The notes under the pieces were generated by a model, which searched no databases, was not told the DNA's origin, and worked only from the letters and a program-made list of their open reading frames with translations. A program made the position numbers and the translations under genes. A stretch of DNA of 64,000 nt from Brachyspira aalborgi (GTDB lineage Bacteria > Spirochaetota > Brachyspiria > Brachyspirales > Brachyspiraceae): positions 62,001 to 126,000 of the forward strand of contig NZ_SAXU01000001.1 of assembly GCF_008016455.1 (NCBI RefSeq), written 5' to 3'. This document shows positions 1 through 64,000 of the stretch, one piece after another. Every line of letters starts with the position of its first letter. The stretch's first letter is position 1.

Positions 1-86
1 TATAATTATTTATTAATTTTATAAAACATTTATTATTTATAATTCTTTCTAAATGTTAATATTCTCTAAACTGTAAATATATTTTA

Positions 87-114
87 TTGACATTTGCAAA
101 TAAAATAATATTCT
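87..114 (+). promoter_or_regulatory. sigma-70 promoter for the CDF transporter gene
   Basis: TTGACA at 87-92 and TATTCT at 109-114 are separated by 16 bases, about 70 bases before the start codon at 181. Confidence 0.55.
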
Positions 115-180
115 TAAATAAAAGTTTTTAAATAAATTAATTAAAAGTTAAATTTAAATTAAAAATGAAGGTTAGAAAAA

Positions 181-1047
181 ATGAATAAAAACGAAATTAA
201 ATCAAAATATATGATAATTGAAGGAATAGTTTCGGTTATAGTAAATATATTATTATTCGCTTTCAAATATGCAGCTGGAATTTTTTCGGGTTCGCTTTCA
301 ATTATTGCGGACGCTTGGCATTCTTTAAGCGATTCGATAAGCAGTATAATAGTCATAATCGGCGGAATATTTTCAAAAAAACCCGCAGACAAAGAACATC
401 CTTTTGGACATGGAAGAATCGAACTTATAACGAGTTTTATTGTAGGAATTATGCTTATTTTTATAGGTTATACTTTTTTCGCCGAAGCTATAAAAAATCT
501 TTTAAATAAACAAACGGCAACTTTTAATAAAATTTCTATTATTGCAATGATAGTGTCGATTATTATAAAAGAAATTTTAGCTCAATATTCTTTTTGGGCT
601 TATAGAAAATCGGGAGCAAAATCATTATATGCGGACGCTTGGCATCATAGAAGCGACAGCATTACATCGATAATAATTTTAGTAGGAATTTTAATCGGCA
701 AAAATTTTTGGCAATTAGACGGCATATTAAGTATAATCGTTTCAATCGTTATATTTATAGCAGCTTTCGATGTTATAAAATCAAGCATAAAACCTTTAAT
801 TGGAGAATATCCTTCCGAAGAAATTATAAATAAAATAAAAAATATTGCGAAAGAACTTAATTTAAATGTGGAGAGTTTGCATCATTTCCATATACATATT
901 TATGGCGCTCATACGGAAATTACTTTTCATATTCGCTTTCCAAAAGATATGACAGTTTTTGAAGCTCATAATATGGCGACTTTGCTTGAAAATGAAATAA
1001 GAGAAAAATTGTTTATAGAGGCTACTATTCATATTGAGGCTTATTAA
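181..1047 (+). CDS. cation diffusion facilitator family transporter (probable zinc efflux)
   Basis: A 288-residue inner-membrane protein of the CDF family, which exchanges a divalent metal for protons. About six membrane segments span residues 12-205, followed by a soluble C-terminal domain rich in His (HHFHIHIYGAHTE). The two metal-site motifs are visible: HSLSD in segment 2 (H47, D51) and HHRSD in segment 5 (H155, D159). Two His plus two Asp is the arrangement known for zinc members, whereas manganese members usually have four Asp, so zinc is the inferred substrate. The ATG follows a weak GAAGG ribosome site. It is a single-gene unit with its own promoter. Confidence 0.9.
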   Translation: MNKNEIKSKYMIIEGIVSVIVNILLFAFKYAAGIFSGSLSIIADAWHSLSDSISSIIVIIGGIFSKKPADKEHPFGHGRIELITSFIVGIMLIFIGYTFFAEAIKNLLNKQTATFNKISIIAMIVSIIIKEILAQYSFWAYRKSGAKSLYADAWHHRSDSITSIIILVGILIGKNFWQLDGILSIIVSIVIFIAAFDVIKSSIKPLIGEYPSEEIINKIKNIAKELNLNVESLHHFHIHIYGAHTEITFHIRFPKDMTVFEAHNMATLLENEIREKLFIEATIHIEAY

Positions 1048-1067
1048 ATAATTATAAAAATAAAAAC

Positions 1068-1096
1068 TTGAAATTATTTTATTTATAGAATAATAT
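1068..1096 (+). promoter_or_regulatory. candidate promoter for the dGTPase-like gene
   Basis: TTGAAA at 1068-1073 and TAATAT at 1091-1096 have a 17-base spacer, 25 bases before the TTG start codon at 1122. Confidence 0.4.
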
Positions 1097-1121
1097 AGAT
1101 TAAAATTATAAGGATTTAATT

Positions 1122-2153
1122 TTGAGAACTATAAGACTCGATATAGAAGATAGAGAAAAAAGTTTTTTATCGCCCGCGGCTTCTTTTTCGGCGGAGAGTA
1201 GAGGAGCGGAGTTTAAAAGAGAAAAAGACGATATAAGAACTCTATATATGCAAGACAGAGACAGAATAATTCACAGCGAATATTTTAGAAGATTAAAAGA
1301 TAAAGCTCAAGTTATAATGCTTTCGGTTGGAGATTTTAGAACAAGACTTACTCATACTTTAGAGGTTATGCAAATTGCGCGAAGCATAGCGAGAGCTTTA
1401 AGATTAAATGAAGATTTAACCGAAGCAATAGCGCTTGGGCATGATTTAGGACATTCGCCTTTTGGACATGCGGGAGAAAAAGCGATAGCGAAATATTATA
1501 AAGGTTTTCATCATTCTACTCATTCTTTAAGAGTAGTCGAGCATTTAGAAAAAGGAAAAGGGCTCAATCTTACTTTTGAAGTTAGAGATGGAATAGTAAA
1601 ACATACTAAAGGCAAGAGCGGAAAATTAATCGCCGATTCTTTGGGACCTGCGACAAACGAAGGAATGTTGGTTAGAATATCCGACACAATAGCGTATTCA
1701 AATCATGACGTAGACGATGCGATAAGATATGGACTTTTAAAATTTGAAGATATTCCAAAAAGCATAACCAAAATTTTAGGGCATAGTTATGGCGATAGAG
1801 TTGACGCTATGGTTATGGGCGTTATAAAATCGAGTATGGAAAAAATGGAAATTGATATTGACGAAAAAGTTTTAAAAGCTATAAACGATTTAAGAGCTTT
1901 TATGTTTAAGAAAGTTTACGAAAGCAAAATTATATTGGAAGATTCTGAAAGAGTTTATAAAATAGTTTCTACGATTTTTGAATATTTATTAAAACATAAA
2001 GAGATTATAGAAGAAGATAAATTATTTAAAAAAGCAAATATTCCATACAAAAGCGAGGAAGAATTAGTAAAAGATTATGTCGCTCATTTGACTGACTCCG
2101 AAGCGATAGCATTGCATGAAAAAATAACTTATGGAAAATTAAACTATATTTAA
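1122..2153 (+). CDS. dGTPase-like HD-domain phosphohydrolase
   Basis: A 343-residue protein of the deoxyguanosine triphosphohydrolase-like family, which removes triphosphate from dNTPs and so affects dNTP pools. The HD metal site is complete: H78 (THTLEV), H107-D108 (LGHDLGHSPFGH) and a later Asp in the RISDTIAY segment near residue 188. The motif HSEYFRRLKDKAQV near residues 51-64 is typical of the family. The start is a TTG preceded by AAGGA at 1111-1115. The first in-frame ATG is only at residue 43, inside conserved sequence, so the TTG is preferred. The length matches the short bacterial dGTPase-like group. The exact substrate preference cannot be read from sequence. Confidence 0.88.
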   Translation: MRTIRLDIEDREKSFLSPAASFSAESRGAEFKREKDDIRTLYMQDRDRIIHSEYFRRLKDKAQVIMLSVGDFRTRLTHTLEVMQIARSIARALRLNEDLTEAIALGHDLGHSPFGHAGEKAIAKYYKGFHHSTHSLRVVEHLEKGKGLNLTFEVRDGIVKHTKGKSGKLIADSLGPATNEGMLVRISDTIAYSNHDVDDAIRYGLLKFEDIPKSITKILGHSYGDRVDAMVMGVIKSSMEKMEIDIDEKVLKAINDLRAFMFKKVYESKIILEDSERVYKIVSTIFEYLLKHKEIIEEDKLFKKANIPYKSEEELVKDYVAHLTDSEAIALHEKITYGKLNYI

Positions 2154-2156
2154 TAA

Positions 2157-2185
2157 TTGCTTTAATATTTTATATATGCTATTAT
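2157..2185 (+). promoter_or_regulatory. candidate promoter for the DUF368 gene
   Basis: TTGCTT at 2157-2162 and TATTAT at 2180-2185 with a 17-base spacer, 44 bases before the start codon. Confidence 0.35.
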
Positions 2186-2228
2186 TCAAAATTAAAAATC
2201 AAAACAAAATTTAGAGGATTTAATTTAA

Positions 2229-3065
2229 ATGAATGTTATAAAAGGTTTTATAGTAGGCGCTTCTATGTTAGTTCCTGGTTTTAGCGGAGGAACTATGGCA
2301 ATGATACTTGGAATATACGATAAATTAATCGCCTCTTTAAGCGGTATTTTAAGTTTTTCAAAAAATGAAAATTATTTTATAAAAAATAAATCAAATTTTT
2401 TAATAGTAATTCTTTTTTCAATAGGAGCTTTGCTTGGAATGATTTTAGTTTCAAAACCTTTATCGGTAATAATAGAAAAATTTTTTACAATATCATGTTT
2501 CTTTTTTATGGGAGCGGCTTTGGGCGGTTTTAATGCAGTTTATAATAAAACAAAATCTTATAAATTTAATTATATGAGCGTATTTTATATAATATTAGGA
2601 GCGGCTATAGTATATTTAATATCTATTATACCCGAAGGTTTTTTTTATTCGGATAATAACAGAGGAAAAAGTTTAACTTATTTTATACTTATAGTAGCGG
2701 GTTTTATTTCGGCTATAGCTTTAATTTTGCCAGGAATAAGCGTTTCGTATATGTTTTTATTGCTTGGCATTTATCAAGAGACAATAAACTCAGTTCAAAA
2801 TCTTTATATTCCTTATTTAATTCCTTTAGGTTTTGGTTTGATTTTAGGAATAATTTTAACTACAAAAATTTTGGAATATTGGATGTTGCATTATGTTAAA
2901 TCTTCTTATTTGATTATATCGGGATTCGTTTTAGGTTCTATTATTCAAGTTTTTCCAGGTTTTCCTAAAAATATTATAGAATGGATATTATGCCCTTTGC
3001 TTTTTGTATCGGCTTATTTATTGGTAAGACTTTTGCAAAGATTTGACTCTGATACGATTAAGTGA
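2229..3065 (+). CDS. DUF368 family integral membrane protein
   Basis: A 278-residue polytopic membrane protein with about eight hydrophobic segments. The opening IKGFIVGASMLVPGFSGGTMA and the later internal ALILPGISVSY are the two repeated PG(F/I)SG-type motifs typical of DUF368. Some members of this family have been linked to undecaprenyl phosphate flipping; that role is possible here but not shown by this sequence. RBS AGAGGA lies 11 bases before the ATG. It is monocistronic, flanked by a 240-base gene-free stretch in which no clear hairpin terminator was found. Confidence 0.85.
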   Translation: MNVIKGFIVGASMLVPGFSGGTMAMILGIYDKLIASLSGILSFSKNENYFIKNKSNFLIVILFSIGALLGMILVSKPLSVIIEKFFTISCFFFMGAALGGFNAVYNKTKSYKFNYMSVFYIILGAAIVYLISIIPEGFFYSDNNRGKSLTYFILIVAGFISAIALILPGISVSYMFLLLGIYQETINSVQNLYIPYLIPLGFGLILGIILTTKILEYWMLHYVKSSYLIISGFVLGSIIQVFPGFPKNIIEWILCPLLFVSAYLLVRLLQRFDSDTIK

Positions 3066-3307
3066 AAAATAAATAAAATCTTCGTTATTTTTTGATAAGA
3101 AAAAAGTAATCGGAAATTTTGACTTTCTTCATAAATAAAAAAAGAGCCGTTATGAAACGAATCCTACTTTCTATTGCCATAGTATACATTATTTTGAATT
3201 TTTATTAAATTACTATATCAAGTATTTTATATTATTTTTATAAATTAGCAAATTAGTTTTTATATATTTTTTTATAATTTATAGAATTATTTTAATTATT
3301 TTGATTT

Positions 3308-4342
3308 TTAAGTAGTAAGCATTATATAAAGAATATATGTTAAAATAAATAGGGAAGTTATTCCTAATCCAAACATTATTAAATTAAAAATGCTTATATT
3401 ATCAAAAAATTTAGCTATTAAATTAATTCTCTCATTCATAGAAATAACGGGAGGAGCGACATAAGTATCTTTTTCAGGATTAAACATTCTTAATTTAATT
3501 GGCTCTACCTCTTCGATTATAGCGCAGCATCTTTCGGATAATTTTATCGTAAGCGTTGTGCTTTCTTCTGTAACCGATTTTTCAATAATTTCTCCTGGAA
3601 CTAAATATTTTGAATAAACATCTTTTTTGCCATGAGAATCCAAATATACCATATCCTCTTCAAACAAATTTGAATTTATACTAACTACAATTTTATCGCC
3701 TAATTTAACTTCGTTTATAGGTTTTCCATTTACGGGCGAAACAACTAAAGAAGCGTTTATTATTTCATATTTATCGGTAATCGATTCTTCAACTTCTTCG
3801 GCTATTTCGTATTCGGCATTTGAATAAAAATTATATTTATCAAAATCGACTCTTTTATTTTCTATATCGTCTTTAGTTTTTTCTATAAAAGTTTTGAAAG
3901 TTTCTAACGGATAAACTTTATAAACCACATCGTATATTCCGATATTAAAATCCATATATGAATTAAGAGTATCGGCAAACAAGTCTATAATTGGAATTAT
4001 GTCTTTTTTAGACAAATAATTAACAATGCCGACTCTGTTTATTCTGTCTCTTAATATTTTATTTATATCGTCTTTTAATTTATCGCAAGGAATTATTAAA
4101 TTTTTATTCGCTTCAATGGCGACTTCTATATGTCTGTATAATTCGGATAAATCTTTAACTTCGTTTAATAAGATAAAGAAATCATAATTATTTGAAACCA
4201 TTATTTCGCTGTCAATTAATTTTAAGCTATCTTTATCTATAAAAAACATTAAATAAATATAACTGTCCGTATCGGGATATTCGGCGAGCAATCTAACGGC
4301 TATACATTCTTTATCTGCTGTTGTAACTTCTTCTTGAATCAT
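3308..4342 (-). CDS. hypothetical protein with a C-terminal membrane anchor
   Basis: A 344-residue protein I do not recognise. It lacks an N-terminal signal peptide. The first 310 residues are soluble and acidic, mixing helix and strand, and a single hydrophobic segment at about 318-341 ends the chain, giving a tail-anchored layout with the bulk in the cytoplasm. A segment around residues 195-285 (ASLVVSPVNGKPINEVKLGDKIVV...) looks like a small beta-barrel-like domain, the kind seen in proteins that bind or present ligands at membranes; this is only an impression. It stands alone on the minus strand, divergent from the MacB-like gene. Confidence 0.7.
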   Translation of the reverse strand: MIQEEVTTADKECIAVRLLAEYPDTDSYIYLMFFIDKDSLKLIDSEIMVSNNYDFFILLNEVKDLSELYRHIEVAIEANKNLIIPCDKLKDDINKILRDRINRVGIVNYLSKKDIIPIIDLFADTLNSYMDFNIGIYDVVYKVYPLETFKTFIEKTKDDIENKRVDFDKYNFYSNAEYEIAEEVEESITDKYEIINASLVVSPVNGKPINEVKLGDKIVVSINSNLFEEDMVYLDSHGKKDVYSKYLVPGEIIEKSVTEESTTLTIKLSERCCAIIEEVEPIKLRMFNPEKDTYVAPPVISMNERINLIAKFFDNISIFNLIMFGLGITSLFILTYILYIMLTT

Positions 4343-4499
4343 TTAACTACCTAAAAATTAATGTTTTTAGAAATTATAACATAAAAACTATAATATTTAA
4401 ATATAAAAAAGTTTAATTTAAAATTAATCTTATTATTAGTATCGTATAAAATATATTGAGAATTTAATTTATTATTAAATATTTTTTAATATTATTCTA

Positions 4500-4527
4500 T
4501 TTACAAAAATTTATATTAGAATATAAT
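4500..4527 (+). promoter_or_regulatory. sigma-70 promoter for the MacB-like/phosphoesterase pair
   Basis: TTTACA at 4500-4505 and TATAAT at 4522-4527 with a 16-base spacer. The predicted leader is only about 22 bases. Confidence 0.5.
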
Positions 4528-4555
4528 TTTATAAAAAATCGGATTAAAATTATTT

Positions 4556-5827
4556 ATGAAAAATGCAATATATTTTGTCATAGCTTTAATAATATCTATA
4601 ATCGCATTATTAATTTTTGAGAATATAAATTTATCGTCTAAAGAAAATTATATAACTATTATGAATACAAATTATATATTAGTTAGAGATATAGCTCCGC
4701 CGCTTTATTTTATAGAAAATTGTTCTGAAAAAATTGAAGCGTTGAAAAAAATATTTAAAGAAAAACCGATAACGGCAAGATTAAAATATAAAGCTTCTTT
4801 AATATCTCATTTGGGCGAAGAAGAGATAATAATAAACGGAATAATTCCAAAAAACGATAAAGAAGTTTTTAATATTATAAATAACGAAACGATAGAAAAA
4901 ATAAAAGACAAAAATTTTATAATAATAAACTCAAAAACGGCTTTAGCTTTAGATATTAATATTGGAGATAATATTATATTAAAACTAATAACAAAAGATG
5001 GATATTATAACGCCGAAGAATTTATTATTTTAGATATAGCGAAAAATTTAGATTATAATTTTGCCTTGATTGATATAAATAAACTTAATAATTTGGTTAA
5101 TTTAAACAATTTAGCGAGCGAAATTTATATAAAAGATACAAAATTTAAAGAATCTTATAACGATATAATAACAAAAATTTTTGGAGAAGATTTAAAAATT
5201 TATTCAATGTCCGATTTTAAACAAAAAATAAAAACTAAAGAAAAAATTAATATAATAAAAATTTCTAAAAAAAATATTTCAGAAAATACTTTTTTATTTG
5301 AAGGCGGAATAAAAAATATTGACGAAATAATAAACGAAATTCAACTTTTAGATAAAAAAAGCGAAATTAAAAATATAATAAATTTTCCCGTAGGAATTGT
5401 AACAAAAACGGGAAGCGCTCAATCGAGAGTTTATAATACTTTACAAGATTTAAGCGATATATCTAATTTTATAATCGAAGGAAAAATTTACGAAAATAAT
5501 AAAAATCAAATAATCGTAGGAAAAGATTTAGCAAATTATTTGAAATTAAAAAGCGGAGATGCCGTATCTTTAATGGCGCGAGGTTCGAGAGGTTGGCTTG
5601 AAACGGCTTATTTTACAATTTCTGGAATACACGAATTTAAAAATAAAAATTTTGATATATATGCCGATACAAAAACAATTTCTAATTTTATATATTTAAA
5701 AAGCGGAAATAAATCGCCTTATAATGAAAGCTTATTAATATTTTCTGAAAAATCTATTTACTCTGATTTAATGAAAAACGAAATTCTTAAAGATATGGAT
5801 ATTATAAAATTTGATAAAACGGAATAG
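4556..5827 (+). CDS. membrane-anchored protein resembling MacB/FtsX extracytoplasmic domains
   Basis: A 423-residue protein with one N-terminal hydrophobic segment (residues 3-24) and a long extracytoplasmic part. Two similar halves can be seen, each with a segment of the type (I/V)NS..ALALDINIGDNIILKL (near 140-155) and VGKDLANYLKLKSGDAVSLM (near 320-340). These resemble the periplasmic core of MacB/LolE-type ABC permeases, where such duplicated domains pair with FtsX membrane helices. Here the FtsX helices and an ATPase are both absent. It precedes the phosphoesterase gene by 3 bases, so the two are surely cotranscribed. Family assignment is tentative; function unknown. Confidence 0.65.
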   Translation: MKNAIYFVIALIISIIALLIFENINLSSKENYITIMNTNYILVRDIAPPLYFIENCSEKIEALKKIFKEKPITARLKYKASLISHLGEEEIIINGIIPKNDKEVFNIINNETIEKIKDKNFIIINSKTALALDINIGDNIILKLITKDGYYNAEEFIILDIAKNLDYNFALIDINKLNNLVNLNNLASEIYIKDTKFKESYNDIITKIFGEDLKIYSMSDFKQKIKTKEKINIIKISKKNISENTFLFEGGIKNIDEIINEIQLLDKKSEIKNIINFPVGIVTKTGSAQSRVYNTLQDLSDISNFIIEGKIYENNKNQIIVGKDLANYLKLKSGDAVSLMARGSRGWLETAYFTISGIHEFKNKNFDIYADTKTISNFIYLKSGNKSPYNESLLIFSEKSIYSDLMKNEILKDMDIIKFDKTE

Positions 5828-5830
5828 ATA

Positions 5831-6727
5831 ATGAATATTTTAAATAAATTATTAAATAAATTTGGAAAAACTAAAATAATTATTTTTTTAATTATTATAT
5901 TATTATTCGCTTTGTATATGTTTAAAACTTCAAGAGATTTGAAAGTTAGATATATTGATTTAGAATTTGAAGATTTGCCTAAAAGTTTTGACAATATAAA
6001 AGTCGCTTTGGCTTCCGATATTCATTCTGGGCTTTATGTTTCAACTTCGCATATAAAAAAAATGTCTTATATGATAATGACTAATAAACCCGATATTATA
6101 CTTTTTGTAGGCGATTATATTTACAGCGCTCCAAGATGGTTTAGATATTATAATAAAAAAAATATTATCAAACTTAACGAAGGCATAAAAGATTTAAACG
6201 CTCCGCTTGGAAAATATGCCGTTATGGGAAATCATGATAATTATGAAAGCAAAATTGATATTTCAAATACTTTTTATTCAAATAATTTTAAAATGCTTGA
6301 TAATAATATAATATTTATAACAAATGAAAATAAAGAATATATTTCAATAGGAGGAATTGGAGATTTTTTGACGGACGAAGTAAAATTTGATTTGGCTATA
6401 AAAAATGTTAAAACAAACGATTTTAATATTTTATTATCGCATGAGCCGATGTTTCCGCTAAAAATCGCTCAAAAAGAAGGATATAATAAATTTATAGATT
6501 TTTTTGTAGCGGGACATACGCATGGGCTTCAAATAAGTTTTGTTCCTATGTCTTTATTTGAAAGATTAAATAAAAATAGAAATTATCCTTTAACTACAAT
6601 ATATGGAAATATGAAAAGCGAAAATATGAAAATTTATATAACTTCGGGCGTTGGAGCGGTTTTACTTCCTTTTAGATTATTTGCATATCCCGAGATTGTT
6701 ATAGTCAATTTGAGAAGTAAAAAATAA
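5831..6727 (+). CDS. membrane-anchored metallophosphoesterase
   Basis: A 298-residue calcineurin-like phosphoesterase with an N-terminal membrane segment (about residues 16-34). The two-metal motifs are in order: ASDIHSG (D-x-H) near 60, FVGDYIYS (GD) near 95, MGNHDNYE (GNHD) near 135, LSHEP near 203 and AGHTHGLQ (GHTH) near 230. Domain order and length match the YkuE/YaeI-type family, whose members act on phospholipid-related substrates at the membrane. The specific substrate here is unknown. It is translationally close to the MacB-like gene (3 bases apart), which suggests a shared envelope function. Confidence 0.88.
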   Translation: MNILNKLLNKFGKTKIIIFLIIILLFALYMFKTSRDLKVRYIDLEFEDLPKSFDNIKVALASDIHSGLYVSTSHIKKMSYMIMTNKPDIILFVGDYIYSAPRWFRYYNKKNIIKLNEGIKDLNAPLGKYAVMGNHDNYESKIDISNTFYSNNFKMLDNNIIFITNENKEYISIGGIGDFLTDEVKFDLAIKNVKTNDFNILLSHEPMFPLKIAQKEGYNKFIDFFVAGHTHGLQISFVPMSLFERLNKNRNYPLTTIYGNMKSENMKIYITSGVGAVLLPFRLFAYPEIVIVNLRSKK

Positions 6728-6865
6728 TATTAAACATTATAAAATAAATCTAACATAATGATTTTGAAAATTTATCGAATAATATAAAAAGCTTTTCAAA
6801 TTAATTTTCGCTATTTTCCATAAATATATTTGTATATTGTTAATGAATAGTTAATTAAAAATATC

Positions 6866-6894
6866 TTTACAAAAATTATGAATTTTATTATAAT
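6866..6894 (+). promoter_or_regulatory. sigma-70 promoter for metG
   Basis: TTTACA at 6866-6871 and a perfect TATAAT at 6889-6894 with a 17-base spacer. Confidence 0.6.
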
Positions 6895-6941
6895 TAATTC
6901 GATATAATAATTATAAAATAAATGTTTAGGAGGCAAAGCGG

Positions 6942-8894
6942 ATGACGGACAAGAAATTTTATATTACCACGCCGATATATTATCCTTCGGACTATTTGCA
7001 TATAGGGCATTGTTATTGCACAATCGCCGCCGACACTATGGCAAGATATAAGAGAATAACGGGATACGATGTTTATTTTTTGACGGGAACGGATGAACAT
7101 GGCGAAAAAATAGAAAGAAAAGCCGAAGCTGCAAAAACTACTCCTAAAGCTTATGTCGATAATATAGTTCAAGCGACAAAAGAATTATGGAAGAGACTTC
7201 ATATTGATTATACTCATTATATAAGAACGACAGACGATTATCATGAAAGAAGAGTGCAGAAAATTTTTCAAAAATTATACGATAAAAATTTTATATATAA
7301 AGGATTGTATAAAGGTTTATATTGCGTAAGCGATGAAGCGTTTTTTACCGATAGTCAGGTTATAAAAAAAGAAGATGGAAAATGTTATTGTCCCGATTGC
7401 GAAAAAGAATTAGAATATAAAGAAGAAGAATGTTATTATTTAAAATTATCCGATTATGGACAATGGTTAATCGATTATTATAAAGAGCATCCCGAATTTT
7501 TAGGACCAAAAGAGAGAATGAACGAAATGCTTAATAACTTTCTTTTGCCAGGTTTGGAAGATTTGGCTGTCACGCGTAAAGGCTTAAAATGGGGAATTCC
7601 ATGTCCAATAAATAAAGAGCATAGCATTTATGTTTGGATAGACGCTTTAAGTAATTATATAACCGCTTTAGGATATCCCGAAGAAGAAGACGATTTATTT
7701 AAAAAATATTGGGCATGCGATGTTCATTTTGTCGGCAAAGAAATTGTTAGATTTCATTCTATAATTTGGCCAATAATGCTAAAAATGCTCGACATTCCTC
7801 TGCCAAAAAAAGTTTTCGGACATGGCTGGATATTATTTGACGATGGGAAAAAAATGAGCAAAAGCAGAGGAAATGTAGTTGAGCCGAATAGTTTGATTGA
7901 CAAATACGGAGTCGATTCTTTAAGATATTTTTTAATGCGCGAAATTACTTTTGGAATAGACGGATATTATTCTCAAGAATTGCTTTTAAAAAGAATAAAT
8001 AGCGATTTGGCAAACGATTACGGAAATTTATGGCATAGAATAACCACAATGCTTGAAAAATATTTTAACGGAATTTTGCCAGAAGAAGTCGAAAGCGTTT
8101 ACGGAGAGAGAGAGAGAGAATTAAAAAAAGCGGTTTTGACTTTGGATGCAAATGTAGAATCCGCATTAGACGATTTTAAATTTAACGAAGCGCTTTCTTA
8201 TATTTGGGAAGTTATAAGAATGACTAATAAATATGTCGAAGAGAGCGCGCCATGGAATTTAGCAAAAGACGAAACTAAAAAAGATTATTTGGCAAATGTA
8301 ATGTATATATCTTTTCAAAGTTATTATATTATAACGGCTTATTTGCAAATATTTTTTGTGGAAACTCCAAAAAAAGTATTTAATAGATTGGGACTTGGCG
8401 ACAATGTGCCTTTGGAAGACGCTAAAAAATGGGGTTCTTTAAATGCTGGAATAAAAATAGAAAGAGGAGAGGCTTTATTTAAAAGATACGACATAGAAGA
8501 AGAAATAGGAATAAAAACTAAAGAAAATAAAAAAGAAGTAAATCCGCCAAAAGACGAAAAACATAAACCGAATATAGAAAAAGAAGAATTTGAAAAGTTG
8601 GAATTATTAACCGCTAAAATACTTTTTGCAGAAAAGGTTGAAAACGCCGATAAACTTATTAAATTTGTCGTAGATATAGGAGAAGGCGAGCAAAGAGTAG
8701 TCGTTTCTTCTATAGCCGAATATTATAAAGCGGAAGATATGGTTGGAAAAACCGTTCTTTATTTGGCTAATTTGAAACCTAAAAAATTTAGAGGAATAAT
8801 GTCTCATGGCATGCTTCTACTTGCGGACAATGGAGAGACTTTGTCGATTATGAAAGCGGAAAAAGATTTTGAAGCGGGTTGCGAAGTAAAATAA
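6942..8894 (+). CDS. metG: methionyl-tRNA synthetase
   Basis: A 650-residue class I synthetase that charges initiator and elongator tRNA with methionine. The HIGH-type motif is YLHIGHCY near residue 20 and the KMSKS motif is KKMSKSRGN near 304. A zinc-knuckle Cys set CVSD...CYCPDC lies near 127-148. The C-terminal 110 residues (from about 543) form an OB-fold tRNA-binding domain of the Trbp111 type (ELLTAKILFAEKVENADKL), which usually causes dimerisation. The start follows a strong AGGAGG at 6928-6933. A GA-dinucleotide run at about 8105-8120 is in frame and encodes a Glu/Arg-rich stretch. Confidence 0.97.
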   Translation: MTDKKFYITTPIYYPSDYLHIGHCYCTIAADTMARYKRITGYDVYFLTGTDEHGEKIERKAEAAKTTPKAYVDNIVQATKELWKRLHIDYTHYIRTTDDYHERRVQKIFQKLYDKNFIYKGLYKGLYCVSDEAFFTDSQVIKKEDGKCYCPDCEKELEYKEEECYYLKLSDYGQWLIDYYKEHPEFLGPKERMNEMLNNFLLPGLEDLAVTRKGLKWGIPCPINKEHSIYVWIDALSNYITALGYPEEEDDLFKKYWACDVHFVGKEIVRFHSIIWPIMLKMLDIPLPKKVFGHGWILFDDGKKMSKSRGNVVEPNSLIDKYGVDSLRYFLMREITFGIDGYYSQELLLKRINSDLANDYGNLWHRITTMLEKYFNGILPEEVESVYGERERELKKAVLTLDANVESALDDFKFNEALSYIWEVIRMTNKYVEESAPWNLAKDETKKDYLANVMYISFQSYYIITAYLQIFFVETPKKVFNRLGLGDNVPLEDAKKWGSLNAGIKIERGEALFKRYDIEEEIGIKTKENKKEVNPPKDEKHKPNIEKEEFEKLELLTAKILFAEKVENADKLIKFVVDIGEGEQRVVVSSIAEYYKAEDMVGKTVLYLANLKPKKFRGIMSHGMLLLADNGETLSIMKAEKDFEAGCEVK

Positions 8895-8952
8895 ATTAAT
8901 AAATTAAATTAAAAGTAAATTAATTAAATAAAAATTATAATAAAAAATAAAA

Positions 8953-9750
8953 ATGAAAAATAGCAAATTCAAAAATAAATTTCAAAATCAATTTAATGAA
9001 AGTAAACTCAGAAAAAAATTAAGAAAAAATAAAATGTCTAAAAAACAAAAAGAGATATTAAAAAAAATGTTTATCTCTCTTTTTGGTTTAATTATTATAT
9101 GCATTTCCGTTGTATTGATAAGCAAGGCTAAAGTTTTGAGAGTCGAATTGAGAGGATTAAATTTTTTAAATCCGATAGATATAATTGAAGAAGCGGAACT
9201 TTCAAAATATAATAAAAAAAGTTTTTTTAATATTCCTAAAAAAGAAATAAAAAAAGAAATTGAAAAAAATATAAGGCTTGAAGTTGAAAATATAAAATTG
9301 TCTTATCCCGATTTGCTTATAATAAACTTAAAAGAAAGAGAAACTTTATTTTTATTAGAATCCGATAAGGGAATATACGAAATTACGGACGAAGGCTATA
9401 TTATAAAAAACGATATTATTTATAATTACGATGTTCCTTATATTACGGGTTTAATCGTAAATCCTACAAATACAAAAATTGAAAACGAATATACTCAATA
9501 TTTGGCTTCCGTTATTTACGAAGTGAAAAAAAATAATAAAGACATATATAATATAATATCGGAGATAAACGCTTTCGGAAAAGATTTAATACTTTATCCA
9601 AGAGGTTATCCTGTTCAAATTATTTTAGAAAAATATGTTAAAGCTTCAAAGTTTGTGGAACTTGCGGGAATATTGAAAACCGTTCAAGGACAGGCAAGCA
9701 AAACTTATAGAATAGATTTTAGATTTAACGAAGCGATAACGGTTAATTAA
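8953..9750 (+). CDS. FtsQ/DivIB-like cell division protein
   Basis: A 265-residue bitopic membrane protein. A very basic cytoplasmic tail (residues 1-38, rich in Lys/Asn) is followed by one membrane segment (about 40-58), a POTRA-like domain (VLRVELRGLNFLNPIDIIEEAEL from about 63) and a beta domain (IINLKERETLFLLES...) ending near residue 260. This order is that of FtsQ/DivIB, the divisome scaffold that recruits FtsB/FtsL. No ftsA or ftsZ lies beside it; it sits 58 bases after metG, probably in the same transcript. No strong ribosome site is evident. Confidence 0.8.
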   Translation: MKNSKFKNKFQNQFNESKLRKKLRKNKMSKKQKEILKKMFISLFGLIIICISVVLISKAKVLRVELRGLNFLNPIDIIEEAELSKYNKKSFFNIPKKEIKKEIEKNIRLEVENIKLSYPDLLIINLKERETLFLLESDKGIYEITDEGYIIKNDIIYNYDVPYITGLIVNPTNTKIENEYTQYLASVIYEVKKNNKDIYNIISEINAFGKDLILYPRGYPVQIILEKYVKASKFVELAGILKTVQGQASKTYRIDFRFNEAITVN

Positions 9751-9772
9751 ATTTATTATTTATATTTTATCT

Positions 9773-11137
9773 TTATTTCTGCCATTTATCAGGATTTTTA
9801 TTCCATTCTATCGCTATTTTAAAATCTTCCTCGCTTATAAATTTTTTATCTTTGGCAATTTTCATTAAAGTTGAAAAATTAGAGAGTGAAGAGAATTTTA
9901 TTTTTGCATCTTCAAAATTTTTATTTGCCTTTTCAAATTCATAAGAGAATATAGATATTATTTCAAGTCCAATAGCTCCATCTTCTTTGGAGGCTTCAAA
10001 AGCTTTAATAGAACTTGAACCTGTTGAAATTAAATCTTCTATCAATATTAATTTTTTATCTTTGCATTCCGCTCCTTCAATTTGTTTGCCTTTTCCATGC
10101 TCTTTTTTTTCGGCTCTTATATAACATAATGGTTTATTTAATTCGTAAGATATAAAAGAAGCCCAAGGAATTCCCGCCGTTGCCGTTCCGCCGACTATGT
10201 CAAAATCTTTATTTTTTAAAATATCTACAAAAGCGTCAACTATGATTTTTCTGTATTTTGGAAAACCGATTATATATCTATTGTCGCAATAAATCGGGCT
10301 TTTTATTCCCGACACAAAAGTAAAAGGATTTTTAATATTTAATTGAACGGCGTTAGTTTCAAGCAAGGCTTCCGCTATTAATACCGATTTTAAATTTTTA
10401 TTATTTTCAATTCCTTCGGCTATTTCTTCTATAATCATTTTGCAAGCTTTAACTCTGTCATCGCTTCTTGTTATAGGTCTGCCAACAACAATATAATCGC
10501 ATCCGTTTTCAATGGCTTCTTTCGGCGTCATCGTTCTTTCTTGGTCGTTAATATCAGCCCATTTTGGACGAACTCCAGGACAAACCGTTATAAAATTTTC
10601 TCCGCATTCTTTTTTTATAATATTCGCTTCTTTTGGCGAGCATACAACTCCGTCTAATCCCGCTTCTTTTCCTAATTTTGCCCAATTTACTGCAAGGTCT
10701 TTAAGAGCTAAATTTGAACTAAACATATTTTTTATATCGTTTTCGGATAGACTCGTTAAAACTGTAACTCCGATTATTAAATTATTTTTATTGATTTTTT
10801 TAATCTCTTCGACTGTTTTCTCCATCATTCTTTTACCGCCGCTTGTGTGAACATTAAACATAAAAATATTTTGTTTCGCGGCAAATAAAGAAGCCATAGC
10901 GGTTGTGTTCGGTATATCATGAAATTTCAAATCTAAAAAAACTTTTTTATTTTTGCTTGCCAAATATTCTATTATCTCTCCTTTAGTGTATAAAAAGAGT
11001 TCTAATCCGACTTTATAAAATATCGCCTCTTCACCAAGTTCGTCTATAAGTTTTGTAGCTTCGTTCATAGAATTAAAATCTAAAGCTATAATTAATTTTT
11101 CTTTCGGATTATTTATAAATTGATTTCTATCTTTCAT
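9773..11137 (-). CDS. pyrF/pyrE: bifunctional orotidine-5'-phosphate decarboxylase / orotate phosphoribosyltransferase
   Basis: A 454-residue fusion of the last two steps of UMP synthesis. Residues about 10-235 are OMP decarboxylase, with IALDFNS, the catalytic DLKFHDIPNT and VVGRPITRSDD near the phosphate-binding end. Residues about 250-454 are orotate phosphoribosyltransferase, with IYCDNRYI, a FVSGIKSPI substrate segment and the PRPP loop LILIEDLISTGSSS. The decarboxylase comes first, the reverse of the animal UMP synthase order. It is the last gene of the minus-strand operon pyrK-pyrD-pyrF/E, 19 bases after pyrD. Both halves look intact. Confidence 0.93.
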   Translation of the reverse strand: MKDRNQFINNPKEKLIIALDFNSMNEATKLIDELGEEAIFYKVGLELFLYTKGEIIEYLASKNKKVFLDLKFHDIPNTTAMASLFAAKQNIFMFNVHTSGGKRMMEKTVEEIKKINKNNLIIGVTVLTSLSENDIKNMFSSNLALKDLAVNWAKLGKEAGLDGVVCSPKEANIIKKECGENFITVCPGVRPKWADINDQERTMTPKEAIENGCDYIVVGRPITRSDDRVKACKMIIEEIAEGIENNKNLKSVLIAEALLETNAVQLNIKNPFTFVSGIKSPIYCDNRYIIGFPKYRKIIVDAFVDILKNKDFDIVGGTATAGIPWASFISYELNKPLCYIRAEKKEHGKGKQIEGAECKDKKLILIEDLISTGSSSIKAFEASKEDGAIGLEIISIFSYEFEKANKNFEDAKIKFSSLSNFSTLMKIAKDKKFISEEDFKIAIEWNKNPDKWQK

Positions 11138-11156
11138 AAAATTAACTCTCCTTATC

Positions 11157-12068
11157 TCATTTATGCGCTATTCCTATTAAATCTTTTATATTATCTATAT
11201 TATTTTCTTTAAGATAATTTTCAATTCCGTTTATAACTTCTATTGGAAGAATCGGATTTGAAAATATTCCAGAACCGATTGAAATTAAAGAAGCTCCCGC
11301 CATTATAAACTCCAAACCGTCATTAAAATTTTCTATTCCGCCCATTCCGATTATTGGAATTTTCACCGCTTTAAAAACTTGATAAACCATTCTAACCGCT
11401 ATAGGTTTTATGCATCCTCCCGATAATCCTCCGAATATATTTCCGAGTAAAGGCTTTTTTGTTTTTGTATCGATTTTCATTGCTAAAAAAGTGTTTACCA
11501 AAGAAACGGCATCTGCTCCAGCGCTTTCAACCGATTTTGCAATTTCCGTTATATCGGTAACATTCGGCGAGAGTTTTACTATAAGAGGTTTTTTAGTTAA
11601 AACTTTTTTTACGGATTTTGTTAGATTTTCTGCAGTTTTGCAATTTATTCCAAAAGCCATTACGCCGTTTTTTACATTTGGGCAGGATATATTTAATTCT
11701 ATAAAATCGACTCTCTCTATTTCGTTTGCAATTTCCGAAATTTTTATATATTCTTCTTCGCTCTCTCCGTTTATATTAAGAATTATTGGAGCTTTATATT
11801 TTATATTTTTAATTATATTATCTCTAAAATATTCTATTCCTGGATTTTCCAAACCTATGCAATTAATCATGCCCGAAGGAGTTTCGGCTATTCTTATTCC
11901 TTTGTTTCCTTCTCTTTTATTTAAAGTTATTCCTTTTAAGTTCACAGCTCCGAGTTTATCGACATTGAAATAATTATTATATTCTTCTCCGTAGCCAAAA
12001 CATCCCGAAGAGGTTATAACGGGATTTTTTAATTCTTTTCCTAAAAAATTGATTCTTAATTTTGACAT
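11157..12068 (-). CDS. pyrD: dihydroorotate dehydrogenase catalytic subunit (class 1B)
   Basis: A 303-residue FMN enzyme that oxidises dihydroorotate to orotate. Typical motifs are LKNPVITSSGCFGYGEE near residue 15, the NISCPNVKNG segment near 127 with the catalytic Cys, IVKLSPNVTDI near 165, and the FMN phosphate-binding GMGGIENFNDGLEF and AGASLISIGSGIF near 243-268. The partner PyrK lies directly upstream (10-base gap), which marks this as the NAD-dependent type 1B enzyme rather than the fumarate or quinone types. Confidence 0.95.
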   Translation of the reverse strand: MSKLRINFLGKELKNPVITSSGCFGYGEEYNNYFNVDKLGAVNLKGITLNKREGNKGIRIAETPSGMINCIGLENPGIEYFRDNIIKNIKYKAPIILNINGESEEEYIKISEIANEIERVDFIELNISCPNVKNGVMAFGINCKTAENLTKSVKKVLTKKPLIVKLSPNVTDITEIAKSVESAGADAVSLVNTFLAMKIDTKTKKPLLGNIFGGLSGGCIKPIAVRMVYQVFKAVKIPIIGMGGIENFNDGLEFIMAGASLISIGSGIFSNPILPIEVINGIENYLKENNIDNIKDLIGIAHK

Positions 12069-12078
12069 AATTTTAATT

Positions 12079-12867
12079 CTATACCATTAAATATTTTGCA
12101 TCAAATACGGGACCGTCATGGCAAACTTTTTTTAATATATATTTATTTTTTTTTGTATTTTTAGTATTTTCATTTTTCAATATTTCTACATTGCATCCTA
12201 AACATGCATTTACTCCGCAAGCCATTCTTCTTTCTAAAGAAGCAAAACATTTTATATTATTTTCTAAAGACAATTTTATTATTCCTTTCATCATAATCTC
12301 GGGACCGCAAGTATAAATTAAATCGAATTTATTTTCTTTTAATAATTCTTTTGTTTTTTCTACGCAATTACATTTATCGCCTACAGAACCGTCATCTGTA
12401 GTTATATAAAGTTTAATATTATTAATATCGAATCTCTCGATTATTTTTATTGCGCTTTCATTAGCTCCGCCGAAAATAAGAGAGATATTGTTTTTATTTT
12501 TAATCAAATTATTTATTAAAAGTTTAAAAGGCGCTATTCCCATTCCGCCCGCCACTAAAAGCAAATTTTTATTATTTATATTAGTTTCAAATCCGTTGCC
12601 TAAAGCTCCTTGAATATTTATAGAATCGGACTTTTTTAAATTAGATAAATATTTTGTTCCATTTCCTTTGACTTGATAATAAAACTCTAAAATATTTTTA
12701 TCTGCATAATGAACGCTTATCGGTCTTCTCAAATATGAATCGCATTTAAGCATAAAGAATTGTCCAGCTTTTACGCATTTAAATGATTTTTCGGATTTTA
12801 CTTTTAATAAAAATTTATCTGCCGATATTTTTACATTTTCTATTATTTCGCATTCTTCTAAAAACAT
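12079..12867 (-). CDS. pyrK: dihydroorotate dehydrogenase electron-transfer subunit
   Basis: A 262-residue ferredoxin-reductase-like subunit that passes electrons from PyrD to NAD. The FAD-binding motif is YLRRPISVH near residue 47, the NAD-binding fold starts at LLVAGGMGIAPFKLLI near 103, and the [2Fe-2S] cysteines lie at the end: ACGVNACLGCNV and VCHDGPVFDA. It is the first gene of the pyr operon, divergent from frr. A candidate -10 TATACT lies in the divergent gap, but its -35 is weak. Confidence 0.93.
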   Translation of the reverse strand: MFLEECEIIENVKISADKFLLKVKSEKSFKCVKAGQFFMLKCDSYLRRPISVHYADKNILEFYYQVKGNGTKYLSNLKKSDSINIQGALGNGFETNINNKNLLLVAGGMGIAPFKLLINNLIKNKNNISLIFGGANESAIKIIERFDINNIKLYITTDDGSVGDKCNCVEKTKELLKENKFDLIYTCGPEIMMKGIIKLSLENNIKCFASLERRMACGVNACLGCNVEILKNENTKNTKKNKYILKKVCHDGPVFDAKYLMV

Positions 12868-12967
12868 AAAAAACCTTAACTATACAAATAAATTTATTAA
12901 ATCCGTTAAAGTATAACATATATTTTATATAATTTAAAGCCTAATTAAATAAAATATAAAAAAACAT

Positions 12968-12995
12968 TTGCTTTTATTCTTAAATAAATTATAAT
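12968..12995 (+). promoter_or_regulatory. sigma-70 promoter for frr-uppS-cdsA
   Basis: TTGCTT at 12968-12973 and a perfect TATAAT at 12990-12995 with a 16-base spacer, 28 bases before the frr start. Confidence 0.55.
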
Positions 12996-13023
12996 CTAAA
13001 TTAAAAACAAAAAAGGATTTTCT

Positions 13024-13572
13024 ATGGCAAAAGAATCTTATAAAGAAAGAATGGAAAAAACCATTAATAGCTTACAAAACGATTTGAAAGGAATAAGAAC
13101 GGGAAGAGCAAACGCTTCAATATTGGACGGCATAAAAGTTGAAGCTTACGGAAGCAATATGCCTTTGAAACAAGTCGGCAATGTGACAACGCCCGATGCA
13201 AAAACGATAATGATTCAACCTTTCGATAAAGCTTTGATTGGCGATATAGAAAAAGCTATATTAAAATCGGATTTAGGATTTAATCCTTTCAATGAATCGG
13301 GAAATATTAGAATAGTAGTTCCAGAGCTTACTAAAGAAAGAAGAGAAGAATTAAAAAAAGGCGTTAGACATAGAGGAGAAGAGGCAAAAATATCGATTAG
13401 AAATATAAGAAGAGACGAAAACGATAAAATAAAAAAAGAATTAAAAGATAAAACTATAACCGAAGACGAATCAAAGAATCAAGAGAAGAAAATACAAACC
13501 GATACAGATTCCTATATAAAAAAAGTAGACGAATTGATTGGCTCTAAAGAAAAAGAATTAGATACTATATGA
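13024..13572 (+). CDS. frr: ribosome recycling factor
   Basis: A 182-residue protein of full family length that splits post-termination ribosomes with EF-G. Signature segments are LKGIRTGRANASILDGIKVE (about 20-40), the central beta domain with GNVTTPDAKTIMIQPFDKA, and the helical VPELTKERREELKKGVRHRGEEAKISIRNIRR stretch. AAAGGA lies before the ATG. The stop overlaps the uppS start by 4 bases (ATGA), so translation is coupled. tsf and pyrH, common upstream neighbours, are absent. Confidence 0.97.
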   Translation: MAKESYKERMEKTINSLQNDLKGIRTGRANASILDGIKVEAYGSNMPLKQVGNVTTPDAKTIMIQPFDKALIGDIEKAILKSDLGFNPFNESGNIRIVVPELTKERREELKKGVRHRGEEAKISIRNIRRDENDKIKKELKDKTITEDESKNQEKKIQTDTDSYIKKVDELIGSKEKELDTI

Positions 13573-14285
13573 TAAACGATAATATTCCAAAGCATGTGGC
13601 TATAATAATGGACGGAAACGGAAGATGGGCAAAGGCTCATAATAAAAGCAGAAGTTATGGGCATAGAAGCGGAAGCGAAAATGTAATTAAAATAGTCGAG
13701 GCATGCTGCGAACTAAATATTAAGTATTTAACTTTATACGCTTTTTCAACGGAAAATTGGAGGCGTCCAGAAGAAGAAAAAAAAGCGCTTTTCAAATTAT
13801 TAAAAGAATTCTATAAAAAAGAAATTAAAAGATTAATATCGAATAATATTTTGGTTAAACATATTGGAGATATTGAAGCTTTTCCTAAAGATACCGTAAA
13901 AACTATTAAAGAAACGGAAAGCGAAACCGCGGAAAAATGCAAAAATCCCATATTGACGGTTATTTTGGCTTTAAATTACGGATTTAGAGATGAAATGAAA
14001 AACGCCGTAAAAAATATATGCAAAGATATAAAAAACGAAATTATAAATATAGACGATATTGACGAAACTCTAATATCAAACTATTTATATACGAAAAATA
14101 TTCCCGACCCAGATTTTATTATAAGAACTTCGGGAGAGAATAGATTGAGTAATTTTTTAATGTATCAAGCGTCTTATAGCGAATTATATTTTACAAACAT
14201 ATTGTGGCCCGATTTTTCAAAAGAAGATTTTAAAATTTCTATAAACGAATATTCAAATAGAATCAGAAGATTCGGAGGACTTTAA
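13569..14285 (+). CDS. uppS: undecaprenyl diphosphate synthase (cis-prenyltransferase)
   Basis: A 238-residue enzyme that extends farnesyl diphosphate to the C55 carrier lipid used in cell-wall synthesis. The catalytic MDGNGRWA lies near residues 14-21, LTLYAFSTENW near 56, and the C-terminal substrate motif IRTSGENRLSNFLMYQASYSE near 187-207, where the family usually has RTSGE.RLSNF.LWQ.AYSE. It overlaps frr by 4 bases and precedes cdsA by 3 bases. Confidence 0.96.
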   Translation: MINDNIPKHVAIIMDGNGRWAKAHNKSRSYGHRSGSENVIKIVEACCELNIKYLTLYAFSTENWRRPEEEKKALFKLLKEFYKKEIKRLISNNILVKHIGDIEAFPKDTVKTIKETESETAEKCKNPILTVILALNYGFRDEMKNAVKNICKDIKNEIINIDDIDETLISNYLYTKNIPDPDFIIRTSGENRLSNFLMYQASYSELYFTNILWPDFSKEDFKISINEYSNRIRRFGGL

Positions 14286-14288
14286 AAT

Positions 14289-15197
14289 ATGAGAAAAAGG
14301 CTTATATCGGTTATTCTAACTTTGCCGTTATTTACATTTATATTATTTTACGATAGATTAATTTTTTTATTTCATTTGCTTATATTATCAATATCGATTT
14401 TTAGCGCTTTGGAAATTTTTTATATGGCAAAAGTGCATAGACAAAAAAATTTAAGAACCGTAATAACTACAATGATTGCTATGGTTTTAGGATATGTTAT
14501 AACTATTTGCGGACCTAAAGTTTTTGTAGGCGATTTTTCTTCGTTATATAAAATAGTAGAAACAAAAAATCCTTCGATGGATTTGTCTTTGATTATGGTT
14601 TTCGCTTTAATAGCGGCTTTATTTTTAATAAATATTTTTAAGGTTAATGTTTCCACTTTTGAAGAAAAAGGAAGAGCGATATTAACTGCGGTTTTCTGTT
14701 TTATTTATGTCGGACTTGGAATTTGGCATATTTCTTTAATGAGATTTATGCCGAGCGGAAAATATTATATGGTATTTATATTTATGTGCGCTTGGTTAAG
14801 CGATACGGGAGGATATGTTATAGGGCGAGAGTTTGGAAAACATAAACTTTCAAATTCTGCTTCGCCTAATAAAAGTTGGGAAGGTTTTATAGGAATGTTT
14901 ATATTTACGCTTCCTTTGATAATTCTTTATTATTATTTATATTCAAAAAATTATTTGGTTTTTCTGCTTGGTAAAAATATTCCAAATTTTTCATTGCATC
15001 AAATTATAATATTAACTTCGATATTTATTCTTACAAGTTTTTTGGGAGATATGGGTGAAAGTTTAATAAAGAGAATGTATGACACAAAAGATTCTTCAAA
15101 AATGTTTCCTGGACATGGCGGAGTTTTCGATATATTCGATAGCGTTATATTAACCGCTCCGATTTCTTATTATATATTTTATTTATTGCAAAAGTAG
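14289..15197 (+). CDS. cdsA: phosphatidate cytidylyltransferase
   Basis: A 302-residue polytopic membrane enzyme that makes CDP-diacylglycerol. About eight membrane segments are present. The signature falls near the C-terminus: SLIKRMYDTKDSSKMFPGHGGVFDIFDSVI, with the conserved K.D...PGHGG..D..D core. DTGGYVIGREFGKHKLSNSASPNKSWEG near residues 177-205 is the other conserved block. Third gene of frr-uppS-cdsA; a promoter for the next operon begins about 20 bases past the stop. Confidence 0.95.
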   Translation: MRKRLISVILTLPLFTFILFYDRLIFLFHLLILSISIFSALEIFYMAKVHRQKNLRTVITTMIAMVLGYVITICGPKVFVGDFSSLYKIVETKNPSMDLSLIMVFALIAALFLINIFKVNVSTFEEKGRAILTAVFCFIYVGLGIWHISLMRFMPSGKYYMVFIFMCAWLSDTGGYVIGREFGKHKLSNSASPNKSWEGFIGMFIFTLPLIILYYYLYSKNYLVFLLGKNIPNFSLHQIIILTSIFILTSFLGDMGESLIKRMYDTKDSSKMFPGHGGVFDIFDSVILTAPISYYIFYLLQK

Positions 15198-15217
15198 GAA
15201 TTAATTTAAATATATTC

Positions 15218-15246
15218 TTGACTTTTAATTTTAAATTGTATATATT
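15218..15246 (+). promoter_or_regulatory. sigma-70 promoter for the sugar ABC transporter operon
   Basis: TTGACT at 15218-15223 and TATATT at 15241-15246 with a 17-base spacer. A strong GGGGG ribosome site precedes the ATG at 15280. Confidence 0.55.
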
Positions 15247-15279
15247 TAACTATATAAATAAAAAATTGGGGGCATTTAT

Positions 15280-16593
15280 ATGAGATTACAATCAAAACTA
15301 ATATCTATTATTTTATCAAGCATATTAATATTGTCTTGCGGAAACTCAAAAACAAAACAAACGGTTAGCAAATTGCCGACAATAGACGAGAATACTGAAA
15401 CTGAAATAACAGTTTGGGCATGGAATGTCGCGGCAAAAGCTTTGGTAGAATCGGCAAAAAGTTTTAATCAAAAATATCCTAAAATTAAAGTAAATGTTCA
15501 GGAATACGGACTCGCTCAAAATGTATACGAAAGATATAGCGTAATTTTATCTTCTGGAGTTGGAGTTCCCGATATAATTCAAATAGAAAGCGATTATGTT
15601 CAAACATTTGCGGAAACTTATCCTCAATATTTTTTTGATATGAACGGATATATAGACATAGATGGAAAAGTCGACCCTTCTAAAATTTCCACAAGTTATG
15701 ACAGCGAAGGAAAACTCGTTTCTATTCCTTGGGATTCTGGTCCTGTCGTTATGTTTTATAGAGAAGATTTATTTAATCAAGCGGGAATCGATATAAATTC
15801 TATAATTACTTTTGAAGATTATATTTCGGCGGGAAAAAAATTAAAAGAAAAATTTCCAAATATAACAATGACGGGGCTTCCTTTCACTCAAGATGAAAAT
15901 TTATTCAGATGTTTGCTTGTGGCGAATAAATCTTATTATTTAAATAATAAAGGCGAGATAACGGTAGCGTCTTCAAAGGCGATTGAAACTCTTCAAATGA
16001 TAAAGAGACTAATAGACGAAGGAGTTGCAAAAAATACTATAAATTGGGATGGCGGTATCGTTGCAAATAAAAACGGAGAATTGGCTTCATGGATTATGGG
16101 CGGATGGTGGGGAGGCACTATAAAAGACCAAATGCCAGAAATGAAAGGAAAATGGAAAATAGCGCCTATACCAGCATTTCCTGACGGAGCAAGAGCGTCT
16201 TCTTCTGGCGGAGCGGGACTTTCCATAACGGCAAGCGAACCGATTAAACAGGCGGCGGCTTTGGAGTTTATAAAAGAAAGTTTAATGAATGTGGATAATC
16301 AACTTATGATGTATGAAAAATATAGTTTATTTCCTTCTTATTTGCCGACTTATGACGATGAGAGATTCTTAAAATCTGACGATTATTTTGGAGACGATTT
16401 TAATAAAATATTGGCGGATGTTACAAAAGAAATCCCAAATGTTATTTATGCGTCCAAAGATTTTGCGGAAATAAAAAATACCGTAGTAAGCGTTTATGAA
16501 GATGTATTAAATAATAATAGAGATATTAAATCCGCTTTGGAACAGGCTGCGAGTCAAATAAGCGGAGCTACGGGAAGAAAGATAGTTAAATAA
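15280..16593 (+). CDS. sugar ABC transporter substrate-binding lipoprotein
   Basis: A 437-residue family-1 solute-binding protein. The N-terminal signal ends in the lipobox LILSC (Cys20), so the mature protein is lipid-anchored outside the inner membrane. The fold is indicated by EITVWAWNVAAKALVESAKSFNQKYPKIKV near residues 41-70, DIIQIESDYVQTFAE near 108 and the ligand-face WDSGPVVMFYREDLFNQAG near 150-168. The next gene is a close paralogue and two permeases follow, so this is the binding protein of a carbohydrate uptake operon. The sugar cannot be named. No ATPase gene is present nearby; a shared MsmK-type ATPase elsewhere is likely. Confidence 0.92.
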   Translation: MRLQSKLISIILSSILILSCGNSKTKQTVSKLPTIDENTETEITVWAWNVAAKALVESAKSFNQKYPKIKVNVQEYGLAQNVYERYSVILSSGVGVPDIIQIESDYVQTFAETYPQYFFDMNGYIDIDGKVDPSKISTSYDSEGKLVSIPWDSGPVVMFYREDLFNQAGIDINSIITFEDYISAGKKLKEKFPNITMTGLPFTQDENLFRCLLVANKSYYLNNKGEITVASSKAIETLQMIKRLIDEGVAKNTINWDGGIVANKNGELASWIMGGWWGGTIKDQMPEMKGKWKIAPIPAFPDGARASSSGGAGLSITASEPIKQAAALEFIKESLMNVDNQLMMYEKYSLFPSYLPTYDDERFLKSDDYFGDDFNKILADVTKEIPNVIYASKDFAEIKNTVVSVYEDVLNNNRDIKSALEQAASQISGATGRKIVK

Positions 16594-16623
16594 AAAATGT
16601 TAATAAAAAATACTATTGACTTT

Positions 16624-16651
16624 TTGACAAAAAGTTATAAGTTAATAAATA
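16624..16651 (+). promoter_or_regulatory. possible internal promoter before the second binding-protein gene
   Basis: TTGACA at 16624-16629 and a weak TAAATA at 16646-16651, 16-base spacer. The -35 overlaps a small hairpin (ACTTTTT, loop GAC, AAAAAGT). Confidence 0.3.
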
Positions 16652-16676
16652 ATTTTATTTTACGGAGTTTATATTT

Positions 16677-18003
16677 ATGAAATATTTTTGTAAAATTGTA
16701 TTTGCTACATTGCTCACAATAGCGGTTATTTCATGCGGAGATTCAAAATCAAAAAACGAAATCGTAGAATTGCCTGCGATTGACGAAAATACCGAAACGG
16801 AAATAACGGTTTGGAGTTGGAATGTAGCCGCTAAAGCTTTAATGGAAACGGCTAAAACTTTTAACGAAAAGTATCCTAACATTAAAGTAAATGTTCAGGA
16901 ATTCGGAGGCGCAGGTCCAGCTTTTGAAAGATACGGAATCGTTCTTGCATCTGGAGAAGGAATACCCGACATAATGACTATAGAAAGCGATTATGTTCAG
17001 TCGTTTGCGGAAAAATATCCAAAATATTTCTTGGATTTGAAAAGTCTCGCTCCTTCGGATATAGACCAAATAGTCGACCCTTCAAAAGTTACAACAAGTT
17101 ACGACAGCGAAGGAAAACTTGTAGCTATAGCTTGGGATTCTGGTCCAGTGGTTATGTATTATAGAGAAGATTTATTTAGACAAGCGGGAATAAATCCAGA
17201 TTCAATAGTCACTTGGGAAGATTTTATACAGAGTAGGAAAAGAATTTCAGGGAAAGATGCCTAATGTAAAATTTATCGGATGGCCATTCGTTCAAGATGA
17301 CGGATTTTGGAGAGATTTAATGGTTCAAAATAATGTTTATTATTTGAATAGAGACGGAGATATAACAATATCGTCTCCTAAAGCCGTTGAAAGCATAACG
17401 ATTTTAAGAAGATTAATAGACGAAGGTTTGGCTTTGAATACAGTAAACTGGGACGGAACTATAAGAGCGAATAAAAACGGAGAAGTCGCCACTTATATTA
17501 TTGCCGCTTGGTGGGGAGGAACTATAAAAGACCAAATGCCTGAAATGAAAGGAAAATGGAGAGCTATGAAAATGCCTACAATTAATGAAAACGGAGCGAG
17601 AGCTTCATCGCATGGAGGCTCTACTCTAACGATAACCGCGTCCGACCCTATAAAACAAGCGGCTTCTTGGGCTTTTATAGAGCATTCTTTATTGTCGGTT
17701 GATAGTCAGCTTTTAATGTATGATAAATTCGGTTTATTTCCTTCATATCTTCCCGTTTACGATGATGAAAGATTTAATACTGCTGACCCTTATTTTGGAA
17801 ATCAGTTTTATAATCAACTGCTTGGCGAAGTGACGAGAGAAATTCCTCCTGCAATATTTACCTCTGACGATTATTCTGAAATTAGAAATATTGCGTTAAG
17901 CGTATATGAAGATATATTGAATAATAATTCGGATATACAAAATACATTGAATAACGCCGCTAATCAAATAAGTTCTTCCACTGGAAGAAAGATAGCTAAA
18001 TAA
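16677..18003 (+). pseudogene. sugar ABC transporter substrate-binding lipoprotein, frameshifted
   Basis: A second binding lipoprotein, closely similar to its upstream neighbour along the whole length (for example ITVWSWNVAAKALMETAKTF and WGGTIKDQMPEMKGKW). The lipobox is AVISC. The frame breaks near 17231: the first part runs 16677-17264 and ends after WEDFIQ with 13 off-frame residues, and the rest continues in the +1 frame to 18003. Removing one base at about 17231-17232 restores FIQ-VGKEFQGKMPNVKF, which aligns with the paralogue, and gives about 441 residues. The remaining sequence is well conserved, so this is a very recent lesion or a sequence error. TACGGAG precedes the ATG. Confidence 0.85.
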
Positions 18004-18017
18004 AATCGGAGTAAAAA

Positions 18018-18878
18018 ATGAAAATTAAGAAAAAGAATATAACTCCATGGCTTTTTATAGCGCCAGCCTTAATTTTTATATTATGTTTTAGTATATATCC
18101 TTTAATTGAAACTATATATTTAAGTTTTATGACTACAAGAAGAGGAGATATCGTATTTGCAGGGCTTCAGAATTTTAAGAGACTTTTATCCGACCAATAT
18201 TTTTATACTTCTTTGAAAAATTCTCTTATATATTTAATTATACAAGTTCCTATAATGACTTTGTTGGCTATATTGCTTGCTATGGCTTTGCATAACGGAA
18301 TTACAAAATTAAAAGGCTTATTTAGAACGATATATTTTATACCGTTTATAGTCGAGTCTGTCGCTTATAGCTTGATATTCGTTTTATTATTTCAAGAAAG
18401 AGGCGTTATAAATTTTCTACTGTCTATTATAAATATTAGTCCTGTTATGTGGCTTACTCAAACTTGGCCAGCAAGATTTTTAATAATGCTTATAATGACA
18501 TGGAGATGGACGGGATATAATATGATAATAATTTTAGCGGGACTTCAAAGCATACCAAACGATTATTATGAAGCGGCTACTATAGACGGAGCTAACGCTT
18601 TTCATAAATTTGTAAATATAACCATTCCCATGTTAAAGCCCGTTATATTATTTTCTACAATATTATCGACTATAGGAACTTTGAATTTATTTACCGAACC
18701 TTATTTGCTTACAAACGGAGGACCGAATAATTCTACAATAAGTTTGGGATTATATATTTATAGGCAGGCTTTTCAATCTATTAATTTGACTTACGCCGCC
18801 ACAATATCGGTAGCTATACTTGTAATAGTAGGCGTTCTTTCAAGATTGCAAATGAAAGTTGGAGAAAATACAAAATGA
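18018..18878 (+). CDS. sugar ABC transporter permease (MalF/UgpA type)
   Basis: A 286-residue inner-membrane permease with six membrane segments. The opening ITPWLFIAPALIFILCF and the EAA loop YYEAATIDGANAFHKFVNITIPMLKP near residues 190-215 (contact to the ATPase) are characteristic of the carbohydrate uptake 1 family. It starts 14 bases after the binding-protein gene, with CGGAG as ribosome site, and its TGA overlaps the next ATG. Confidence 0.94.
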   Translation: MKIKKKNITPWLFIAPALIFILCFSIYPLIETIYLSFMTTRRGDIVFAGLQNFKRLLSDQYFYTSLKNSLIYLIIQVPIMTLLAILLAMALHNGITKLKGLFRTIYFIPFIVESVAYSLIFVLLFQERGVINFLLSIINISPVMWLTQTWPARFLIMLIMTWRWTGYNMIIILAGLQSIPNDYYEAATIDGANAFHKFVNITIPMLKPVILFSTILSTIGTLNLFTEPYLLTNGGPNNSTISLGLYIYRQAFQSINLTYAATISVAILVIVGVLSRLQMKVGENTK

Positions 18879-19708
18879 TAAACGGAAAACGACAAAAAAT
18901 AACAAGAATAATATTATATATAGTTTTATCTATAGGGCTTATAGCATGTGTATATCCTTTATTTTTTATGTTTGTAGCGTCAACGAGAGTTTCGGGCGAT
19001 ATATTTTTATTCCCGCCTCCTATAACTTTTGGCGATAGATTTTTTGAAAATCTTAAAAATTTGCAGGAGAGGATTCCAATATGGAGTGCGTTATTTAATT
19101 CTTTTAAGATTGCCATAATATACACGGCGATTAATCTTCTAATATGTTCTATGGCGGCTTATTCTATTTCAAAATTTAATTATAAAGGCAGAAATATAGT
19201 TTTTATTATTATAATGCTTACTATGATGCTTCCCGCTCATGCAAAATTAGTTCCGTTATATAGAATGATGACAGCGTTAAAGCTTTCCAATACTCATTTA
19301 GCGATTATTCTTCCCGATATAGCTGGAGCTTTTGGAATATTTTTAATGAGGCAGAATTTTCATGCAGTCCCCGATACTTTAATAGAAGCGGCGAGAATTG
19401 ACGGAGCGAACGAATGGACAATATTTGTAAAAATCGTTATGCCTTTAATGATTCCAGCTTTAACGGCTTTAGGAATTTATATGTTTGTAGCTCAATGGAC
19501 AAACTTCACATGGCCTCTTATAATATTAAACGACCCTGAAAAATTTACTTTGCCCGTAGCTTTGGCGCAATTAAAATCGGATACAAGAATAGATTATGGA
19601 CAGATAATGGTAGGCGCTATATTTGCTGTCGCTCCAATAATGGCAGTATTTTTAGCTTTGCAAAAATATTTTATATCAGGTTTAACAGGCGGAGCGGTAA
19701 AAGAATAA
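18875..19708 (+). CDS. sugar ABC transporter permease (MalG/UgpE type)
   Basis: A 277-residue second permease with six membrane segments. The EAA loop is LIEAARIDGANEWTIFVKIVMPLMIP near residues 167-192, and the C-terminus ends KYFISGLTGGAVKE as in many MalG-like proteins. It overlaps the first permease by 4 bases (ATGA), implying coupled translation and a heterodimeric channel. Last gene of the operon, convergent with an unrelated minus-strand gene 26 bases away. Confidence 0.94.
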   Translation: MINGKRQKITRIILYIVLSIGLIACVYPLFFMFVASTRVSGDIFLFPPPITFGDRFFENLKNLQERIPIWSALFNSFKIAIIYTAINLLICSMAAYSISKFNYKGRNIVFIIIMLTMMLPAHAKLVPLYRMMTALKLSNTHLAIILPDIAGAFGIFLMRQNFHAVPDTLIEAARIDGANEWTIFVKIVMPLMIPALTALGIYMFVAQWTNFTWPLIILNDPEKFTLPVALAQLKSDTRIDYGQIMVGAIFAVAPIMAVFLALQKYFISGLTGGAVKE

Positions 19709-19734
19709 TATTTTAAGTTTTTAATTATAAAAAA

Positions 19735-20430
19735 TTATTTTGTTATATAATCTTTTTCTTCAATAATAAATTTTTCTTTATTATTAAAATCTTCAATAAT
19801 TATATCGCCGTTATTAAAATAAGATTGATATGTAAAATCTAATTCTTTATTATACTTTTTTAAAATAATATCTCTTATATCGATTAAAACAATATTTTTA
19901 TTATCGAGGTTTTCGGGATTTGAAAAATCGTATATAAGATGGCTGAATATTCTTTTATAAGCGTTATTTTCCGCTTCTGAAAAATAAAAAACATAAAAAA
20001 TAATTCTTCCGTTTTCTATGCAATAATAATCTAAATCTACAAATACCAATATTCCTTTATTTTCTATAAATTTATTATTATAAAAATTAATCTCTTCTTT
20101 CCTGTTATTTAAATTCAAAATTGAAAAACCCGATAAATCTCTATTAAATATAAAATAATCGTTTTGATTTTTATGTTTTATGATTTTATAAATTCTTGCA
20201 TCATCGCTTTTATAATAAAAAATTTTATTGCGATAATTAAAAATCTTTCTTTCGTATCCGATTATATCCTTATTATGAATATTGCCGAAATATTTTTTAT
20301 GTTTAATAATAAAGTTATTATTTATTTTAGTTTCTTTTTCTTCGATAAAATATTTTTTGTCGAATAAACCGCCGTATTTTATCCAATGATTTTTATATTC
20401 TTTCGTGTAATAAAAATTTTCAAGTTTCAT
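19735..20430 (-). CDS. hypothetical protein
   Basis: A 231-residue soluble protein I do not recognise. It is rich in Asn, Lys, Tyr and Phe and appears almost wholly beta-strand, with short repeats of the type KIFYYKSDDARIYKIIKHK and YFIFNRDLSGFSILNL, as in small beta-propeller or WG-like surface proteins. There is no signal peptide or membrane segment. It follows the membrane-protein gene 20458-21660 by 27 bases on the same strand, so the two may be cotranscribed. Confidence 0.6.
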   Translation of the reverse strand: MKLENFYYTKEYKNHWIKYGGLFDKKYFIEEKETKINNNFIIKHKKYFGNIHNKDIIGYERKIFNYRNKIFYYKSDDARIYKIIKHKNQNDYFIFNRDLSGFSILNLNNRKEEINFYNNKFIENKGILVFVDLDYYCIENGRIIFYVFYFSEAENNAYKRIFSHLIYDFSNPENLDNKNIVLIDIRDIILKKYNKELDFTYQSYFNNGDIIIEDFNNKEKFIIEEKDYITK

Positions 20431-20457
20431 GTTTTTAGTATAGAATAAAAATTATAT

Positions 20458-21660
20458 TTAATCAACCTTAAAAACAATCGGAATTATAAAACAAACTACA
20501 AAAGCTAACGTTCCGTAAACATACATATAAAAAACGGTTTTGTCGTCTCCAATTTCTATATTTTCTGATTTCAAATATTTTATAATCGATTTAATATTGC
20601 AAACCGAAATTATTATCAAATGAATTAAAATTGCTATATTCGTTAAAAGCAAAGTTATTTTTGTCGCCGTAATTTTGTATTCGATAATTCTAAATATTGT
20701 CGCGCTTAAAACGACTAAATTAAACAGAGAGGAAAAAATCGGAGTTATCAAATAAATCGCTTTTGCAAAAACTCCCGCCTTATAATTTGGAGATATAAAA
20801 AATAATGTCGCCGCAATTAAAGCGATAAGAATATTATAAATTATAAAAATAAATTTATTTTCGTAAGGACGAAGTAATGGAGAGAAAAGTCCGAGCAACG
20901 CGGTAAATTCCAAAAATAAAAAAATCAAAATAATTCCTCTTGCAAAATATATTGAAATATTTTCTAATTTTTTAAATGTCGAGAATAAAATATACGAAAC
21001 AAAAGGAGCGACTCCGCAAAGAAAAATAAAAATTATAATTGGAATTTTGAAAAATAAAAACATTTCTAAATTGCCATTTAATTCAAAATCAAAAATTTTA
21101 ATCATTATAGAAAATAATAGAGTATATAAAATCCAAATAATAATTAATATAAAATAAATTATTAAAGAAAATATTATTGTGTTTCCCGTTAGCGTAAAAA
21201 ATTTATTTATGTTTTTAATGTCGTTTATTATAAATTTATTGTAGGATAAACATGCCAAAATAAAAAATATGACGAAAGAAAATATATTTGTAATTATATG
21301 CATTTGAAAAAATGGAATATTTAATTCTTCGTTTGTCGAATATAAAAATCCTATCGGCATTAGATAATTTAAAGAATGCCAAATTAAAAATATTAAAAGA
21401 AACGAAAGAAAAGAGAGCAAAATAACTTTTTTGTTTAGCGGATATAAATTAAAAATCGCAGAATAACATAAAAAATAAAATATTTGAAAAGGAAAAGAAT
21501 TGATAAATATTGTCGGTATAAATTCTTCTCCTTTGTAATCTGGTTTAAAAGTAAATATAATTCCCATATATACGAGATAAGGAATAATCGCAACCGCCGA
21601 TAAAATTAATACGGAAAGAAAATAAATAATTTTTTTAGTTTTTTCGTTATTAAGCGTCAT
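20458..21660 (-). CDS. hypothetical polytopic membrane protein
   Basis: A 400-residue protein with about ten to eleven hydrophobic segments from residue 9 to 396 and few charged residues between them. I recognise no transporter signature. The short basic start MTLNNEKTKK is cytoplasmic by the positive-inside rule. The gene is followed on the same strand by the unknown 231-residue gene. A pairing of a membrane protein with a soluble beta protein is all the context offers. Confidence 0.65.
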   Translation of the reverse strand: MTLNNEKTKKIIYFLSVLILSAVAIIPYLVYMGIIFTFKPDYKGEEFIPTIFINSFPFQIFYFLCYSAIFNLYPLNKKVILLSFLSFLLIFLIWHSLNYLMPIGFLYSTNEELNIPFFQMHIITNIFSFVIFFILACLSYNKFIINDIKNINKFFTLTGNTIIFSLIIYFILIIIWILYTLLFSIMIKIFDFELNGNLEMFLFFKIPIIIFIFLCGVAPFVSYILFSTFKKLENISIYFARGIILIFLFLEFTALLGLFSPLLRPYENKFIFIIYNILIALIAATLFFISPNYKAGVFAKAIYLITPIFSSLFNLVVLSATIFRIIEYKITATKITLLLTNIAILIHLIIISVCNIKSIIKYLKSENIEIGDDKTVFYMYVYGTLAFVVCFIIPIVFKVD

Positions 21661-21775
21661 AAAATTTTCTCTTTACAAATTAAAATATTATTCTTTAAAT
21701 ATTGTTTAAAATTTTATTAAAAAATTTATCGTTTATTATATATTATTTTTTAGAAAAAAAGAAATTACCATTAAG

Positions 21776-24313
21776 TCATTTAGAACCGTCAAAAAATTTA
21801 TTCATATCTTCAAAAATTTCTTTCATACTTGCTTTTAATATTTTCGCTTTCGGAAGAGATTGAATAAATTTAACTCCATAATTTTTACCGTAAAGTCTTC
21901 TATCTAAAACGAAAACCACTCCTCTGTCTTCTTTGCTTCTTATAAGTCGACCGAAACCTTGCTTAAATTTTATAACTGCGAGCGGCAAAGCGTAATCCAT
22001 AAAAGCGCTTCCTCCGTTTTCTTCAATATATCTATATCTGCCTTCGCTTATCGGGTCCGTTGGCACGGCAAATGGAAGTTTAGGAATTATTACGACTTCT
22101 AAATTTTCTCCCGCGACATCGACTCCTTCCCAAAAAGAATCTACTCCGTAAAGCACATTATTTGAAGAAGCTTTAAACATATCAAGTAAAGTATGTCTAT
22201 GTATTGAAGAAGTTTGAGCTAAAGGATTTATATTTTTTTTCTTTAATTCTTTTTCCGTGCTTTGATAAACGTTCATAAGAGAAGAAAAAGATGTAAATAA
22301 TATAAAAGCTCTTCCGCCCGTTATATCGCATATTTCAAGCAAAACTTTTGAAGTAAAATCGTTGAAAGTTTCGCTTGACACATCGGGCATATCGTTTGCA
22401 ATATAAAGCCTTGCATTTTTTTCGTAATTAAAAGGAGATTCTAAATAAATTTCTATTTTTTTATTTTGTTCTATATAATCAAATCCTAATCTATTTGAAA
22501 AGAAATTAAAACTTTTTGAAACGGTTAAAGTAGCGGAATACATAGCGACAGTATCGAATCTCATATATAAATAATCATTTAAATTTTTAGCGACAGTCAC
22601 GGGAGTTAAATGCCAATTAAGAACAACGCTTCCTTTTTTTGTAAGTCTCGCTTCAATCCATCTTATATATTCGTCTTTTTTATAATCGATTGTAGAGTTT
22701 AAAGAGATAAGTTGATTTTTTAATCTCTCCAAATATGCATTTGACATTTGAGCGATTTCTTCATAGTCAAAATTATTTTCTATAGCGATATCAAAAAATT
22801 TTTTATATAATCTGTCGCATAGATTAACCAAAGAGCCGATTATTATAACTATTTCTCTTAAATGTTTTAATCCTTCGTTTTGCCAATGTTCCGCGCTTAT
22901 TATTTCGGGACTTATTCTAAATTTATATCCTAATCCTTCTTTAGTTTTAATATTTTTATGGCAGTAAGTTATAAATTGTTTTGAAGATTCGTCTACAATA
23001 TTTCTAACTCTATTTACAGTATCATGAGCTATATTTATAATTTCTACTATTTCGTTATATTCGCTATTTTCAATTAAAGATTTATTTTCGTTTAACATTT
23101 TGTTAATTGTTTCTATAATTCCTAGTCTTTTATTTTTCTTAATTCTTGAAATATAAAATAAAGCTTTTAATATTCCGTTTTTACTTCCTTCGTTTCCAAA
23201 ATAACTTGAAGCGGAATTTTCAAAATTATGAGCTTCGTCAATTATAACTTTCGTATATCTCGGGAGCAAACTATATCTTCCCGAAGTTTCCGCATATAAA
23301 GACAAATCGGCGCATAATATATGATGATTTACAATTAAAAGTTGAGATGCATTTAATTGTTTTCGCATTTTATAAAAATAGCATTCTTCCAAATATTCGC
23401 ATTTTCTATGAGTGCAAGTGTCCGTATCGCAACAAACCATTTCCCATAATTCGCTTTTCGGTTTATAGCCTAAATCTGTTATTGAACCGTCTTTTGTTAT
23501 GTTAAGCCAATTATCGATACTTTCAAAAAAATTAATCTGTTCGTCAAAATCTAATCTGTCTAAATCGTTTAATGTGTCTTTAACTTTTTTTATGCATACA
23601 TAATTATTCCTGCCTTTAACTAAAGCGTATTTAACATTTGGAGCTATAGCGTCAATTATTGAAGGTAAATCTTTTGAAATAATCTGTTCTTGCAAATTAA
23701 TCGTATTAGTTGAAACTACTATTCTTGTTTTATTTTCTTTAAGCCATAAAAGAGCGGGAATTAAATAAGCGAATGATTTTCCGATTCCCGTTCCCGCTTC
23801 CGATATTAAATGTTTATTATTATTAAAAGCTTCAATAGTCGCTTCTACAAGTTCGGTTTGTTCCTGTCTGTATTCGTATTTTTTTAATAATTTGCTTAAA
23901 AGCCCGTTTTCGGTAAACATATATAAAGCTTCGGGAGAGTTTATAGTTTTTGTATCTTCCGATTTTATCGGGCGGACAACTTCGTAATAATCGTCAACAT
24001 CGTTATTTACGATATAAAAACCGACTCCCGCATTATTTCCAAGTTCGCTTGCAATCATTAAATCGGCTCTTGAAGGCGTCAATTCTCCCGATGGATGATT
24101 ATGAATAACGGCGTCATATTCTAAAGATAGAGATATAATAGCGGGGACAGAATCTTTATTTCCTCTTGCCATAACTTCAATATGTTCTAAAATTCCCAAA
24201 GCGTTAAAATTTATTCCAAAATAAACTTCATTGCCGTAGGCTTCTACTATAGACTTTCTCATAAAATTAACGGCTTCTATAGAAAATATATCGTTTAATT
24301 CTTTGTTATTCAT
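21776..24313 (-). CDS. dinG: DinG-family helicase with N-terminal RadC/JAB domain
   Basis: An 845-residue fusion. Residues 1-120 form a JAB/MPN metalloprotease-like domain of RadC type, with the full motif H71-N-H73-P-S-G...S81-x-x-D84 and an upstream Glu at 24 or 29. Residues from about 140 are an XPD/DinG superfamily 2 helicase: Walker A SEAGTGIGKS near 172, an iron-sulphur Cys set CCDTDTCTHRKCEYLEEC near 295-312, DEAH (VIIDEAHNFENS) near 355, and the C-terminal motifs SATL, LFTSF, DSFWEGVDV and QGFGRLIRS. DinG unwinds R-loops and forked DNA. Firmicute relatives carry an exonuclease domain in the N-terminal position instead. Confidence 0.9.
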   Translation of the reverse strand: MNNKELNDIFSIEAVNFMRKSIVEAYGNEVYFGINFNALGILEHIEVMARGNKDSVPAIISLSLEYDAVIHNHPSGELTPSRADLMIASELGNNAGVGFYIVNNDVDDYYEVVRPIKSEDTKTINSPEALYMFTENGLLSKLLKKYEYRQEQTELVEATIEAFNNNKHLISEAGTGIGKSFAYLIPALLWLKENKTRIVVSTNTINLQEQIISKDLPSIIDAIAPNVKYALVKGRNNYVCIKKVKDTLNDLDRLDFDEQINFFESIDNWLNITKDGSITDLGYKPKSELWEMVCCDTDTCTHRKCEYLEECYFYKMRKQLNASQLLIVNHHILCADLSLYAETSGRYSLLPRYTKVIIDEAHNFENSASSYFGNEGSKNGILKALFYISRIKKNKRLGIIETINKMLNENKSLIENSEYNEIVEIINIAHDTVNRVRNIVDESSKQFITYCHKNIKTKEGLGYKFRISPEIISAEHWQNEGLKHLREIVIIIGSLVNLCDRLYKKFFDIAIENNFDYEEIAQMSNAYLERLKNQLISLNSTIDYKKDEYIRWIEARLTKKGSVVLNWHLTPVTVAKNLNDYLYMRFDTVAMYSATLTVSKSFNFFSNRLGFDYIEQNKKIEIYLESPFNYEKNARLYIANDMPDVSSETFNDFTSKVLLEICDITGGRAFILFTSFSSLMNVYQSTEKELKKKNINPLAQTSSIHRHTLLDMFKASSNNVLYGVDSFWEGVDVAGENLEVVIIPKLPFAVPTDPISEGRYRYIEENGGSAFMDYALPLAVIKFKQGFGRLIRSKEDRGVVFVLDRRLYGKNYGVKFIQSLPKAKILKASMKEIFEDMNKFFDGSK

Positions 24314-24481
24314 TATTAAAATATAGTTTATATCAAAATCTTTGTCAAAATTCGCATTTTTATTATTAATTTTTGTTTATTTAATAAATTTATCATATAT
24401 TATTAAATTATATTTGTCAATTTTTCGATAATTTTTATTAGAGAATTTATATTAAAAAAATAATAATTTTTAAAAAAATGC

Positions 24482-24509
24482 TTGCAAAATTTTTATTTTT
24501 TTATATAAT
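24482..24509 (+). promoter_or_regulatory. sigma-70 promoter for the M30 peptidase genes
   Basis: TTGCAA at 24482-24487 and a perfect TATAAT at 24504-24509, 16-base spacer. It lies inside the longest possible reading frame, which argues for the start codon at 24550. Confidence 0.55.
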
Positions 24510-24549
24510 ATATGGTAGAAAGAGAATTAATTTAAGTGAGAATTGTTTA

Positions 24550-25803
24550 ATGAAGAAAATATTATGTTTAATTTGTTTATTTAGCGTTAGTTTTTATTCT
24601 TGCGCGGTTAGAAATTATTTAGGTAGTCAATCGGGCTTAAGCGAAGATAGAGTATTTTACGCGCAAATGATAAATAATGGAAATACTTATGGATGGTTTA
24701 ATATTCCCGCTCATCTTTTAAAAGTTAGCGATAATTTGGCTATATATATGCAAACTACATTTTTTACAAGTTATAAAGAAAATATTAGTTCTTATGCATT
24801 AAATAAATTGGCTCAAGAATTTGATTATTATTATACTTCTATGACGAATATTTATGGAACTCATAGCGATATAGACGCAAACGGGAAAATAATAATCTTA
24901 TTAATGGATATTAATAAAACTAAAGGTAGTGGCAATCAGGTATTAGGATATTTTAATCCGAGCGATATGCATGGCAATAATAAAGGCGAAATTCTATATA
25001 TGGATATAAGCAACGCTAATAATAAAACGGATAATGCAATAGGAACTATTATTCATGAATTTCAACATTTAATAAATTATAGTTATGTAATTAGCGGCGA
25101 GAGAAACGAAATGTCTTCTTGGTTAAACGAGGCTCTTTCAGAATCTACTTCAATTTTATTTAATAAGGCAACTGTGGAATCGAGAATAGAGGGATTTAAT
25201 AATATAAATTATTATTGTTTCTATACTTGGAACACTTCAAATATTAGTAATAATAATAAAAATAATACTCATGTTAATTATCCTTCGGCTTCAGTATTTA
25301 TGAATTGGCTTTATCAAAAAAAAGGTTCTAATGAAATATTTAAAACAATAGCTTCTTCAAAAGAATTGGGCGATTATAAAAAAGTTTTATCAGCGGCGAG
25401 TGGAATATCGGGTTATTCTGTAAGCAGTTGGGATGGTTTACTTTTAGATTGGATGTCGGAAATCGTTACTAATGGCAGTAATTGGACAACGACTAACAAA
25501 CCTACAAATAATTGTGCATCGGGCAATGTTAGTTTATATCCAGGCGCAATGATAGTTTGCGATAGCTATACAAATGGAGCAAGTGGAAATATTGTCACTA
25601 ACAAAGTTAATGGCAATAGTGGTAAAACGATAGTTCTTAATAAAGATACTAATTTAAAAGGTTCTGCAGTAAAAGTTAGCGTGACTAGCTCTACAAGTTC
25701 TAAAGCAAGAATGAGAAGAAGCGCTATAAGAAACGACAATAATGAAGAAAGCAGAGATATTAATATTCTTTTGGATAGAAACGGAAATATTAAGAAAGAT
25801 TAA
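24550..25803 (+). CDS. M30 (hyicolysin-like) metallopeptidase lipoprotein
   Basis: A 417-residue secreted protein. The frame is open from 24478, but the ATG at 24550 is chosen because it gives a signal peptide (MKKILCLICLFSVSFYSC, lipobox Cys18), follows GTGAG, and lies downstream of the promoter. The zinc motif is HEFQH at 169-173, followed by a conserved SSWLNEALSESTSILF block, as in peptidase family M30. The Glu of NEALSE may be the third metal ligand. A near paralogue follows 24 bases downstream, so the pair looks like a tandem duplication. The catalytic domain ends near residue 330 and a Ser/Asn-rich tail follows. Confidence 0.85.
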   Translation: MKKILCLICLFSVSFYSCAVRNYLGSQSGLSEDRVFYAQMINNGNTYGWFNIPAHLLKVSDNLAIYMQTTFFTSYKENISSYALNKLAQEFDYYYTSMTNIYGTHSDIDANGKIIILLMDINKTKGSGNQVLGYFNPSDMHGNNKGEILYMDISNANNKTDNAIGTIIHEFQHLINYSYVISGERNEMSSWLNEALSESTSILFNKATVESRIEGFNNINYYCFYTWNTSNISNNNKNNTHVNYPSASVFMNWLYQKKGSNEIFKTIASSKELGDYKKVLSAASGISGYSVSSWDGLLLDWMSEIVTNGSNWTTTNKPTNNCASGNVSLYPGAMIVCDSYTNGASGNIVTNKVNGNSGKTIVLNKDTNLKGSAVKVSVTSSTSSKARMRRSAIRNDNNEESRDINILLDRNGNIKKD

Positions 25804-25827
25804 TTTAATTTTTAATTCGGAGAAAAA

Positions 25828-26988
25828 ATGTCTAAATTTTTATTATTAATTTCATTTATTAGTATTGTATTTTTTAATTCTTGTAGCGAAAGTGTTTATA
25901 AAGTTTCGGCAAATCGTAATGATTTTTATGTAATGAGAATTAACGGCTCTCAATATGCGGAGAAAATTAAAATATTCAAAGTTGAAGAAACCGCTAATTT
26001 AATAATTTATGCAGAAAGCGGTTATTCGATTAATTATAATTATGTAATTTATGTAGCGAAAAAATTTGAAGATAATTATTCTAAAATGATAAATATATAT
26101 GGAAATCATACGGATGTTGACAAAAACGGAAAAATTATAATTTTATTTCAAAAAATTAACGCTAATATTAGCGGCAATTCTATAGTAATGGGATATTTTT
26201 TACCAAACGATTTGATTTACGGCGATTTTAATAATGCGGAAATTTTATATATGGATATTAATTTGCTTAATAAAAATCCTCAATTAATAGCGGGAACTGT
26301 TTTGCATGAATTTCAGCATTTAATTAATTTTAATGTAAATTATATTAAAAAAGGAAAGGATATGTCGCTTTGGTTAAACGAATCGCTTTCCGAATCGACT
26401 TCAATATTATTTGATAGTTATATGACTAGAAATAGAATAGAGGAATTTAATAATATAAATTATTATTGTTTCTATACTTGGGATTTGCCTTTTTATCCTA
26501 ATATGTTTGTTAATTATCCTTCGGCTTCGGTATTTATGAATTGGCTTTATCAAAAAAATAATAGAAACGAGAGCGTTTTTAGAAATATCGCGCATTCTTC
26601 AGAAAGTGAAGATTATAAAAAAGTATTGGGCGCTGCAGGTTATGGAAATAATTGGGAAGGATTATTAATTAATTGGATAGACGGAATTAAAAAAGGACAA
26701 GTTAATGGCGCTAAAATAAATAATTGGAATTCGACTTGGACTACGACTGCATATTTATATCCAGGAGCTTTAGTATATGGAAATTCCAAAATTCATGTAA
26801 ATCCGTCAACAGATTTGAGCGGTAATCCGCAAGCTATTAGAGCGCAAATTTATGAAGATAATTTTATTATTACTTCAAGAAGCGCGGATAATACGGCAAA
26901 TGAAAATAATATTTATTTGCAAACTACTCAAAAACCTAAATATATAGATTTGGTATTTGATAAAGACGGAAAAATAAAAAAATATTAA
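25828..26988 (+). CDS. M30 (hyicolysin-like) metallopeptidase lipoprotein, second copy
   Basis: A 386-residue paralogue of the upstream gene. Signal peptide with lipobox FFNSC (Cys19). The zinc motif HEFQH lies near residue 156, followed by MSLWLNESLSESTSILF, and the shared block NYPSASVFMNWLYQK lies near 230-245. CGGAG precedes the ATG. Metal ligands are kept, so both copies should be active. The two differ most in the N-terminal and C-terminal regions, which may alter target choice; that is inference. Only the M30 resemblance, not the target, can be read. Confidence 0.85.
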   Translation: MSKFLLLISFISIVFFNSCSESVYKVSANRNDFYVMRINGSQYAEKIKIFKVEETANLIIYAESGYSINYNYVIYVAKKFEDNYSKMINIYGNHTDVDKNGKIIILFQKINANISGNSIVMGYFLPNDLIYGDFNNAEILYMDINLLNKNPQLIAGTVLHEFQHLINFNVNYIKKGKDMSLWLNESLSESTSILFDSYMTRNRIEEFNNINYYCFYTWDLPFYPNMFVNYPSASVFMNWLYQKNNRNESVFRNIAHSSESEDYKKVLGAAGYGNNWEGLLINWIDGIKKGQVNGAKINNWNSTWTTTAYLYPGALVYGNSKIHVNPSTDLSGNPQAIRAQIYEDNFIITSRSADNTANENNIYLQTTQKPKYIDLVFDKDGKIKKY

Positions 26989-26998
26989 AGTGTTAAAA

Positions 26999-27328
26999 AT
27001 GAAATTAAAATTAAAATCTGTTTTATTAAATAAAAGATTATTAAATATAATTTTTGTATTTATGATTGTCTTTCTTCTATTTACAAAAAAAGAAAAAATA
27101 ACGGGAGAGATTAGAGTAGTCGGCACGGCGCTTTTTCCTAATGTAGTTATAACGACTAAAGAAAATAGAGATTATTATTTTGATAAAAAATTTTTTGAAG
27201 AATATGCAAAATATCAAGGCGAGATTATAACTATAGAAGCGAAAATTAAAAAAACTAAATTATGGCTTGCCGATAGAAGCAGATATTTAGAAAGATATAA
27301 TATTTTATGGGTGAGAAAAGTAAATTAA
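26999..27328 (+). CDS. hypothetical small membrane-anchored protein
   Basis: About 109 residues. A GTG at 26990 and an ATG at 26999 are both possible; the ATG is used here, 10 bases past the M30 gene. One hydrophobic segment near residues 12-27 (LLNIIFVFMIVFLLF) is followed by a soluble 80-residue part, ITGEIRVVGTALFPNVVITTKEN..., that looks like a small OB-like beta barrel. It shares the transcript of the two M30 genes. No function can be assigned. Confidence 0.6.
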   Translation: MKLKLKSVLLNKRLLNIIFVFMIVFLLFTKKEKITGEIRVVGTALFPNVVITTKENRDYYFDKKFFEEYAKYQGEIITIEAKIKKTKLWLADRSRYLERYNILWVRKVN

Positions 27329-27335
27329 AAAATAC

Positions 27336-27364
27336 TTGATTTATATGTAATTATATGTTATAAT
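27336..27364 (+). promoter_or_regulatory. sigma-70 promoter for ackA
   Basis: TTGATT at 27336-27341 and TATAAT at 27359-27364 with a 17-base spacer. Confidence 0.6.
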
Positions 27365-27394
27365 ATAATCATATTAATAAATTGGAGTATTTTT

Positions 27395-28588
27395 ATGAAT
27401 ATATTAGTAATCAATTCAGGAAGTTCAAGTATCAAATATCAGTTGTTTTCTATGCCCGAGGCGAAAGTTTTGGCTAAAGGGCTTTTAGAAAAAATTGGAG
27501 AGGAGACAAGCGCTCTCAAGCATACGGCGGTTGAAAAAAATAAAGAAAAAAAATTAGAGCAGAAAGTTGAAAATCATAAAGACGGAATGGCTTTAATATT
27601 TTCTCTTTTAACAGATAAAGATGTCGGCGTTATTTCGGATATGAAAGAAATTTCAGGCGTTGGGCATAGAGTTGTGCATGGCGGAGAGGCTTTTAATAAA
27701 AGTTCTATTTTAACAGACGAAGCTATTAAAGAAATAGAAAAGTATTCGGATTTAAGTCCTCTTCATAATCCTGCGGGTTTGCAAGGAATAAGAGCTTGCG
27801 AAGAGATACTTCCGAAAGGAACGAAAATGGTTTTATGTTTTGATACGAGTTTTCACCAAACTATACCCGAATACGCTTATTTATACGCTATTCCTTACGA
27901 GTATTACGATAAATATAAAATTCGCCGTTATGGTTTTCATGGAACATCTCATAAATATGTTTACGGAGAGTTTTGCAAAGTTGAAAATAAACCTAACGCT
28001 AATGTTATAGTTTGTCATTTAGGAAACGGAGCGAGCGTTACAGCGGTTAAAGAAGGCAAATCTATTGACACAAGCATGGGACTTACGCCGCTTGAAGGTT
28101 TGGTAATGGGAACGCGTTCGGGAGATATGGACCCTGCCGTTGCAACTTTTATAATGGCAAAAGAAAATTTAAGCCCTAAAGAAATGGATAATATTTTGAA
28201 TAAAAAGAGCGGACTTTTGGGAATTTCTGGAATAAGCAACGATATGAGAAATTTATCAGAGCAAGAAGGAAAAAATCCAAGAGCGGCTTTGGCGATTAAA
28301 ATGTTCTGCTATAGAATTAAAAAATATATCGGTTCTTATATGGCGGTTTTAGGACATGTTGACGGTATAGTATTTACGGGCGGAATAGGGGAGAACGCTC
28401 CCGATATAAGAGAGAAGATTCTTGAAGGAATGGAAGAATTGGGAATAAAAGTTGACGGAGCTAAAAATTCTAAAGCAAGAGGTTGTGCTAATTTTGAAAA
28501 AGACGGCACTTCTATAAAATTATATGTTATAGCGACAGACGAAGAAAAGGCAATAGCTTTGGATACTTATAATATAGCGTTAAAATAA
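27395..28588 (+). CDS. ackA: acetate kinase
   Basis: A 397-residue full-length enzyme that makes ATP from acetyl phosphate in fermentation. Family signatures are NSGSSSIKYQLF at residues 6-17, GHRVVHGGE near 90, FDTSFHQTIP near 150, YGFHGTSHKYV near 180, CHLGNGASV near 208 and GGIGENAPDIRE near 330. GGAG lies at 27384-27387. It stands as a single gene between its own promoter and a clear terminator; pta is not adjacent. It would supply substrate-level ATP in an anaerobe. Confidence 0.97.
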   Translation: MNILVINSGSSSIKYQLFSMPEAKVLAKGLLEKIGEETSALKHTAVEKNKEKKLEQKVENHKDGMALIFSLLTDKDVGVISDMKEISGVGHRVVHGGEAFNKSSILTDEAIKEIEKYSDLSPLHNPAGLQGIRACEEILPKGTKMVLCFDTSFHQTIPEYAYLYAIPYEYYDKYKIRRYGFHGTSHKYVYGEFCKVENKPNANVIVCHLGNGASVTAVKEGKSIDTSMGLTPLEGLVMGTRSGDMDPAVATFIMAKENLSPKEMDNILNKKSGLLGISGISNDMRNLSEQEGKNPRAALAIKMFCYRIKKYIGSYMAVLGHVDGIVFTGGIGENAPDIREKILEGMEELGIKVDGAKNSKARGCANFEKDGTSIKLYVIATDEEKAIALDTYNIALK

Positions 28589-28608
28589 TTAAAAAATAAA
28601 AGTAGATT

Positions 28609-28638
28609 AAGCGGGGTTTTAAAGCCTCGCTTTTTTTA
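28609..28638 (+). terminator. rho-independent terminator after ackA
   Basis: Stem GCGGGG (28611-28616) pairs with CCTCGC (28625-28630) and is followed by seven T. Confidence 0.85.
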
Positions 28639-28724
28639 TTTACTAAATTAATATTTTATATTTTGTTAATAAAAAATAATCGTTTAATAATTTGTAAAAA
28701 TTAAATATGATTTCGATATAACAA

Positions 28725-28753
28725 TGGGCTTATAAAAAGAGTTTATAAGCCCA
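28725..28753. repeat. 12-bp perfect inverted repeat
   Basis: TGGGCTTATAAA, loop AAGAG, TTTATAAGCCCA. There is no T-tract after it on the plus strand, so it is not an ordinary terminator. It lies in the 380-base gap between ackA and the GNAT gene, just before a 15-codon frame. It may be an operator or an RNA hairpin. Confidence 0.6.
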
Positions 28754-28781
28754 TCATAATAGTGTTAGGAGTCTGATAATA

Positions 28782-28829
28782 ATGAATAATTACTTACTTT
28801 TAGTATTTATCAACTTTATCTATATATAA
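28782..28829 (+). CDS. possible 15-residue hydrophobic peptide
   Basis: ATG-initiated frame encoding MNNYLLLVFINFIYI, with a TAGGAG ribosome site at 28766-28771, 10 bases before the ATG. The good site and wholly hydrophobic product are suggestive of a leader or membrane peptide. The length is too short for coding statistics, so it could be chance in A+T-rich DNA. Confidence 0.25.
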   Translation: MNNYLLLVFINFIYI

Positions 28830-28898
28830 TAACCGAAATAAATAAAATAGGTAAAATAAAAAAATAAAAAAAAATTAATTTTTTATTGAAATTTCATA

Positions 28899-28926
28899 TT
28901 TACAAAATTATAAAATAAGTTATCAT
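28899..28926 (+). promoter_or_regulatory. candidate promoter for the GNAT gene
   Basis: TTTACA at 28899-28904 and TATCAT at 28921-28926, 16-base spacer. The -10 overlaps an AAGTTATCATAAT motif (28917-28929), and AGTTAACATAAT lies at 28932-28943 near the expected start. Confidence 0.4.
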
Positions 28927-28969
28927 AATATAGTTAACATAATTCTAATATATTATATTAAGGTTTTGT

Positions 28970-29473
28970 ATGAATTATATTATAAGAGAAGCTGATATTG
29001 AAGACGCTGAAAATGTAATTGAATATATAAAAATCGTATCCGATGAAACAGATTTTTTAATTTCCGATTCAAGCGAAAGAAAATTTACCGTAAAGAAAGA
29101 AAAAGAATTTTTGCAAAATATACAAAGCTCTATACTTGAAAAAATATTTTTATTTGAAATTGAAAATAAAATAGTCGGGATGTGTAGCATTGAAGGAATA
29201 AATAAAATCAGAATAAAGCATAGAGTAGATTTGGCTATAACGGTTTTAAAAAATTATTGGGGAAATAAAATCGGAGAAAAATTAATCGATTATGCGATTG
29301 AATATTGCAAATCAAATTGTATAAAAAAGATAGAATTGACGGTTAGAATTGATAACGAAAGAGCCTTGAAATTGTATAAAAAATTTGGTTTTGAAATTGA
29401 AGGCGAGATAAAAAATTTTATTTATTTGAACGGAAATTACTATAATTGTTATTATATGGGACTTTTACTGTAG
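28970..29473 (+). CDS. GNAT family N-acetyltransferase
   Basis: A 167-residue acetyl-CoA-dependent acyltransferase. The core is visible: VGMCSIEGINKIRIKHRVDLAITVLKNYWGNKIGEKLIDYAIEYCKSNCIKKIELTVRIDNERALKLYKKFGFEIEGEIKNFI, split here only by description: the acetyl-CoA loop is YWGNKIGEKL near 103 and the Y-K-K-F-G-F motif is near 140. It most resembles the RimI/PhnO-like small-molecule or protein acetyltransferases; the substrate is unknown. AAGG precedes the ATG. Its stop codon lies inside a strong hairpin, and the flagellar operon starts 123 bases further on. Confidence 0.88.
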   Translation: MNYIIREADIEDAENVIEYIKIVSDETDFLISDSSERKFTVKKEKEFLQNIQSSILEKIFLFEIENKIVGMCSIEGINKIRIKHRVDLAITVLKNYWGNKIGEKLIDYAIEYCKSNCIKKIELTVRIDNERALKLYKKFGFEIEGEIKNFIYLNGNYYNCYYMGLLL

Positions 29474-29488
29474 TATATTACAGTAAAA
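29463..29488 (+). terminator. hairpin terminator at the end of the GNAT gene
   Basis: Perfect 10-bp stem TTTTACTGTA (29463-29472) and TACAGTAAAA (29479-29488), loop GTATAT. It contains the stop codon; a T-rich stretch follows a few bases later. Confidence 0.5.
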
Positions 29489-29519
29489 TAACCTTTTTAT
29501 ATTATATTTTTTATAAAAA

Positions 29520-29575
29520 AAGTTAACATAATACTTGACTTTTTTTCGTAATTATGTTAACTTTAATGCTATATT
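29520..29575 (+). promoter_or_regulatory. fliP operon promoter region with 13-bp inverted repeat
   Basis: AAGTTAACATAAT (29520-29532) and its exact reverse complement (29551-29563) enclose a TTGACT (29535-29540). An extended -10, TGCTATATT, lies at 29567-29575, 22 bases before the ATG. The repeat is probably a regulator site. Alternatively it folds as an RNA hairpin, but it would then lie upstream of the transcription start. Confidence 0.5.
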
Positions 29576-29596
29576 AAAGAGTCGGAACTAATTAAA

Positions 29597-30373
29597 ATGA
29601 AAAGAATTTTTATAGGTATATTAATATTATGTTTGTTTCTTACAAATACTATTTACGCTCAAATACCAATACCAACTATAGATTTAAATGTCACTCAAGC
29701 GCAAACTCCTCAACAAGTTAGTTTAGGACTTCAAATATTATTTTTATTAACTATATTATCTTTATCTCCTTCGATAATAATAATGACTACAAGTTTTATA
29801 AGAGTTTCTATAGTTTTAAATTTTGTTCAAAGAGCTTTATCTTTGCAAGAAACTCCGCCGAGAGCTTTAATAATGGGACTCTCTTTATTCTTAACATTTT
29901 TTATAATGATGCCGACTTTGACTCAAATAAATAGAGAAGCTTTGCAACCTTATTTAAACGGTTCGATTGGAGTAAACGATTTATACGGAAGAGGAATTCA
30001 ACCTTTAAGAATGTTTATGTTTAATTCTTTAAGAGGCGAAAACGGAATGAAAAGTTTGGATTTATTTTTAAGCATAAGCGATACAAATATAAGATTGAGA
30101 GAAATTCAAACGGTTGAAGATTTAAATAGAATTCCAACTATTGTCGTAGTTCCCGCGTTTATAATAAACGAATTAACTATAGCTTTTAAGATGGGAATTT
30201 ATTTATTTATTCCTTTTATCGTTATAGATTTGGTTGTAGCTTCAATTTTGATGGCTATGGGTATGATAATGCTTCCGCCTATTATGATATCTTTGCCTCT
30301 TAAAATTATTTTATTTGTGGCGGTTGATGGATGGAAACTATTGATACTTCAATTAGTTCAGAGTTTTAGATAA
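29597..30373 (+). CDS. fliP: flagellar type III export channel protein FliP
   Basis: A 258-residue export-gate protein. A cleavable signal peptide (MKRIFIGILILCLFLTNTIYA) precedes a short exposed segment and four membrane segments. Family motifs include PSIIIMTTSFIRVSIVLNFVQRAL near residues 57-77, QETPPRALIMGLSLFLTFFIM near 83-103 and MGMIMLPPIMISLPLKIILFV near 217-237. Five FliP pack with four FliQ and one FliR to form the export pore. First gene of the long flagellar run, preceded by a repeat-flanked promoter. Confidence 0.97.
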   Translation: MKRIFIGILILCLFLTNTIYAQIPIPTIDLNVTQAQTPQQVSLGLQILFLLTILSLSPSIIIMTTSFIRVSIVLNFVQRALSLQETPPRALIMGLSLFLTFFIMMPTLTQINREALQPYLNGSIGVNDLYGRGIQPLRMFMFNSLRGENGMKSLDLFLSISDTNIRLREIQTVEDLNRIPTIVVVPAFIINELTIAFKMGIYLFIPFIVIDLVVASILMAMGMIMLPPIMISLPLKIILFVAVDGWKLLILQLVQSFR

Positions 30374-30418
30374 ATTTTATTTTAAGGAATTTAAAAAGGT
30401 TTAAAAGAGGATTTAATT

Positions 30419-30688
30419 ATGAGCGATACTTCTATAGTTGTTTTGGTGCAAGAAACTTTATGGACATTTATGTTGCTTGTCGCTCCGATTTTAGGAGTTT
30501 CAATATTAGTAGGTTTGATTATATCTATACTTCAAGCCACTACGAGCATTCAGGAGCAGACTTTAACTTTTGTTCCAAAAATGATTGCTATGCTTACGGT
30601 TATATATTTTTTAGCTTCTTGGATGCTTAATTATATAAGCGGTTTTACGGTTAGATTATTTAGTATTTTGCCAACGATAGCGAGATAA
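30419..30688 (+). CDS. fliQ: flagellar export protein FliQ
   Basis: An 89-residue protein with two membrane helices, of normal family length. The segment VAPILGVSILVGLIISILQATTSIQEQTLTFVPK is typical. It forms the outer part of the FliP-FliQ-FliR export gate. It follows fliP by 45 bases; AGAGGA lies before the ATG. Confidence 0.96.
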   Translation: MSDTSIVVLVQETLWTFMLLVAPILGVSILVGLIISILQATTSIQEQTLTFVPKMIAMLTVIYFLASWMLNYISGFTVRLFSILPTIAR

Positions 30689-30757
30689 ATATAAAATAAA
30701 AAATAAGGAAAAAGCGAGATTAAAAAATGAAATTAAAAAATATTAGGATAAAACATA

Positions 30758-31561
30758 ATGGATAATTTTGTTAATTTCTTTCAAATTTACCTGCTCATTA
30801 TGGTTAGATTTATGGCTATTTTAATGGTAGCGCCTTTATTTTCTTCAAATGTTATTCCAAATACTATAAAAATAGGACTTTCATTTGTGGCAACCGCCGC
30901 TATATTTCCTTTGATTGCCGACACTTCTATTAAAGCCGCGCCTACTTTTGTAGGATATTTTTTAACTTTATTAAACGAAGCGCTTATAGGAATATTAATC
31001 GGATTTTTAATGTCTATTATATTTGCAGCCTATCAAGTTATGGCAAACTTTTTTGAAATACAAATGGGATTTGGCGTTTCTGAAACAGTTGACCCAATAT
31101 CTCAAGTTAATGTTCCCGTTTTAGGACAACTTCAATCTTTAGTCGCTATATTAATATTTATAGCCATTAACGGACAAAATTGGGTTATAAGAACTTTATA
31201 TTATAGTTTTGAGGTTTTGCCCGTTTTAAGCGCCGCTTCAAAATCTGTATTTACTTCTTCATTTCAAGGAGTTATTGACAGAATGATTTATTATATGAGT
31301 TCTTTATTTTCCGTTGCGCTTTCATTGGCTTTACCTATAATGCTAACATTATTTTTATTGTCTATTAGTTTGGGACTTCTTGCAAAAGCCGCTCCTCAAA
31401 TGAATATTTTAATGCTTGGTTTTCCTATGCAAATAGCGGTTGGAGTAATCGCTTATTATATATTAATTCCCGCTTTGGTTTCTAATTTTATGAAAATACT
31501 TGAAACTACAATATCGGATGTTAATCATATAATATCTTTCTTATCGGGAGGAACTATATGA
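30758..31561 (+). CDS. fliR: flagellar export protein FliR
   Basis: A 267-residue membrane protein with six or so helices that completes the export gate. Recognisable are RFMAILMVAPLFSSNVIPN near residues 17-35 and GFGVSETVDPISQVNVPVLGQLQ near 102-124. A 12-codon frame (MKLKNIRIKHNG) with its own purine-rich ribosome site at 30707-30716 overlaps the fliR start and may couple translation, though this is weak. The stop overlaps the flhB start by 4 bases. Confidence 0.96.
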   Translation: MDNFVNFFQIYLLIMVRFMAILMVAPLFSSNVIPNTIKIGLSFVATAAIFPLIADTSIKAAPTFVGYFLTLLNEALIGILIGFLMSIIFAAYQVMANFFEIQMGFGVSETVDPISQVNVPVLGQLQSLVAILIFIAINGQNWVIRTLYYSFEVLPVLSAASKSVFTSSFQGVIDRMIYYMSSLFSVALSLALPIMLTLFLLSISLGLLAKAAPQMNILMLGFPMQIAVGVIAYYILIPALVSNFMKILETTISDVNHIISFLSGGTI

Positions 31562-32751
31562 TATTTAATTTTATTTTAGAAATTTTAATTAAATATAAAG
31601 CTAAATTATACAGAAAATATTTGCATTTAACGGGTAAAGGTTTCGTTTTAACTTTATTCGCTTCTCCCGAAGACGAGGGAAGAACGGAATTGCCTACCGA
31701 AAGAAAAAAGAGAAGAGCGAGAGAGGAAGAAGGAAGAGTAGTAAATTCGGTAGAAATAAATCAAACTTTGGTATTGGCTATAACAATAGGATTAATTTCA
31801 ATATTGGCAGGATATTTAACGCATACGATTGGGCAGTTTTTTATGGAAATTATAAATAAAATATCTGATGCGGATAACGCAATGAATATAAACGCTTTGC
31901 CCGATATATTTTTGAATATAATATTTTTAATAACAAAAACGGCGGGAATAATTTTATTTGCAGCTTTAATAGTCGGAGTCGGAGTTAATTTAGCTCAAAC
32001 GAAATTTTTATTTACCGTAAAAAAATTAAAACCTAATTTTAAAAGAATAGCGCCAACTTGGTCAAACTTCAAAGAGAGAGTTTTTATTTCATCTCAAAAT
32101 GTAATGAATCTTGCGAAAATACTTTTTAAAATGCTAGTTATAGCTTTTCTTACTTTTACTACAATAAACGGAAAGCGAAGCGAATTATTTAATATGATTA
32201 ATATGGAATTATCTCAAGCAATGAATGTATTTTTCTTTATAGTTTTAGAGATGCTTGCAAAAGTTATAATATTTTTAATGATAGTTTCCGTATTCGATTA
32301 CTTTTTTCAAAGAAGGCAGCATATAAAAAGTTTGAAAATGACAAAACATGAAATGAAAGAAGAGTTTAAAGAAATGGAAGGCGACCCTTTGGTAAAGAGT
32401 CAATTGCAGGAAATGGCAAGAAAAATTGTAAATAGAACTATGCTTAAAGCCGTGCCTGAAGCGGATGTTATAATAACTAACCCGACTCACTTTGCCGTAG
32501 CTTTAAAATATAACAACGGCGATTATGCTCCGATAGTGACGGCAAAAGGAGCGGACCATATAGCTTTAAAAATAAAAGAAATAGCTAAAGAAAACGAAAT
32601 TGAAATAGTTGAAAATAAACCTTTGGCTCGCGAATTATTTTATAATGTGGATATAGGAAAATATATACCCGAAAAACTTTTTCATGTTGTTTCTACTATA
32701 CTCACAAATGTTTATAAAATACGCGATGAAAAAATGTCAAGGGCAATGTAG
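31558..32751 (+). CDS. flhB: flagellar export protein FlhB with N-terminal extension
   Basis: A 397-residue export switch protein. Four membrane segments lie between about residues 75 and 250, followed by the cytoplasmic domain with the self-cleavage motif NPTH (ITNPTHFAVALKY near 300), which shifts export from hook to filament substrates. The usual start, a cytoplasmic charged stretch EDEGRTELPTERKKRRAREEEG, begins only at about residue 38; before it is an extra hydrophobic stretch (MIFNFILEILIKYKAKLY...). No good alternative ATG is present in that part, and the ATGA overlap with fliR supports the long form. Confidence 0.94.
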   Translation: MIFNFILEILIKYKAKLYRKYLHLTGKGFVLTLFASPEDEGRTELPTERKKRRAREEEGRVVNSVEINQTLVLAITIGLISILAGYLTHTIGQFFMEIINKISDADNAMNINALPDIFLNIIFLITKTAGIILFAALIVGVGVNLAQTKFLFTVKKLKPNFKRIAPTWSNFKERVFISSQNVMNLAKILFKMLVIAFLTFTTINGKRSELFNMINMELSQAMNVFFFIVLEMLAKVIIFLMIVSVFDYFFQRRQHIKSLKMTKHEMKEEFKEMEGDPLVKSQLQEMARKIVNRTMLKAVPEADVIITNPTHFAVALKYNNGDYAPIVTAKGADHIALKIKEIAKENEIEIVENKPLARELFYNVDIGKYIPEKLFHVVSTILTNVYKIRDEKMSRAM

Positions 32752-32761
32752 GAGATAGAAA

Positions 32762-34870
32762 GTGGCGGAAATGAATATTCCTTTTAAAATGCCTAATCCC
32801 GTTAATTTAGGAAGACATACGGATGTTATGTTCGCTATAGGCGCGGTTATGGTTATCATGATGTTAATCATACCTTTGCCTACAATGATTTTAGATTTAT
32901 TGCTTGTAGTAAATATAGTGATTTCTCTTTTAATACTTCTTATGGTTTTGAGTATAAAAAGCGCAAACGATTTTAGCGTATTTCCTTCAGTGCTTCTTAT
33001 TATGACGGCTTTTAGATTGGCTTTAAATGTTTCTACAACGAGAGCTATTTTATCTCAAGGAGCAAATTTTGACGGAAGAGTTATTACGGCTTTTGCAAAT
33101 TTTGTAGTTTCGGGAAATGTAGTAGTTGGAGTAGTAATATTTATTATTCTTATAATAGTTCAATTTATAGTTATTACTAAAGGCGCTACAAGAGTGTCCG
33201 AAGTTGCCGCAAGATTCGCTTTAGATAGTATGCCTTCAAAAATGATGGCTGTTGAAAGCGAACTTCAAGCGGGAGCGATTACCTATAAGGAAGCCGAAGA
33301 AAAGAGAAAGAAAATAAGAGGAGAGAGCGATTTTTATGGAACTATGGATGGAGCTTCTAAATTCGTTCAAGGCGATGTTATAGCGGGTTTGATTATTACC
33401 GTAATAAATATAGTCGGCGGACTCGTAATTGGTATGACAATGAGAGGAGAGACTTTTAATCAAGCTATCGATGTTTATACTCGATTTACAATCGGTGATG
33501 GTTTGGTAACTCAAATTCCAGCTTTCTTTATGAGTTTTGCAACGGGTTTATTAGTGACAAGAAGCAGCAGCGAAGATAATTTATCTACTCAAATTGCCGT
33601 TCAAATATTTGCGAAACCTAAAAATTTATTTATAGGCGCGGGATTTGCTTTATTTTTAATGTTTTTGCCAGGATTTCCAAAAATTGCATTATTCGTTATA
33701 TCTTTAGCGTTATTTTTTGCAGGATATACATTAAAAAAAGAACAAAAAGAACTTGGAATTAACGAAGACGGAACTAAAGCGGAAACTCCAGAACAAACGC
33801 AACAGGGACCTTTGGATGTTGGAGATTTACTAAAAGTTGAAAAAGTCGAACTTTCTGTCGGAACATCTTTAATTCCTTTGGCTTTAGAACAGGAAGGCGG
33901 AGATTTAATTAATAGAATTAGTAGAGTTCGTAGAGAATTGGCATTAGAAATTGGTTTAGCAGTTCCTCCCGTTCGTATTGTCGACAATCAAGCTATAGAA
34001 CCTGACGAATATACGATAAGCATTAACGGAATTGAAATGGCTAAAAATTTTGTTCGTCCTAATATGCTTTTAGCTTTGAATTCGGAGTCTAAAGAAAAAC
34101 CTACCGAAGAAGCGGAAATGGTAAAAGAACCCGCATTCGGTTTGCCCGCTTATTGGATTAAAGTTGACGAAAGACATGACGCAGAACAGAAAAAATTTAC
34201 TCTATTTGAGCCAAGCACTGTTATAGCAACTCATTTTAGCGAAATAATCAAAAGAAACGCTAATCTTATTCTTGGCAGAGAAGAAGTTCAAAAAATGCTT
34301 GATAGAATTAAAGACGAAAATAAAGCTCTCGTATCCGAAATATTGGCGGCTAAACCTCATAACGAAAGTCCGCTCGGATATATACAAAAAGTTTTGCAAA
34401 ATCTTTTGCAAGAGGAATTACCTATTAAAAATAATATCGCAATATTAGAAGGAATCGCCGATGCAATTTCGGTTATGGGAAGCGAACAGGCTACCGAACT
34501 TGTTAGAAGCAGATTATCGCCTCAAATATCGCAAATGATTTCCGATGCGGATAAAAATATAAAAGTGATAACATTTAGTCAGCAACTTCAAAATAATATA
34601 GCTCAAAATCTTGTTAATACGGGAAATTTGCAAGGCAGTCAAATGATAGCTATGGGTTTTGAAAGTATGCAGAATTTGATTAAAAATATAAAAGACGCTA
34701 TAAAATTGGCAAATGAATCGGGAGTTTCGGAAATAATATTTTTATGTTCGCCCGCAATAAGAAAACCTTTATATCAATTTATAGCGAAGAATATAGGCAA
34801 ATATAAAGTTGTGTCTACGGCTGAAATTATGCAAGGTTATAATGTTCAAGGCGTAGCCATAATTAAATAA
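32762..34870 (+). CDS. flhA: flagellar export protein FlhA
   Basis: A 702-residue export-gate protein. Eight membrane segments fill residues 20-330 and contain the FHIPEP-family core (NDFSVFPSVLLIMTAFRLALNVSTTRAIL near 66-94, SEVAARFALDSMPSKMMAVE near 146-165). A cytoplasmic domain that docks chaperone-cargo complexes follows. The start is GTG: TAGGAG at 32749-32754 is 7 bases before it but 16 before the next ATG (32771). Confidence 0.97.
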   Translation: MAEMNIPFKMPNPVNLGRHTDVMFAIGAVMVIMMLIIPLPTMILDLLLVVNIVISLLILLMVLSIKSANDFSVFPSVLLIMTAFRLALNVSTTRAILSQGANFDGRVITAFANFVVSGNVVVGVVIFIILIIVQFIVITKGATRVSEVAARFALDSMPSKMMAVESELQAGAITYKEAEEKRKKIRGESDFYGTMDGASKFVQGDVIAGLIITVINIVGGLVIGMTMRGETFNQAIDVYTRFTIGDGLVTQIPAFFMSFATGLLVTRSSSEDNLSTQIAVQIFAKPKNLFIGAGFALFLMFLPGFPKIALFVISLALFFAGYTLKKEQKELGINEDGTKAETPEQTQQGPLDVGDLLKVEKVELSVGTSLIPLALEQEGGDLINRISRVRRELALEIGLAVPPVRIVDNQAIEPDEYTISINGIEMAKNFVRPNMLLALNSESKEKPTEEAEMVKEPAFGLPAYWIKVDERHDAEQKKFTLFEPSTVIATHFSEIIKRNANLILGREEVQKMLDRIKDENKALVSEILAAKPHNESPLGYIQKVLQNLLQEELPIKNNIAILEGIADAISVMGSEQATELVRSRLSPQISQMISDADKNIKVITFSQQLQNNIAQNLVNTGNLQGSQMIAMGFESMQNLIKNIKDAIKLANESGVSEIIFLCSPAIRKPLYQFIAKNIGKYKVVSTAEIMQGYNVQGVAIIK

Positions 34871-34890
34871 ATATAGAAATGGAGAAAATT

Positions 34891-35064
34891 ATGAAGACTA
34901 TTAAAATTTTTGGAAAGAATAGGGAAGAGATTGAGAGAATAGCTAGAGACAAATATGGAGAGAGCTATTTTATCATTAGTATTAGAGAATTAAAAAGAAA
35001 AACTATATTCGGAATTGTCAAGAAAGAATATGAAGTTTCTATTGGCGTTTTAGAACAAAATTAA
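34891..35064 (+). CDS. small FlhF-N-like protein
   Basis: A 57-residue protein (an ATG at 34879 is possible, but GGAG at 34881-34884 favours 34891). It matches the first 60 residues of the following FlhF in pattern: IKIFGKNREEIERIARDKYGESYFIIS against IRTIRGKNQKDAITKATVEYGSNFTIL, then a (K)G..FG(I/L)(V/F)KK.EY.(V/L) ending. It contains this domain and nothing else: no G domain. It lies between flhA and flhF in tight spacing. It could be a regulator of FlhF or of the export apparatus; this is inference. Confidence 0.7.
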   Translation: MKTIKIFGKNREEIERIARDKYGESYFIISIRELKRKTIFGIVKKEYEVSIGVLEQN

Positions 35065-35081
35065 TTTATGGAGTTACAATT

Positions 35082-36818
35082 ATGGTAGATATACGAACTA
35101 TTAGAGGAAAAAATCAAAAAGACGCTATTACTAAAGCTACGGTTGAGTATGGCAGTAATTTTACTATTTTAAGCAATAAGGAGGAGAGAGTTAAAGGTCC
35201 TTTAGGTTTATTTAAAAAGCCCGAATATGTGCTTAGAATAATGCTTCGAGATTCTATTTATGATAGATACGAAAATAGAAGAAGCGAAAGCGTAAATATT
35301 TTAAGAGAAGATAATAACGACAATTACGAAGATAAACTTATAAGCGATGGAAAAGAATTAAATAAACATAGATATGCAGCCGAAACAACAGAAACCATTG
35401 ACGGAAGCGAAATGGGAGAGAGAATAGTAAATATGATTAACGCCTTAAAAGCGGCTAAATCTATGGCAAAATCAAATAATACTCAAAATGAAAATAATTT
35501 AAACTCTTCTTCCGATATTCAAGTAAATAATTTAAATTTGAATTCAAACGAAAATATTTTAAAAGAAAAAACTATTAATGAAAAAATTATTGATAAAAGA
35601 GAGGAAAGAATTGAAAATCTTGAAAATAACAGAATGAGAAATAATAATTTTATGCCACTCTCTTCTTTTAATAATTCTTATAATCCTTCTATGTTTGGAG
35701 GTTCGATGTTGAGCGATTATAATCCTAAAAGTTCTATAGACGAAAATGTTAAGAAAATGGTTCAAGCTCAAGTTAAGGATATAGTTAAAGAATATTTTGA
35801 AAATAATATTCCTAATTTCAATAAAAATAATTATAATAATTACAATTATAATAATAGAAATTCTTTTAATAATCGTTATGAATCTGAAAGAGGCTCTATA
35901 ATTAAACATAATAGATATGATTTAGATTTTAATTCTAATAATCATATAGATAATATCGATAGAATTGAAGAAACGGAAAGAAAATCTTATCATGATAAAG
36001 AAAATTTTGATAATAATGAAGTTGCGGATTCTATGGAGGAGAGTTTTAATTATTTGAGAAATAGAGAATTTCCCGAAGAGATTTTAATTAATTTAAGAGA
36101 ATATTTATTAAATTCAAGCGATGCGAGATTTTTTCAGTCGAGAGAGATTATTAAAGACGAAATAGAAAAATATTTTTCAAATAAATTAATTTTGTCTGAC
36201 GGAATAGATATAGGAGCTAAAAAGAAAATAATAATTTTTGTTGGACCTACGGGAGTTGGAAAAACGACTACTATACCAAAAATAGCGGCTCAATATATAA
36301 GGTCGGGAAGAAAAGTTTCATTTGTGACTATAGATAATTACAGAATAGCGGCTGTTGACCAACTTCAAAGATATGCGAGTATATTAAAAGTGCCTTTTAC
36401 AAGCGCTAGTAATCCCGAAGCTTTAAGGGCGGAAATAAGAAAAATGGATAGCTCTTCATTATTATTTGTAGATACAATGGGTCGCTCTCCAAAAGGAACG
36501 GATGAAATAATTTCTATGTCAAAATATTTTAGCACGGTTGGAAGATTCGATATGGATGTTCAGCTTGTAATGAGTTCTACGGCAAAATATAAAGATTCAT
36601 TAAAAATATTGAACGCTTTTAAGCCAGCAAATTATAAAGGAATAATTCTTACAAAAGTCGATGAAACGGATTATTTAGCTTCTTCGGTATGCGCGATAAG
36701 CGGAACGAAAACGCCTATAACTTATGTAACTTGCGGGCAGGGAGTTCCAAAAGATATATCTACTGCTAAAAAATATGGAAAAAATATAATCGAAAATTTA
36801 TATGGAAATTTAAGATAA
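35082..36818 (+). CDS. flhF: flagellar SRP-like GTPase FlhF
   Basis: A 578-residue protein that sets flagellar position and number. Residues 1-65 are the conserved N-domain; residues about 80-325 are a low-complexity Asn/Tyr/Arg linker (for example NNYNNYNYNNRNSFNNR near 250); the NG GTPase domain follows with Walker A GPTGVGKTTTIPKIA near 388, VTIDNYRIAAVDQLQRYA near 415, VDTMGRSPKG near 462 and LTKVDETDYL near 530. The classical DTAGR reads DTMGR. The operon partner FlhG follows by 23 bases. Confidence 0.95.
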   Translation: MVDIRTIRGKNQKDAITKATVEYGSNFTILSNKEERVKGPLGLFKKPEYVLRIMLRDSIYDRYENRRSESVNILREDNNDNYEDKLISDGKELNKHRYAAETTETIDGSEMGERIVNMINALKAAKSMAKSNNTQNENNLNSSSDIQVNNLNLNSNENILKEKTINEKIIDKREERIENLENNRMRNNNFMPLSSFNNSYNPSMFGGSMLSDYNPKSSIDENVKKMVQAQVKDIVKEYFENNIPNFNKNNYNNYNYNNRNSFNNRYESERGSIIKHNRYDLDFNSNNHIDNIDRIEETERKSYHDKENFDNNEVADSMEESFNYLRNREFPEEILINLREYLLNSSDARFFQSREIIKDEIEKYFSNKLILSDGIDIGAKKKIIIFVGPTGVGKTTTIPKIAAQYIRSGRKVSFVTIDNYRIAAVDQLQRYASILKVPFTSASNPEALRAEIRKMDSSSLLFVDTMGRSPKGTDEIISMSKYFSTVGRFDMDVQLVMSSTAKYKDSLKILNAFKPANYKGIILTKVDETDYLASSVCAISGTKTPITYVTCGQGVPKDISTAKKYGKNIIENLYGNLR

Positions 36819-36841
36819 TTTGATTTAGGATTATAATTATT

Positions 36842-37711
36842 ATGAAAGACCAAGCGGACGAATTAAGAAAAATGATGAGCGTAAAAGATAAGAGACCTCA
36901 AAGAATCATAAGCATAGCGAGCGGAAAAGGCGGCGTGGGCAAAACCAATATAGCTGTTAATTTAGCCATAGCTTTGCAAGAATTGGGAGAAAATGTGCTT
37001 TTGATAGATGCGGATTTGGGGCTTGGAAATGTAAATGTTATATTAGGAAATATGCCCGAATATAATTTATATCATGTTATAAAAGGTTCAAAGAAAATAC
37101 ATGAAGTTGTGGTTGAAACAGAATACGGAATAAGATATATTGCGGGAGCTTCGGGATTTTCTTCTTTGGCTAATTTATCGGGTAGGGGACTCAATAAATT
37201 AATTAGCAGTATGGATTCTTTAAATGACGCCGATATTATTATACTTGATACGGGAGCGGGAATTTCAGACCAAGTTGTATATTTCTTGCTTTCTTCGGAT
37301 GAAAATATAGTCGTTACAACTCCAGAACCTACGGCTGTATTAGACGCTTTTTCCGTTATAAAAGTTATAGCGCCAGAAGATGCAAAAGCGGATATTAAAA
37401 TTTTAGTTAATAGAGTTACAAAACCTTCGCAGGCAAAAGTCATTAGCGATAATATTATAAACGCGAGTAAAAATTATTTGAATATGGATGTTAAATATTT
37501 GGGATATGTTTACGAGGATAAGACGATTCCTTATTCTGTTTCGCAACAATTTCCTTTTTATCAATACGATAATAAATGTCAGGCTTCTTCTTCGCTTTAT
37601 AATATAGCTAAAAAAATTGTCGATATGGAATATAATGATAGTAGAGCGACTAAAGGCTTGTCAGGTTTTATGGAAACTTTATCGCGTTTTCTTGTAAAGA
37701 ATAGCAATTAG
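36842..37711 (+). CDS. flhG: MinD/ParA-like ATPase FlhG (FleN/YlxH)
   Basis: A 289-residue deviant-Walker ATPase that limits flagellar number by stimulating FlhF. A short N-terminal segment (MKDQADELRKMM) of the type that activates FlhF precedes the P-loop ASGKGGVGKTNIAVNLAIAL near residues 26-45. LLIDADLGLGNVNVILG follows near 53-69 and LDTGAGISDQVVYF near 137. Polar-flagella spirochaetes need exact numbers per pole, consistent with the flhF-flhG pair. Confidence 0.93.
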   Translation: MKDQADELRKMMSVKDKRPQRIISIASGKGGVGKTNIAVNLAIALQELGENVLLIDADLGLGNVNVILGNMPEYNLYHVIKGSKKIHEVVVETEYGIRYIAGASGFSSLANLSGRGLNKLISSMDSLNDADIIILDTGAGISDQVVYFLLSSDENIVVTTPEPTAVLDAFSVIKVIAPEDAKADIKILVNRVTKPSQAKVISDNIINASKNYLNMDVKYLGYVYEDKTIPYSVSQQFPFYQYDNKCQASSSLYNIAKKIVDMEYNDSRATKGLSGFMETLSRFLVKNSN

Positions 37712-37720
37712 AGGTAATTT

Positions 37721-38398
37721 ATGGATAATATAATTAATAAAATAAAGAAATATTTTTTATCTAATTTCGGAAAATTATCTATCGGCATATCGGTTTTATC
37801 TTTTATTATTACTCTTATGCTTTCTATCGCATTAAAAAATAGAATCGATATTTCAATTTTTAAAGGTTTGCTTTCTTCTTTAATAACTATGATTATATTA
37901 TACGCTTTAAATATAGCTTTAACAAAATATTTGGGAGATATAATTGAAATGTCAAATATTGAAACTATAACGAGCGTTACAGAAGATTCTTTAAATCCTG
38001 AAAATTCTTCAGCCGAAAATGATAATTTGAAAACTTCAAACGATTCTTTAAATGAAATTACATCCGAAAGTAATAACGATTCTATATTTAACGATATTAC
38101 TAATCCTCAAGAAAATATTATTAAAGAAGATTTTAAAAATATTTCAAAAGAGAATATTAATATTGATAAAAATAATAAAGCGAATTATCATAGTCCAAGG
38201 GGAGATATAGGCGATATTATATTGAATACTCCAGCATATCAAAGTTCTTCCGATATTTCCGATTCGAGCGTATATTATGACAGCGGAAGAAAGGTTAATG
38301 AAAGAATTATAGAAAAAGAGGTTATGGAAGACCCTGAAAGAACCGCTAGCGCCATAAGAACAATGATAGCAAAAGATAAAGATAAAAAAGAAAGTTAA
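37721..38398 (+). CDS. hypothetical protein between flhG and fliA
   Basis: A 225-residue protein. Two membrane segments near residues 18-38 and 45-68 are followed by an acidic, Asn/Ser-rich, apparently disordered region and a conserved-looking C-terminal tail (VNERIIEKEVMEDPERTASAIRTMIAKDKDKKE). The tail EDPERTASAIRTMI is reminiscent of short motifs in FliF/FliG-type binding tails, but this is only an impression. Lying between flhG and fliA with small gaps, it is probably a flagellar accessory protein. No family recognised. Confidence 0.65.
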   Translation: MDNIINKIKKYFLSNFGKLSIGISVLSFIITLMLSIALKNRIDISIFKGLLSSLITMIILYALNIALTKYLGDIIEMSNIETITSVTEDSLNPENSSAENDNLKTSNDSLNEITSESNNDSIFNDITNPQENIIKEDFKNISKENINIDKNNKANYHSPRGDIGDIILNTPAYQSSSDISDSSVYYDSGRKVNERIIEKEVMEDPERTASAIRTMIAKDKDKKES

Positions 38399-38435
38399 AA
38401 AGTTAAATTAAAAAAACTAATAAGAGTGGTTGATT

Positions 38436-39248
38436 ATGAAACAAAATAGAAAAGACAAATTGCCAATTATTACCGAAGAAAATGAGCATGAATATTGGAT
38501 AGAATTTAGAAAAAATCTATCTCCTAGAATAAGAGAAGCTATCGTTAAAAAATATGCTCCTTTAGTAAAATACGCCGCTAATAAAATAAATATAAGCACG
38601 AAAAATATAAGAGATATTGAATTTGAAGATTTGGTTGGGTTTGGCTCTTTTGGACTTTTGGACGCTATAGATAGATACGACCCTAATAAAGATGTAAAGT
38701 TTAAAACTTACGCTCTTACTAGAATAATGGGTTCTATATACGATGAATTAAGAAAATTAGACAGTTTGCCGCGCTCTATTCGTAAAGATATAAAAGAGGT
38801 AGAAAAGGCTAGAGAGTTATTGGAAATTCATTTAAGAAGAGACGCTAAACCCGAAGAAATAATAAATATGCTTGGAATTACTATGGATAAATATAATGAA
38901 CTTATGGGATATGGCATACAATCGTCTATAACTTCTTTAAGCGGGATTTTTTATACGGGAGACGATGCGGATGAAATTTCCATTATGGACACTTTAAAAT
39001 CTAGCGATAAAACTAATCCCGAATATTTAGCGGAAAGAGAAGCGGTTAAAAAGCAAATAGTCGAAGCTTTGAAAAAACTTCCCGAAAAAGAACAGCAGGT
39101 ATTGATATTGTATTATTATGAAGACCTTACTTTAAAAGAGATAGGAGTCGCTATGGAGGTATCGGAAAGCAGAGTATCGCAACTTCATGGAAAAGCTATA
39201 CAAGATTTGAGACATAGTCTCTCTGAAATAAAAAAATCTTTAATATAA
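38436..39248 (+). CDS. fliA: flagellar sigma factor FliA (sigma-28)
   Basis: About 270 residues. Region 2 has YAPLVKYAANKI and the core-binding FEDLVGFGSFGLLDAIDRYDP followed by KFKTYALTRIMGSIYDELRKLDSLPRS, typical of sigma-28/WhiG. Region 4 has LPEKEQQVLILYYYEDLTLKEIGVAMEVSESRVSQLHGKA. It directs late flagellar genes such as flagellin. A TTG at 38430 is in frame two codons before, but the ATG at 38436 is chosen. No anti-sigma gene (flgM) is adjacent. Confidence 0.95.
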   Translation: MKQNRKDKLPIITEENEHEYWIEFRKNLSPRIREAIVKKYAPLVKYAANKINISTKNIRDIEFEDLVGFGSFGLLDAIDRYDPNKDVKFKTYALTRIMGSIYDELRKLDSLPRSIRKDIKEVEKARELLEIHLRRDAKPEEIINMLGITMDKYNELMGYGIQSSITSLSGIFYTGDDADEISIMDTLKSSDKTNPEYLAEREAVKKQIVEALKKLPEKEQQVLILYYYEDLTLKEIGVAMEVSESRVSQLHGKAIQDLRHSLSEIKKSLI

Positions 39249-39270
39249 TAATTTATAAATAGGATATGTT

Positions 39271-41232
39271 ATGAACGAATTAAAAAGAAAAATATTGCAA
39301 AGTAATTTTTACAAGAACATTTACAACGCTCATGATTCGCATTCGGTTGAATTATATGTAAGTTCATTGGAACAAGGAATGCAAGAAGCTGCGGCTATAT
39401 TTCAATGTCCCGTTTACGAATTAACTTATAAAGTTATAAGAGAGAAGAGCAGAAGTTTTTTAGGAATTGGCGGCGGAAAATATTTTGTTAGATATACGCA
39501 TATAGAATATGAGAAATCTAAAATTTATATGGGAGCTGATAAAGATTATACTTCTATTGAACAAGAATCCGAAGAAGGTAATCTTTTGGTTAATAAAGAC
39601 ACTAAAATAATAATAAGAGTTAAAAGAAACGGCGTATTTTTGAAAGTGTCGCCTCCGGTCGCTGGCGGAAAGAGAATAGACGATATTACGGCTTTAGAAT
39701 CTAAATTAATAGAAGCTGGAATAAAAGAATATGACGCTAATTTGGCTAAAGATATTCTTGATAAACAAAAAGGAGAATATGAGAAAATAGCCGAGTGGGA
39801 TTCTTCTAAATCGGCTTTTAATGCGAAGTTAAATTATTCGGTTAGCGAAGATAAAATGCAGGCTTTTGTTACTATTGGCAAACCTTCAAATGGTGGAAGA
39901 GAGATGGATTTTGAAGATGTTAAAGAATTGCTTGAAAATAGCGGTATCGTATTTGGAATTCATGAAGATAATATTAAAAAATCTTTGGAAGATGGAACTT
40001 TTGATATTCCTATACTTGCAGCCGAAGGAAAGCATCCTATAAACGGAAATAACGCGAGAATAGAATTTTTGGTTAATGTTAATAAAAAAATTATACCCGA
40101 TTTTATAGGCGAAGAAGAGAGCATAGATTATAAAGATTTAAGCATAGTTGAAAATGTTGAAGAAGGACAGCAATTAGCAGAAAAAATTGAAGCTACAAAA
40201 GGCGAGGAAGGAATAACTGTATTTGGCGATAAAATAGAAACTAAAATTGGAAAGGATATAGAAACTAAAGAAGTATTGGGTAAAAATGTAAAAATGTCGG
40301 ACGATAATAAATTTATATTAGCCGCTATTAACGGGCAGGTTGTATTAAACGGAAAATTATTAAGTGTTGAGCCTATATTTGAAGTTGCAAAAGATGTCGG
40401 ACCTGAAACGGGAAATATAAATTTTATTGGAAGCGTGCTTGTTAAAGGAAGCGTTAATGATAATTATTCTATTAAAGCCGAAGGAAATATAGATATTCAA
40501 GGGACGGTTGGCAAATGCAATCTCGAAGCTAAAGGCGATATAATGGTTAAGTTAGGCATTCAAGGAAATGAGAATAGTTTTGTAAAAGCTGGCGGAGATG
40601 TTATAGCGAAATTTATACAATTTTCTAATGTTGAAGCTGGAAATAATGTAGTCGTAACAGAAGCGATATTAAATTCAAATATAGACGCTGACAATAGAAT
40701 AATTTTGATAGGAAAGAGAGCGTCAGCAAGCGGAGGAAGATTAAGAGCTTTAAACGAAGTAAACGGAAAAGTTTTAGGTTCTCAAGCTGGAAGCAAAACA
40801 TTAATAGAGACAGGAGTAAGTCCTGCAAAAAGACGAGCTATTGAAGATATGGAAAAAGAAAAAGAAGAGCTTGATATGGCAATAGAAGAACTTGAAAGAG
40901 GAATAAAATCTTTAGAGAAAGCTGCAAAAATTAAAAAATTAGACGATGAAAAGAAAGAACAATTGCAGAGTTTGAAAGAACAACTTGAACAATCGAATAG
41001 CAGAAGAGAGGAGGTAGTTTTAAATAGAGAAAGCGTGATTCAGCAATTAGAGATAGAAAAAGTAGATTCTACAATAAGCGCGGGAAAAGAAATGCTATCT
41101 GGAGTCGAGCTTGTTATAGGAAGCGCGGAATTTTCAATAAGACAGAATTACAAGGCTATTACTTTTTACGAAGAAAACGGAATGGTAATGAGCGAAAAAT
41201 ATAGAGGCGAACCTAAAAATGATAAAAAATAA
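39271..41232 (+). CDS. FapA-family (DUF342) protein with Jag-N-like domain
   Basis: A 653-residue cytoplasmic protein. Residues about 22-80 resemble a Jag-N domain (SLEQGMQEAAAIFQCPVYELTYKVI...FLGIGGGKYFV). The middle (about 105-480) is the FapA beta-helix family, with repeated strand-turn motifs (INFIGSVLVKGSVNDNYSIKAEGNIDIQGTVGKCNLEAKGD...). A coiled coil (about 520-600) closes it. FapA-like proteins have been linked to polarity and envelope or flagellar control in several bacteria; the role here is not known. It follows fliA by 22 bases, and its end overlaps the next gene by 14 bases. Confidence 0.85.
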   Translation: MNELKRKILQSNFYKNIYNAHDSHSVELYVSSLEQGMQEAAAIFQCPVYELTYKVIREKSRSFLGIGGGKYFVRYTHIEYEKSKIYMGADKDYTSIEQESEEGNLLVNKDTKIIIRVKRNGVFLKVSPPVAGGKRIDDITALESKLIEAGIKEYDANLAKDILDKQKGEYEKIAEWDSSKSAFNAKLNYSVSEDKMQAFVTIGKPSNGGREMDFEDVKELLENSGIVFGIHEDNIKKSLEDGTFDIPILAAEGKHPINGNNARIEFLVNVNKKIIPDFIGEEESIDYKDLSIVENVEEGQQLAEKIEATKGEEGITVFGDKIETKIGKDIETKEVLGKNVKMSDDNKFILAAINGQVVLNGKLLSVEPIFEVAKDVGPETGNINFIGSVLVKGSVNDNYSIKAEGNIDIQGTVGKCNLEAKGDIMVKLGIQGNENSFVKAGGDVIAKFIQFSNVEAGNNVVVTEAILNSNIDADNRIILIGKRASASGGRLRALNEVNGKVLGSQAGSKTLIETGVSPAKRRAIEDMEKEKEELDMAIEELERGIKSLEKAAKIKKLDDEKKEQLQSLKEQLEQSNSRREEVVLNRESVIQQLEIEKVDSTISAGKEMLSGVELVIGSAEFSIRQNYKAITFYEENGMVMSEKYRGEPKNDKK

Positions 41233-42202
41233 AAAATTCTTAAATATTGACGAATTTTATAAAGTGGCTATAGATTGCGCTATAGATGTTGACCCGAGAG
41301 GAAGAAAAATCGTAGAAAAAGAACTTAAAGATATTAGAAAAGATTATGATTCTATTACCGATAAAAAAAAGAAAAATATGTTTGATACGGATAATTTATT
41401 TAATCCATACGCCGACACGAGAATATTAAATATAGCGGAAGATAAAGAAATAAAAAAGATATTCTGCGGTATAGATATGCAAACTGCCGAATTGATTTTA
41501 GCCGATAGACTCAACGAAAAAAACTCTAATATAGATTTAGTTATTACTCATCATCCAAACGGATACGCTTATGCAAAATTTTACGAAGTTATAGGAATGC
41601 AAACCGATAAAAACGCGTTAAACGGAGTCGCCATAAATGTCGCCGAAGCTTTGACAAATAAAAGAATATCCGCGGTTGAAAAATCGGTGTCGCCTTCTAA
41701 TCATAATAGAGATTCTATGGCTGCGAAACTTCTTAATTTAAATTATATGTGTATGCATACGGTTGCCGATAATCATGTTGAAACTTTTTTAACAAACCTT
41801 ATTAAAAATAAAAATCCTTATAAACTTTCCGATATATTAGATTTATTAAACGATTTGGAAGAATATAAAATTGCAGCAAAATATAATAATCCTCCTAAAC
41901 TTTTTAACGGAAGCGAGAAAAATAGGGCTGGTAAAATTGTAGTTGATATGACGGGCGGAGCCGCTTTCGATGTTGCAATGATAGAAGCTTTAGCAAATTC
42001 TGGCGTTGGAACTTTAGTAGTTATGCATTTGTCGGATAAACATATAGACGAATGTAAAAAATATCATATAAATATAGTTTGCGCTGGACATATTTCAAGC
42101 GATAGTTTGGGACTTAATTTATTATTTAAAGCGATAAAAGAAAAAACTAAAAAAGAATTTGAAATAATTCCCGCTTCGGGATATATATTTGTAAACAGAT
42201 AA
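41219..42202 (+). CDS. NIF3-like (DUF34) metal-binding protein
   Basis: A 327-residue protein. The NIF3 metal ligands are recognisable: VITHHPNGYAYAK (HHP) near residue 103 and CAGHISSDSLGLNLL (H..SD) near 291. The usual NIF3 ligand set binds two metals. Between them is MHTVADNHVETFL near 181. Family members have been reported as GTP cyclohydrolase-like or as chaperone-like proteins; no function is settled. It overlaps fapA by 14 bases and precedes the HAD gene by 6 bases, so all three share a transcript. Confidence 0.75.
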   Translation: MIKNKKFLNIDEFYKVAIDCAIDVDPRGRKIVEKELKDIRKDYDSITDKKKKNMFDTDNLFNPYADTRILNIAEDKEIKKIFCGIDMQTAELILADRLNEKNSNIDLVITHHPNGYAYAKFYEVIGMQTDKNALNGVAINVAEALTNKRISAVEKSVSPSNHNRDSMAAKLLNLNYMCMHTVADNHVETFLTNLIKNKNPYKLSDILDLLNDLEEYKIAAKYNNPPKLFNGSEKNRAGKIVVDMTGGAAFDVAMIEALANSGVGTLVVMHLSDKHIDECKKYHINIVCAGHISSDSLGLNLLFKAIKEKTKKEFEIIPASGYIFVNR

Positions 42203-42208
42203 AGCGAT

Positions 42209-42874
42209 ATGTCTAAATACGAAAATATTTTATTCGACCTTGACGGCACTATAACCGACTCGGCTAACGGAATAATAAACGGCGTTATATACGGAATAAA
42301 AAAAGTAAACGAAATTTATAATTTAAATATAGAAATGCCTTCAAAAGAAATTTTAAGAAAATTCATAGGTCCGCCTCTCGATATAAGTTTTATGAAATAT
42401 TGCCGTAATGACGAAAATCTTGCAAACGAATTTATAAAATATTACAGAGAAGATTATAACGGAAATAATGGATTATTTAATTGCAAATTATACGAAGGAA
42501 TTTTTGATTTAATAAAAAATTTGCATGATAAAAATTTTAATTTATTTGTCGCTACTGCGAAGCCAAAAGAATCGGCTATTAGAATAATAGAATATTTTAA
42601 TTTAAATACTTTCTTTAAAAATATTTACGCTCCAATTTTGGGAGAGAAAACTAAAAATAAAACCGATGTTCTTATAGAAGCTTTATCAAAAGAAAAATTC
42701 GATAAATCAAAAACTATAATGATTGGCGATAGAATAGACGATATAGAAGGCGCTAAAATCGTAGGTATAGATTCTATTGCTGTTAGATACGGTTTTGGAA
42801 ACGATGAAGAATTTGAAAACGCCACTTATATTGTAGATGATGCAAAAAGCGTATTTGATATATTAGTTAAATAA
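42209..42874 (+). CDS. HAD-family hydrolase (phosphoglycolate-phosphatase-like)
   Basis: A 221-residue HAD phosphatase. The four motifs are in order: DLDGT (FDLDGTITDS) near residues 10-18, a Thr (VATAKPK) near 114, Lys in KPKES, and GDRIDDIEGA near 171-180. The cap domain lies near 20-95. It is of the Gph/PpaX type and could act on phosphoglycolate, pyrophosphate or nucleotides. Its 3' end overlaps the convergent recO gene by 12 bases. Confidence 0.88.
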   Translation: MSKYENILFDLDGTITDSANGIINGVIYGIKKVNEIYNLNIEMPSKEILRKFIGPPLDISFMKYCRNDENLANEFIKYYREDYNGNNGLFNCKLYEGIFDLIKNLHDKNFNLFVATAKPKESAIRIIEYFNLNTFFKNIYAPILGEKTKNKTDVLIEALSKEKFDKSKTIMIGDRIDDIEGAKIVGIDSIAVRYGFGNDEEFENATYIVDDAKSVFDILVK

Positions 42875-43636
42875 AACCTCTTCCAACACTTTAAGACTTT
42901 TGAAATTTTTATTTAAATGATTAAAAAGAGATTTATTCATTATATCTCTTACATTGCTTATTGAGTTTGAATAAAAATTATTTATTTCTTTATTTTTAAC
43001 TATATCGATTAAAGAAGTTCGTTTTATTATTCTCATAAAATTAATGTCGTTTTTATCAAGTTCAATAGCGTCTTTTAAAGTCTTTTTACAATTATCGCAT
43101 ATAATTCCGCCTTCAGATATCGAATAAAAATTCGCTTTGCTATTTGAACATAAAACGCATGAATCTAATTGCGGCGATATTCCCGATATATGCAAAACTT
43201 TCATTTCAAAAGCTCTTAAAAGTATATTGAGATAATTTTTTAATAATGCATTTTTATTTTCTTCCAATTCTTCCATAGCGTTTAAGATTTTTTCCATAAG
43301 AATAAAATATCTTTCGTCAAAATCTTTTGCCGAATATAATAAAATTTCTCTTATATAAAAAACTGCAAGCGAAGAATAAATTGATTTTTCAATCAAATTA
43401 TAATTTTTTATTATTGAAGATTCTTTTAATATCGATAAATTAGGCTGTTTTTTTTGATATAAACTTATTTGCATTTTTGATACGCTCATAAAATCAGAAC
43501 CGAAAGCTTTTGAATCTTTTTTTGCTCTATAGCATATTGCGTCTATTATTGAGTTTTCTGTTAGAAAAGAAGCTATTATTGAAGAAGTTTTATATTGATT
43601 GTAAGATAAAATAAACGCTTGAATATTTTTTATCAA
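42863..43636 (-). CDS. recO: DNA repair protein RecO
   Basis: A 257-residue protein that loads RecA at gaps with RecR. The N-terminal OB fold (QAFILSYNQYKTSSIIASFLTENS) is followed by the helical region and a zinc knuckle CVLCSNSKANFYSISEGGIICDNC near residues 160-183. Length is normal. It is convergent with the HAD gene and precedes no other minus-strand repair gene. Confidence 0.9.
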   Translation of the reverse strand: MIKNIQAFILSYNQYKTSSIIASFLTENSIIDAICYRAKKDSKAFGSDFMSVSKMQISLYQKKQPNLSILKESSIIKNYNLIEKSIYSSLAVFYIREILLYSAKDFDERYFILMEKILNAMEELEENKNALLKNYLNILLRAFEMKVLHISGISPQLDSCVLCSNSKANFYSISEGGIICDNCKKTLKDAIELDKNDINFMRIIKRTSLIDIVKNKEINNFYSNSISNVRDIMNKSLFNHLNKNFKSLKVLEEVLFN

Positions 43637-43677
43637 ATATAAATCCTTAATTAATTTTTATTAAATATTTAATTTTA

Positions 43678-43712
43678 TAAAATAAAAGGGCAGGCTATAA
43701 AAACCCGCCCCG
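43678..43712 (-). terminator. rho-independent terminator of the ferredoxin gene
   Basis: On the minus strand GGGCGGG (43704-43710) pairs with CCTGCCC (43688-43694, one G-U), followed by TTTTATTTT. Confidence 0.75.
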
Positions 43713-43730
43713 CATGCCATCCGCTTAAGA

Positions 43731-43898
43731 TTAAGCTTGATGTATAGCGTTGCTTGGACAAACAGGCTCGCAAGCGGCGCAATCCGTGCATTTTTCAGGG
43801 TCTATTACATAAATATCGCCTTCGCTTATAGCTCCAAATGCGCATTCAGGCAAGCATGAACCGCAGGCTACACAATCGTTATTTATAAATCGTGGCAT
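43731..43898 (-). CDS. 2[4Fe-4S] ferredoxin
   Basis: A 55-residue clostridial-type ferredoxin (too short for most gene callers). Both clusters are seen: CVACGSCLPEC near residues 9-19 and CTDCAACEPVCP near 37-48, each CxxCxxC with the fourth Cys supplied by CP-type or C-terminal partners. It serves low-potential electron transfer in anaerobic metabolism. A GGAGGT ribosome site, a promoter (43933-43960) and a terminator on both sides show a single-gene unit. Confidence 0.95.
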   Translation of the reverse strand: MPRFINNDCVACGSCLPECAFGAISEGDIYVIDPEKCTDCAACEPVCPSNAIHQA

Positions 43899-43932
43899 AA
43901 TTTACCTCCATAAAAAATTAAACTGTATTTTA

Positions 43933-43960
43933 ATTATAACATAAGTATGCATTTTATCAA
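43933..43960 (-). promoter_or_regulatory. sigma-70 promoter for the ferredoxin gene
   Basis: On the minus strand TTGATA (43960-43955) and TATAAT (43938-43933), 16-base spacer. Confidence 0.65.
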
Positions 43961-44003
43961 GTTGTTTATTTTGAGATTTTTTAGAATTTTTTATTTTAAA
44001 GTA

Positions 44004-44032
44004 TTGATAAAAATTTTAAGATATTGTGTAAT
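44004..44032 (+). promoter_or_regulatory. candidate promoter for the AAA+ operon
   Basis: TTGATA at 44004-44009 and a weak TGTAAT at 44027-44032 with a 17-base spacer, 47 bases before the first start codon. Confidence 0.35.
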
Positions 44033-44078
44033 CAGTCCATATTTAATATTTAATTGAAACTGTAAGGAAAAGTAAATT

Positions 44079-44270
44079 GTGAGACTCTTTAGTTTTATAA
44101 TAAAAACTAAAAAAATTAGTAGAATTAATAAAATAAAGTATAACCTTGAAACAGGTAATTATAATAAAGTAAAAATTGGTATTTATGATAATTTTTTAGT
44201 ATCGATTTTGAAACGAATTTATAGGTTTTTTAATAAATTATTAATGAGGTTAATTGGTAATAATGTATGA
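44079..44270 (+). CDS. small basic protein of the AAA+ operon
   Basis: A 63-residue, strongly basic protein with GTG start after AAGGA. It contains KIKYNLETGNYNKV near residues 18-31, which resembles a segment shared with downstream proteins of the same operon (IKENLETNNYNI, IKENLENENYHV). The C-terminal third (LVSILKRIYRFFNKLLMRLIG) is an amphipathic cationic helix that could bind membranes. Its stop overlaps the AAA+ start (ATGA), so translation is coupled. No family recognised. Confidence 0.6.
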   Translation: MRLFSFIIKTKKISRINKIKYNLETGNYNKVKIGIYDNFLVSILKRIYRFFNKLLMRLIGNNV

Positions 44271-45599
44271 ATAGTGAAAATATAAAACAAATTTACGAGA
44301 TAAATACTAAAGATAATTCTAATAAAGAATTATATGAAGAAGCTTTGGAAAAACTAAACGCTTTTGAGTTTAAAGATAAAAGATTAAAGAGTTTAATAAT
44401 ATTTATAGTTTATAATTATAATGATTTTAATATAGAAAATAAAAATAATATAATTTATTTGCCAAAAGAAAATATTAAATATAACAAAAAGCAGGATATA
44501 AAAATAACTTTATTAAAAGCTCAATTTAGTCATATAGAAAATAAATATATAATTGACGGCAAATTAAATATAAAAATAATAATCGCTTTTAATTGTTCAA
44601 AAGAAGAAGCGGAAAATAAATATCTTAATAAAAAAGAAAATGAAAACGCTATTAAATTAAATGTTTTTCCCACAGAACCTAAATATAATATCAATCAAAT
44701 AATATTAAACGATTCAACTTTTGAAGAGATACAAAAATCTACCGTAATGATAAAAAATATTCAAAAAATTTATTATGATTGGGGATTTGCTCAAGTCGAC
44801 CCTGTTCCAAGATGCATAATTAATTTTTATGGACCGCCTGGAACTGGAAAGACTATGTCCGCTCATATAGTGGCAAGCGAATTGGGAATAAAAATACTTC
44901 CGTTAAATTATTCGGATATAGAATCAAAATTTGTGGGAGACGCTCCAAAAAATTTAGTTCAGGCTTTTGAAATAGCTAAAAAAGAAAACTGCCTTTTATT
45001 TTTTGACGAAGCCGATTCTTTTTTAGGAAAGCGTATAACTAATGTTTCTTCAAGTTCCGACCAAGCCGTTAATTCTTTAAGAAGTCAAATGTTAATACTT
45101 CTAGAATCTTTTAATGGAGTTGTGATATTTGCTACAAATTTGCATGAAAATTACGACAGCGCATTTGAAAGCAGAATATTAAGACATATTAAATTTGAAC
45201 TTCCCAGATAAATATATAAGATTAAAGATTATAAAGAAAATGCTACCTGATAAAGCTCCTATAGATAAAGAAGTTTTAGAAGACGATTTTTTACTTTCTT
45301 TAAGCGAGATAATAGAGGGTTTTTCGCCAAGAGAAATAAAAAATACAATTTTGGAAGTCTTTATATCGAGCATACAGAAAAATGCAAATATTAATAAAGA
45401 ATTATTTGAAGAAGTATTTAATAAAGCGAAAGAAAAATTTGAGCAGTTAAAAGCTAAATCAAATATTAGAAAGGAGAATTTAAAATTGAAAATAAAAGAA
45501 AATTTAGAAACTAATAATTATAATATTCAATCTAATGATGCAGAAAATAAAACTGATAAATTAGAAAATAAAAATCAAGGAGTAAAAAATGAAGGATAA
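44267..45599 (+). pseudogene. AAA+ ATPase, frameshifted near its end
   Basis: An AAA+ ATPase of about 443 residues if one base is removed. The first frame (44267-45211) has an unknown N-domain of about 150 residues, Walker A GPPGTGKT at 189-196, Walker B LLFFDEAD near 243-250, sensor FATN and the arginine-finger-like FESRILRHI near 305. It breaks at CCC (45203-45205): stop at 45209. The other frame continues at once with LPDKYIRLKIIKKML, the expected lid subdomain, to 45599. The C-terminus carries LKIKENLETNNYNIQ, a segment shared with operon neighbours. The fold resembles FtsH/proteasome-type AAA cores without protease. Lesion, error or +1 slip cannot be told apart here. Confidence 0.85.
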
Positions 45600-46011
45600 A
45601 TTATTAGAAGAATTATTAAAAGAGTTGCTTAAGGTGGTAAAAGTAAAAGCGGGCGAATCTGCAGAGGAGGTGTTAAAGATAATAAAAGAACATTTATCAG
45701 ATGCTATCTCTTTGGAAAATATTAAGGAAGCTTGGAATTTGGAAGAGATAAAGACTGAAGAATTATCTTTAGAAAAATGCATTTCGCTTGTAAAAAAAGA
45801 ATTTAATCAAAAATTACATTCTTCAGCTTGTATTTTAAATAAAAAAGATATAGATGGCAAATATAAATTTGAAATACATATATGTTTTTTAGATAAAAAT
45901 AACGAGCCTATGCTTAAAGGAAACGCTAAACATTGGATAGTTTATACTAATAAATTAGATAGTAGTTTATTAAATCAATTTGCAGGTAAAGATATGATTT
46001 TATTAAAATAA
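45589..46011 (+). CDS. AAA+ operon small protein 1 (shared C-terminal domain)
   Basis: A 140-residue protein that overlaps the ATPase gene by 11 bases. The N-terminal 75 residues are charged helices; the last 60 or so (FEIHICFLDKNNEPMLKGNAKHWIVYTN...LLNQFAGKDMILLK) match the ends of the next two proteins in the operon. The end AGKDMILLK corresponds to GNKDMLILK and GDKDMIVLN there. It has no hydrophobic anchor, unlike its paralogues. No known family recognised. Confidence 0.65.
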   Translation: MKDKLLEELLKELLKVVKVKAGESAEEVLKIIKEHLSDAISLENIKEAWNLEEIKTEELSLEKCISLVKKEFNQKLHSSACILNKKDIDGKYKFEIHICFLDKNNEPMLKGNAKHWIVYTNKLDSSLLNQFAGKDMILLK

Positions 46012-46033
46012 TTAAATAAAGGAGCTAAAAATT

Positions 46034-46360
46034 ATGTCAAAGTTTATAGATTTATTAAGAAAAATATGGGATTTTATAAAAAAAGTATTTCTAAAAGTCG
46101 TTAATTTTGTGAAAAATATAGTTGGCTTTTTCATGGACCCGCAAAGATTAAAAAAGTTACGAGAAGAAAAAAATACAATAGCTGTTACTATTAAAGAGAA
46201 TTTAGAAAATGAAAATTATCATGTAGTAAACTGTTTCTATAATGTAGAAACGGAAGAAATCGTAGACATGGAAACCGATGCTTTAGGGATGAATGCAGAA
46301 AGTTTAGATGAAGAAACTAAACAAAAGTTTGGCAATAAAGATATGTTAATTTTAAAATAA
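46034..46360 (+). CDS. AAA+ operon small protein 2 (amphipathic N-terminus)
   Basis: A 108-residue protein with AAAGGAG-type ribosome site. Residues 1-35 form a basic amphipathic helical stretch (FIKKVFLKVVNFVKNIVGFF) that could lie on a membrane. Residues about 46-108 are the shared domain (IAVTIKENLENENYHVVNCF...ALGMNAESLDEETKQKFGNKDMLILK). The match to the third protein runs over about 60 residues with the same spacing, so these are paralogues with exchanged N-termini. Function unknown. Confidence 0.65.
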   Translation: MSKFIDLLRKIWDFIKKVFLKVVNFVKNIVGFFMDPQRLKKLREEKNTIAVTIKENLENENYHVVNCFYNVETEEIVDMETDALGMNAESLDEETKQKFGNKDMLILK

Positions 46361-46383
46361 ATTTAATTTATGGAGGATAAAAA

Positions 46384-46749
46384 ATGAAAGATTTATTATT
46401 TGGGATATTAGGATTTACAGTAGTAATAGGAATAATCGTAGTCATTACTAATAAATTTTCTAAAAAATTATATAATGTAAAAGAAGTAGACATACTAAAA
46501 ATGGAAGATGTTATTATTTTCTTTAAGCAAAAAGAGCTATTTGATAAACTATCTTCAAATGAAAATTTCATTTCTGTAGCTATAAAAGAAAATAAAAAAG
46601 ATTATTATCAAATTCTTTGCGCTATATATGATAAAAGTAAAGAAAAAGTTTTAGATATTGATAATTGCGCTTTAATGTTTAAAGCAAAAGATATTGATAC
46701 CGATTTGAAAAACGCTTTCGGCGATAAGGATATGATAGTTTTAAATTGA
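46384..46749 (+). CDS. AAA+ operon small protein 3 (transmembrane N-terminus)
   Basis: A 121-residue protein with one N-terminal membrane helix (LLFGILGFTVVIGIIVVIT, about residues 4-22), then a helical linker and the shared C-terminal domain (FISVAIKENKKDYYQILCAIYD...ALMFKAKDIDTDLKNAFGDKDMIVLN). It starts 23 bases after protein 2, with TGGAGG before the ATG. Last gene of the AAA+ operon; 237 gene-free bases follow, containing the promoter of the next gene and no clear hairpin. Confidence 0.65.
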   Translation: MKDLLFGILGFTVVIGIIVVITNKFSKKLYNVKEVDILKMEDVIIFFKQKELFDKLSSNENFISVAIKENKKDYYQILCAIYDKSKEKVLDIDNCALMFKAKDIDTDLKNAFGDKDMIVLN

Positions 46750-46859
46750 TTTATAATTTATATAGTCGCAGTAATAAAATAAAAATATAACCGTAAAAAT
46801 TTAATTATTTTGAACTAATTTATACTTAAATATTATGTTGACTTGATTAAATTTTTTTA

Positions 46860-46887
46860 TTGCTTTATTATCGTAATATAGTATAAT
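46860..46887 (+). promoter_or_regulatory. sigma-70 promoter for the lytic transglycosylase gene
   Basis: TTGCTT at 46860-46865 and TATAAT at 46882-46887, 16-base spacer. Confidence 0.5.
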
Positions 46888-46986
46888 TTAATTATTCAAT
46901 AAATGCATTTTATTTATTATCGATTAAAATATTTATATATAATTAAAAATTAAAGATAAAATAATTTATATTAAAGGGGTAGATTT

Positions 46987-47541
46987 ATGAAAAGGTTAGT
47001 TATATTAATAGCGTTTTTAATCGGAAATTTTAGTTTAGAGACGCATGATTTAAATATTAAAGATTATTCTTCTTCGGACGATTGGGCTGTTCTTGTTAGT
47101 AATGTTGCAAATCATTATAATCAGGATTTTTGGCTTATTAAAGATATTTTTGATATTTGTTTGAGTTATAATGTAGACCCGCTTTTAATGATTTCTTTAA
47201 TTAAAATAGAAAGCGATTTTAATCCTACGGCTTTATCGAGAAAAAACGCTTATGGCTATTGTCAAATAACGCCTATAGCAAATAAGGATGTCGACCCAAA
47301 ATTAAATAGATATAAAAAAAGAGAAAATATTATTCTTGGAGTTAGATTTATCAATAAACTTCTTGGATTATTTGAAGGAAATATTGAAAATTCTTTAAGA
47401 TATTATAATGCAGGACATGATTATAATAAAAAGGGAGAAGCTTACGCAGAAAATATTAAGAAAGAATATAGAATGTTAAATTTGCTTTATGTTAGAAATC
47501 AAGTTTCTTATGGGAAAATATACAGAAAAGAGGTATTTTAA
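46987..47541 (+). CDS. lytic transglycosylase (SLT domain)
   Basis: A 184-residue peptidoglycan-cleaving enzyme. An uncharged N-terminal segment (LVILIAFLIGNFSLE) acts as signal or anchor. The catalytic Glu is E75 in IKIESDFNP, followed by NAYGYCQITP near 89-98 and LRYYNAGHDY near 137, the usual SLT order. Such enzymes open the wall for flagellar rods; the flgG gene next to it, though convergent, fits this. A hairpin overlapping the stop may terminate transcription. Confidence 0.85.
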   Translation: MKRLVILIAFLIGNFSLETHDLNIKDYSSSDDWAVLVSNVANHYNQDFWLIKDIFDICLSYNVDPLLMISLIKIESDFNPTALSRKNAYGYCQITPIANKDVDPKLNRYKKRENIILGVRFINKLLGLFEGNIENSLRYYNAGHDYNKKGEAYAENIKKEYRMLNLLYVRNQVSYGKIYRKEVF

Positions 47542-47556
47542 AAATATCTCTTTCTG
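47523..47556 (+). terminator. hairpin terminator after the transglycosylase gene
   Basis: Left arm 47523-47538 (CAGAAAAGAGGTATTT) and right arm 47543-47556 (AATATCTCTTTCTG) pair with one bulge and one G-U; T-rich sequence follows. Confidence 0.4.
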
Positions 47557-47580
47557 CATTTTAAATTATTGTTTAATTAT

Positions 47581-48375
47581 TTATCTTTTTAAGTTTACCA
47601 CCGTAGCAAGTAAATTATCGCTTGTTTGCACGGCTTTTGAATTCATTTCATAGGCTCTTTGCGCCACAATCATATCAACCATTTCATCAACGACTTTAAC
47701 ATTAGACATTTCAACAAAACCTTGATGTATTCTCGGAAAACCGTTAGCTCCAGCTTCGCCTTCAAATGCGGGACCGCTTGCGATAGTTTCTTTATATAAA
47801 TTGTCGCCTATTGAAAGAAGTCCAGCCTGATTTATAAATCTATGCAAAGTTATATTTCCCAATTCTACAGGGTCGTTTTCATCTCCAATGGTAACCGAAA
47901 CTACGCCTTCTCTAGATATATTAATTTTTTCAAGCAAGAAATTTTGAGGAAAAATTATTTCAGGGACTAATCTATAACCGTTTGAAGTTACAAGTTGTCC
48001 ATTAGAATCGACTTTAAAAGAACCGTCTCTTGTATATGAAACCGTTCCGTCAGGCATCAATACTTGAAAGAAACCTTCGCCTTCCAAAGCCACATCCAAT
48101 TTATTTCCAGTCGCTTGAAGAGAGCCTTGGTCAAACATTTTTTGAGTGGCGGCGCTTTTTACTCCGAGTCCCGTTTGAAGTCCTACGGGAGTTACCGTAT
48201 CTTCCGTTGCGGGAGTTCCTTCCATTTTTAAATTTTGATATATTAAATCTTCAAAGTCCGCTCTGACTTTTTTAAATCCTATAGTATTGACATTTGCAAG
48301 GTTGTTTGCGATTGTGTCGGTTTTAAATTGCATGCCGTTCATACCGCTTGCCGCTGTCCATAGAGAACGAATCAT
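47581..48375 (-). CDS. flgG: flagellar basal-body distal rod protein FlgG
   Basis: A 264-residue rod protein. The N-terminal rod motif is SLWTAASGMNGMQFKTDTIANNLANVNTIGFKK near residues 4-36, and the C-terminal EMVDMIVAQRAYEMNSKAVQTSDNLLATVVNLKR completes the coiled-coil ends. Length is normal for FlgG. It is isolated here from the export cluster, on the opposite strand. GGAG precedes the ATG. Confidence 0.96.
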   Translation of the reverse strand: MIRSLWTAASGMNGMQFKTDTIANNLANVNTIGFKKVRADFEDLIYQNLKMEGTPATEDTVTPVGLQTGLGVKSAATQKMFDQGSLQATGNKLDVALEGEGFFQVLMPDGTVSYTRDGSFKVDSNGQLVTSNGYRLVPEIIFPQNFLLEKINISREGVVSVTIGDENDPVELGNITLHRFINQAGLLSIGDNLYKETIASGPAFEGEAGANGFPRIHQGFVEMSNVKVVDEMVDMIVAQRAYEMNSKAVQTSDNLLATVVNLKR

Positions 48376-48582
48376 AATTACTGCTCCATAATTTTTATTT
48401 TTTAAATTTTCGGTAAATTAAAAATTCGCTTTATTAATTATTTATTATTATTTTTTTTATTTTATAAAAATATAGTTATTGCAATTGATAACGCGACAAG
48501 TTGGACAAAAGCCAAGCAACCCATAAAAACCTTTTATTTTTTTAATATAAATAAAAACCTCTAAAACCTTAAACTAACAAAC

Positions 48583-48622
48583 AACAAAAAAAGAAGCTCG
48601 CCCATTTCAGACAAGCCTCTTC
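48583..48622 (-). terminator. rho-independent terminator of the frameshifted lipoprotein gene
   Basis: On the minus strand GAAG-(AG)-GCTTGTC pairs with GGCGAGC-TTC around loop TGAAATG, followed by TTTTTTTG. The remaining gene-free DNA between 48376 and 48776 holds nothing else that I can identify. Confidence 0.65.
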
Positions 48623-48776
48623 GATAATATAAAAAAAGAATTTTCTAACCGCAATCTAAAAACCGCAACTTAAACCCTCAACTTCTATAAACTACTTTAT
48701 CAAACCCTCACTGCAAGCAAAAACTACTTACAATGAGGAGTTTAACAAAATTTATTTAATATGAGGAATTTATTAT

Positions 48777-49603
48777 CTACTGCACCCATTTTCCTTTTTG
48801 GGCGTTAAAAATAAAATTATAACTCGTATAAGGCGTCTCAAAAAGAGCAGACTTCGGAGTTAAATCAACTTTGAATGTAGCAATAAACTGACTTGTTTCG
48901 TCTATTGACACAAAGCTAACTTTTACATCATTAAAATAAGTTGTAAAGATTGTATTCTTTTGTAGATTACCTTTTAATAAACTTTCCATCTCTTTAACCT
49001 TTAATTCATTATCATTATCGCCTTCAGTAGTATTACTATTAGTTATATTGAAAGTGTTATCTTTAAAGAAAGTTTTTGCTTTGTCATCAAATTTAAAAGT
49101 AATATATCTATGAGTTGTCGATGTTGTAAAATCGTCCCCTTGTATTTCATTTAAATTAGTAAATGTGTCAAATGTATTACTGTAGATATTTGAGTATTTG
49201 CCAACAAAAATATCTGCAGTGTCAGTATATCTTGAAAGATTTTCTCCAGATAAACTAAAAGTTAAAGTAATCTTATTCGATACTGCGGCGTCTGTTGATG
49301 AAGATAAATCAATATTTGTCAACTTTAAAGTGCCGTCTGCAATGATAAAATTATTTGTGTCTAATTTTAATTTTTTTGGGTTTTCTGTAACTTCCGTTAC
49401 TGTAGCGCTTGCTCCGACAAAACTTAAAGGAAGCGAGTTTAAATTTGTTTTCCGTCAGCGGATACGATTAGCAAATTTCCCGTCATTGATTTTGTAGGGT
49501 CGATTGGCGTTGGGTTTCCTCCGCCTCCGCTTTTTCTACAAGCTACCGAACCTAAAATTAATAATAATAATGTAATTGAAAATATTTTGTTTTTTTGAGA
49601 CAT
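48777..49603 (-). pseudogene. lipoprotein of unknown family, frameshifted
   Basis: The ATG at 49603-49601 follows a strong AGGAGGGG and opens a signal peptide (KIFSITLLLLILGSVAC; lipobox Cys22) and a Gly-rich linker. The frame stops at about 49440 after SADGKQI. The rest (TLKLTNIDLSSSTDAAVSNKITLTFSL... to QKGKWVQ) lies in another frame down to 48777. Adding one A to the run at 49448-49451 joins them as SADGKTNLNSLPLSFVGASATVTEV, which reads well. The whole would be about 275 residues, beta-rich, exported. No family recognised. Confidence 0.75.
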
Positions 49604-49647
49604 AATTGCCCCTCCTTTTAATAAGAATTTTTTTTATGAATAAAAAG

Positions 49648-49668
49648 CCGAAGGTTCGACTTAATATT
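49648..49668 (-). promoter_or_regulatory. leader hairpin upstream of the lipoprotein gene
   Basis: On the minus strand AGTCG pairs with CGGCT around AACCTT, followed by TTTTTAT. It is placed between a possible promoter (TTGCGA, 18 bases, TATTAA) and the ribosome site, so it looks like an attenuator-type terminator in the leader. Confidence 0.35.
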
Positions 49669-49707
49669 TGCAATAGAAATTTTTTCGCAAAAAAATTCAC
49701 GAAAATC

Positions 49708-49736
49708 TTGACATAAATATTGTTTTGTGTTATAAT
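49708..49736 (+). promoter_or_regulatory. perfect consensus sigma-70 promoter without an evident gene
   Basis: TTGACA at 49708-49713, 17 bases, TATAAT at 49731-49736. It opposes the lipoprotein gene and points into about 570 bases of gene-free DNA before guaA. That DNA holds a small 5' hairpin (AGAAAGAGGCTTTCT at 49738), a degraded CATTGCGAA-type element (49863-49894) and a hairpin at 49979-50011. Confidence 0.7.
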
Positions 49737-49978
49737 TAGAAAGAGGCTTTCTGCTTCATTATATATAATAAACTTGTAATTATATTAGAAATAATCCCAA
49801 ATATGAAATTATCATTTGTTAAATTTAATTTCATTACCATAAAATCTTTTTCCCTTTTCTCCGTCATTGCGAAGAAATCCAACATTCGCAACAACCAACT
49901 ATATTATAAATCGGAACATAAAATTATAAACTTTAATTCCTTTTACTATCTACTAATAAGATAACAAACTTTTTAAAA

Positions 49979-50011
49979 AAAGTCAAGTAATAAATTTATA
50001 ATTTTGACTTT
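49979..50011. terminator. candidate bidirectional hairpin in the guaA upstream gap
   Basis: AAAGTCAA (49979-49986) pairs exactly with TTGACTTT (50004-50011); T-rich sequence follows on the plus strand and a T run on the minus strand. It may end a transcript from the promoter at 49708. Confidence 0.4.
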
Positions 50012-50244
50012 CTTTATAGTAAAATATCGGCTTTTGTATTGATAAATTTTAATCTTTATAAAAATTTATATAAAATAATAATATTTAATAAGTTAATTTA
50101 TAATTTTAATTTAATATATTATAAAAATAAATTACTATAATTTTATAAATTTAGTTTAACAAATAAATTTTATTAAAAGTGAATTGCTTGCCAAAAGCGG
50201 GCAGACGCCAAAAAAGAAATAAATTTTTTAATAAATATTTATAG

Positions 50245-50272
50245 TTTACTTTTTTATAAATTTAATTATACT
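50245..50272 (+). promoter_or_regulatory. sigma-70 promoter for guaA
   Basis: TTTACT at 50245-50250 and TATACT at 50267-50272, 16-base spacer, 41 bases before the start. No purine riboswitch motif was found upstream. Confidence 0.5.
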
Positions 50273-50313
50273 ATCAATAAATCGTTAAATAAAATTAAAA
50301 TATAGGAATCAAT

Positions 50314-51864
50314 ATGGAAAATCTTAAAAATATAGACAAAATTTTAATACTCGACTTTGGCTCTCAATTCACGCAATTAATAGCGCGAAGAATAAGAGAG
50401 AATAAAGTATATTCTGAAATTCATCCTTTCAATGTTTCGATGGATTTTATAAAAAATTTTAACGCAAAAGGAATAATTCTTTCTGGCGGACCTTCAAGCG
50501 TTTACGAAAAAGACGCTCCTAAAATAAATAAAGAATTATTTGAAATCGGAATTCCAATTTTGGGAATATGCTACGGAATGCAATTAATAGTTCATTCTTT
50601 GGGCGGAAAAGTCGAAAAAGCAAAAAAAAGAGAATACGGAAACGCCGAAATAAAAATAATTAAAAACGATAGGATTTTTAAATCTTTTGAAAAAAATAGC
50701 GTAGTTTGGATGAGTCATGGAGATAGTATAAAATCTATTCCGAAAGGATTTAATTTAACGGCTAAAACTTCAAATACAAATTATTGCGCGATAGAAAATA
50801 AAGAAAAAAATATTTACGGCATTCAATTTCATCCCGAAGTCGCTCATACGAAAAACGGAATTAAAATAATAAAAAATTTCATATTCGATATTTGCAAATG
50901 CAAAAAAAATTGGAATATGAATTCTTTTATAGAATACGAAATAAAAAATATAAAAGAAATTGTTAAAGATAAAAATGTTATATTAGGACTTTCGGGCGGA
51001 GTCGATTCTTCGGTTGCTGCGGTTTTAATTGAAAAAGCGATTGGCAAACAATTAAAATGCATTTTCGTAAATACGGGACTTTTAAGAAAAAATGAAGAGA
51101 AAAAAGTAATCGAAGTTTTTAGAGATAATTTTAAAATAGATTTGATTTATAAAGACGGCTCTAAAAGATTTTTGAATAAACTTAAAGGAGTAAAAAATCC
51201 CGAAAGAAAAAGAAAAATAATCGGAAAAGAATTTATAAATATATTTGAAGAGGAAGCTAAAAAAATAAAGAATGTAGGATTTTTGGCGCAAGGAACTTTA
51301 TATCCTGATATAATTGAAAGCGTTTCTTTAAGAGGAAACTCGGCGATTATAAAAAGTCATCATAATGTCGGCGGACTTCCAAAAAACATGAAATTAAAAT
51401 TATTAGAACCTTTCAGAGAATTATTTAAAGACGAAGTTAGAGAAATTGGCGAAGAATTAAATTTGCCCGAAGATATAATTTATAGGCAACCATTTCCAGG
51501 TCCTGGACTTTCCGTTAGAATATTGGGAGATATTACCGAAGAGCGAATAAAAATTTTACAAGAAGCGGACGATATTGTAGTTTTGGAAATAAAGAAAGCG
51601 GGATTATATAAAAAATTATGGCAGTCGTTTGCTGTGCTTTTGCCGATTAAAAGCGTTGGAGTTATGGGAGACAATAGGACTTACGAGCAAGTTTGCGCTA
51701 TAAGGGCTGTTGAAAGCGTTGACGCTATGACGGCGGATTGGGCTAAAATAGATTACGAAGTTTTAAGAATAATATCGAATAGAATAATAAACGAAGTTAA
51801 AGGAATAAATAGAGTAGTTTACGATATTTCTTCAAAGCCTCCTTCGACTATAGAATGGGAATAA
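50314..51864 (+). CDS. guaA: GMP synthase (glutamine-hydrolysing)
   Basis: A 516-residue enzyme that aminates XMP to GMP. The class I amidotransferase domain (residues 9-190) has the nucleophile in ICYGMQ near 88 and [12 protein letters not shown] near 168. The PP-loop synthase domain follows with [13 protein letters not shown] near 228, and the dimerisation domain ends with the family sequence [15 protein letters not shown]. All key motifs are present. Cotranscription with the methyltransferase 27 bases downstream is likely. Confidence 0.97.
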
Positions 51865-51891
51865 ATAAAAATTATAACTTAAGGAGATAAA

Positions 51892-52845
51892 ATGAAATCT
51901 AAATTAAATAAAACAATAGACTTTGATATTGAAAGCGAAAACGGAAAATTATTCTTTAATAAATGCATAATCGATAAAGAGAATATAAAAGAATATACGA
52001 AAGACGAAATTAAAAATAAAACGATTAACGGAGATAGTTTTTCAGTTCTAAAAAAAATTAAAGATAAATTTGTCGATTTAATGATTGTCGACCCGCCTTA
52101 TAATTTGTCAAAAGATTATCATGGTTTTAAATTTGGAAATAAAGATAATTTGAGTTACGAAATATATACTAAATCTTGGATTGAATCGGTTTTGCCAATA
52201 TTAAAAGAAAACGCTTCAATATATGTTTGTTGCGATTGGAAATCAAGTTTAATAATCGGAAATGTTTTATCGCAATATTTGAATATTCAAAATAGAATTA
52301 CTTGGCAGAGAGAGAAAGGGCGAGGCGCAAAATCGAATTGGAAAAACGGAATGGAAGATATTTGGTTTGCAACGGTTTCAAATAAATATACTTTCAATTT
52401 GGATAAAGTAAAGGTTAGAAGAAAAGTAATCGCTCCTTATAGAAAAGAAGGAAAACCTAAAGATTGGATAGAAACGGAAGAAGGAAATTTTAGAGATACT
52501 TGCCCTTCTAACTTTTGGGACGATATTTCTATTCCATATTGGTCTATGCCTGAAAATACGGCTCATCCTACTCAAAAGCCAGAAAAACTTATAGCGAAGT
52601 TGATTTTGGCAAGCTCAAACGAAAACGATTTTATTTTTGACCCGTTTTTGGGAAGCGGGACTACTTCGGTTGTAGCTAAAAAATTAAACAGAAATTATTG
52701 CGGAATAGAACAGAATCCGACTTATTGCGCTTGGACTGAAAGCCGACTTAAAAAAGCGAAAGAAGATAAAACTATTCAAGGTTTTTCCAACAATATATTT
52801 TGGGAAAGGAACAGTCTTGCAATTCAAAATAGATTTAAGAAATAA
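51892..52845 (+). CDS. DNA (adenine-N6 or cytosine-N4) methyltransferase, beta class
   Basis: A 317-residue methyltransferase. The catalytic motif IV is VDPPYNLS near residues 66-73 and the SAM-binding motif I is FDPFLGSGTTSV near 253-264; this order, IV before I, defines the beta class. A conserved block NTAHPTQKPEKL near 225-236 precedes motif I. No restriction endonuclease gene lies beside it, so it is an orphan, as are cell-cycle or epigenetic methyltransferases. The target site cannot be read. The gene follows guaA with AAGGAG before the ATG. Confidence 0.88.
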   Translation: MKSKLNKTIDFDIESENGKLFFNKCIIDKENIKEYTKDEIKNKTINGDSFSVLKKIKDKFVDLMIVDPPYNLSKDYHGFKFGNKDNLSYEIYTKSWIESVLPILKENASIYVCCDWKSSLIIGNVLSQYLNIQNRITWQREKGRGAKSNWKNGMEDIWFATVSNKYTFNLDKVKVRRKVIAPYRKEGKPKDWIETEEGNFRDTCPSNFWDDISIPYWSMPENTAHPTQKPEKLIAKLILASSNENDFIFDPFLGSGTTSVVAKKLNRNYCGIEQNPTYCAWTESRLKKAKEDKTIQGFSNNIFWERNSLAIQNRFKK

Positions 52846-52958
52846 AAATTTATTGTTATTTTAATAATCATCATTGAAAACTGAACGAATATAAAAGCCA
52901 ATAGAATGAAACGAACATAATAAATAATAATAAGATAATTAAATATGCATAAAAATGT

Positions 52959-52985
52959 GTCGTCTTTTTTTGTTTTTTAGGCGAC
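52959..52985 (+). terminator. weak hairpin between the methyltransferase and rpoN genes
   Basis: GTCGTCT (52959-52965) pairs with AGGCGAC (52979-52985, one G-U) around a T-rich 13-base loop; only a loose T-rich tail follows. Confidence 0.35.
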
Positions 52986-52991
52986 TTATTA

Positions 52992-53019
52992 TTGACAAAA
53001 TTAATTAATTATCTATACT
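52992..53019 (+). promoter_or_regulatory. sigma-70 promoter for rpoN, predicting a leaderless mRNA
   Basis: TTGACA at 52992-52997 and TATACT at 53014-53019, 16-base spacer. The usual start point falls on the A of the ATG at 53026, and no ribosome site is present. Confidence 0.65.
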
Positions 53020-53025
53020 CTTTAT

Positions 53026-54291
53026 ATGCGTAATTCTATAAATACCTCGATTAATACTTCTATAAGAAACGAATTAAAATTAAATAGCCAGACAAAATTA
53101 TGGCTTAATATTATATCTATTCCCGCGATAGAATTAAAAGAAAAAATTGAAAAAGCAATTGAAGAAAATCCTTTTTTAGAATACGATATAAAATCAAATC
53201 ATAATAATTTAGATATAAATTCAATAATTGAAAATACCGCTTCAAATAGTAAAGAAAGTTTATTTGAGCATCTTAAAAGTCAAATATCAATAGTTTTTAA
53301 TAATAAAAAAGATATTGAATTGGCTGAATTAATATCGACTTTTATAAACGAAAACGGATATTTAACAATTTCGCCTGAAGAGATATCGGATATTTTAAAT
53401 ATAAGCGTTAAAAAAGCAAATGAAATAATAAAGATATTAAAAACTTTAGAGCCAATCGGAATTGCTGCAAAAAATATATCGGAATGTTTATCGACACAGT
53501 TAAAAAATAAAGAAAATATAGATAAAAATATAAAAAATATAGCGATAAATATAGTAGAAAATTATCTTAATGAATTATCTAAAAAAGATTATAAATATAT
53601 ATCTTCAAAAATGAATATATCTGAAAAAAATATTTTAGAAGCCTTAAAATTAATACAAACTTTAGAACCTTATCCAGCTAGAGAATTTGATACAACGACT
53701 ATAAAATATATTGTCCCAGAATTATTTATATTCAAAGAAAATGATAAATGGCAAGTAAAAACTAACGAGACTTTTATATTACCCTTGAAAATTAATAAAA
53801 AATATAGTAAAATATTAAAAGAGAATAATTTTAATAATGATATTTTAAAAGAAAAGAAATTAGAGGCTCAAAATTTGATTAGCACGGTAAACGAAAGAAA
53901 AAAGAGTTTAAAAAGAGTAGGGGAAGGTTTATTAAAATTGCAAATTGATTTTTTTGAGAACGGAAAAGAATTTATAAAACCGTTAAGATTAAAAGATTTA
54001 GCTTTGGAAACTAATTTAAGCGAATCGACTATAAGCAGAATATCTAACGGAAAATATCTTAATACGGTTTGGGGAACTTTTTCTATAAAATATTTCTTTT
54101 CTAAAAATATAAAAGCTATAAACGGAGAGTTAGGCTCAAGAGCGGTTAAAGAAATTATAAAAAGAATAATTGAAAATTCGGATGCAAAATTAAGCGATGA
54201 AAAAATAAGATTAATTCTAAAAAGCGAAGGAATAGAAATAGCAAGAAGAACGGTTGCAAAATATAGACAAAGTATGAATATAATTAAATAA
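53026..54291 (+). CDS. rpoN: RNA polymerase sigma-54 factor
   Basis: A 421-residue sigma factor that needs AAA+ activators. Region I is at residues 1-50 (SQTKLWLNIISIPAIELKEKIEKAIEENPFLE), the core-binding domain about 60-240 and the DNA-binding domain follows, ending with the RpoN box ARRTVAKYR near 406-414. Region I is less glutamine-rich than in proteobacteria. The ATG is adopted because no later one fits and it begins just before region I. It heads the rpoN-hpf-ptsN-hprK group. Confidence 0.93.
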   Translation: MRNSINTSINTSIRNELKLNSQTKLWLNIISIPAIELKEKIEKAIEENPFLEYDIKSNHNNLDINSIIENTASNSKESLFEHLKSQISIVFNNKKDIELAELISTFINENGYLTISPEEISDILNISVKKANEIIKILKTLEPIGIAAKNISECLSTQLKNKENIDKNIKNIAINIVENYLNELSKKDYKYISSKMNISEKNILEALKLIQTLEPYPAREFDTTTIKYIVPELFIFKENDKWQVKTNETFILPLKINKKYSKILKENNFNNDILKEKKLEAQNLISTVNERKKSLKRVGEGLLKLQIDFFENGKEFIKPLRLKDLALETNLSESTISRISNGKYLNTVWGTFSIKYFFSKNIKAINGELGSRAVKEIIKRIIENSDAKLSDEKIRLILKSEGIEIARRTVAKYRQSMNIIK

Positions 54292-54317
54292 TAATAAATT
54301 AAAGGAGTAAATTTTTT

Positions 54318-55109
54318 ATGCATCAAAATATTATAGGTAAGAATGTTAGAATTACAAAAAATGTGAGAGAACATATAGCGAATAAAATGCAAGGCATAAA
54401 AATTCAAGCGGATAGAATAATCGATGCCAATATTATATGCGAACATATACATGAAAAATATATCGTTCATGGAACTATAACATTTGGCAAAAAAGTTTTT
54501 CATGACGAGGAAAAAGAAAAAGATTTATATGTCGCAATAGATATGATGTTTCAAAAAATAGAGAGAAAAATTAGAAAGGCTAAAGAAAAAGTTATTGATA
54601 AATCTCAAAGAGCCGTTGTCGATAAAACCATTAAAGTTGAAGAAGATGAAGACGCTTATTCTATTAAAACAGTCGGAATATACGAAAAACCCCTTGAAGA
54701 ATTAGACGCAATTTTGCATTTCAATTCCGATAAAAATCCTTTTATGGCTTATTTTCCAATAAGAAGAGACGAAGATTTATATAATATAAAAATCGGAAAA
54801 TATCCTTCATTTCTTTTTAGAGATAATAAAAATATAGTTTATGAAATTCATAATATTGAAAATCAAGAAACAAAGCATAGTCATTGGAATATAGAGAAAG
54901 TAAGCGTAGCGAACGACAATAATATAAACTATTCTGAAAAAAGCAGATATAAAATAGAAGAGTATAATGTAAGCGAAGCTGTGAATTATTTGATTGAAAA
55001 TAAAGATAAAAAATTTGTGGTTTATATTAGCGGCATAACGGAGCAAATTGAAGGTTTATATAAAGAAACGGATAATTCTTTTGTTTTAATAAGAATGTTT
55101 GATATTTAA
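54318..55109 (+). CDS. hpf: ribosome hibernation promoting factor (long form)
   Basis: A 263-residue protein. Residues 1-100 are the HPF/RaiA domain (IIGKNVRITKNVREHIANKMQGIKI...HGTITFGKKVFHDEEKEKDLYVAIDMMFQKIERKIRKAKEK), which sits in the ribosomal A/P sites. Residues about 125-185 (KPLEELDAILHFNSDKNPFMAYFPIRR...YPSFLFRDNKNIVYEI) look like a diverged dimerisation domain of the long form, and a further 75-residue part is unusual. AAAGGAG precedes the ATG. Placement next to rpoN is the classical arrangement. Confidence 0.88.
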   Translation: MHQNIIGKNVRITKNVREHIANKMQGIKIQADRIIDANIICEHIHEKYIVHGTITFGKKVFHDEEKEKDLYVAIDMMFQKIERKIRKAKEKVIDKSQRAVVDKTIKVEEDEDAYSIKTVGIYEKPLEELDAILHFNSDKNPFMAYFPIRRDEDLYNIKIGKYPSFLFRDNKNIVYEIHNIENQETKHSHWNIEKVSVANDNNINYSEKSRYKIEEYNVSEAVNYLIENKDKKFVVYISGITEQIEGLYKETDNSFVLIRMFDI

Positions 55110-55145
55110 ATTTAATTTTTATCCTAAAAAAAGGAGGTAAAAAAT

Positions 55146-55622
55146 ATGAGTTTAATAGATTATATAGATAAAAATTCTATAATGATAGATGTTCAAGAAA
55201 CTAGTAAAGAGCGTCTGCTTTCAAAAATGGTAGAAAGATTAGATAATTGCAAATTGCTTTTAAATAAAGAAGAAGCGGAACATTCTATTATGGCGAGAGA
55301 AAAATTAATGAGCACGGGAGTCGGAAACGGAGTCGCAATTCCTCATTCAAAAACAAATTCGGTAAAATCGATAACTCTTACTATAGCTACTGTTAAAAAT
55401 GGAATAAATTATAAATCTCCCGATAATAAAAAAGTTTTTGTTATATTTATGCTTTTATCTCCTAAAAGTTCGGCAAGCGATAATTTAAAAGTTTTAACAA
55501 GCATAGCGGCAATACTCAGAGATAATACTCATTTTATAGAAAAACTTATTAACGCTGAAAAATCGGACGATATATTGGAACTTATAGCTAAAGAGGAAAT
55601 GAGAGTTCAATGCCAAAAATAA
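55146..55622 (+). CDS. ptsN: PTS EIIA-Ntr-like protein
   Basis: A 158-residue EIIA(fructose/Ntr) domain. The phosphorylated His is H67 in STGVGNGVAIPHSKT, and the following block SITLTIATVKNGINYKSPDNKKVFVIFMLLSPKSS is typical. In the nitrogen-PTS it is a regulator rather than a transporter. A perfect AAGGAGG stands before the ATG. It overlaps hprK by 13 bases, so the two are translated together. Confidence 0.93.
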   Translation: MSLIDYIDKNSIMIDVQETSKERLLSKMVERLDNCKLLLNKEEAEHSIMAREKLMSTGVGNGVAIPHSKTNSVKSITLTIATVKNGINYKSPDNKKVFVIFMLLSPKSSASDNLKVLTSIAAILRDNTHFIEKLINAEKSDDILELIAKEEMRVQCQK

Positions 55623-56569
55623 CCGTTGAAAAATTTTTAAGTCTTAACGAAGAAAAGAATAATTTTCTAAAAGTAAGATTAATAACCGATTCAATAGGAA
55701 TGAATAACGAAATAATAAGTTATGAAGTAAATAGACCAGGAATGGCATTATTTGGATATTTTAAAGATTTCGCTTTTGAAAGAATACAAATTTTTGGAAA
55801 AGGCGAAGGAAATTATGTTTTAACTCTTGCAAAAGAAAATAGACTCGATATATTTGAAGAATTATTTAAATATAAAATGCCATTATGCATTTTCACTTAT
55901 AATTTAAATCCTCCCGAATCATTTATAAAAATAGCCGAAAAAAATAATGTTTGCGTGATTATAAGCGAACTTAAAACTATGGATATGATTAGAAATATAG
56001 AAAATTTAATTGAAGAAGAACTTATAGAATCGCATACAGTTCATGGAGGATTGGTTGAAGTTTTTGGAGTTGGCGTTTTAATTTTAGGAAAGAGCGGAGT
56101 AGGTAAGAGCGAAGCGACATTAGAATTAATTTCAAAAGGACATAGATTAATCTCTGACGATACGGTAGAGTTTAAAAAATTAAACGATGGAAGAATAATT
56201 GGCAGAAAAAACGAATTTATAAAACATAATATGGAAGTTAGAGGAATTGGAGTAGTCGATATAAGCAGGCTTTCGGGTATGAGCGCTATTAGAGATAAAA
56301 AAAGATTAGATTTGGTTATAGAGCTTGAAAATTGGAATGACGATGAACAATACGACAGAATGGGATTAGAAGAAAAAACTTATAATATATTAAATACAGA
56401 AATTCCTTATATAAAAATTCCCGTTAGGTCGGGAAGAAATATTTGCATTTTAATAGAAACAGCGGCTAAAAATTTTAGGTTAAAAGAAATGGGTTATAAT
56501 AGCGCGAAAGAATTGAATAAAAATTTAATCGCTCAAATAGAAAAAAAGAAAGCTAACAATTCAATATAA
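55610..56569 (+). CDS. hprK: HPr kinase/phosphorylase
   Basis: A 319-residue enzyme that phosphorylates or dephosphorylates Ser46 of HPr. The N-domain (1-130) is followed by HGGLVEVFGVGVLILGKSGVGKSEATLEL with P-loop near 155-163, the family motif ISDDTVEFK near 178, and the C-terminal VRGIGVVDISRLSG near 203-216. It probably controls carbon use by acting on PTS state. HPr itself (ptsH) is not in this window. Confidence 0.95.
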   Translation: MPKITVEKFLSLNEEKNNFLKVRLITDSIGMNNEIISYEVNRPGMALFGYFKDFAFERIQIFGKGEGNYVLTLAKENRLDIFEELFKYKMPLCIFTYNLNPPESFIKIAEKNNVCVIISELKTMDMIRNIENLIEEELIESHTVHGGLVEVFGVGVLILGKSGVGKSEATLELISKGHRLISDDTVEFKKLNDGRIIGRKNEFIKHNMEVRGIGVVDISRLSGMSAIRDKKRLDLVIELENWNDDEQYDRMGLEEKTYNILNTEIPYIKIPVRSGRNICILIETAAKNFRLKEMGYNSAKELNKNLIAQIEKKKANNSI

Positions 56570-56572
56570 TAA

Positions 56573-56601
56573 TTGTAATTTTATTTTAAATATATTATAC
56601 T
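56573..56601 (+). promoter_or_regulatory. candidate promoter for mnmA
   Basis: TTGTAA at 56573-56578 and TATACT at 56596-56601, 17-base spacer, overlapping the end of hprK. Confidence 0.4.
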
Positions 56602-56631
56602 ATTTCAAATTAAAAATTAGGAAATTAAATT

Positions 56632-57690
56632 ATGTCTACAATAGCGGTAGGAATGAGCGCTGGAGTCGATTCTACAACTACGGCAAAACTTTTGAAAGAA
56701 CAAGGAAATAAAGTATTCGGCGTTACTATGCTTCATTGGGATGGAGATAAGCGAGCGCCTTTAAGTAATTCTTGTTATGGACCTTATCAAAAAAAGATAG
56801 TTGAAGATTGTAAAAAATACGCTGAGCAAATAGGAATAGAATATTTTACATTTAACTTAAGCGATATATATAAACAAAAAGTTATAAATTATGTTATAGA
56901 TTCTTATAAAAACGGACTTACTCCAAATCCTTGTATAATGTGCAATAGCCTTATAAAATTTTCTGCCTTATTTGAAGCTATAGAAAATATCGGTTTGAAA
57001 TTCGATAAATTTGCAACGGGACATTATGCGGGCGTTAGATACGATGAAAAAACAAAAAGATATATTCTTTTGAGAGGAAAAAATTTGATAAAAGACCAAT
57101 CTTATTTTTTATATAGATTAACTCAAAAACAATTAAGTAGAATAATATTTCCAATGTATGAAAACACAAAAGAAGACACGAGAGAAATTGCAAGAAAATT
57201 TAATCTTGAAGTCGCAGACAAAAACGAAAGTCAAGATTTTTTTGGCGGAGAATATCATAGATTATTTGACGAAGATTTGGACGGAAAAATTATTCATATA
57301 GAAACTAATCAAGTTTTGGGACATCATAAAGGAATTTGGCATTATACGGTTGGACAGAGAAAGGGACTCGGCATAGCTTATAAAGAACCGTTATTTATTA
57401 TAAGTTTAGAGAGCGAAACTAATACGGTTTATGTTGGCGGAAAAGATTATACTTTTATAAAAGAAGTAAATATTAACAATATTAATTGGATAGCAGAACC
57501 TAAAGATTATGAATTTGAGGCTTTAGTAAAAACAAGAAGCGCGCATAAAGGCGCAATGGCTATAGTTAAACAAGTAGACGAAAATAAAATAAATATAAAA
57601 TTTTTAGAGCCTACGGGAATAGTAGCCAAAGGACAGTCTTGCGTTTGTTATGATAACGATGAAGTTTTATGCGGCGGGATTGTTTATTAA
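56632..57690 (+). CDS. mnmA: tRNA-specific 2-thiouridylase
   Basis: A 352-residue enzyme that thiolates U34 of tRNA for Lys, Glu and Gln. The PP-loop is SAGVDS at residues 9-14 (family norm SGGVDS). The first catalytic Cys is C104 in PNPCIMCNSLIKF, here part of a CxxC (C101, C104). The second, usually in E-x-x-x-x-C-F near residue 200, is not seen: the segment reads KNESQDFFGGEYHRLF. ATGHYAG near 128-134 and GQRKGLGIAY near 240 are present. It may use an iron-sulphur centre; see findings. Confidence 0.88.
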   Translation: MSTIAVGMSAGVDSTTTAKLLKEQGNKVFGVTMLHWDGDKRAPLSNSCYGPYQKKIVEDCKKYAEQIGIEYFTFNLSDIYKQKVINYVIDSYKNGLTPNPCIMCNSLIKFSALFEAIENIGLKFDKFATGHYAGVRYDEKTKRYILLRGKNLIKDQSYFLYRLTQKQLSRIIFPMYENTKEDTREIARKFNLEVADKNESQDFFGGEYHRLFDEDLDGKIIHIETNQVLGHHKGIWHYTVGQRKGLGIAYKEPLFIISLESETNTVYVGGKDYTFIKEVNINNINWIAEPKDYEFEALVKTRSAHKGAMAIVKQVDENKINIKFLEPTGIVAKGQSCVCYDNDEVLCGGIVY

Positions 57691-57695
57691 TTAAA

Positions 57696-58709
57696 TTAAA
57701 ATCTCACTACATCTCTGTTAATCTCTTTTAAACTATGAACTCCGCACATTGTCATAGCGTCTTCTAATTCAGCTCCAAGTTGATTAATATATGATTTTAC
57801 TCCCTCCTCTCCGCCTCCGTATAAAGCTATAACAAAAGTTCTTGCTATAACTACTCCGTCAGCTCCAATTCCTAAAGCCTTTAATATATCCGCTCCGCTT
57901 CTTATTCCGCCATCAACTAAAATTTTTATAGTTCCTCCAACTGCGTCTACTATTTCGGGCAAAACCTCCGCAGTAGAAGCGCATTGGTCTAAAACTCTTC
58001 CGCCATGATTTGAAACTATTATAGCGTCAGCTCCAGATTCTCTAGCCTTAATTGCGCCTTTTGCCGTCATTATTCCTTTTATTATAAAAGGACGATTTGC
58101 AATTTTTTTTATCTCTCTTAATTCTTCAATAGTTTTGCTTCCAGCTTTTGGCGTGAGATTTTTCAAAAATGGAAGTCCCGCTCCGTCAATATCCATAGCG
58201 ACAGCGAACGCGTTTGAATCCTCCACTAATTTCATTTTTTCTTTTATAATATCTATATTCCAAGGTTTAACGGTAGGAATTCCCATTCCGTTTTGTTCTT
58301 TTATCATATTTGTAGCTGCAATCATAACATTTGGATTGACTCCGTCTCCCGTAAAAGCGGCTATTCCAGAATCGTTGCAAGATTTTAACATTATATTATT
58401 ATATTCTTCTTCGGTATATTTATCGCCGTAATGAAGTTGAACGGCTCCGACAGGTCCCGCAAATATTGGATATTTAAATTTTTTTCCGAATAATTCAAAA
58501 CTCGTATTGACATCTTTATTTTCCGCTATCGTATCCATATTAAGACGAATTTCTTTCCATTTATCGTAATTTCTGATAGCGACATCTCCTATTCCTTTAG
58601 CACCAGGTCCTGGCATAGAATTTTTACATACCTTACCGTTACATATAATACAGGCTTTACAAAAACCCATGCAATCTTTTGCAACTTCTATAATTTCTTT
58701 ATAAGTCAT
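57696..58709 (-). CDS. FMN-dependent alpha-hydroxy-acid oxidoreductase
   Basis: A 337-residue TIM-barrel flavoprotein. The FMN and substrate motif VSNHGGRVLDQCASTAEVLPEIV near residues 230-252 and ILVDGGIRSGADILKALGIGADGVVIARTF near 259-288 are typical of lactate/glycolate oxidases. The N-terminus instead carries five Cys (C13, C17, C20, C23, C28) in CMGFCKACIICNGKVC, suggesting a metal or iron-sulphur site, as in related clostridial proteins. It is a single gene; the substrate cannot be named. Confidence 0.88.
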   Translation of the reverse strand: MTYKEIIEVAKDCMGFCKACIICNGKVCKNSMPGPGAKGIGDVAIRNYDKWKEIRLNMDTIAENKDVNTSFELFGKKFKYPIFAGPVGAVQLHYGDKYTEEEYNNIMLKSCNDSGIAAFTGDGVNPNVMIAATNMIKEQNGMGIPTVKPWNIDIIKEKMKLVEDSNAFAVAMDIDGAGLPFLKNLTPKAGSKTIEELREIKKIANRPFIIKGIMTAKGAIKARESGADAIIVSNHGGRVLDQCASTAEVLPEIVDAVGGTIKILVDGGIRSGADILKALGIGADGVVIARTFVIALYGGGEEGVKSYINQLGAELEDAMTMCGVHSLKEINRDVVRF

Positions 58710-58829
58710 AATTAATCCTTAAAAATATATATTTAATATAATACCATATTTTATAGTAATGTCAAAAATATTGTAATTCATTATTTTGCATTTAATAATT
58801 CTTAAATATTAAAAATAAATAAAAAATAC

Positions 58830-58857
58830 TTGTTTTTTTTAAATAATTGATTATACT
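58830..58857 (+). promoter_or_regulatory. promoter of small RNA copy A
   Basis: TTGTTT at 58830-58835 and TATACT at 58852-58857, 16-base spacer. Confidence 0.6.
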
Positions 58858-58863
58858 TTAGGT

Positions 58864-58945
58864 AGATAGGATTTAAGCTTTGAGACATAACGCTACAATG
58901 AGTAATTGTTGTAGACTGTGCGGCTTATAGTCCTATCTTTCATTA
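58864..58945 (+). ncRNA. unrecognised small structured RNA, copy A
   Basis: About 80 nt. P1 GATAGGA (58865-58871) pairs with TCCTATC (58931-58937), then a T-rich tail. P2 TAAGC (58874-58878) pairs with GCTTA (58923-58927). P3 CTACAA (58893-58898) pairs with TTGTAG (58909-58914) around loop TGAGTAATTG. The predicted transcription start falls at the P1 edge. The 475-base gap 58710-59184 holds three such units and nothing else. Confidence 0.75.
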
Positions 58946-58953
58946 TTACCACT

Positions 58954-58982
58954 TTGACTTTTAGAAAATAATTGATTATACT
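58954..58982 (+). promoter_or_regulatory. promoter of small RNA copy B
   Basis: TTGACT at 58954-58959 and TATACT at 58977-58982, 17-base spacer. Confidence 0.75.
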
Positions 58983-58988
58983 ATAAAC

Positions 58989-59072
58989 GGGTTGGATATG
59001 TATTTGGAGTTTTTAACTGCATATTGAGTAATCGGTATGTGTTAGTGCCATACAATATCCAACCTTTATTTT
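58989..59072 (+). ncRNA. unrecognised small structured RNA, copy B
   Basis: P1 GGTTGGATA (58990-58998) pairs perfectly with TATCCAACC (59056-59064), then TTTATTTTATT. P2 TGTAT (58999-59003) pairs with ATACA (59050-59054). P3 GCATAT (59019-59024) pairs with GTATGT (59035-59040, two G-U) around loop TGAGTAATCG. The stems differ in sequence from copy A but the pairing and loop are kept. Confidence 0.78.
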
Positions 59073-59080
59073 ATTAACTC

Positions 59081-59109
59081 TTGACTTTTATTAATTAATT
59101 TATTATATT
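59081..59109 (+). promoter_or_regulatory. promoter of small RNA copy C
   Basis: TTGACT at 59081-59086 and TATATT at 59104-59109, 17-base spacer. Confidence 0.7.
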
Positions 59110-59115
59110 AAGTAT

Positions 59116-59195
59116 AGGTTGGATTTATAAATTGAGTTTAACGACATATTGAGTAATTGGTATGCACGGCTTTATAAGTCCAATCTATTTTTTAT
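59116..59195 (+). ncRNA. unrecognised small structured RNA, copy C
   Basis: P1 GGTTGGAT (59117-59124) pairs with GTCCAATC (59178-59185) with two G-U, then CTATTTTTTATT. P2 TTATAAA (59125-59131) pairs with TTTATAA (59171-59177) and stacks directly on P1. P3 CATAT (59145-59149) pairs with GTATG (59160-59164) around loop TGAGTAATTG. The tail overlaps the 3' end of tag on the other strand. Confidence 0.78.
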
Positions 59196-59742
59196 TATAA
59201 AACCTACAATTTATAGTATGGTCGTTAATTATCCCTATTCCTTGCAAATAACTATAAATTATAACGCTTCCCGTAAATTTAAATCCTCTTTTAATTAAAT
59301 CTTTGCTTATTAAATCGGATAATTCGTTTCTTGCGGGCAGATTGTCAGTCGATTTTAATTTATTATTTATTCTTTTGCCTTTCGTAAAACTCCAAATATA
59401 TTTATCGAAACTTCCAAATTCTTTTTGAACTTCAATAAATTTATTAGCGTTTATTATTAAAGCTTCCAACTTTCTTCTATTTCTAATTATTTCTTTATTA
59501 TTCAAAAGCTCTTCCATTTTTTTAGAATCGTATTTAGATATTTTTTTATAATTAAAATTGTCGAATGCTTTTCGCATATTTTCTCTTTTATCTAAAATAC
59601 ATTTCCAATTTAAACCAGCCTGCATTCCTTCGAGTATAAGCATTTCAAATAATCTTTTTTCGTCATGACAAACTCTGCACCATTCTTCATTATGATATTT
59701 TATTTCAATTTCGCTTTTTGCCCATTTGCATATTCCTTTCAT
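59185..59742 (-). CDS. tag: DNA-3-methyladenine glycosylase I
   Basis: A 185-residue base-excision enzyme that removes 3-methyladenine. The zinc ligands known from E. coli Tag have counterparts here: C5 (CKWA), H17 (KYHNEEW), H175 and C179 (NDHTINC). The HNEEW and FEMLILEGMQAGLNWKCIL segments near 17-50 are typical. It ends the minus-strand gene run that begins at 63198. Confidence 0.92.
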   Translation of the reverse strand: MKGICKWAKSEIEIKYHNEEWCRVCHDEKRLFEMLILEGMQAGLNWKCILDKRENMRKAFDNFNYKKISKYDSKKMEELLNNKEIIRNRRKLEALIINANKFIEVQKEFGSFDKYIWSFTKGKRINNKLKSTDNLPARNELSDLISKDLIKRGFKFTGSVIIYSYLQGIGIINDHTINCRFYNKK

Positions 59743-59756
59743 ATAAATCCTTAAAA

Positions 59757-60245
59757 TTATTCTATATTTATTTTAGATTGAATATTATCGACTTTAATAT
59801 TATATTTTCCTTTTTTTAATTCCATAGAATAATTATTTTTCTCTCCAGATATATTTACTATTTTTTCTTTATTAAATTCTATAACGCAGTAATTTTTTAT
59901 ATCTCTAATATTTAAATAATATTCATTGTCGTTTTTACTAATTTCTATATTATTAAAAATATATATTTCGTTATCTTTATCTCCTCTTGCTTCAAGCGGT
60001 TTTATTTTTGAGAAAAAAGCCATAGATTCCACTATATTATTTTTTATATTTATTTCAGATTCTTTTTCCGTTATATCAAATATTTCAGAATCTTTAATAT
60101 TTTTCATAATAAATAAATCGGACTTCAAATTATTTACTCTCATTTGAAGTTCCAAATTATTTTCAAGTTCGTCTAAAAATTCTTCGGATACTTTGATTCC
60201 GTCAAGATATTTTATAATCTCTTCTTCGTATTTTTTATTAATCAT
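59757..60245 (-). CDS. small unknown protein next to a sigma factor gene (possible anti-sigma)
   Basis: A 162-residue soluble protein. The N-terminal 60 residues are helical (YEEEIIKYLDGIKVSEEFLDELENNLELQMRVNNLKSDL), reminiscent of the small helical domain of anti-sigma factors, and the rest is a beta sandwich-like region. No membrane helix is present, unlike most anti-sigma proteins. It starts 11 bases after the sigma gene, hence cotranscription. The role is inferred only from place and pattern. Confidence 0.5.
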   Translation of the reverse strand: MINKKYEEEIIKYLDGIKVSEEFLDELENNLELQMRVNNLKSDLFIMKNIKDSEIFDITEKESEINIKNNIVESMAFFSKIKPLEARGDKDNEIYIFNNIEISKNDNEYYLNIRDIKNYCVIEFNKEKIVNISGEKNNYSMELKKGKYNIKVDNIQSKINIE

Positions 60246-60256
60246 AAAAAACTCCT

Positions 60257-61135
60257 TTAATTATTAAAATTGTATTTAAAATTTTCTTTTAAATATTTTT
60301 TTATTTTATTTATAATTTTTGTAATCGCATTAACGCTTATATTAAAAAGTTTCGCTATAAAAGAATGCGGAACATTAAGTTTTATTGCCTGAAGTTTTTT
60401 TATTCTATTCTGCTTTTTGCTTGCCAAATGAACCGTCCAAAGCCCTTTGCTTTTATATTCCGAAATTTTCAAATTTATTTTCGCTATAGAATCTTGAAGT
60501 TTAATTATATCGTTATATTTATAAATATAAGTCGCTCTCGCTTTTTCTATTATAGAATAAGCTTCTTCGTAATTTATATTAAAATATTTCATTAAAGATT
60601 TTGTTATAAGATTTATAAATAATTCCAAATTATGAATGAAAAAAATTAAAGAGTCTCTTTCTGTAAATATATTTTCTATACAATTAAATATTTTCAAAGA
60701 TATCTCTTCTATATTGTCGTTATCAATATCGTCAATAGAATAAACGGAATATTTTTTTGTATCGTATAAAACATCATGCAATGTTAATGCTTCTCTATCG
60801 CATAAAGGAGCGTCTATAGAGATTTCAGTTTTTTTATATTTTTCTTTTCTCTTTTTATAATCGATATAATTTAAATATCCGTTTCTTAAAGTATATGTAA
60901 ACCAAGTTATAAATTTTGTTTCAGTTTCATTATACTTTAATAAAATATTTTCTATTCTTTCAATATAATATAAATAAAAATCCATTGCGATTTCATGATT
61001 TACTCCGAAAACTTTTCTTGCATAATTATAAATATATTTCGACAAATGATTTACAATTTCTTTAAAAGTTATAACGCTTCTTGCAGTTTTATATTCGGAT
61101 ACTAATTTTTTTATTATTTTATCGTCAATTAGCAT
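60257..61135 (-). CDS. divergent sigma-70-family factor
   Basis: A 292-residue protein. Residues about 25-95 resemble sigma region 2 (IVNHLSKYIYNYARKVFGVNHEIAMDFYLYYIERIENILLKYNETETKFITWFTYTLRNGYLNYI), including the W-x-Y-T-x-x-R-N segment at the promoter-melting part. The last 35 residues (HSFIAKLFNISVNAITKIINKIKKYLKE) form a helix-turn-helix of region-4 type. Between them is an unusual 120-residue helical insert. It is longer than ECF factors. It overlaps the DciA-like gene by 11 bases. Confidence 0.65.
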   Translation of the reverse strand: MLIDDKIIKKLVSEYKTARSVITFKEIVNHLSKYIYNYARKVFGVNHEIAMDFYLYYIERIENILLKYNETETKFITWFTYTLRNGYLNYIDYKKRKEKYKKTEISIDAPLCDREALTLHDVLYDTKKYSVYSIDDIDNDNIEEISLKIFNCIENIFTERDSLIFFIHNLELFINLITKSLMKYFNINYEEAYSIIEKARATYIYKYNDIIKLQDSIAKINLKISEYKSKGLWTVHLASKKQNRIKKLQAIKLNVPHSFIAKLFNISVNAITKIINKIKKYLKENFKYNFNN

Positions 61136-61595
61136 CTTTATCCTCTTTTACATTTTCTAAAATTCTATAAAATATCTCTTCAATTTTTTTATCGTCTATA
61201 TTCGATTCTTTTATAACTTCTAAAATCCAATTTTTATGTTTTTCGCTTATTTCATTTTTAGAAATATTTTGATTATCATAAATATTTTTATCAATAGAAT
61301 TATTATTTTCTTCGTTTTCTATTTCTCCAACTCTCGTTCTTAATTCCGATACTATTATATCCGTTTCTTTTTTTATATTCTTAAAAATATTTAGTCTATT
61401 CATTGAAATTTCATTAGCCCAAACGGAGTCCGCAACCGTTAAAGTTAAAATTCCATTTTTATAAAAAGAAGGATAACAAATTTTAGAAAGCGTCTCGCCA
61501 ATTATTATATTCCACTTTTGAGCGATTTTAAGATAAGCGAATAAATTAATATTTCTTTTAGAATATTCGTTTAATATATTTTCTATAGTATGCAT
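61125..61595 (-). CDS. DciA-like (DUF721) protein
   Basis: A 156-residue protein. The DUF721 core is residues 1-90: LKIAQKWNIIIGETLSKICYPSFYKNGILTLTVADSVWANEISMNRLNIFKNIKK. DciA loads the replicative helicase in bacteria that lack DnaC/DnaI, so this is a candidate helicase loader. The C-terminal half is charged and probably disordered. It overlaps the sigma gene by 11 bases. Confidence 0.75.
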   Translation of the reverse strand: MHTIENILNEYSKRNINLFAYLKIAQKWNIIIGETLSKICYPSFYKNGILTLTVADSVWANEISMNRLNIFKNIKKETDIIVSELRTRVGEIENEENNNSIDKNIYDNQNISKNEISEKHKNWILEVIKESNIDDKKIEEIFYRILENVKEDKDAN

Positions 61596-61613
61596 AATAT
61601 TTCCAAAAATATA

Positions 61614-62366
61614 TTATCTATTTGTATTTGCATTATTTGTATAATTTTTGCTTCCTATCGGCTTTACTTCCATATCTTCATTATATTCAAAATTTTTATT
61701 AATATTCTGATTTTGAGGATTTTCCGCAAAACCTAATAAAGTTTTTACTCTTAATATAGAACCCGCCACATCTTTATAATTTTTATCCAATTTATAAACA
61801 TCTTCGTAAATCTGAAGAGCGGAATTATAATTTTTATCTCTCTCATAAGTTGCGGCAAGATTAACCATATATACGATATTATTCGGATTATAAATATTTG
61901 CTTTTAAAAAAGAAGCTTCCGCCAATTTATAATTTTCTGTGTATAAATATAAAAGCCCTAAATAATTATTAACATAAGCGTCATTTGGATTTAAATCGAC
62001 AGAATACCTTATTGATTCTATAGCTTCGTTTGTCTTTGCTAATTTATATAAAGCGTATCCTTTTTGAAAATATAATTTCGGCGAAAATCTATTTATAATT
62101 ATTCCGTTTCTTGCGACTCTCAACATATTATTATAATCTTCCCGATACATATAAATATTAGCAAGAATTTCAAAATATTCTATTTTTAAAATAGGAGAAT
62201 TATTTATTTCGTATTCAAATAATTCCGCCGCTTTAATATAATTTTTAGAATTATAATATTTGTAAGCGTTTTCTATATTTGTTTTATTATATATAAAATC
62301 TTCCGAATACAATAATAAATTGAATATTAATAATTCTAATAAAATAAAAATAATTTTAATTTTCAT
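61614..62366 (-). CDS. TPR-repeat protein with signal peptide
   Basis: A 250-residue exported protein. After the signal segment (MKIKIIFILLELLIFNLLLY) come about five tetratricopeptide repeats (for example AYKYYNSKNYIKAAELFEYEI, GYALYKLAKTNEAIESIRYSV, LAATYERDKNYNSALQIYEDV) ending near 220, followed by an Asn-rich tail. Probably a periplasmic scaffold for envelope complexes. It overlaps the upstream coiled-coil gene by 11 bases. Confidence 0.85.
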   Translation of the reverse strand: MKIKIIFILLELLIFNLLLYSEDFIYNKTNIENAYKYYNSKNYIKAAELFEYEINNSPILKIEYFEILANIYMYREDYNNMLRVARNGIIINRFSPKLYFQKGYALYKLAKTNEAIESIRYSVDLNPNDAYVNNYLGLLYLYTENYKLAEASFLKANIYNPNNIVYMVNLAATYERDKNYNSALQIYEDVYKLDKNYKDVAGSILRVKTLLGFAENPQNQNINKNFEYNEDMEVKPIGSKNYTNNANTNR

Positions 62367-63198
62367 CTTTTCTAAAACTTTGCAATCTAAAATCGTTTAT
62401 CATAGCCGAAGCGTAAATTAAAGTAGCGTTATATATTTCTTCTTTGTTTTTTCCCTTAAAAAAAGAAAATACTCTTGGCGATTCTGAACTTAAAGATTCG
62501 GGAAGTATTATTTGATTATCAAAAGTCTTTTTTAACGCTATCGCTTTTATGCTGTCCATTTTGTCAATAAAAGAATGCAAGAAAAATCCCGACTCTTTAA
62601 GAATAAATTGCTCCGACCTGTTTGCTCCTTCTCCTTTTTCTAAAGCGAATACATAATCTGAAAATATTTGAGGAACTTTACTTTCTCCAACAGGCATAAC
62701 AAACGGTTGAAATTTATTATCATAATCTTTTATTGCAGTTTCAACGACATAATCGCCCGCAGGACCGCATGAAAAATATCTTATAACGCAAAAACAATTA
62801 TATAATTCCTTAAAAGCTCCGTATAAATGAGATATCTCTTCTTCGGCTTTAGGATGAATATATTCCGAAGGATATTTTTCAATGGCGCTTCTAAATTTTT
62901 CTATCATACTGTCGACTTTATTCATAAAAGAATTTTCTTTAGCTTTTTTTTCTTCCGCTTCTTTTCTTTCCTTTTCTAATTCTCTCTCTCTCAATCTATT
63001 TTTTATATCTTCCAATATATTTATTTCAAGAAGCAAATAATTTGATAAATCTTGTCTATTTTGCAAAGCCTCTCTATATCTATCGTTAAAGCTTTCGATA
63101 TTATAAATTTTATTTCCGTATTTTTTAGCTCCCTCTTCATATTCGTTTCTAATTTTCGATAGAGTGACATTTATTTCCTTATCGCTCAAACTTGACAT
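62356..63198 (-). CDS. conserved-looking coiled-coil protein of unknown function
   Basis: A 280-residue soluble protein. An acidic/basic coiled coil (about residues 45-95, with RLRERELEKERKEAEEKKAKEN) is followed by a mixed domain of about 180 residues including an SCGPAGDYVVETAIKDY segment near 145. No signal or membrane segment. It heads the operon that continues with the TPR protein, DciA-like protein, sigma factor and tag. GAAGGAG precedes the ATG. Confidence 0.7.
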   Translation of the reverse strand: MSSLSDKEINVTLSKIRNEYEEGAKKYGNKIYNIESFNDRYREALQNRQDLSNYLLLEINILEDIKNRLRERELEKERKEAEEKKAKENSFMNKVDSMIEKFRSAIEKYPSEYIHPKAEEEISHLYGAFKELYNCFCVIRYFSCGPAGDYVVETAIKDYDNKFQPFVMPVGESKVPQIFSDYVFALEKGEGANRSEQFILKESGFFLHSFIDKMDSIKAIALKKTFDNQIILPESLSSESPRVFSFFKGKNKEEIYNATLIYASAMINDFRLQSFRKDEN

Positions 63199-63230
63199 AT
63201 AAACTCCTTCTTTATTTTAATTATTAAGTA

Positions 63231-63258
63231 ATTATATTATTTTTTTTAACAAAATCAA
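63231..63258 (-). promoter_or_regulatory. sigma-70 promoter for the 63198-59185 operon
   Basis: On the minus strand TTGATT (63258-63253) and TATAAT (63236-63231), 16-base spacer. Confidence 0.6.
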
Positions 63259-63311
63259 TAATAAAAAACTTATTATTTAATAATTTTTTGATAATTTTTT
63301 ATATTAAATAA

Positions 63312-63339
63312 TTGACAATAATTCTTTATATAGTATAAT
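63312..63339 (+). promoter_or_regulatory. sigma-70 promoter for the ABC_sub_bind lipoprotein
   Basis: Perfect TTGACA at 63312-63317 and TATAAT at 63334-63339, 16-base spacer. Confidence 0.7.
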
Positions 63340-63376
63340 AACTTCTTAATATAACTTTATAATTTTGGAGTATTAT

Positions 63377-64000
63377 ATGAAATACATTTATTACTTATTT
63401 ATTATTCTTTCATTATTATCATGTAAGAAGACAAGTCAAATAAAGATAGGAGTTTTGCAGTTAATAGAGCATAACGCGCTTGATTCTGCATATAAAGGTT
63501 TTGTTGACGGACTTAAAGAAGCGGGCTATGAAGACGGAAAAAATATAATAATAGATTATCAGAATGCTCAAGGCGAACAGGCAAATTGCATTACTATAGG
63601 ACAAAAGTTTATTAACGATAAAAGCGATTTAATATTAGCGATAGCGACTCCAGCGGCTCAAGCTATAGCGAATATGACTAAAGATATACCGATATTAATA
63701 ACCGCCGTTACAGACCCTGCAGATTCTAAATTGGTTGCGGATAATAACGCTCCAGGCGGAAATGTTACAGGAACTTCGGATTTGACTCCCGTAGAAGCTC
63801 AAATAGAATTATTAAAAGAAATAATACCTAATGTAAAAACCGTAGGACTTTTATATTGTTCAAGCGAACAGAATTCGGTATTTCAAATAAATATAGCGAA
63901 GAAAAAATTAGACTCTATGGGAATAAAATATATAGATATTGCAATTTCAAACCTTAATGAAATTCAGCAGGTTATACAAAATGTTATAGGAAAGGTTGAA
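63377..64000 (+). CDS. ABC transporter substrate-binding lipoprotein (ABC_sub_bind family), cut by the window end
   Basis: The first 208 residues are visible. The signal ends in lipobox LSLLSC (Cys15). The family pattern is clear: KIGVLQLIEHNALDSAYKGFVDGLKEAGYEDGKNIIIDYQNAQGEQ near residues 21-66, DLILAIATPAAQAIAN near 80 and TAVTDPADSKLV near 105. This is the TrpX/PF04392 type, which binds amino acids or similar small ligands. The rest of the gene, and probably a permease and ATPase, lies beyond the window. TTGGAG precedes the ATG. Confidence 0.9.
   Translation, partial: MKYIYYLFIILSLLSCKKTSQIKIGVLQLIEHNALDSAYKGFVDGLKEAGYEDGKNIIIDYQNAQGEQANCITIGQKFINDKSDLILAIATPAAQAIANMTKDIPILITAVTDPADSKLVADNNAPGGNVTGTSDLTPVEAQIELLKEIIPNVKTVGLLYCSSEQNSVFQINIAKKKLDSMGIKYIDIAISNLNEIQQVIQNVIGKVE

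What the first reader, a model, noticed from the sequence alone, without database searches (positions are those of the whole stretch)
58825..59195. Three tandem copies of an unrecognised small structured RNA, each with its own promoter
Seen directly: three units spaced about 125 bases apart. Each has a sigma-70-like promoter (spacers 16, 17, 17), then a stem starting at the predicted transcription start whose far strand runs into a T-rich tail. Inside are two further stems. The P1, P2 and P3 stem sequences differ between copies but pairing is retained, a compensatory pattern, while the apical loop TGAGTAAT(T/C)G is identical in length and nearly identical in sequence. A 5' internal loop with GAG and TAAC is also shared. 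Inference: a family of about 80-nt RNAs expressed as separate transcripts, perhaps a protein-sponging or antisense regulator. The units are not a riboswitch for tag, which lies on the other strand. I recognise no known family.
Basis: partly seen in the sequence, partly recalled or inferred. Interest (0 to 1): 0.9.

Follow-up and report, generated by a model that had tools for sequence, protein, structure and literature searches.

The report
Orphan RNA array tied to phage toxins
Three small structured RNA genes in a spirochaete belong to a so far undescribed set of RNAs that phages carry beside a predicted RNA-cutting domain of their head protein, and they probably act as RNA antidotes to it; here they stand alone as what looks like a small stockpile of antidotes.

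Summary
Three ~72-nt units with conserved promoters fold far better than shuffles (z about -5) and covary. A covariance model finds a fourth copy in the genome and copies in four congeners, but no Rfam family matches. The key is context. Outside the triplet the RNA sits just 3' of, and convergent with, the gene for the Mu-F-like minor head protein of Mu-like (pro)phages, specifically when F has a C-terminal PBECR/MuF_C-type (predicted RNase) domain. The same layout recurs with divergent RNAs, several cloverleaf- or tRNA-like, in treponemes, proteobacteria and cultured phages (B3, Pmp9, CAM-P21). In 181 F genes an automated convergent stem-plus-promoter call is positive in 41/65 F with a His-bearing domain, 1/10 with the His lost, 5/37 with other domains and 7/69 with none (P=2e-12, first against last two). 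Best explanation: RNA antitoxin/immunity factors for phage-borne RNase domains. The window triplet, without a toxin and with units as different from each other as from phage copies, would be an orphan immunity-RNA array. The association is well supported; the antitoxin function is inferred and untested.

The parts
58830..58857 (+). promoter of unit 1: TTGTTT (58830-58835), 16-nt spacer, TATACT (58852-58857)
   Evidence: sequence; block conserved in homologues; weak on its own
58865..58937 (+). RNA unit 1: closing helix 58865-58878 with 58923-58937, hairpin 58893-58901 with 58906-58914, GUAA loop 58902-58905
   Evidence: 86.4 bits under model R1, which was built from it
58954..58982 (+). promoter of unit 2: TTGACT, 17 nt, TATACT
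   Evidence: conserved block
58990..59064 (+). RNA unit 2, closest phage copy L043 (81%)
59081..59109 (+). promoter of unit 3: TTGACT, 17 nt, TATATT
   Evidence: conserved block
59117..59185 (+). RNA unit 3, closest phage copy L042 (78%, equal to its identity with unit 1)
59185..59742 (-). tag-like gene (3-methyladenine DNA glycosylase), convergent neighbour of unit 3; not thought part of the system

Best explanation
The three units are copies of a phage-derived RNA antidote. In Mu-like prophages the RNA gene lies just downstream of, and convergent with, the gene for the F (MuF) minor head protein whose C-terminal domain is a PBECR/MuF_C-type predicted endoribonuclease. F is a virion protein, so the domain is probably delivered into the next cell (inferred). 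The RNA, transcribed from its own promoter in the lysogen, most likely binds the domain as a pseudo-substrate and neutralises it (inferred; several relatives are cloverleaf- or tRNA-like, which suggests a tRNA-type substrate). In this chromosome three diverged copies sit together without a toxin and would act as an orphan immunity array against incoming MuF toxins; a fourth copy still faces an intact remnant of the domain elsewhere. Shown: RNA family, covariation, association with the domain, association with its conserved His. Inferred: RNase activity, binding, neutralisation, protection.
For: Covarying RNA family. F-adjacent convergent placement in G013 and remnants in G000 and G022. Presence follows the C-terminal domain, not F's N-terminal relatedness. 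41/65 His-bearing, 1/10 His-less, 5/37 other, 7/69 none (Fisher P=2e-12 and 0.004). Phage Mu, MP38 and MuM16-1: His lost, no RNA; B3, Pmp9, CAM-P21: His kept, RNA present; L183 against L262/L269. Exact tRNA T-arms in 4 His-bearing loci, none in 116 controls. Domain related by profile to MuF_C of Mu, which PMC5512222 assigns to PBECR RNases. MuF proteins are a toxin family needing immunity (PMC5576092). Units 1-3 are as far from each other as from phage copies.
Against: No transcript, toxicity, binding or neutralisation was tested. Brachyspira-type domains have N where most members have S/T. No PDB structure matched the model. Some His-bearing F seem to lack an RNA (L253, L215). RNA classes share layout, not sequence, so one common origin is not shown. 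The detector was written after several classes had been seen, and loci are phylogenetically related. The fourth copy's domain ORF may be an unexpressed remnant.
Confidence: 0.6

Rival explanations
1. The RNA is a cofactor of F: the domain binds it for head assembly, DNA piloting or delivery of the RNA itself (RNA-binding rather than antitoxin role, loosely like phi29 pRNA).
For: Tight coupling to the domain; PMC5512222 proposes RNA binding for Mu's inactive domain.
Against: His-less domains, which might still bind RNA, lack the RNA gene; triplet and remnants persist without head genes.
Confidence: 0.15
2. The RNA is a tRNA-like decoy against host anti-phage tRNA nucleases or another host defence, and only by chance of selection sits next to this type of F.
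For: tRNA-like T-arms and cloverleaf shapes; the copies in G000 and G022 lie near CRISPR and mcrBC-like genes.
Against: Does not explain dependence on the F domain and its His.
Confidence: 0.1
3. The RNA is a cis or antisense regulator or terminator of the F late operon.
For: Convergent, with the 3' end meeting the F stop.
Against: The RNA body hardly overlaps F, structure rather than sequence is conserved, and chromosomal copies have no F.
Confidence: 0.08
4. CRISPR-related RNA (tracrRNA-like or repeat-mimicking anti-CRISPR): the 5' strand GGUUGGAUUU can pair with AAAUCUAACC of the host repeat.
For: 10-nt complementarity and adjacency of copy 4 to array and cas1.
Against: A match of this size is expected about 0.1-0.5 times by chance (hand estimate); that strand differs in other copies.
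Confidence: 0.03

Closest known systems
MuF polymorphic toxins of temperate phages (PMC5576092)
   Same: Toxin-type C-terminal domain on the MuF head protein, with an element directly after the gene that is likely immunity.
   Different: There the proposed immunity is a small ORF on the same strand; here it is a convergent structured RNA.
PBECR / MuF-C domains of polyvalent proteins (PMC5512222)
   Same: Predicted RNase domain in Mu F; Mu's copy called inactive.
   Different: No RNA partner is described in the passages read.
Type III toxin-antitoxin systems (ToxIN)
   Same: An RNA that would neutralise an endoribonuclease protein; RNA units can be repeated.
   Different: Type III has repeats and toxin in one operon, ToxN-type toxin and processing of repeats by the toxin (own knowledge; PMC8860590 abstract). 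Here each unit has its own promoter, is convergent, and the protein is unrelated in sequence.
AbiF-RCd22 of a C. difficile prophage (PMC12373285)
   Same: Phage-borne toxic protein neutralised by a separate structured RNA through direct binding.
   Different: Abi_2/AbiF protein, not MuF; not a virion protein.
Orphan immunity arrays (PMC5361080, PMC9484751)
   Same: Several diverged immunity factors side by side without their toxin.
   Different: Those are protein genes; these would be RNA genes.

Membership tests
Type III toxin-antitoxin system | RNA antitoxin repeats and toxin gene in one operon under one promoter | tested here: not met
   own promoters, convergent to F or without a toxin
Type III toxin-antitoxin system | ToxN/CptN/TenpN-type toxin | tested here: not met
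   the domain gives no such Pfam hit
Type III toxin-antitoxin system | RNA binds and inhibits the toxin | not testable with these tools
   needs experiment
MuF polymorphic toxin (protein partner) | N-terminal MuF domain on a phage head protein | tested here: met
   PF04233 E 4.6e-14, phrog_220
MuF polymorphic toxin (protein partner) | variable C-terminal domains | tested here: met
   L048-L050 share the N-part but have other C-termini
MuF polymorphic toxin (protein partner) | C-terminal domain is toxic | not testable with these tools
   needs experiment
PBECR / MuF_C RNase domain | sequence relation to MuF_C (PF18819) | tested here: inconclusive
   no direct Pfam hit for the window's branch; L217 and Mu hit below cut-off; profile-profile 85%, E 6e-6
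PBECR / MuF_C RNase domain | His in an N-terminal helix, then four or five strands | tested here: met
   invariant His in a helix followed by strands in the AF2 model
PBECR / MuF_C RNase domain | C-terminal Ser/Thr | tested here: inconclusive
   S/T in L044-L047, L092 and others; N in Brachyspira types and L100
PBECR / MuF_C RNase domain | BECR fold by structure comparison | tested here: inconclusive
   no PDB match; viral matches include phage nuclease and RNA polymerase fragments
tRNA | recognised as a tRNA gene | tested here: not met
   ARAGORN finds none at the RNAs
Any Rfam family | score above the gathering threshold | tested here: not met
   none for the window or the F-linked RNAs; the hit is a tRNA elsewhere in L050

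The most novel reading that the evidence does not exclude
A widespread, undescribed class of RNA-based immunity: phages arm a virion protein with an RNase domain and encode a cognate tRNA-like or hairpin RNA as its antidote, RNA and domain are swapped together, and bacteria keep arrays of orphan antidote RNAs. It would be the first RNA-encoded immunity for polymorphic toxins known to me.
Probability: 0.55. Interest if true: 0.95.

Novelty: new variant of a known kind. Interest (0 to 1): 0.86.

Why it matters
Immunity to polymorphic toxins has been sought as small proteins. If an RNA fills that place for a predicted RNase class found on Mu-like phages of spirochaetes and proteobacteria, many F proteins with unexplained C-terminal extensions and no immunity gene (the Ct_MAD question of PMC5576092) become testable at once, including in cultured phage B3. 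It would also show bacteria stockpiling RNA antidotes.

Tried and rejected
Rfam and ARAGORN: no known family. Relation to the CRISPR array next to copy 4: judged chance. BLASTN of the units in relatives gave mostly promoter-like noise, hence covariance models. The leader at G000:C1:913472 shares only the promoter block. Scans with the alignment of the domain alone failed for lack of conserved stretches; full-length F was used instead. tblastn of the domain alone in cultured phages: none; full F gave 261 records. PDB fold search of the domain: negative. Weak R1/R2 hits in G002, G003, G014, G021 and G023 match only part of the model or score near chance and were set aside.

Full report
WHAT IS THERE. 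Between an FMN-dependent oxidoreductase-like gene (57696-58709, minus; named by recall) and tag (59185-59742, minus) lie three plus-strand units at 58865-58937, 58990-59064 and 59117-59185. Each follows a TTGAC-like/TATA-like promoter block and is followed by a T-rich stretch. Each folds about 5 standard deviations better than shuffles: a closing helix of up to 14 bp, an asymmetric internal loop (GAG..AAC on the 5' side) and a 9-bp hairpin capped by GUAA. The promoters taken alone are no better than chance in such AT-rich DNA; their conservation between homologues is the evidence.

COVARIATION AND HOMOLOGUES. A fourth copy lies 1.7 Mb away. On four copies 94.6% of pair cells are standard, with 13 two-sided changes and 0/500 shuffles as high. 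A model of these four finds one clear copy in each of four of the 25 other genomes of the genus. With two phage copies, one copy from another Spirochaetota genome and one weak hit added (12 rows), 54 two-sided changes are seen, 0/500 shuffles as high, and slid pairings fall to about 40%. That alignment was fitted to the model. No Rfam family matches. The genus is unnamed in the data; I take it to be Brachyspira from composition and gene content (inference). The phylum is Spirochaetota: an F gene found in the phylum search is identical to one in a named Treponema socranskii record.

CONTEXT. In G013 the RNA lies in a Mu-like prophage (portal, terminase, rve transposase, AAA protein, S24 repressor), directly 3' of and convergent with the F gene (L031 8521-9795 against RNA 9791-9863, minus). 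The fourth own-genome copy faces an open 181-aa remnant of the C-terminal part of the same protein (L035 9729-10274), next to a CRISPR array. In G022 it faces a decayed remnant (4 stops) beside mcrBC-like genes (named by recall).

THE RNA FOLLOWS THE C-TERMINAL DOMAIN. Of F relatives in viral contigs, those with the same C-terminal domain (L042-L047) all carry a convergent structured RNA there: L042 and L043 by model, L046 at 66% G+C (E 3.6e-7), L044, L045 and L047 by inspection with a weak or no model score. F closer in the N-terminal part but with other C-terminal domains (L048-L050) do not. A profile of the domain finds 13 carriers in 393 Spirochaetota genomes, and the flanks read show promoter plus structured RNA even where the sequence is unrelated. 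Exceptions: L104, where the domain is fused to another, and L107, not readable.

WIDER SURVEY. Scans with full-length F gave named genomes and more viral contigs. With eight cultured-phage loci, 181 distinct F genes were grouped by their C-terminus: 65 with a PBECR-like domain with His, 10 with it but without His, 37 other, 69 none (the border to 'other' was set by E-value because weak matches came from the linker). An automated call (outer stem plus promoter near the F stop on the opposite strand, against shuffles) was positive at p<=0.05 in 41, 1, 5 and 7. Fisher P=2e-12 for His-bearing against other or none, 0.004 against His-less. The one His-less positive is phage Mu, where gene G overlaps the F stop, so I read it as a chance call. 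The caller misses RNAs plain to the eye (e.g. L274, L131); L253 and L215 seem to lack one. The detector was written after several classes had been seen, and the loci are related to one another, so the P values are indicative only.

NATURAL EXPERIMENTS. Phage Mu, MP38 and Shewanella MuM16-1 have lost the His and have no RNA, the next gene following at once; B3, Pmp9 and CAM-P21 keep it and have one. L183 keeps His and RNA; its relatives L262 and L269 have lost the His motif and show no such RNA. Iyer et al. (PMC5512222) assign MuF-C of phage Mu to the PBECR fold and call Mu's copy inactive. So the RNA goes with a presumably active domain, as expected of an antidote.

SHAPE OF THE RNAs. Exact tRNA T-arms occur in 4 His-bearing loci, none in 116 controls, 0.00 expected; near-canonical ones in L097, L118, L103, L131 and L273. 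Class C (L217, B3 and others) folds as an outer stem with three arms, though with little covariation support (5 of 32 pairs; covariation term not favourable). The Brachyspira class has one long hairpin with GUAA. A tRNA-type substrate for the domain is a reasonable guess; tRNA cleavage is untested. That GUAA mimics a GUN anticodon is speculation.

THE DOMAIN. AF2 (8 sequences, pLDDT 83) gives helices then six strands with the invariant His in a helix. No PDB match; viral hits include phage nuclease and RNA polymerase fragments. hhalign links it to the alignment that holds Mu (85%, E 6e-6). Brachyspira-type domains have N where S/T is expected, so their activity is uncertain.

THE WINDOW TRIPLET. 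Units 1-3 are 58-78% identical to each other, and 78-81% to different phage copies (unit 1 to G013, unit 2 to L043, unit 3 to L042, the last no closer than unit 3 is to unit 1). This is not a recent tandem duplication. A string of diverged antidotes without toxin would resemble orphan immunity arrays of protein type (PMC5361080, PMC9484751, abstracts only). This reading is inference.

PRIOR KNOWLEDGE. MuF toxins with small-ORF immunity (PMC5576092), PBECR domains (PMC5512222), and RNA antitoxins such as type III systems and AbiF-RCd22 (PMC12373285) are known. No paper found in the searched open-access library ties an RNA to MuF; subscription papers are not covered.

Noticed in passing
L035 8809-9466 (G000:C1 about 1825.8-1826.5 kb): CRISPR array of ten readable repeats (ATAATAAATCTAACCATATTGGAATGTAAAT) beside a cas1-like ORF, ending next to the fourth RNA copy.
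   Followed up: partly
L048, L049, L050, 3' ends of the F genes: F proteins with related N-termini but quite different C-terminal domains (HExxH-, possibly ART- and JAB-like motifs by eye), mostly followed by a small same-strand ORF.
   Followed up: partly
L270 2635-2733 (Pseudomonas phage B3 ORF34): An annotated 33-aa ORF after F lies where the convergent class C RNA is read; the ORF is probably spurious.
   Followed up: partly
L018 1528-1600 (G000:C1 about 913.5 kb): Nearly the same promoter block as the RNA units stands before a lipoprotein-like gene with a short leader hairpin.
   Followed up: no
L032 10134-12678 (G022): mcrBC-like gene pair right beside the RNA and the decayed F remnant.
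   Followed up: no
L058, L065, L070, 3' ends of the F genes: F with C-termini outside the PBECR profile also score for a convergent stem plus promoter; L070 has an RH..KKH motif and may be a further branch.
   Followed up: no
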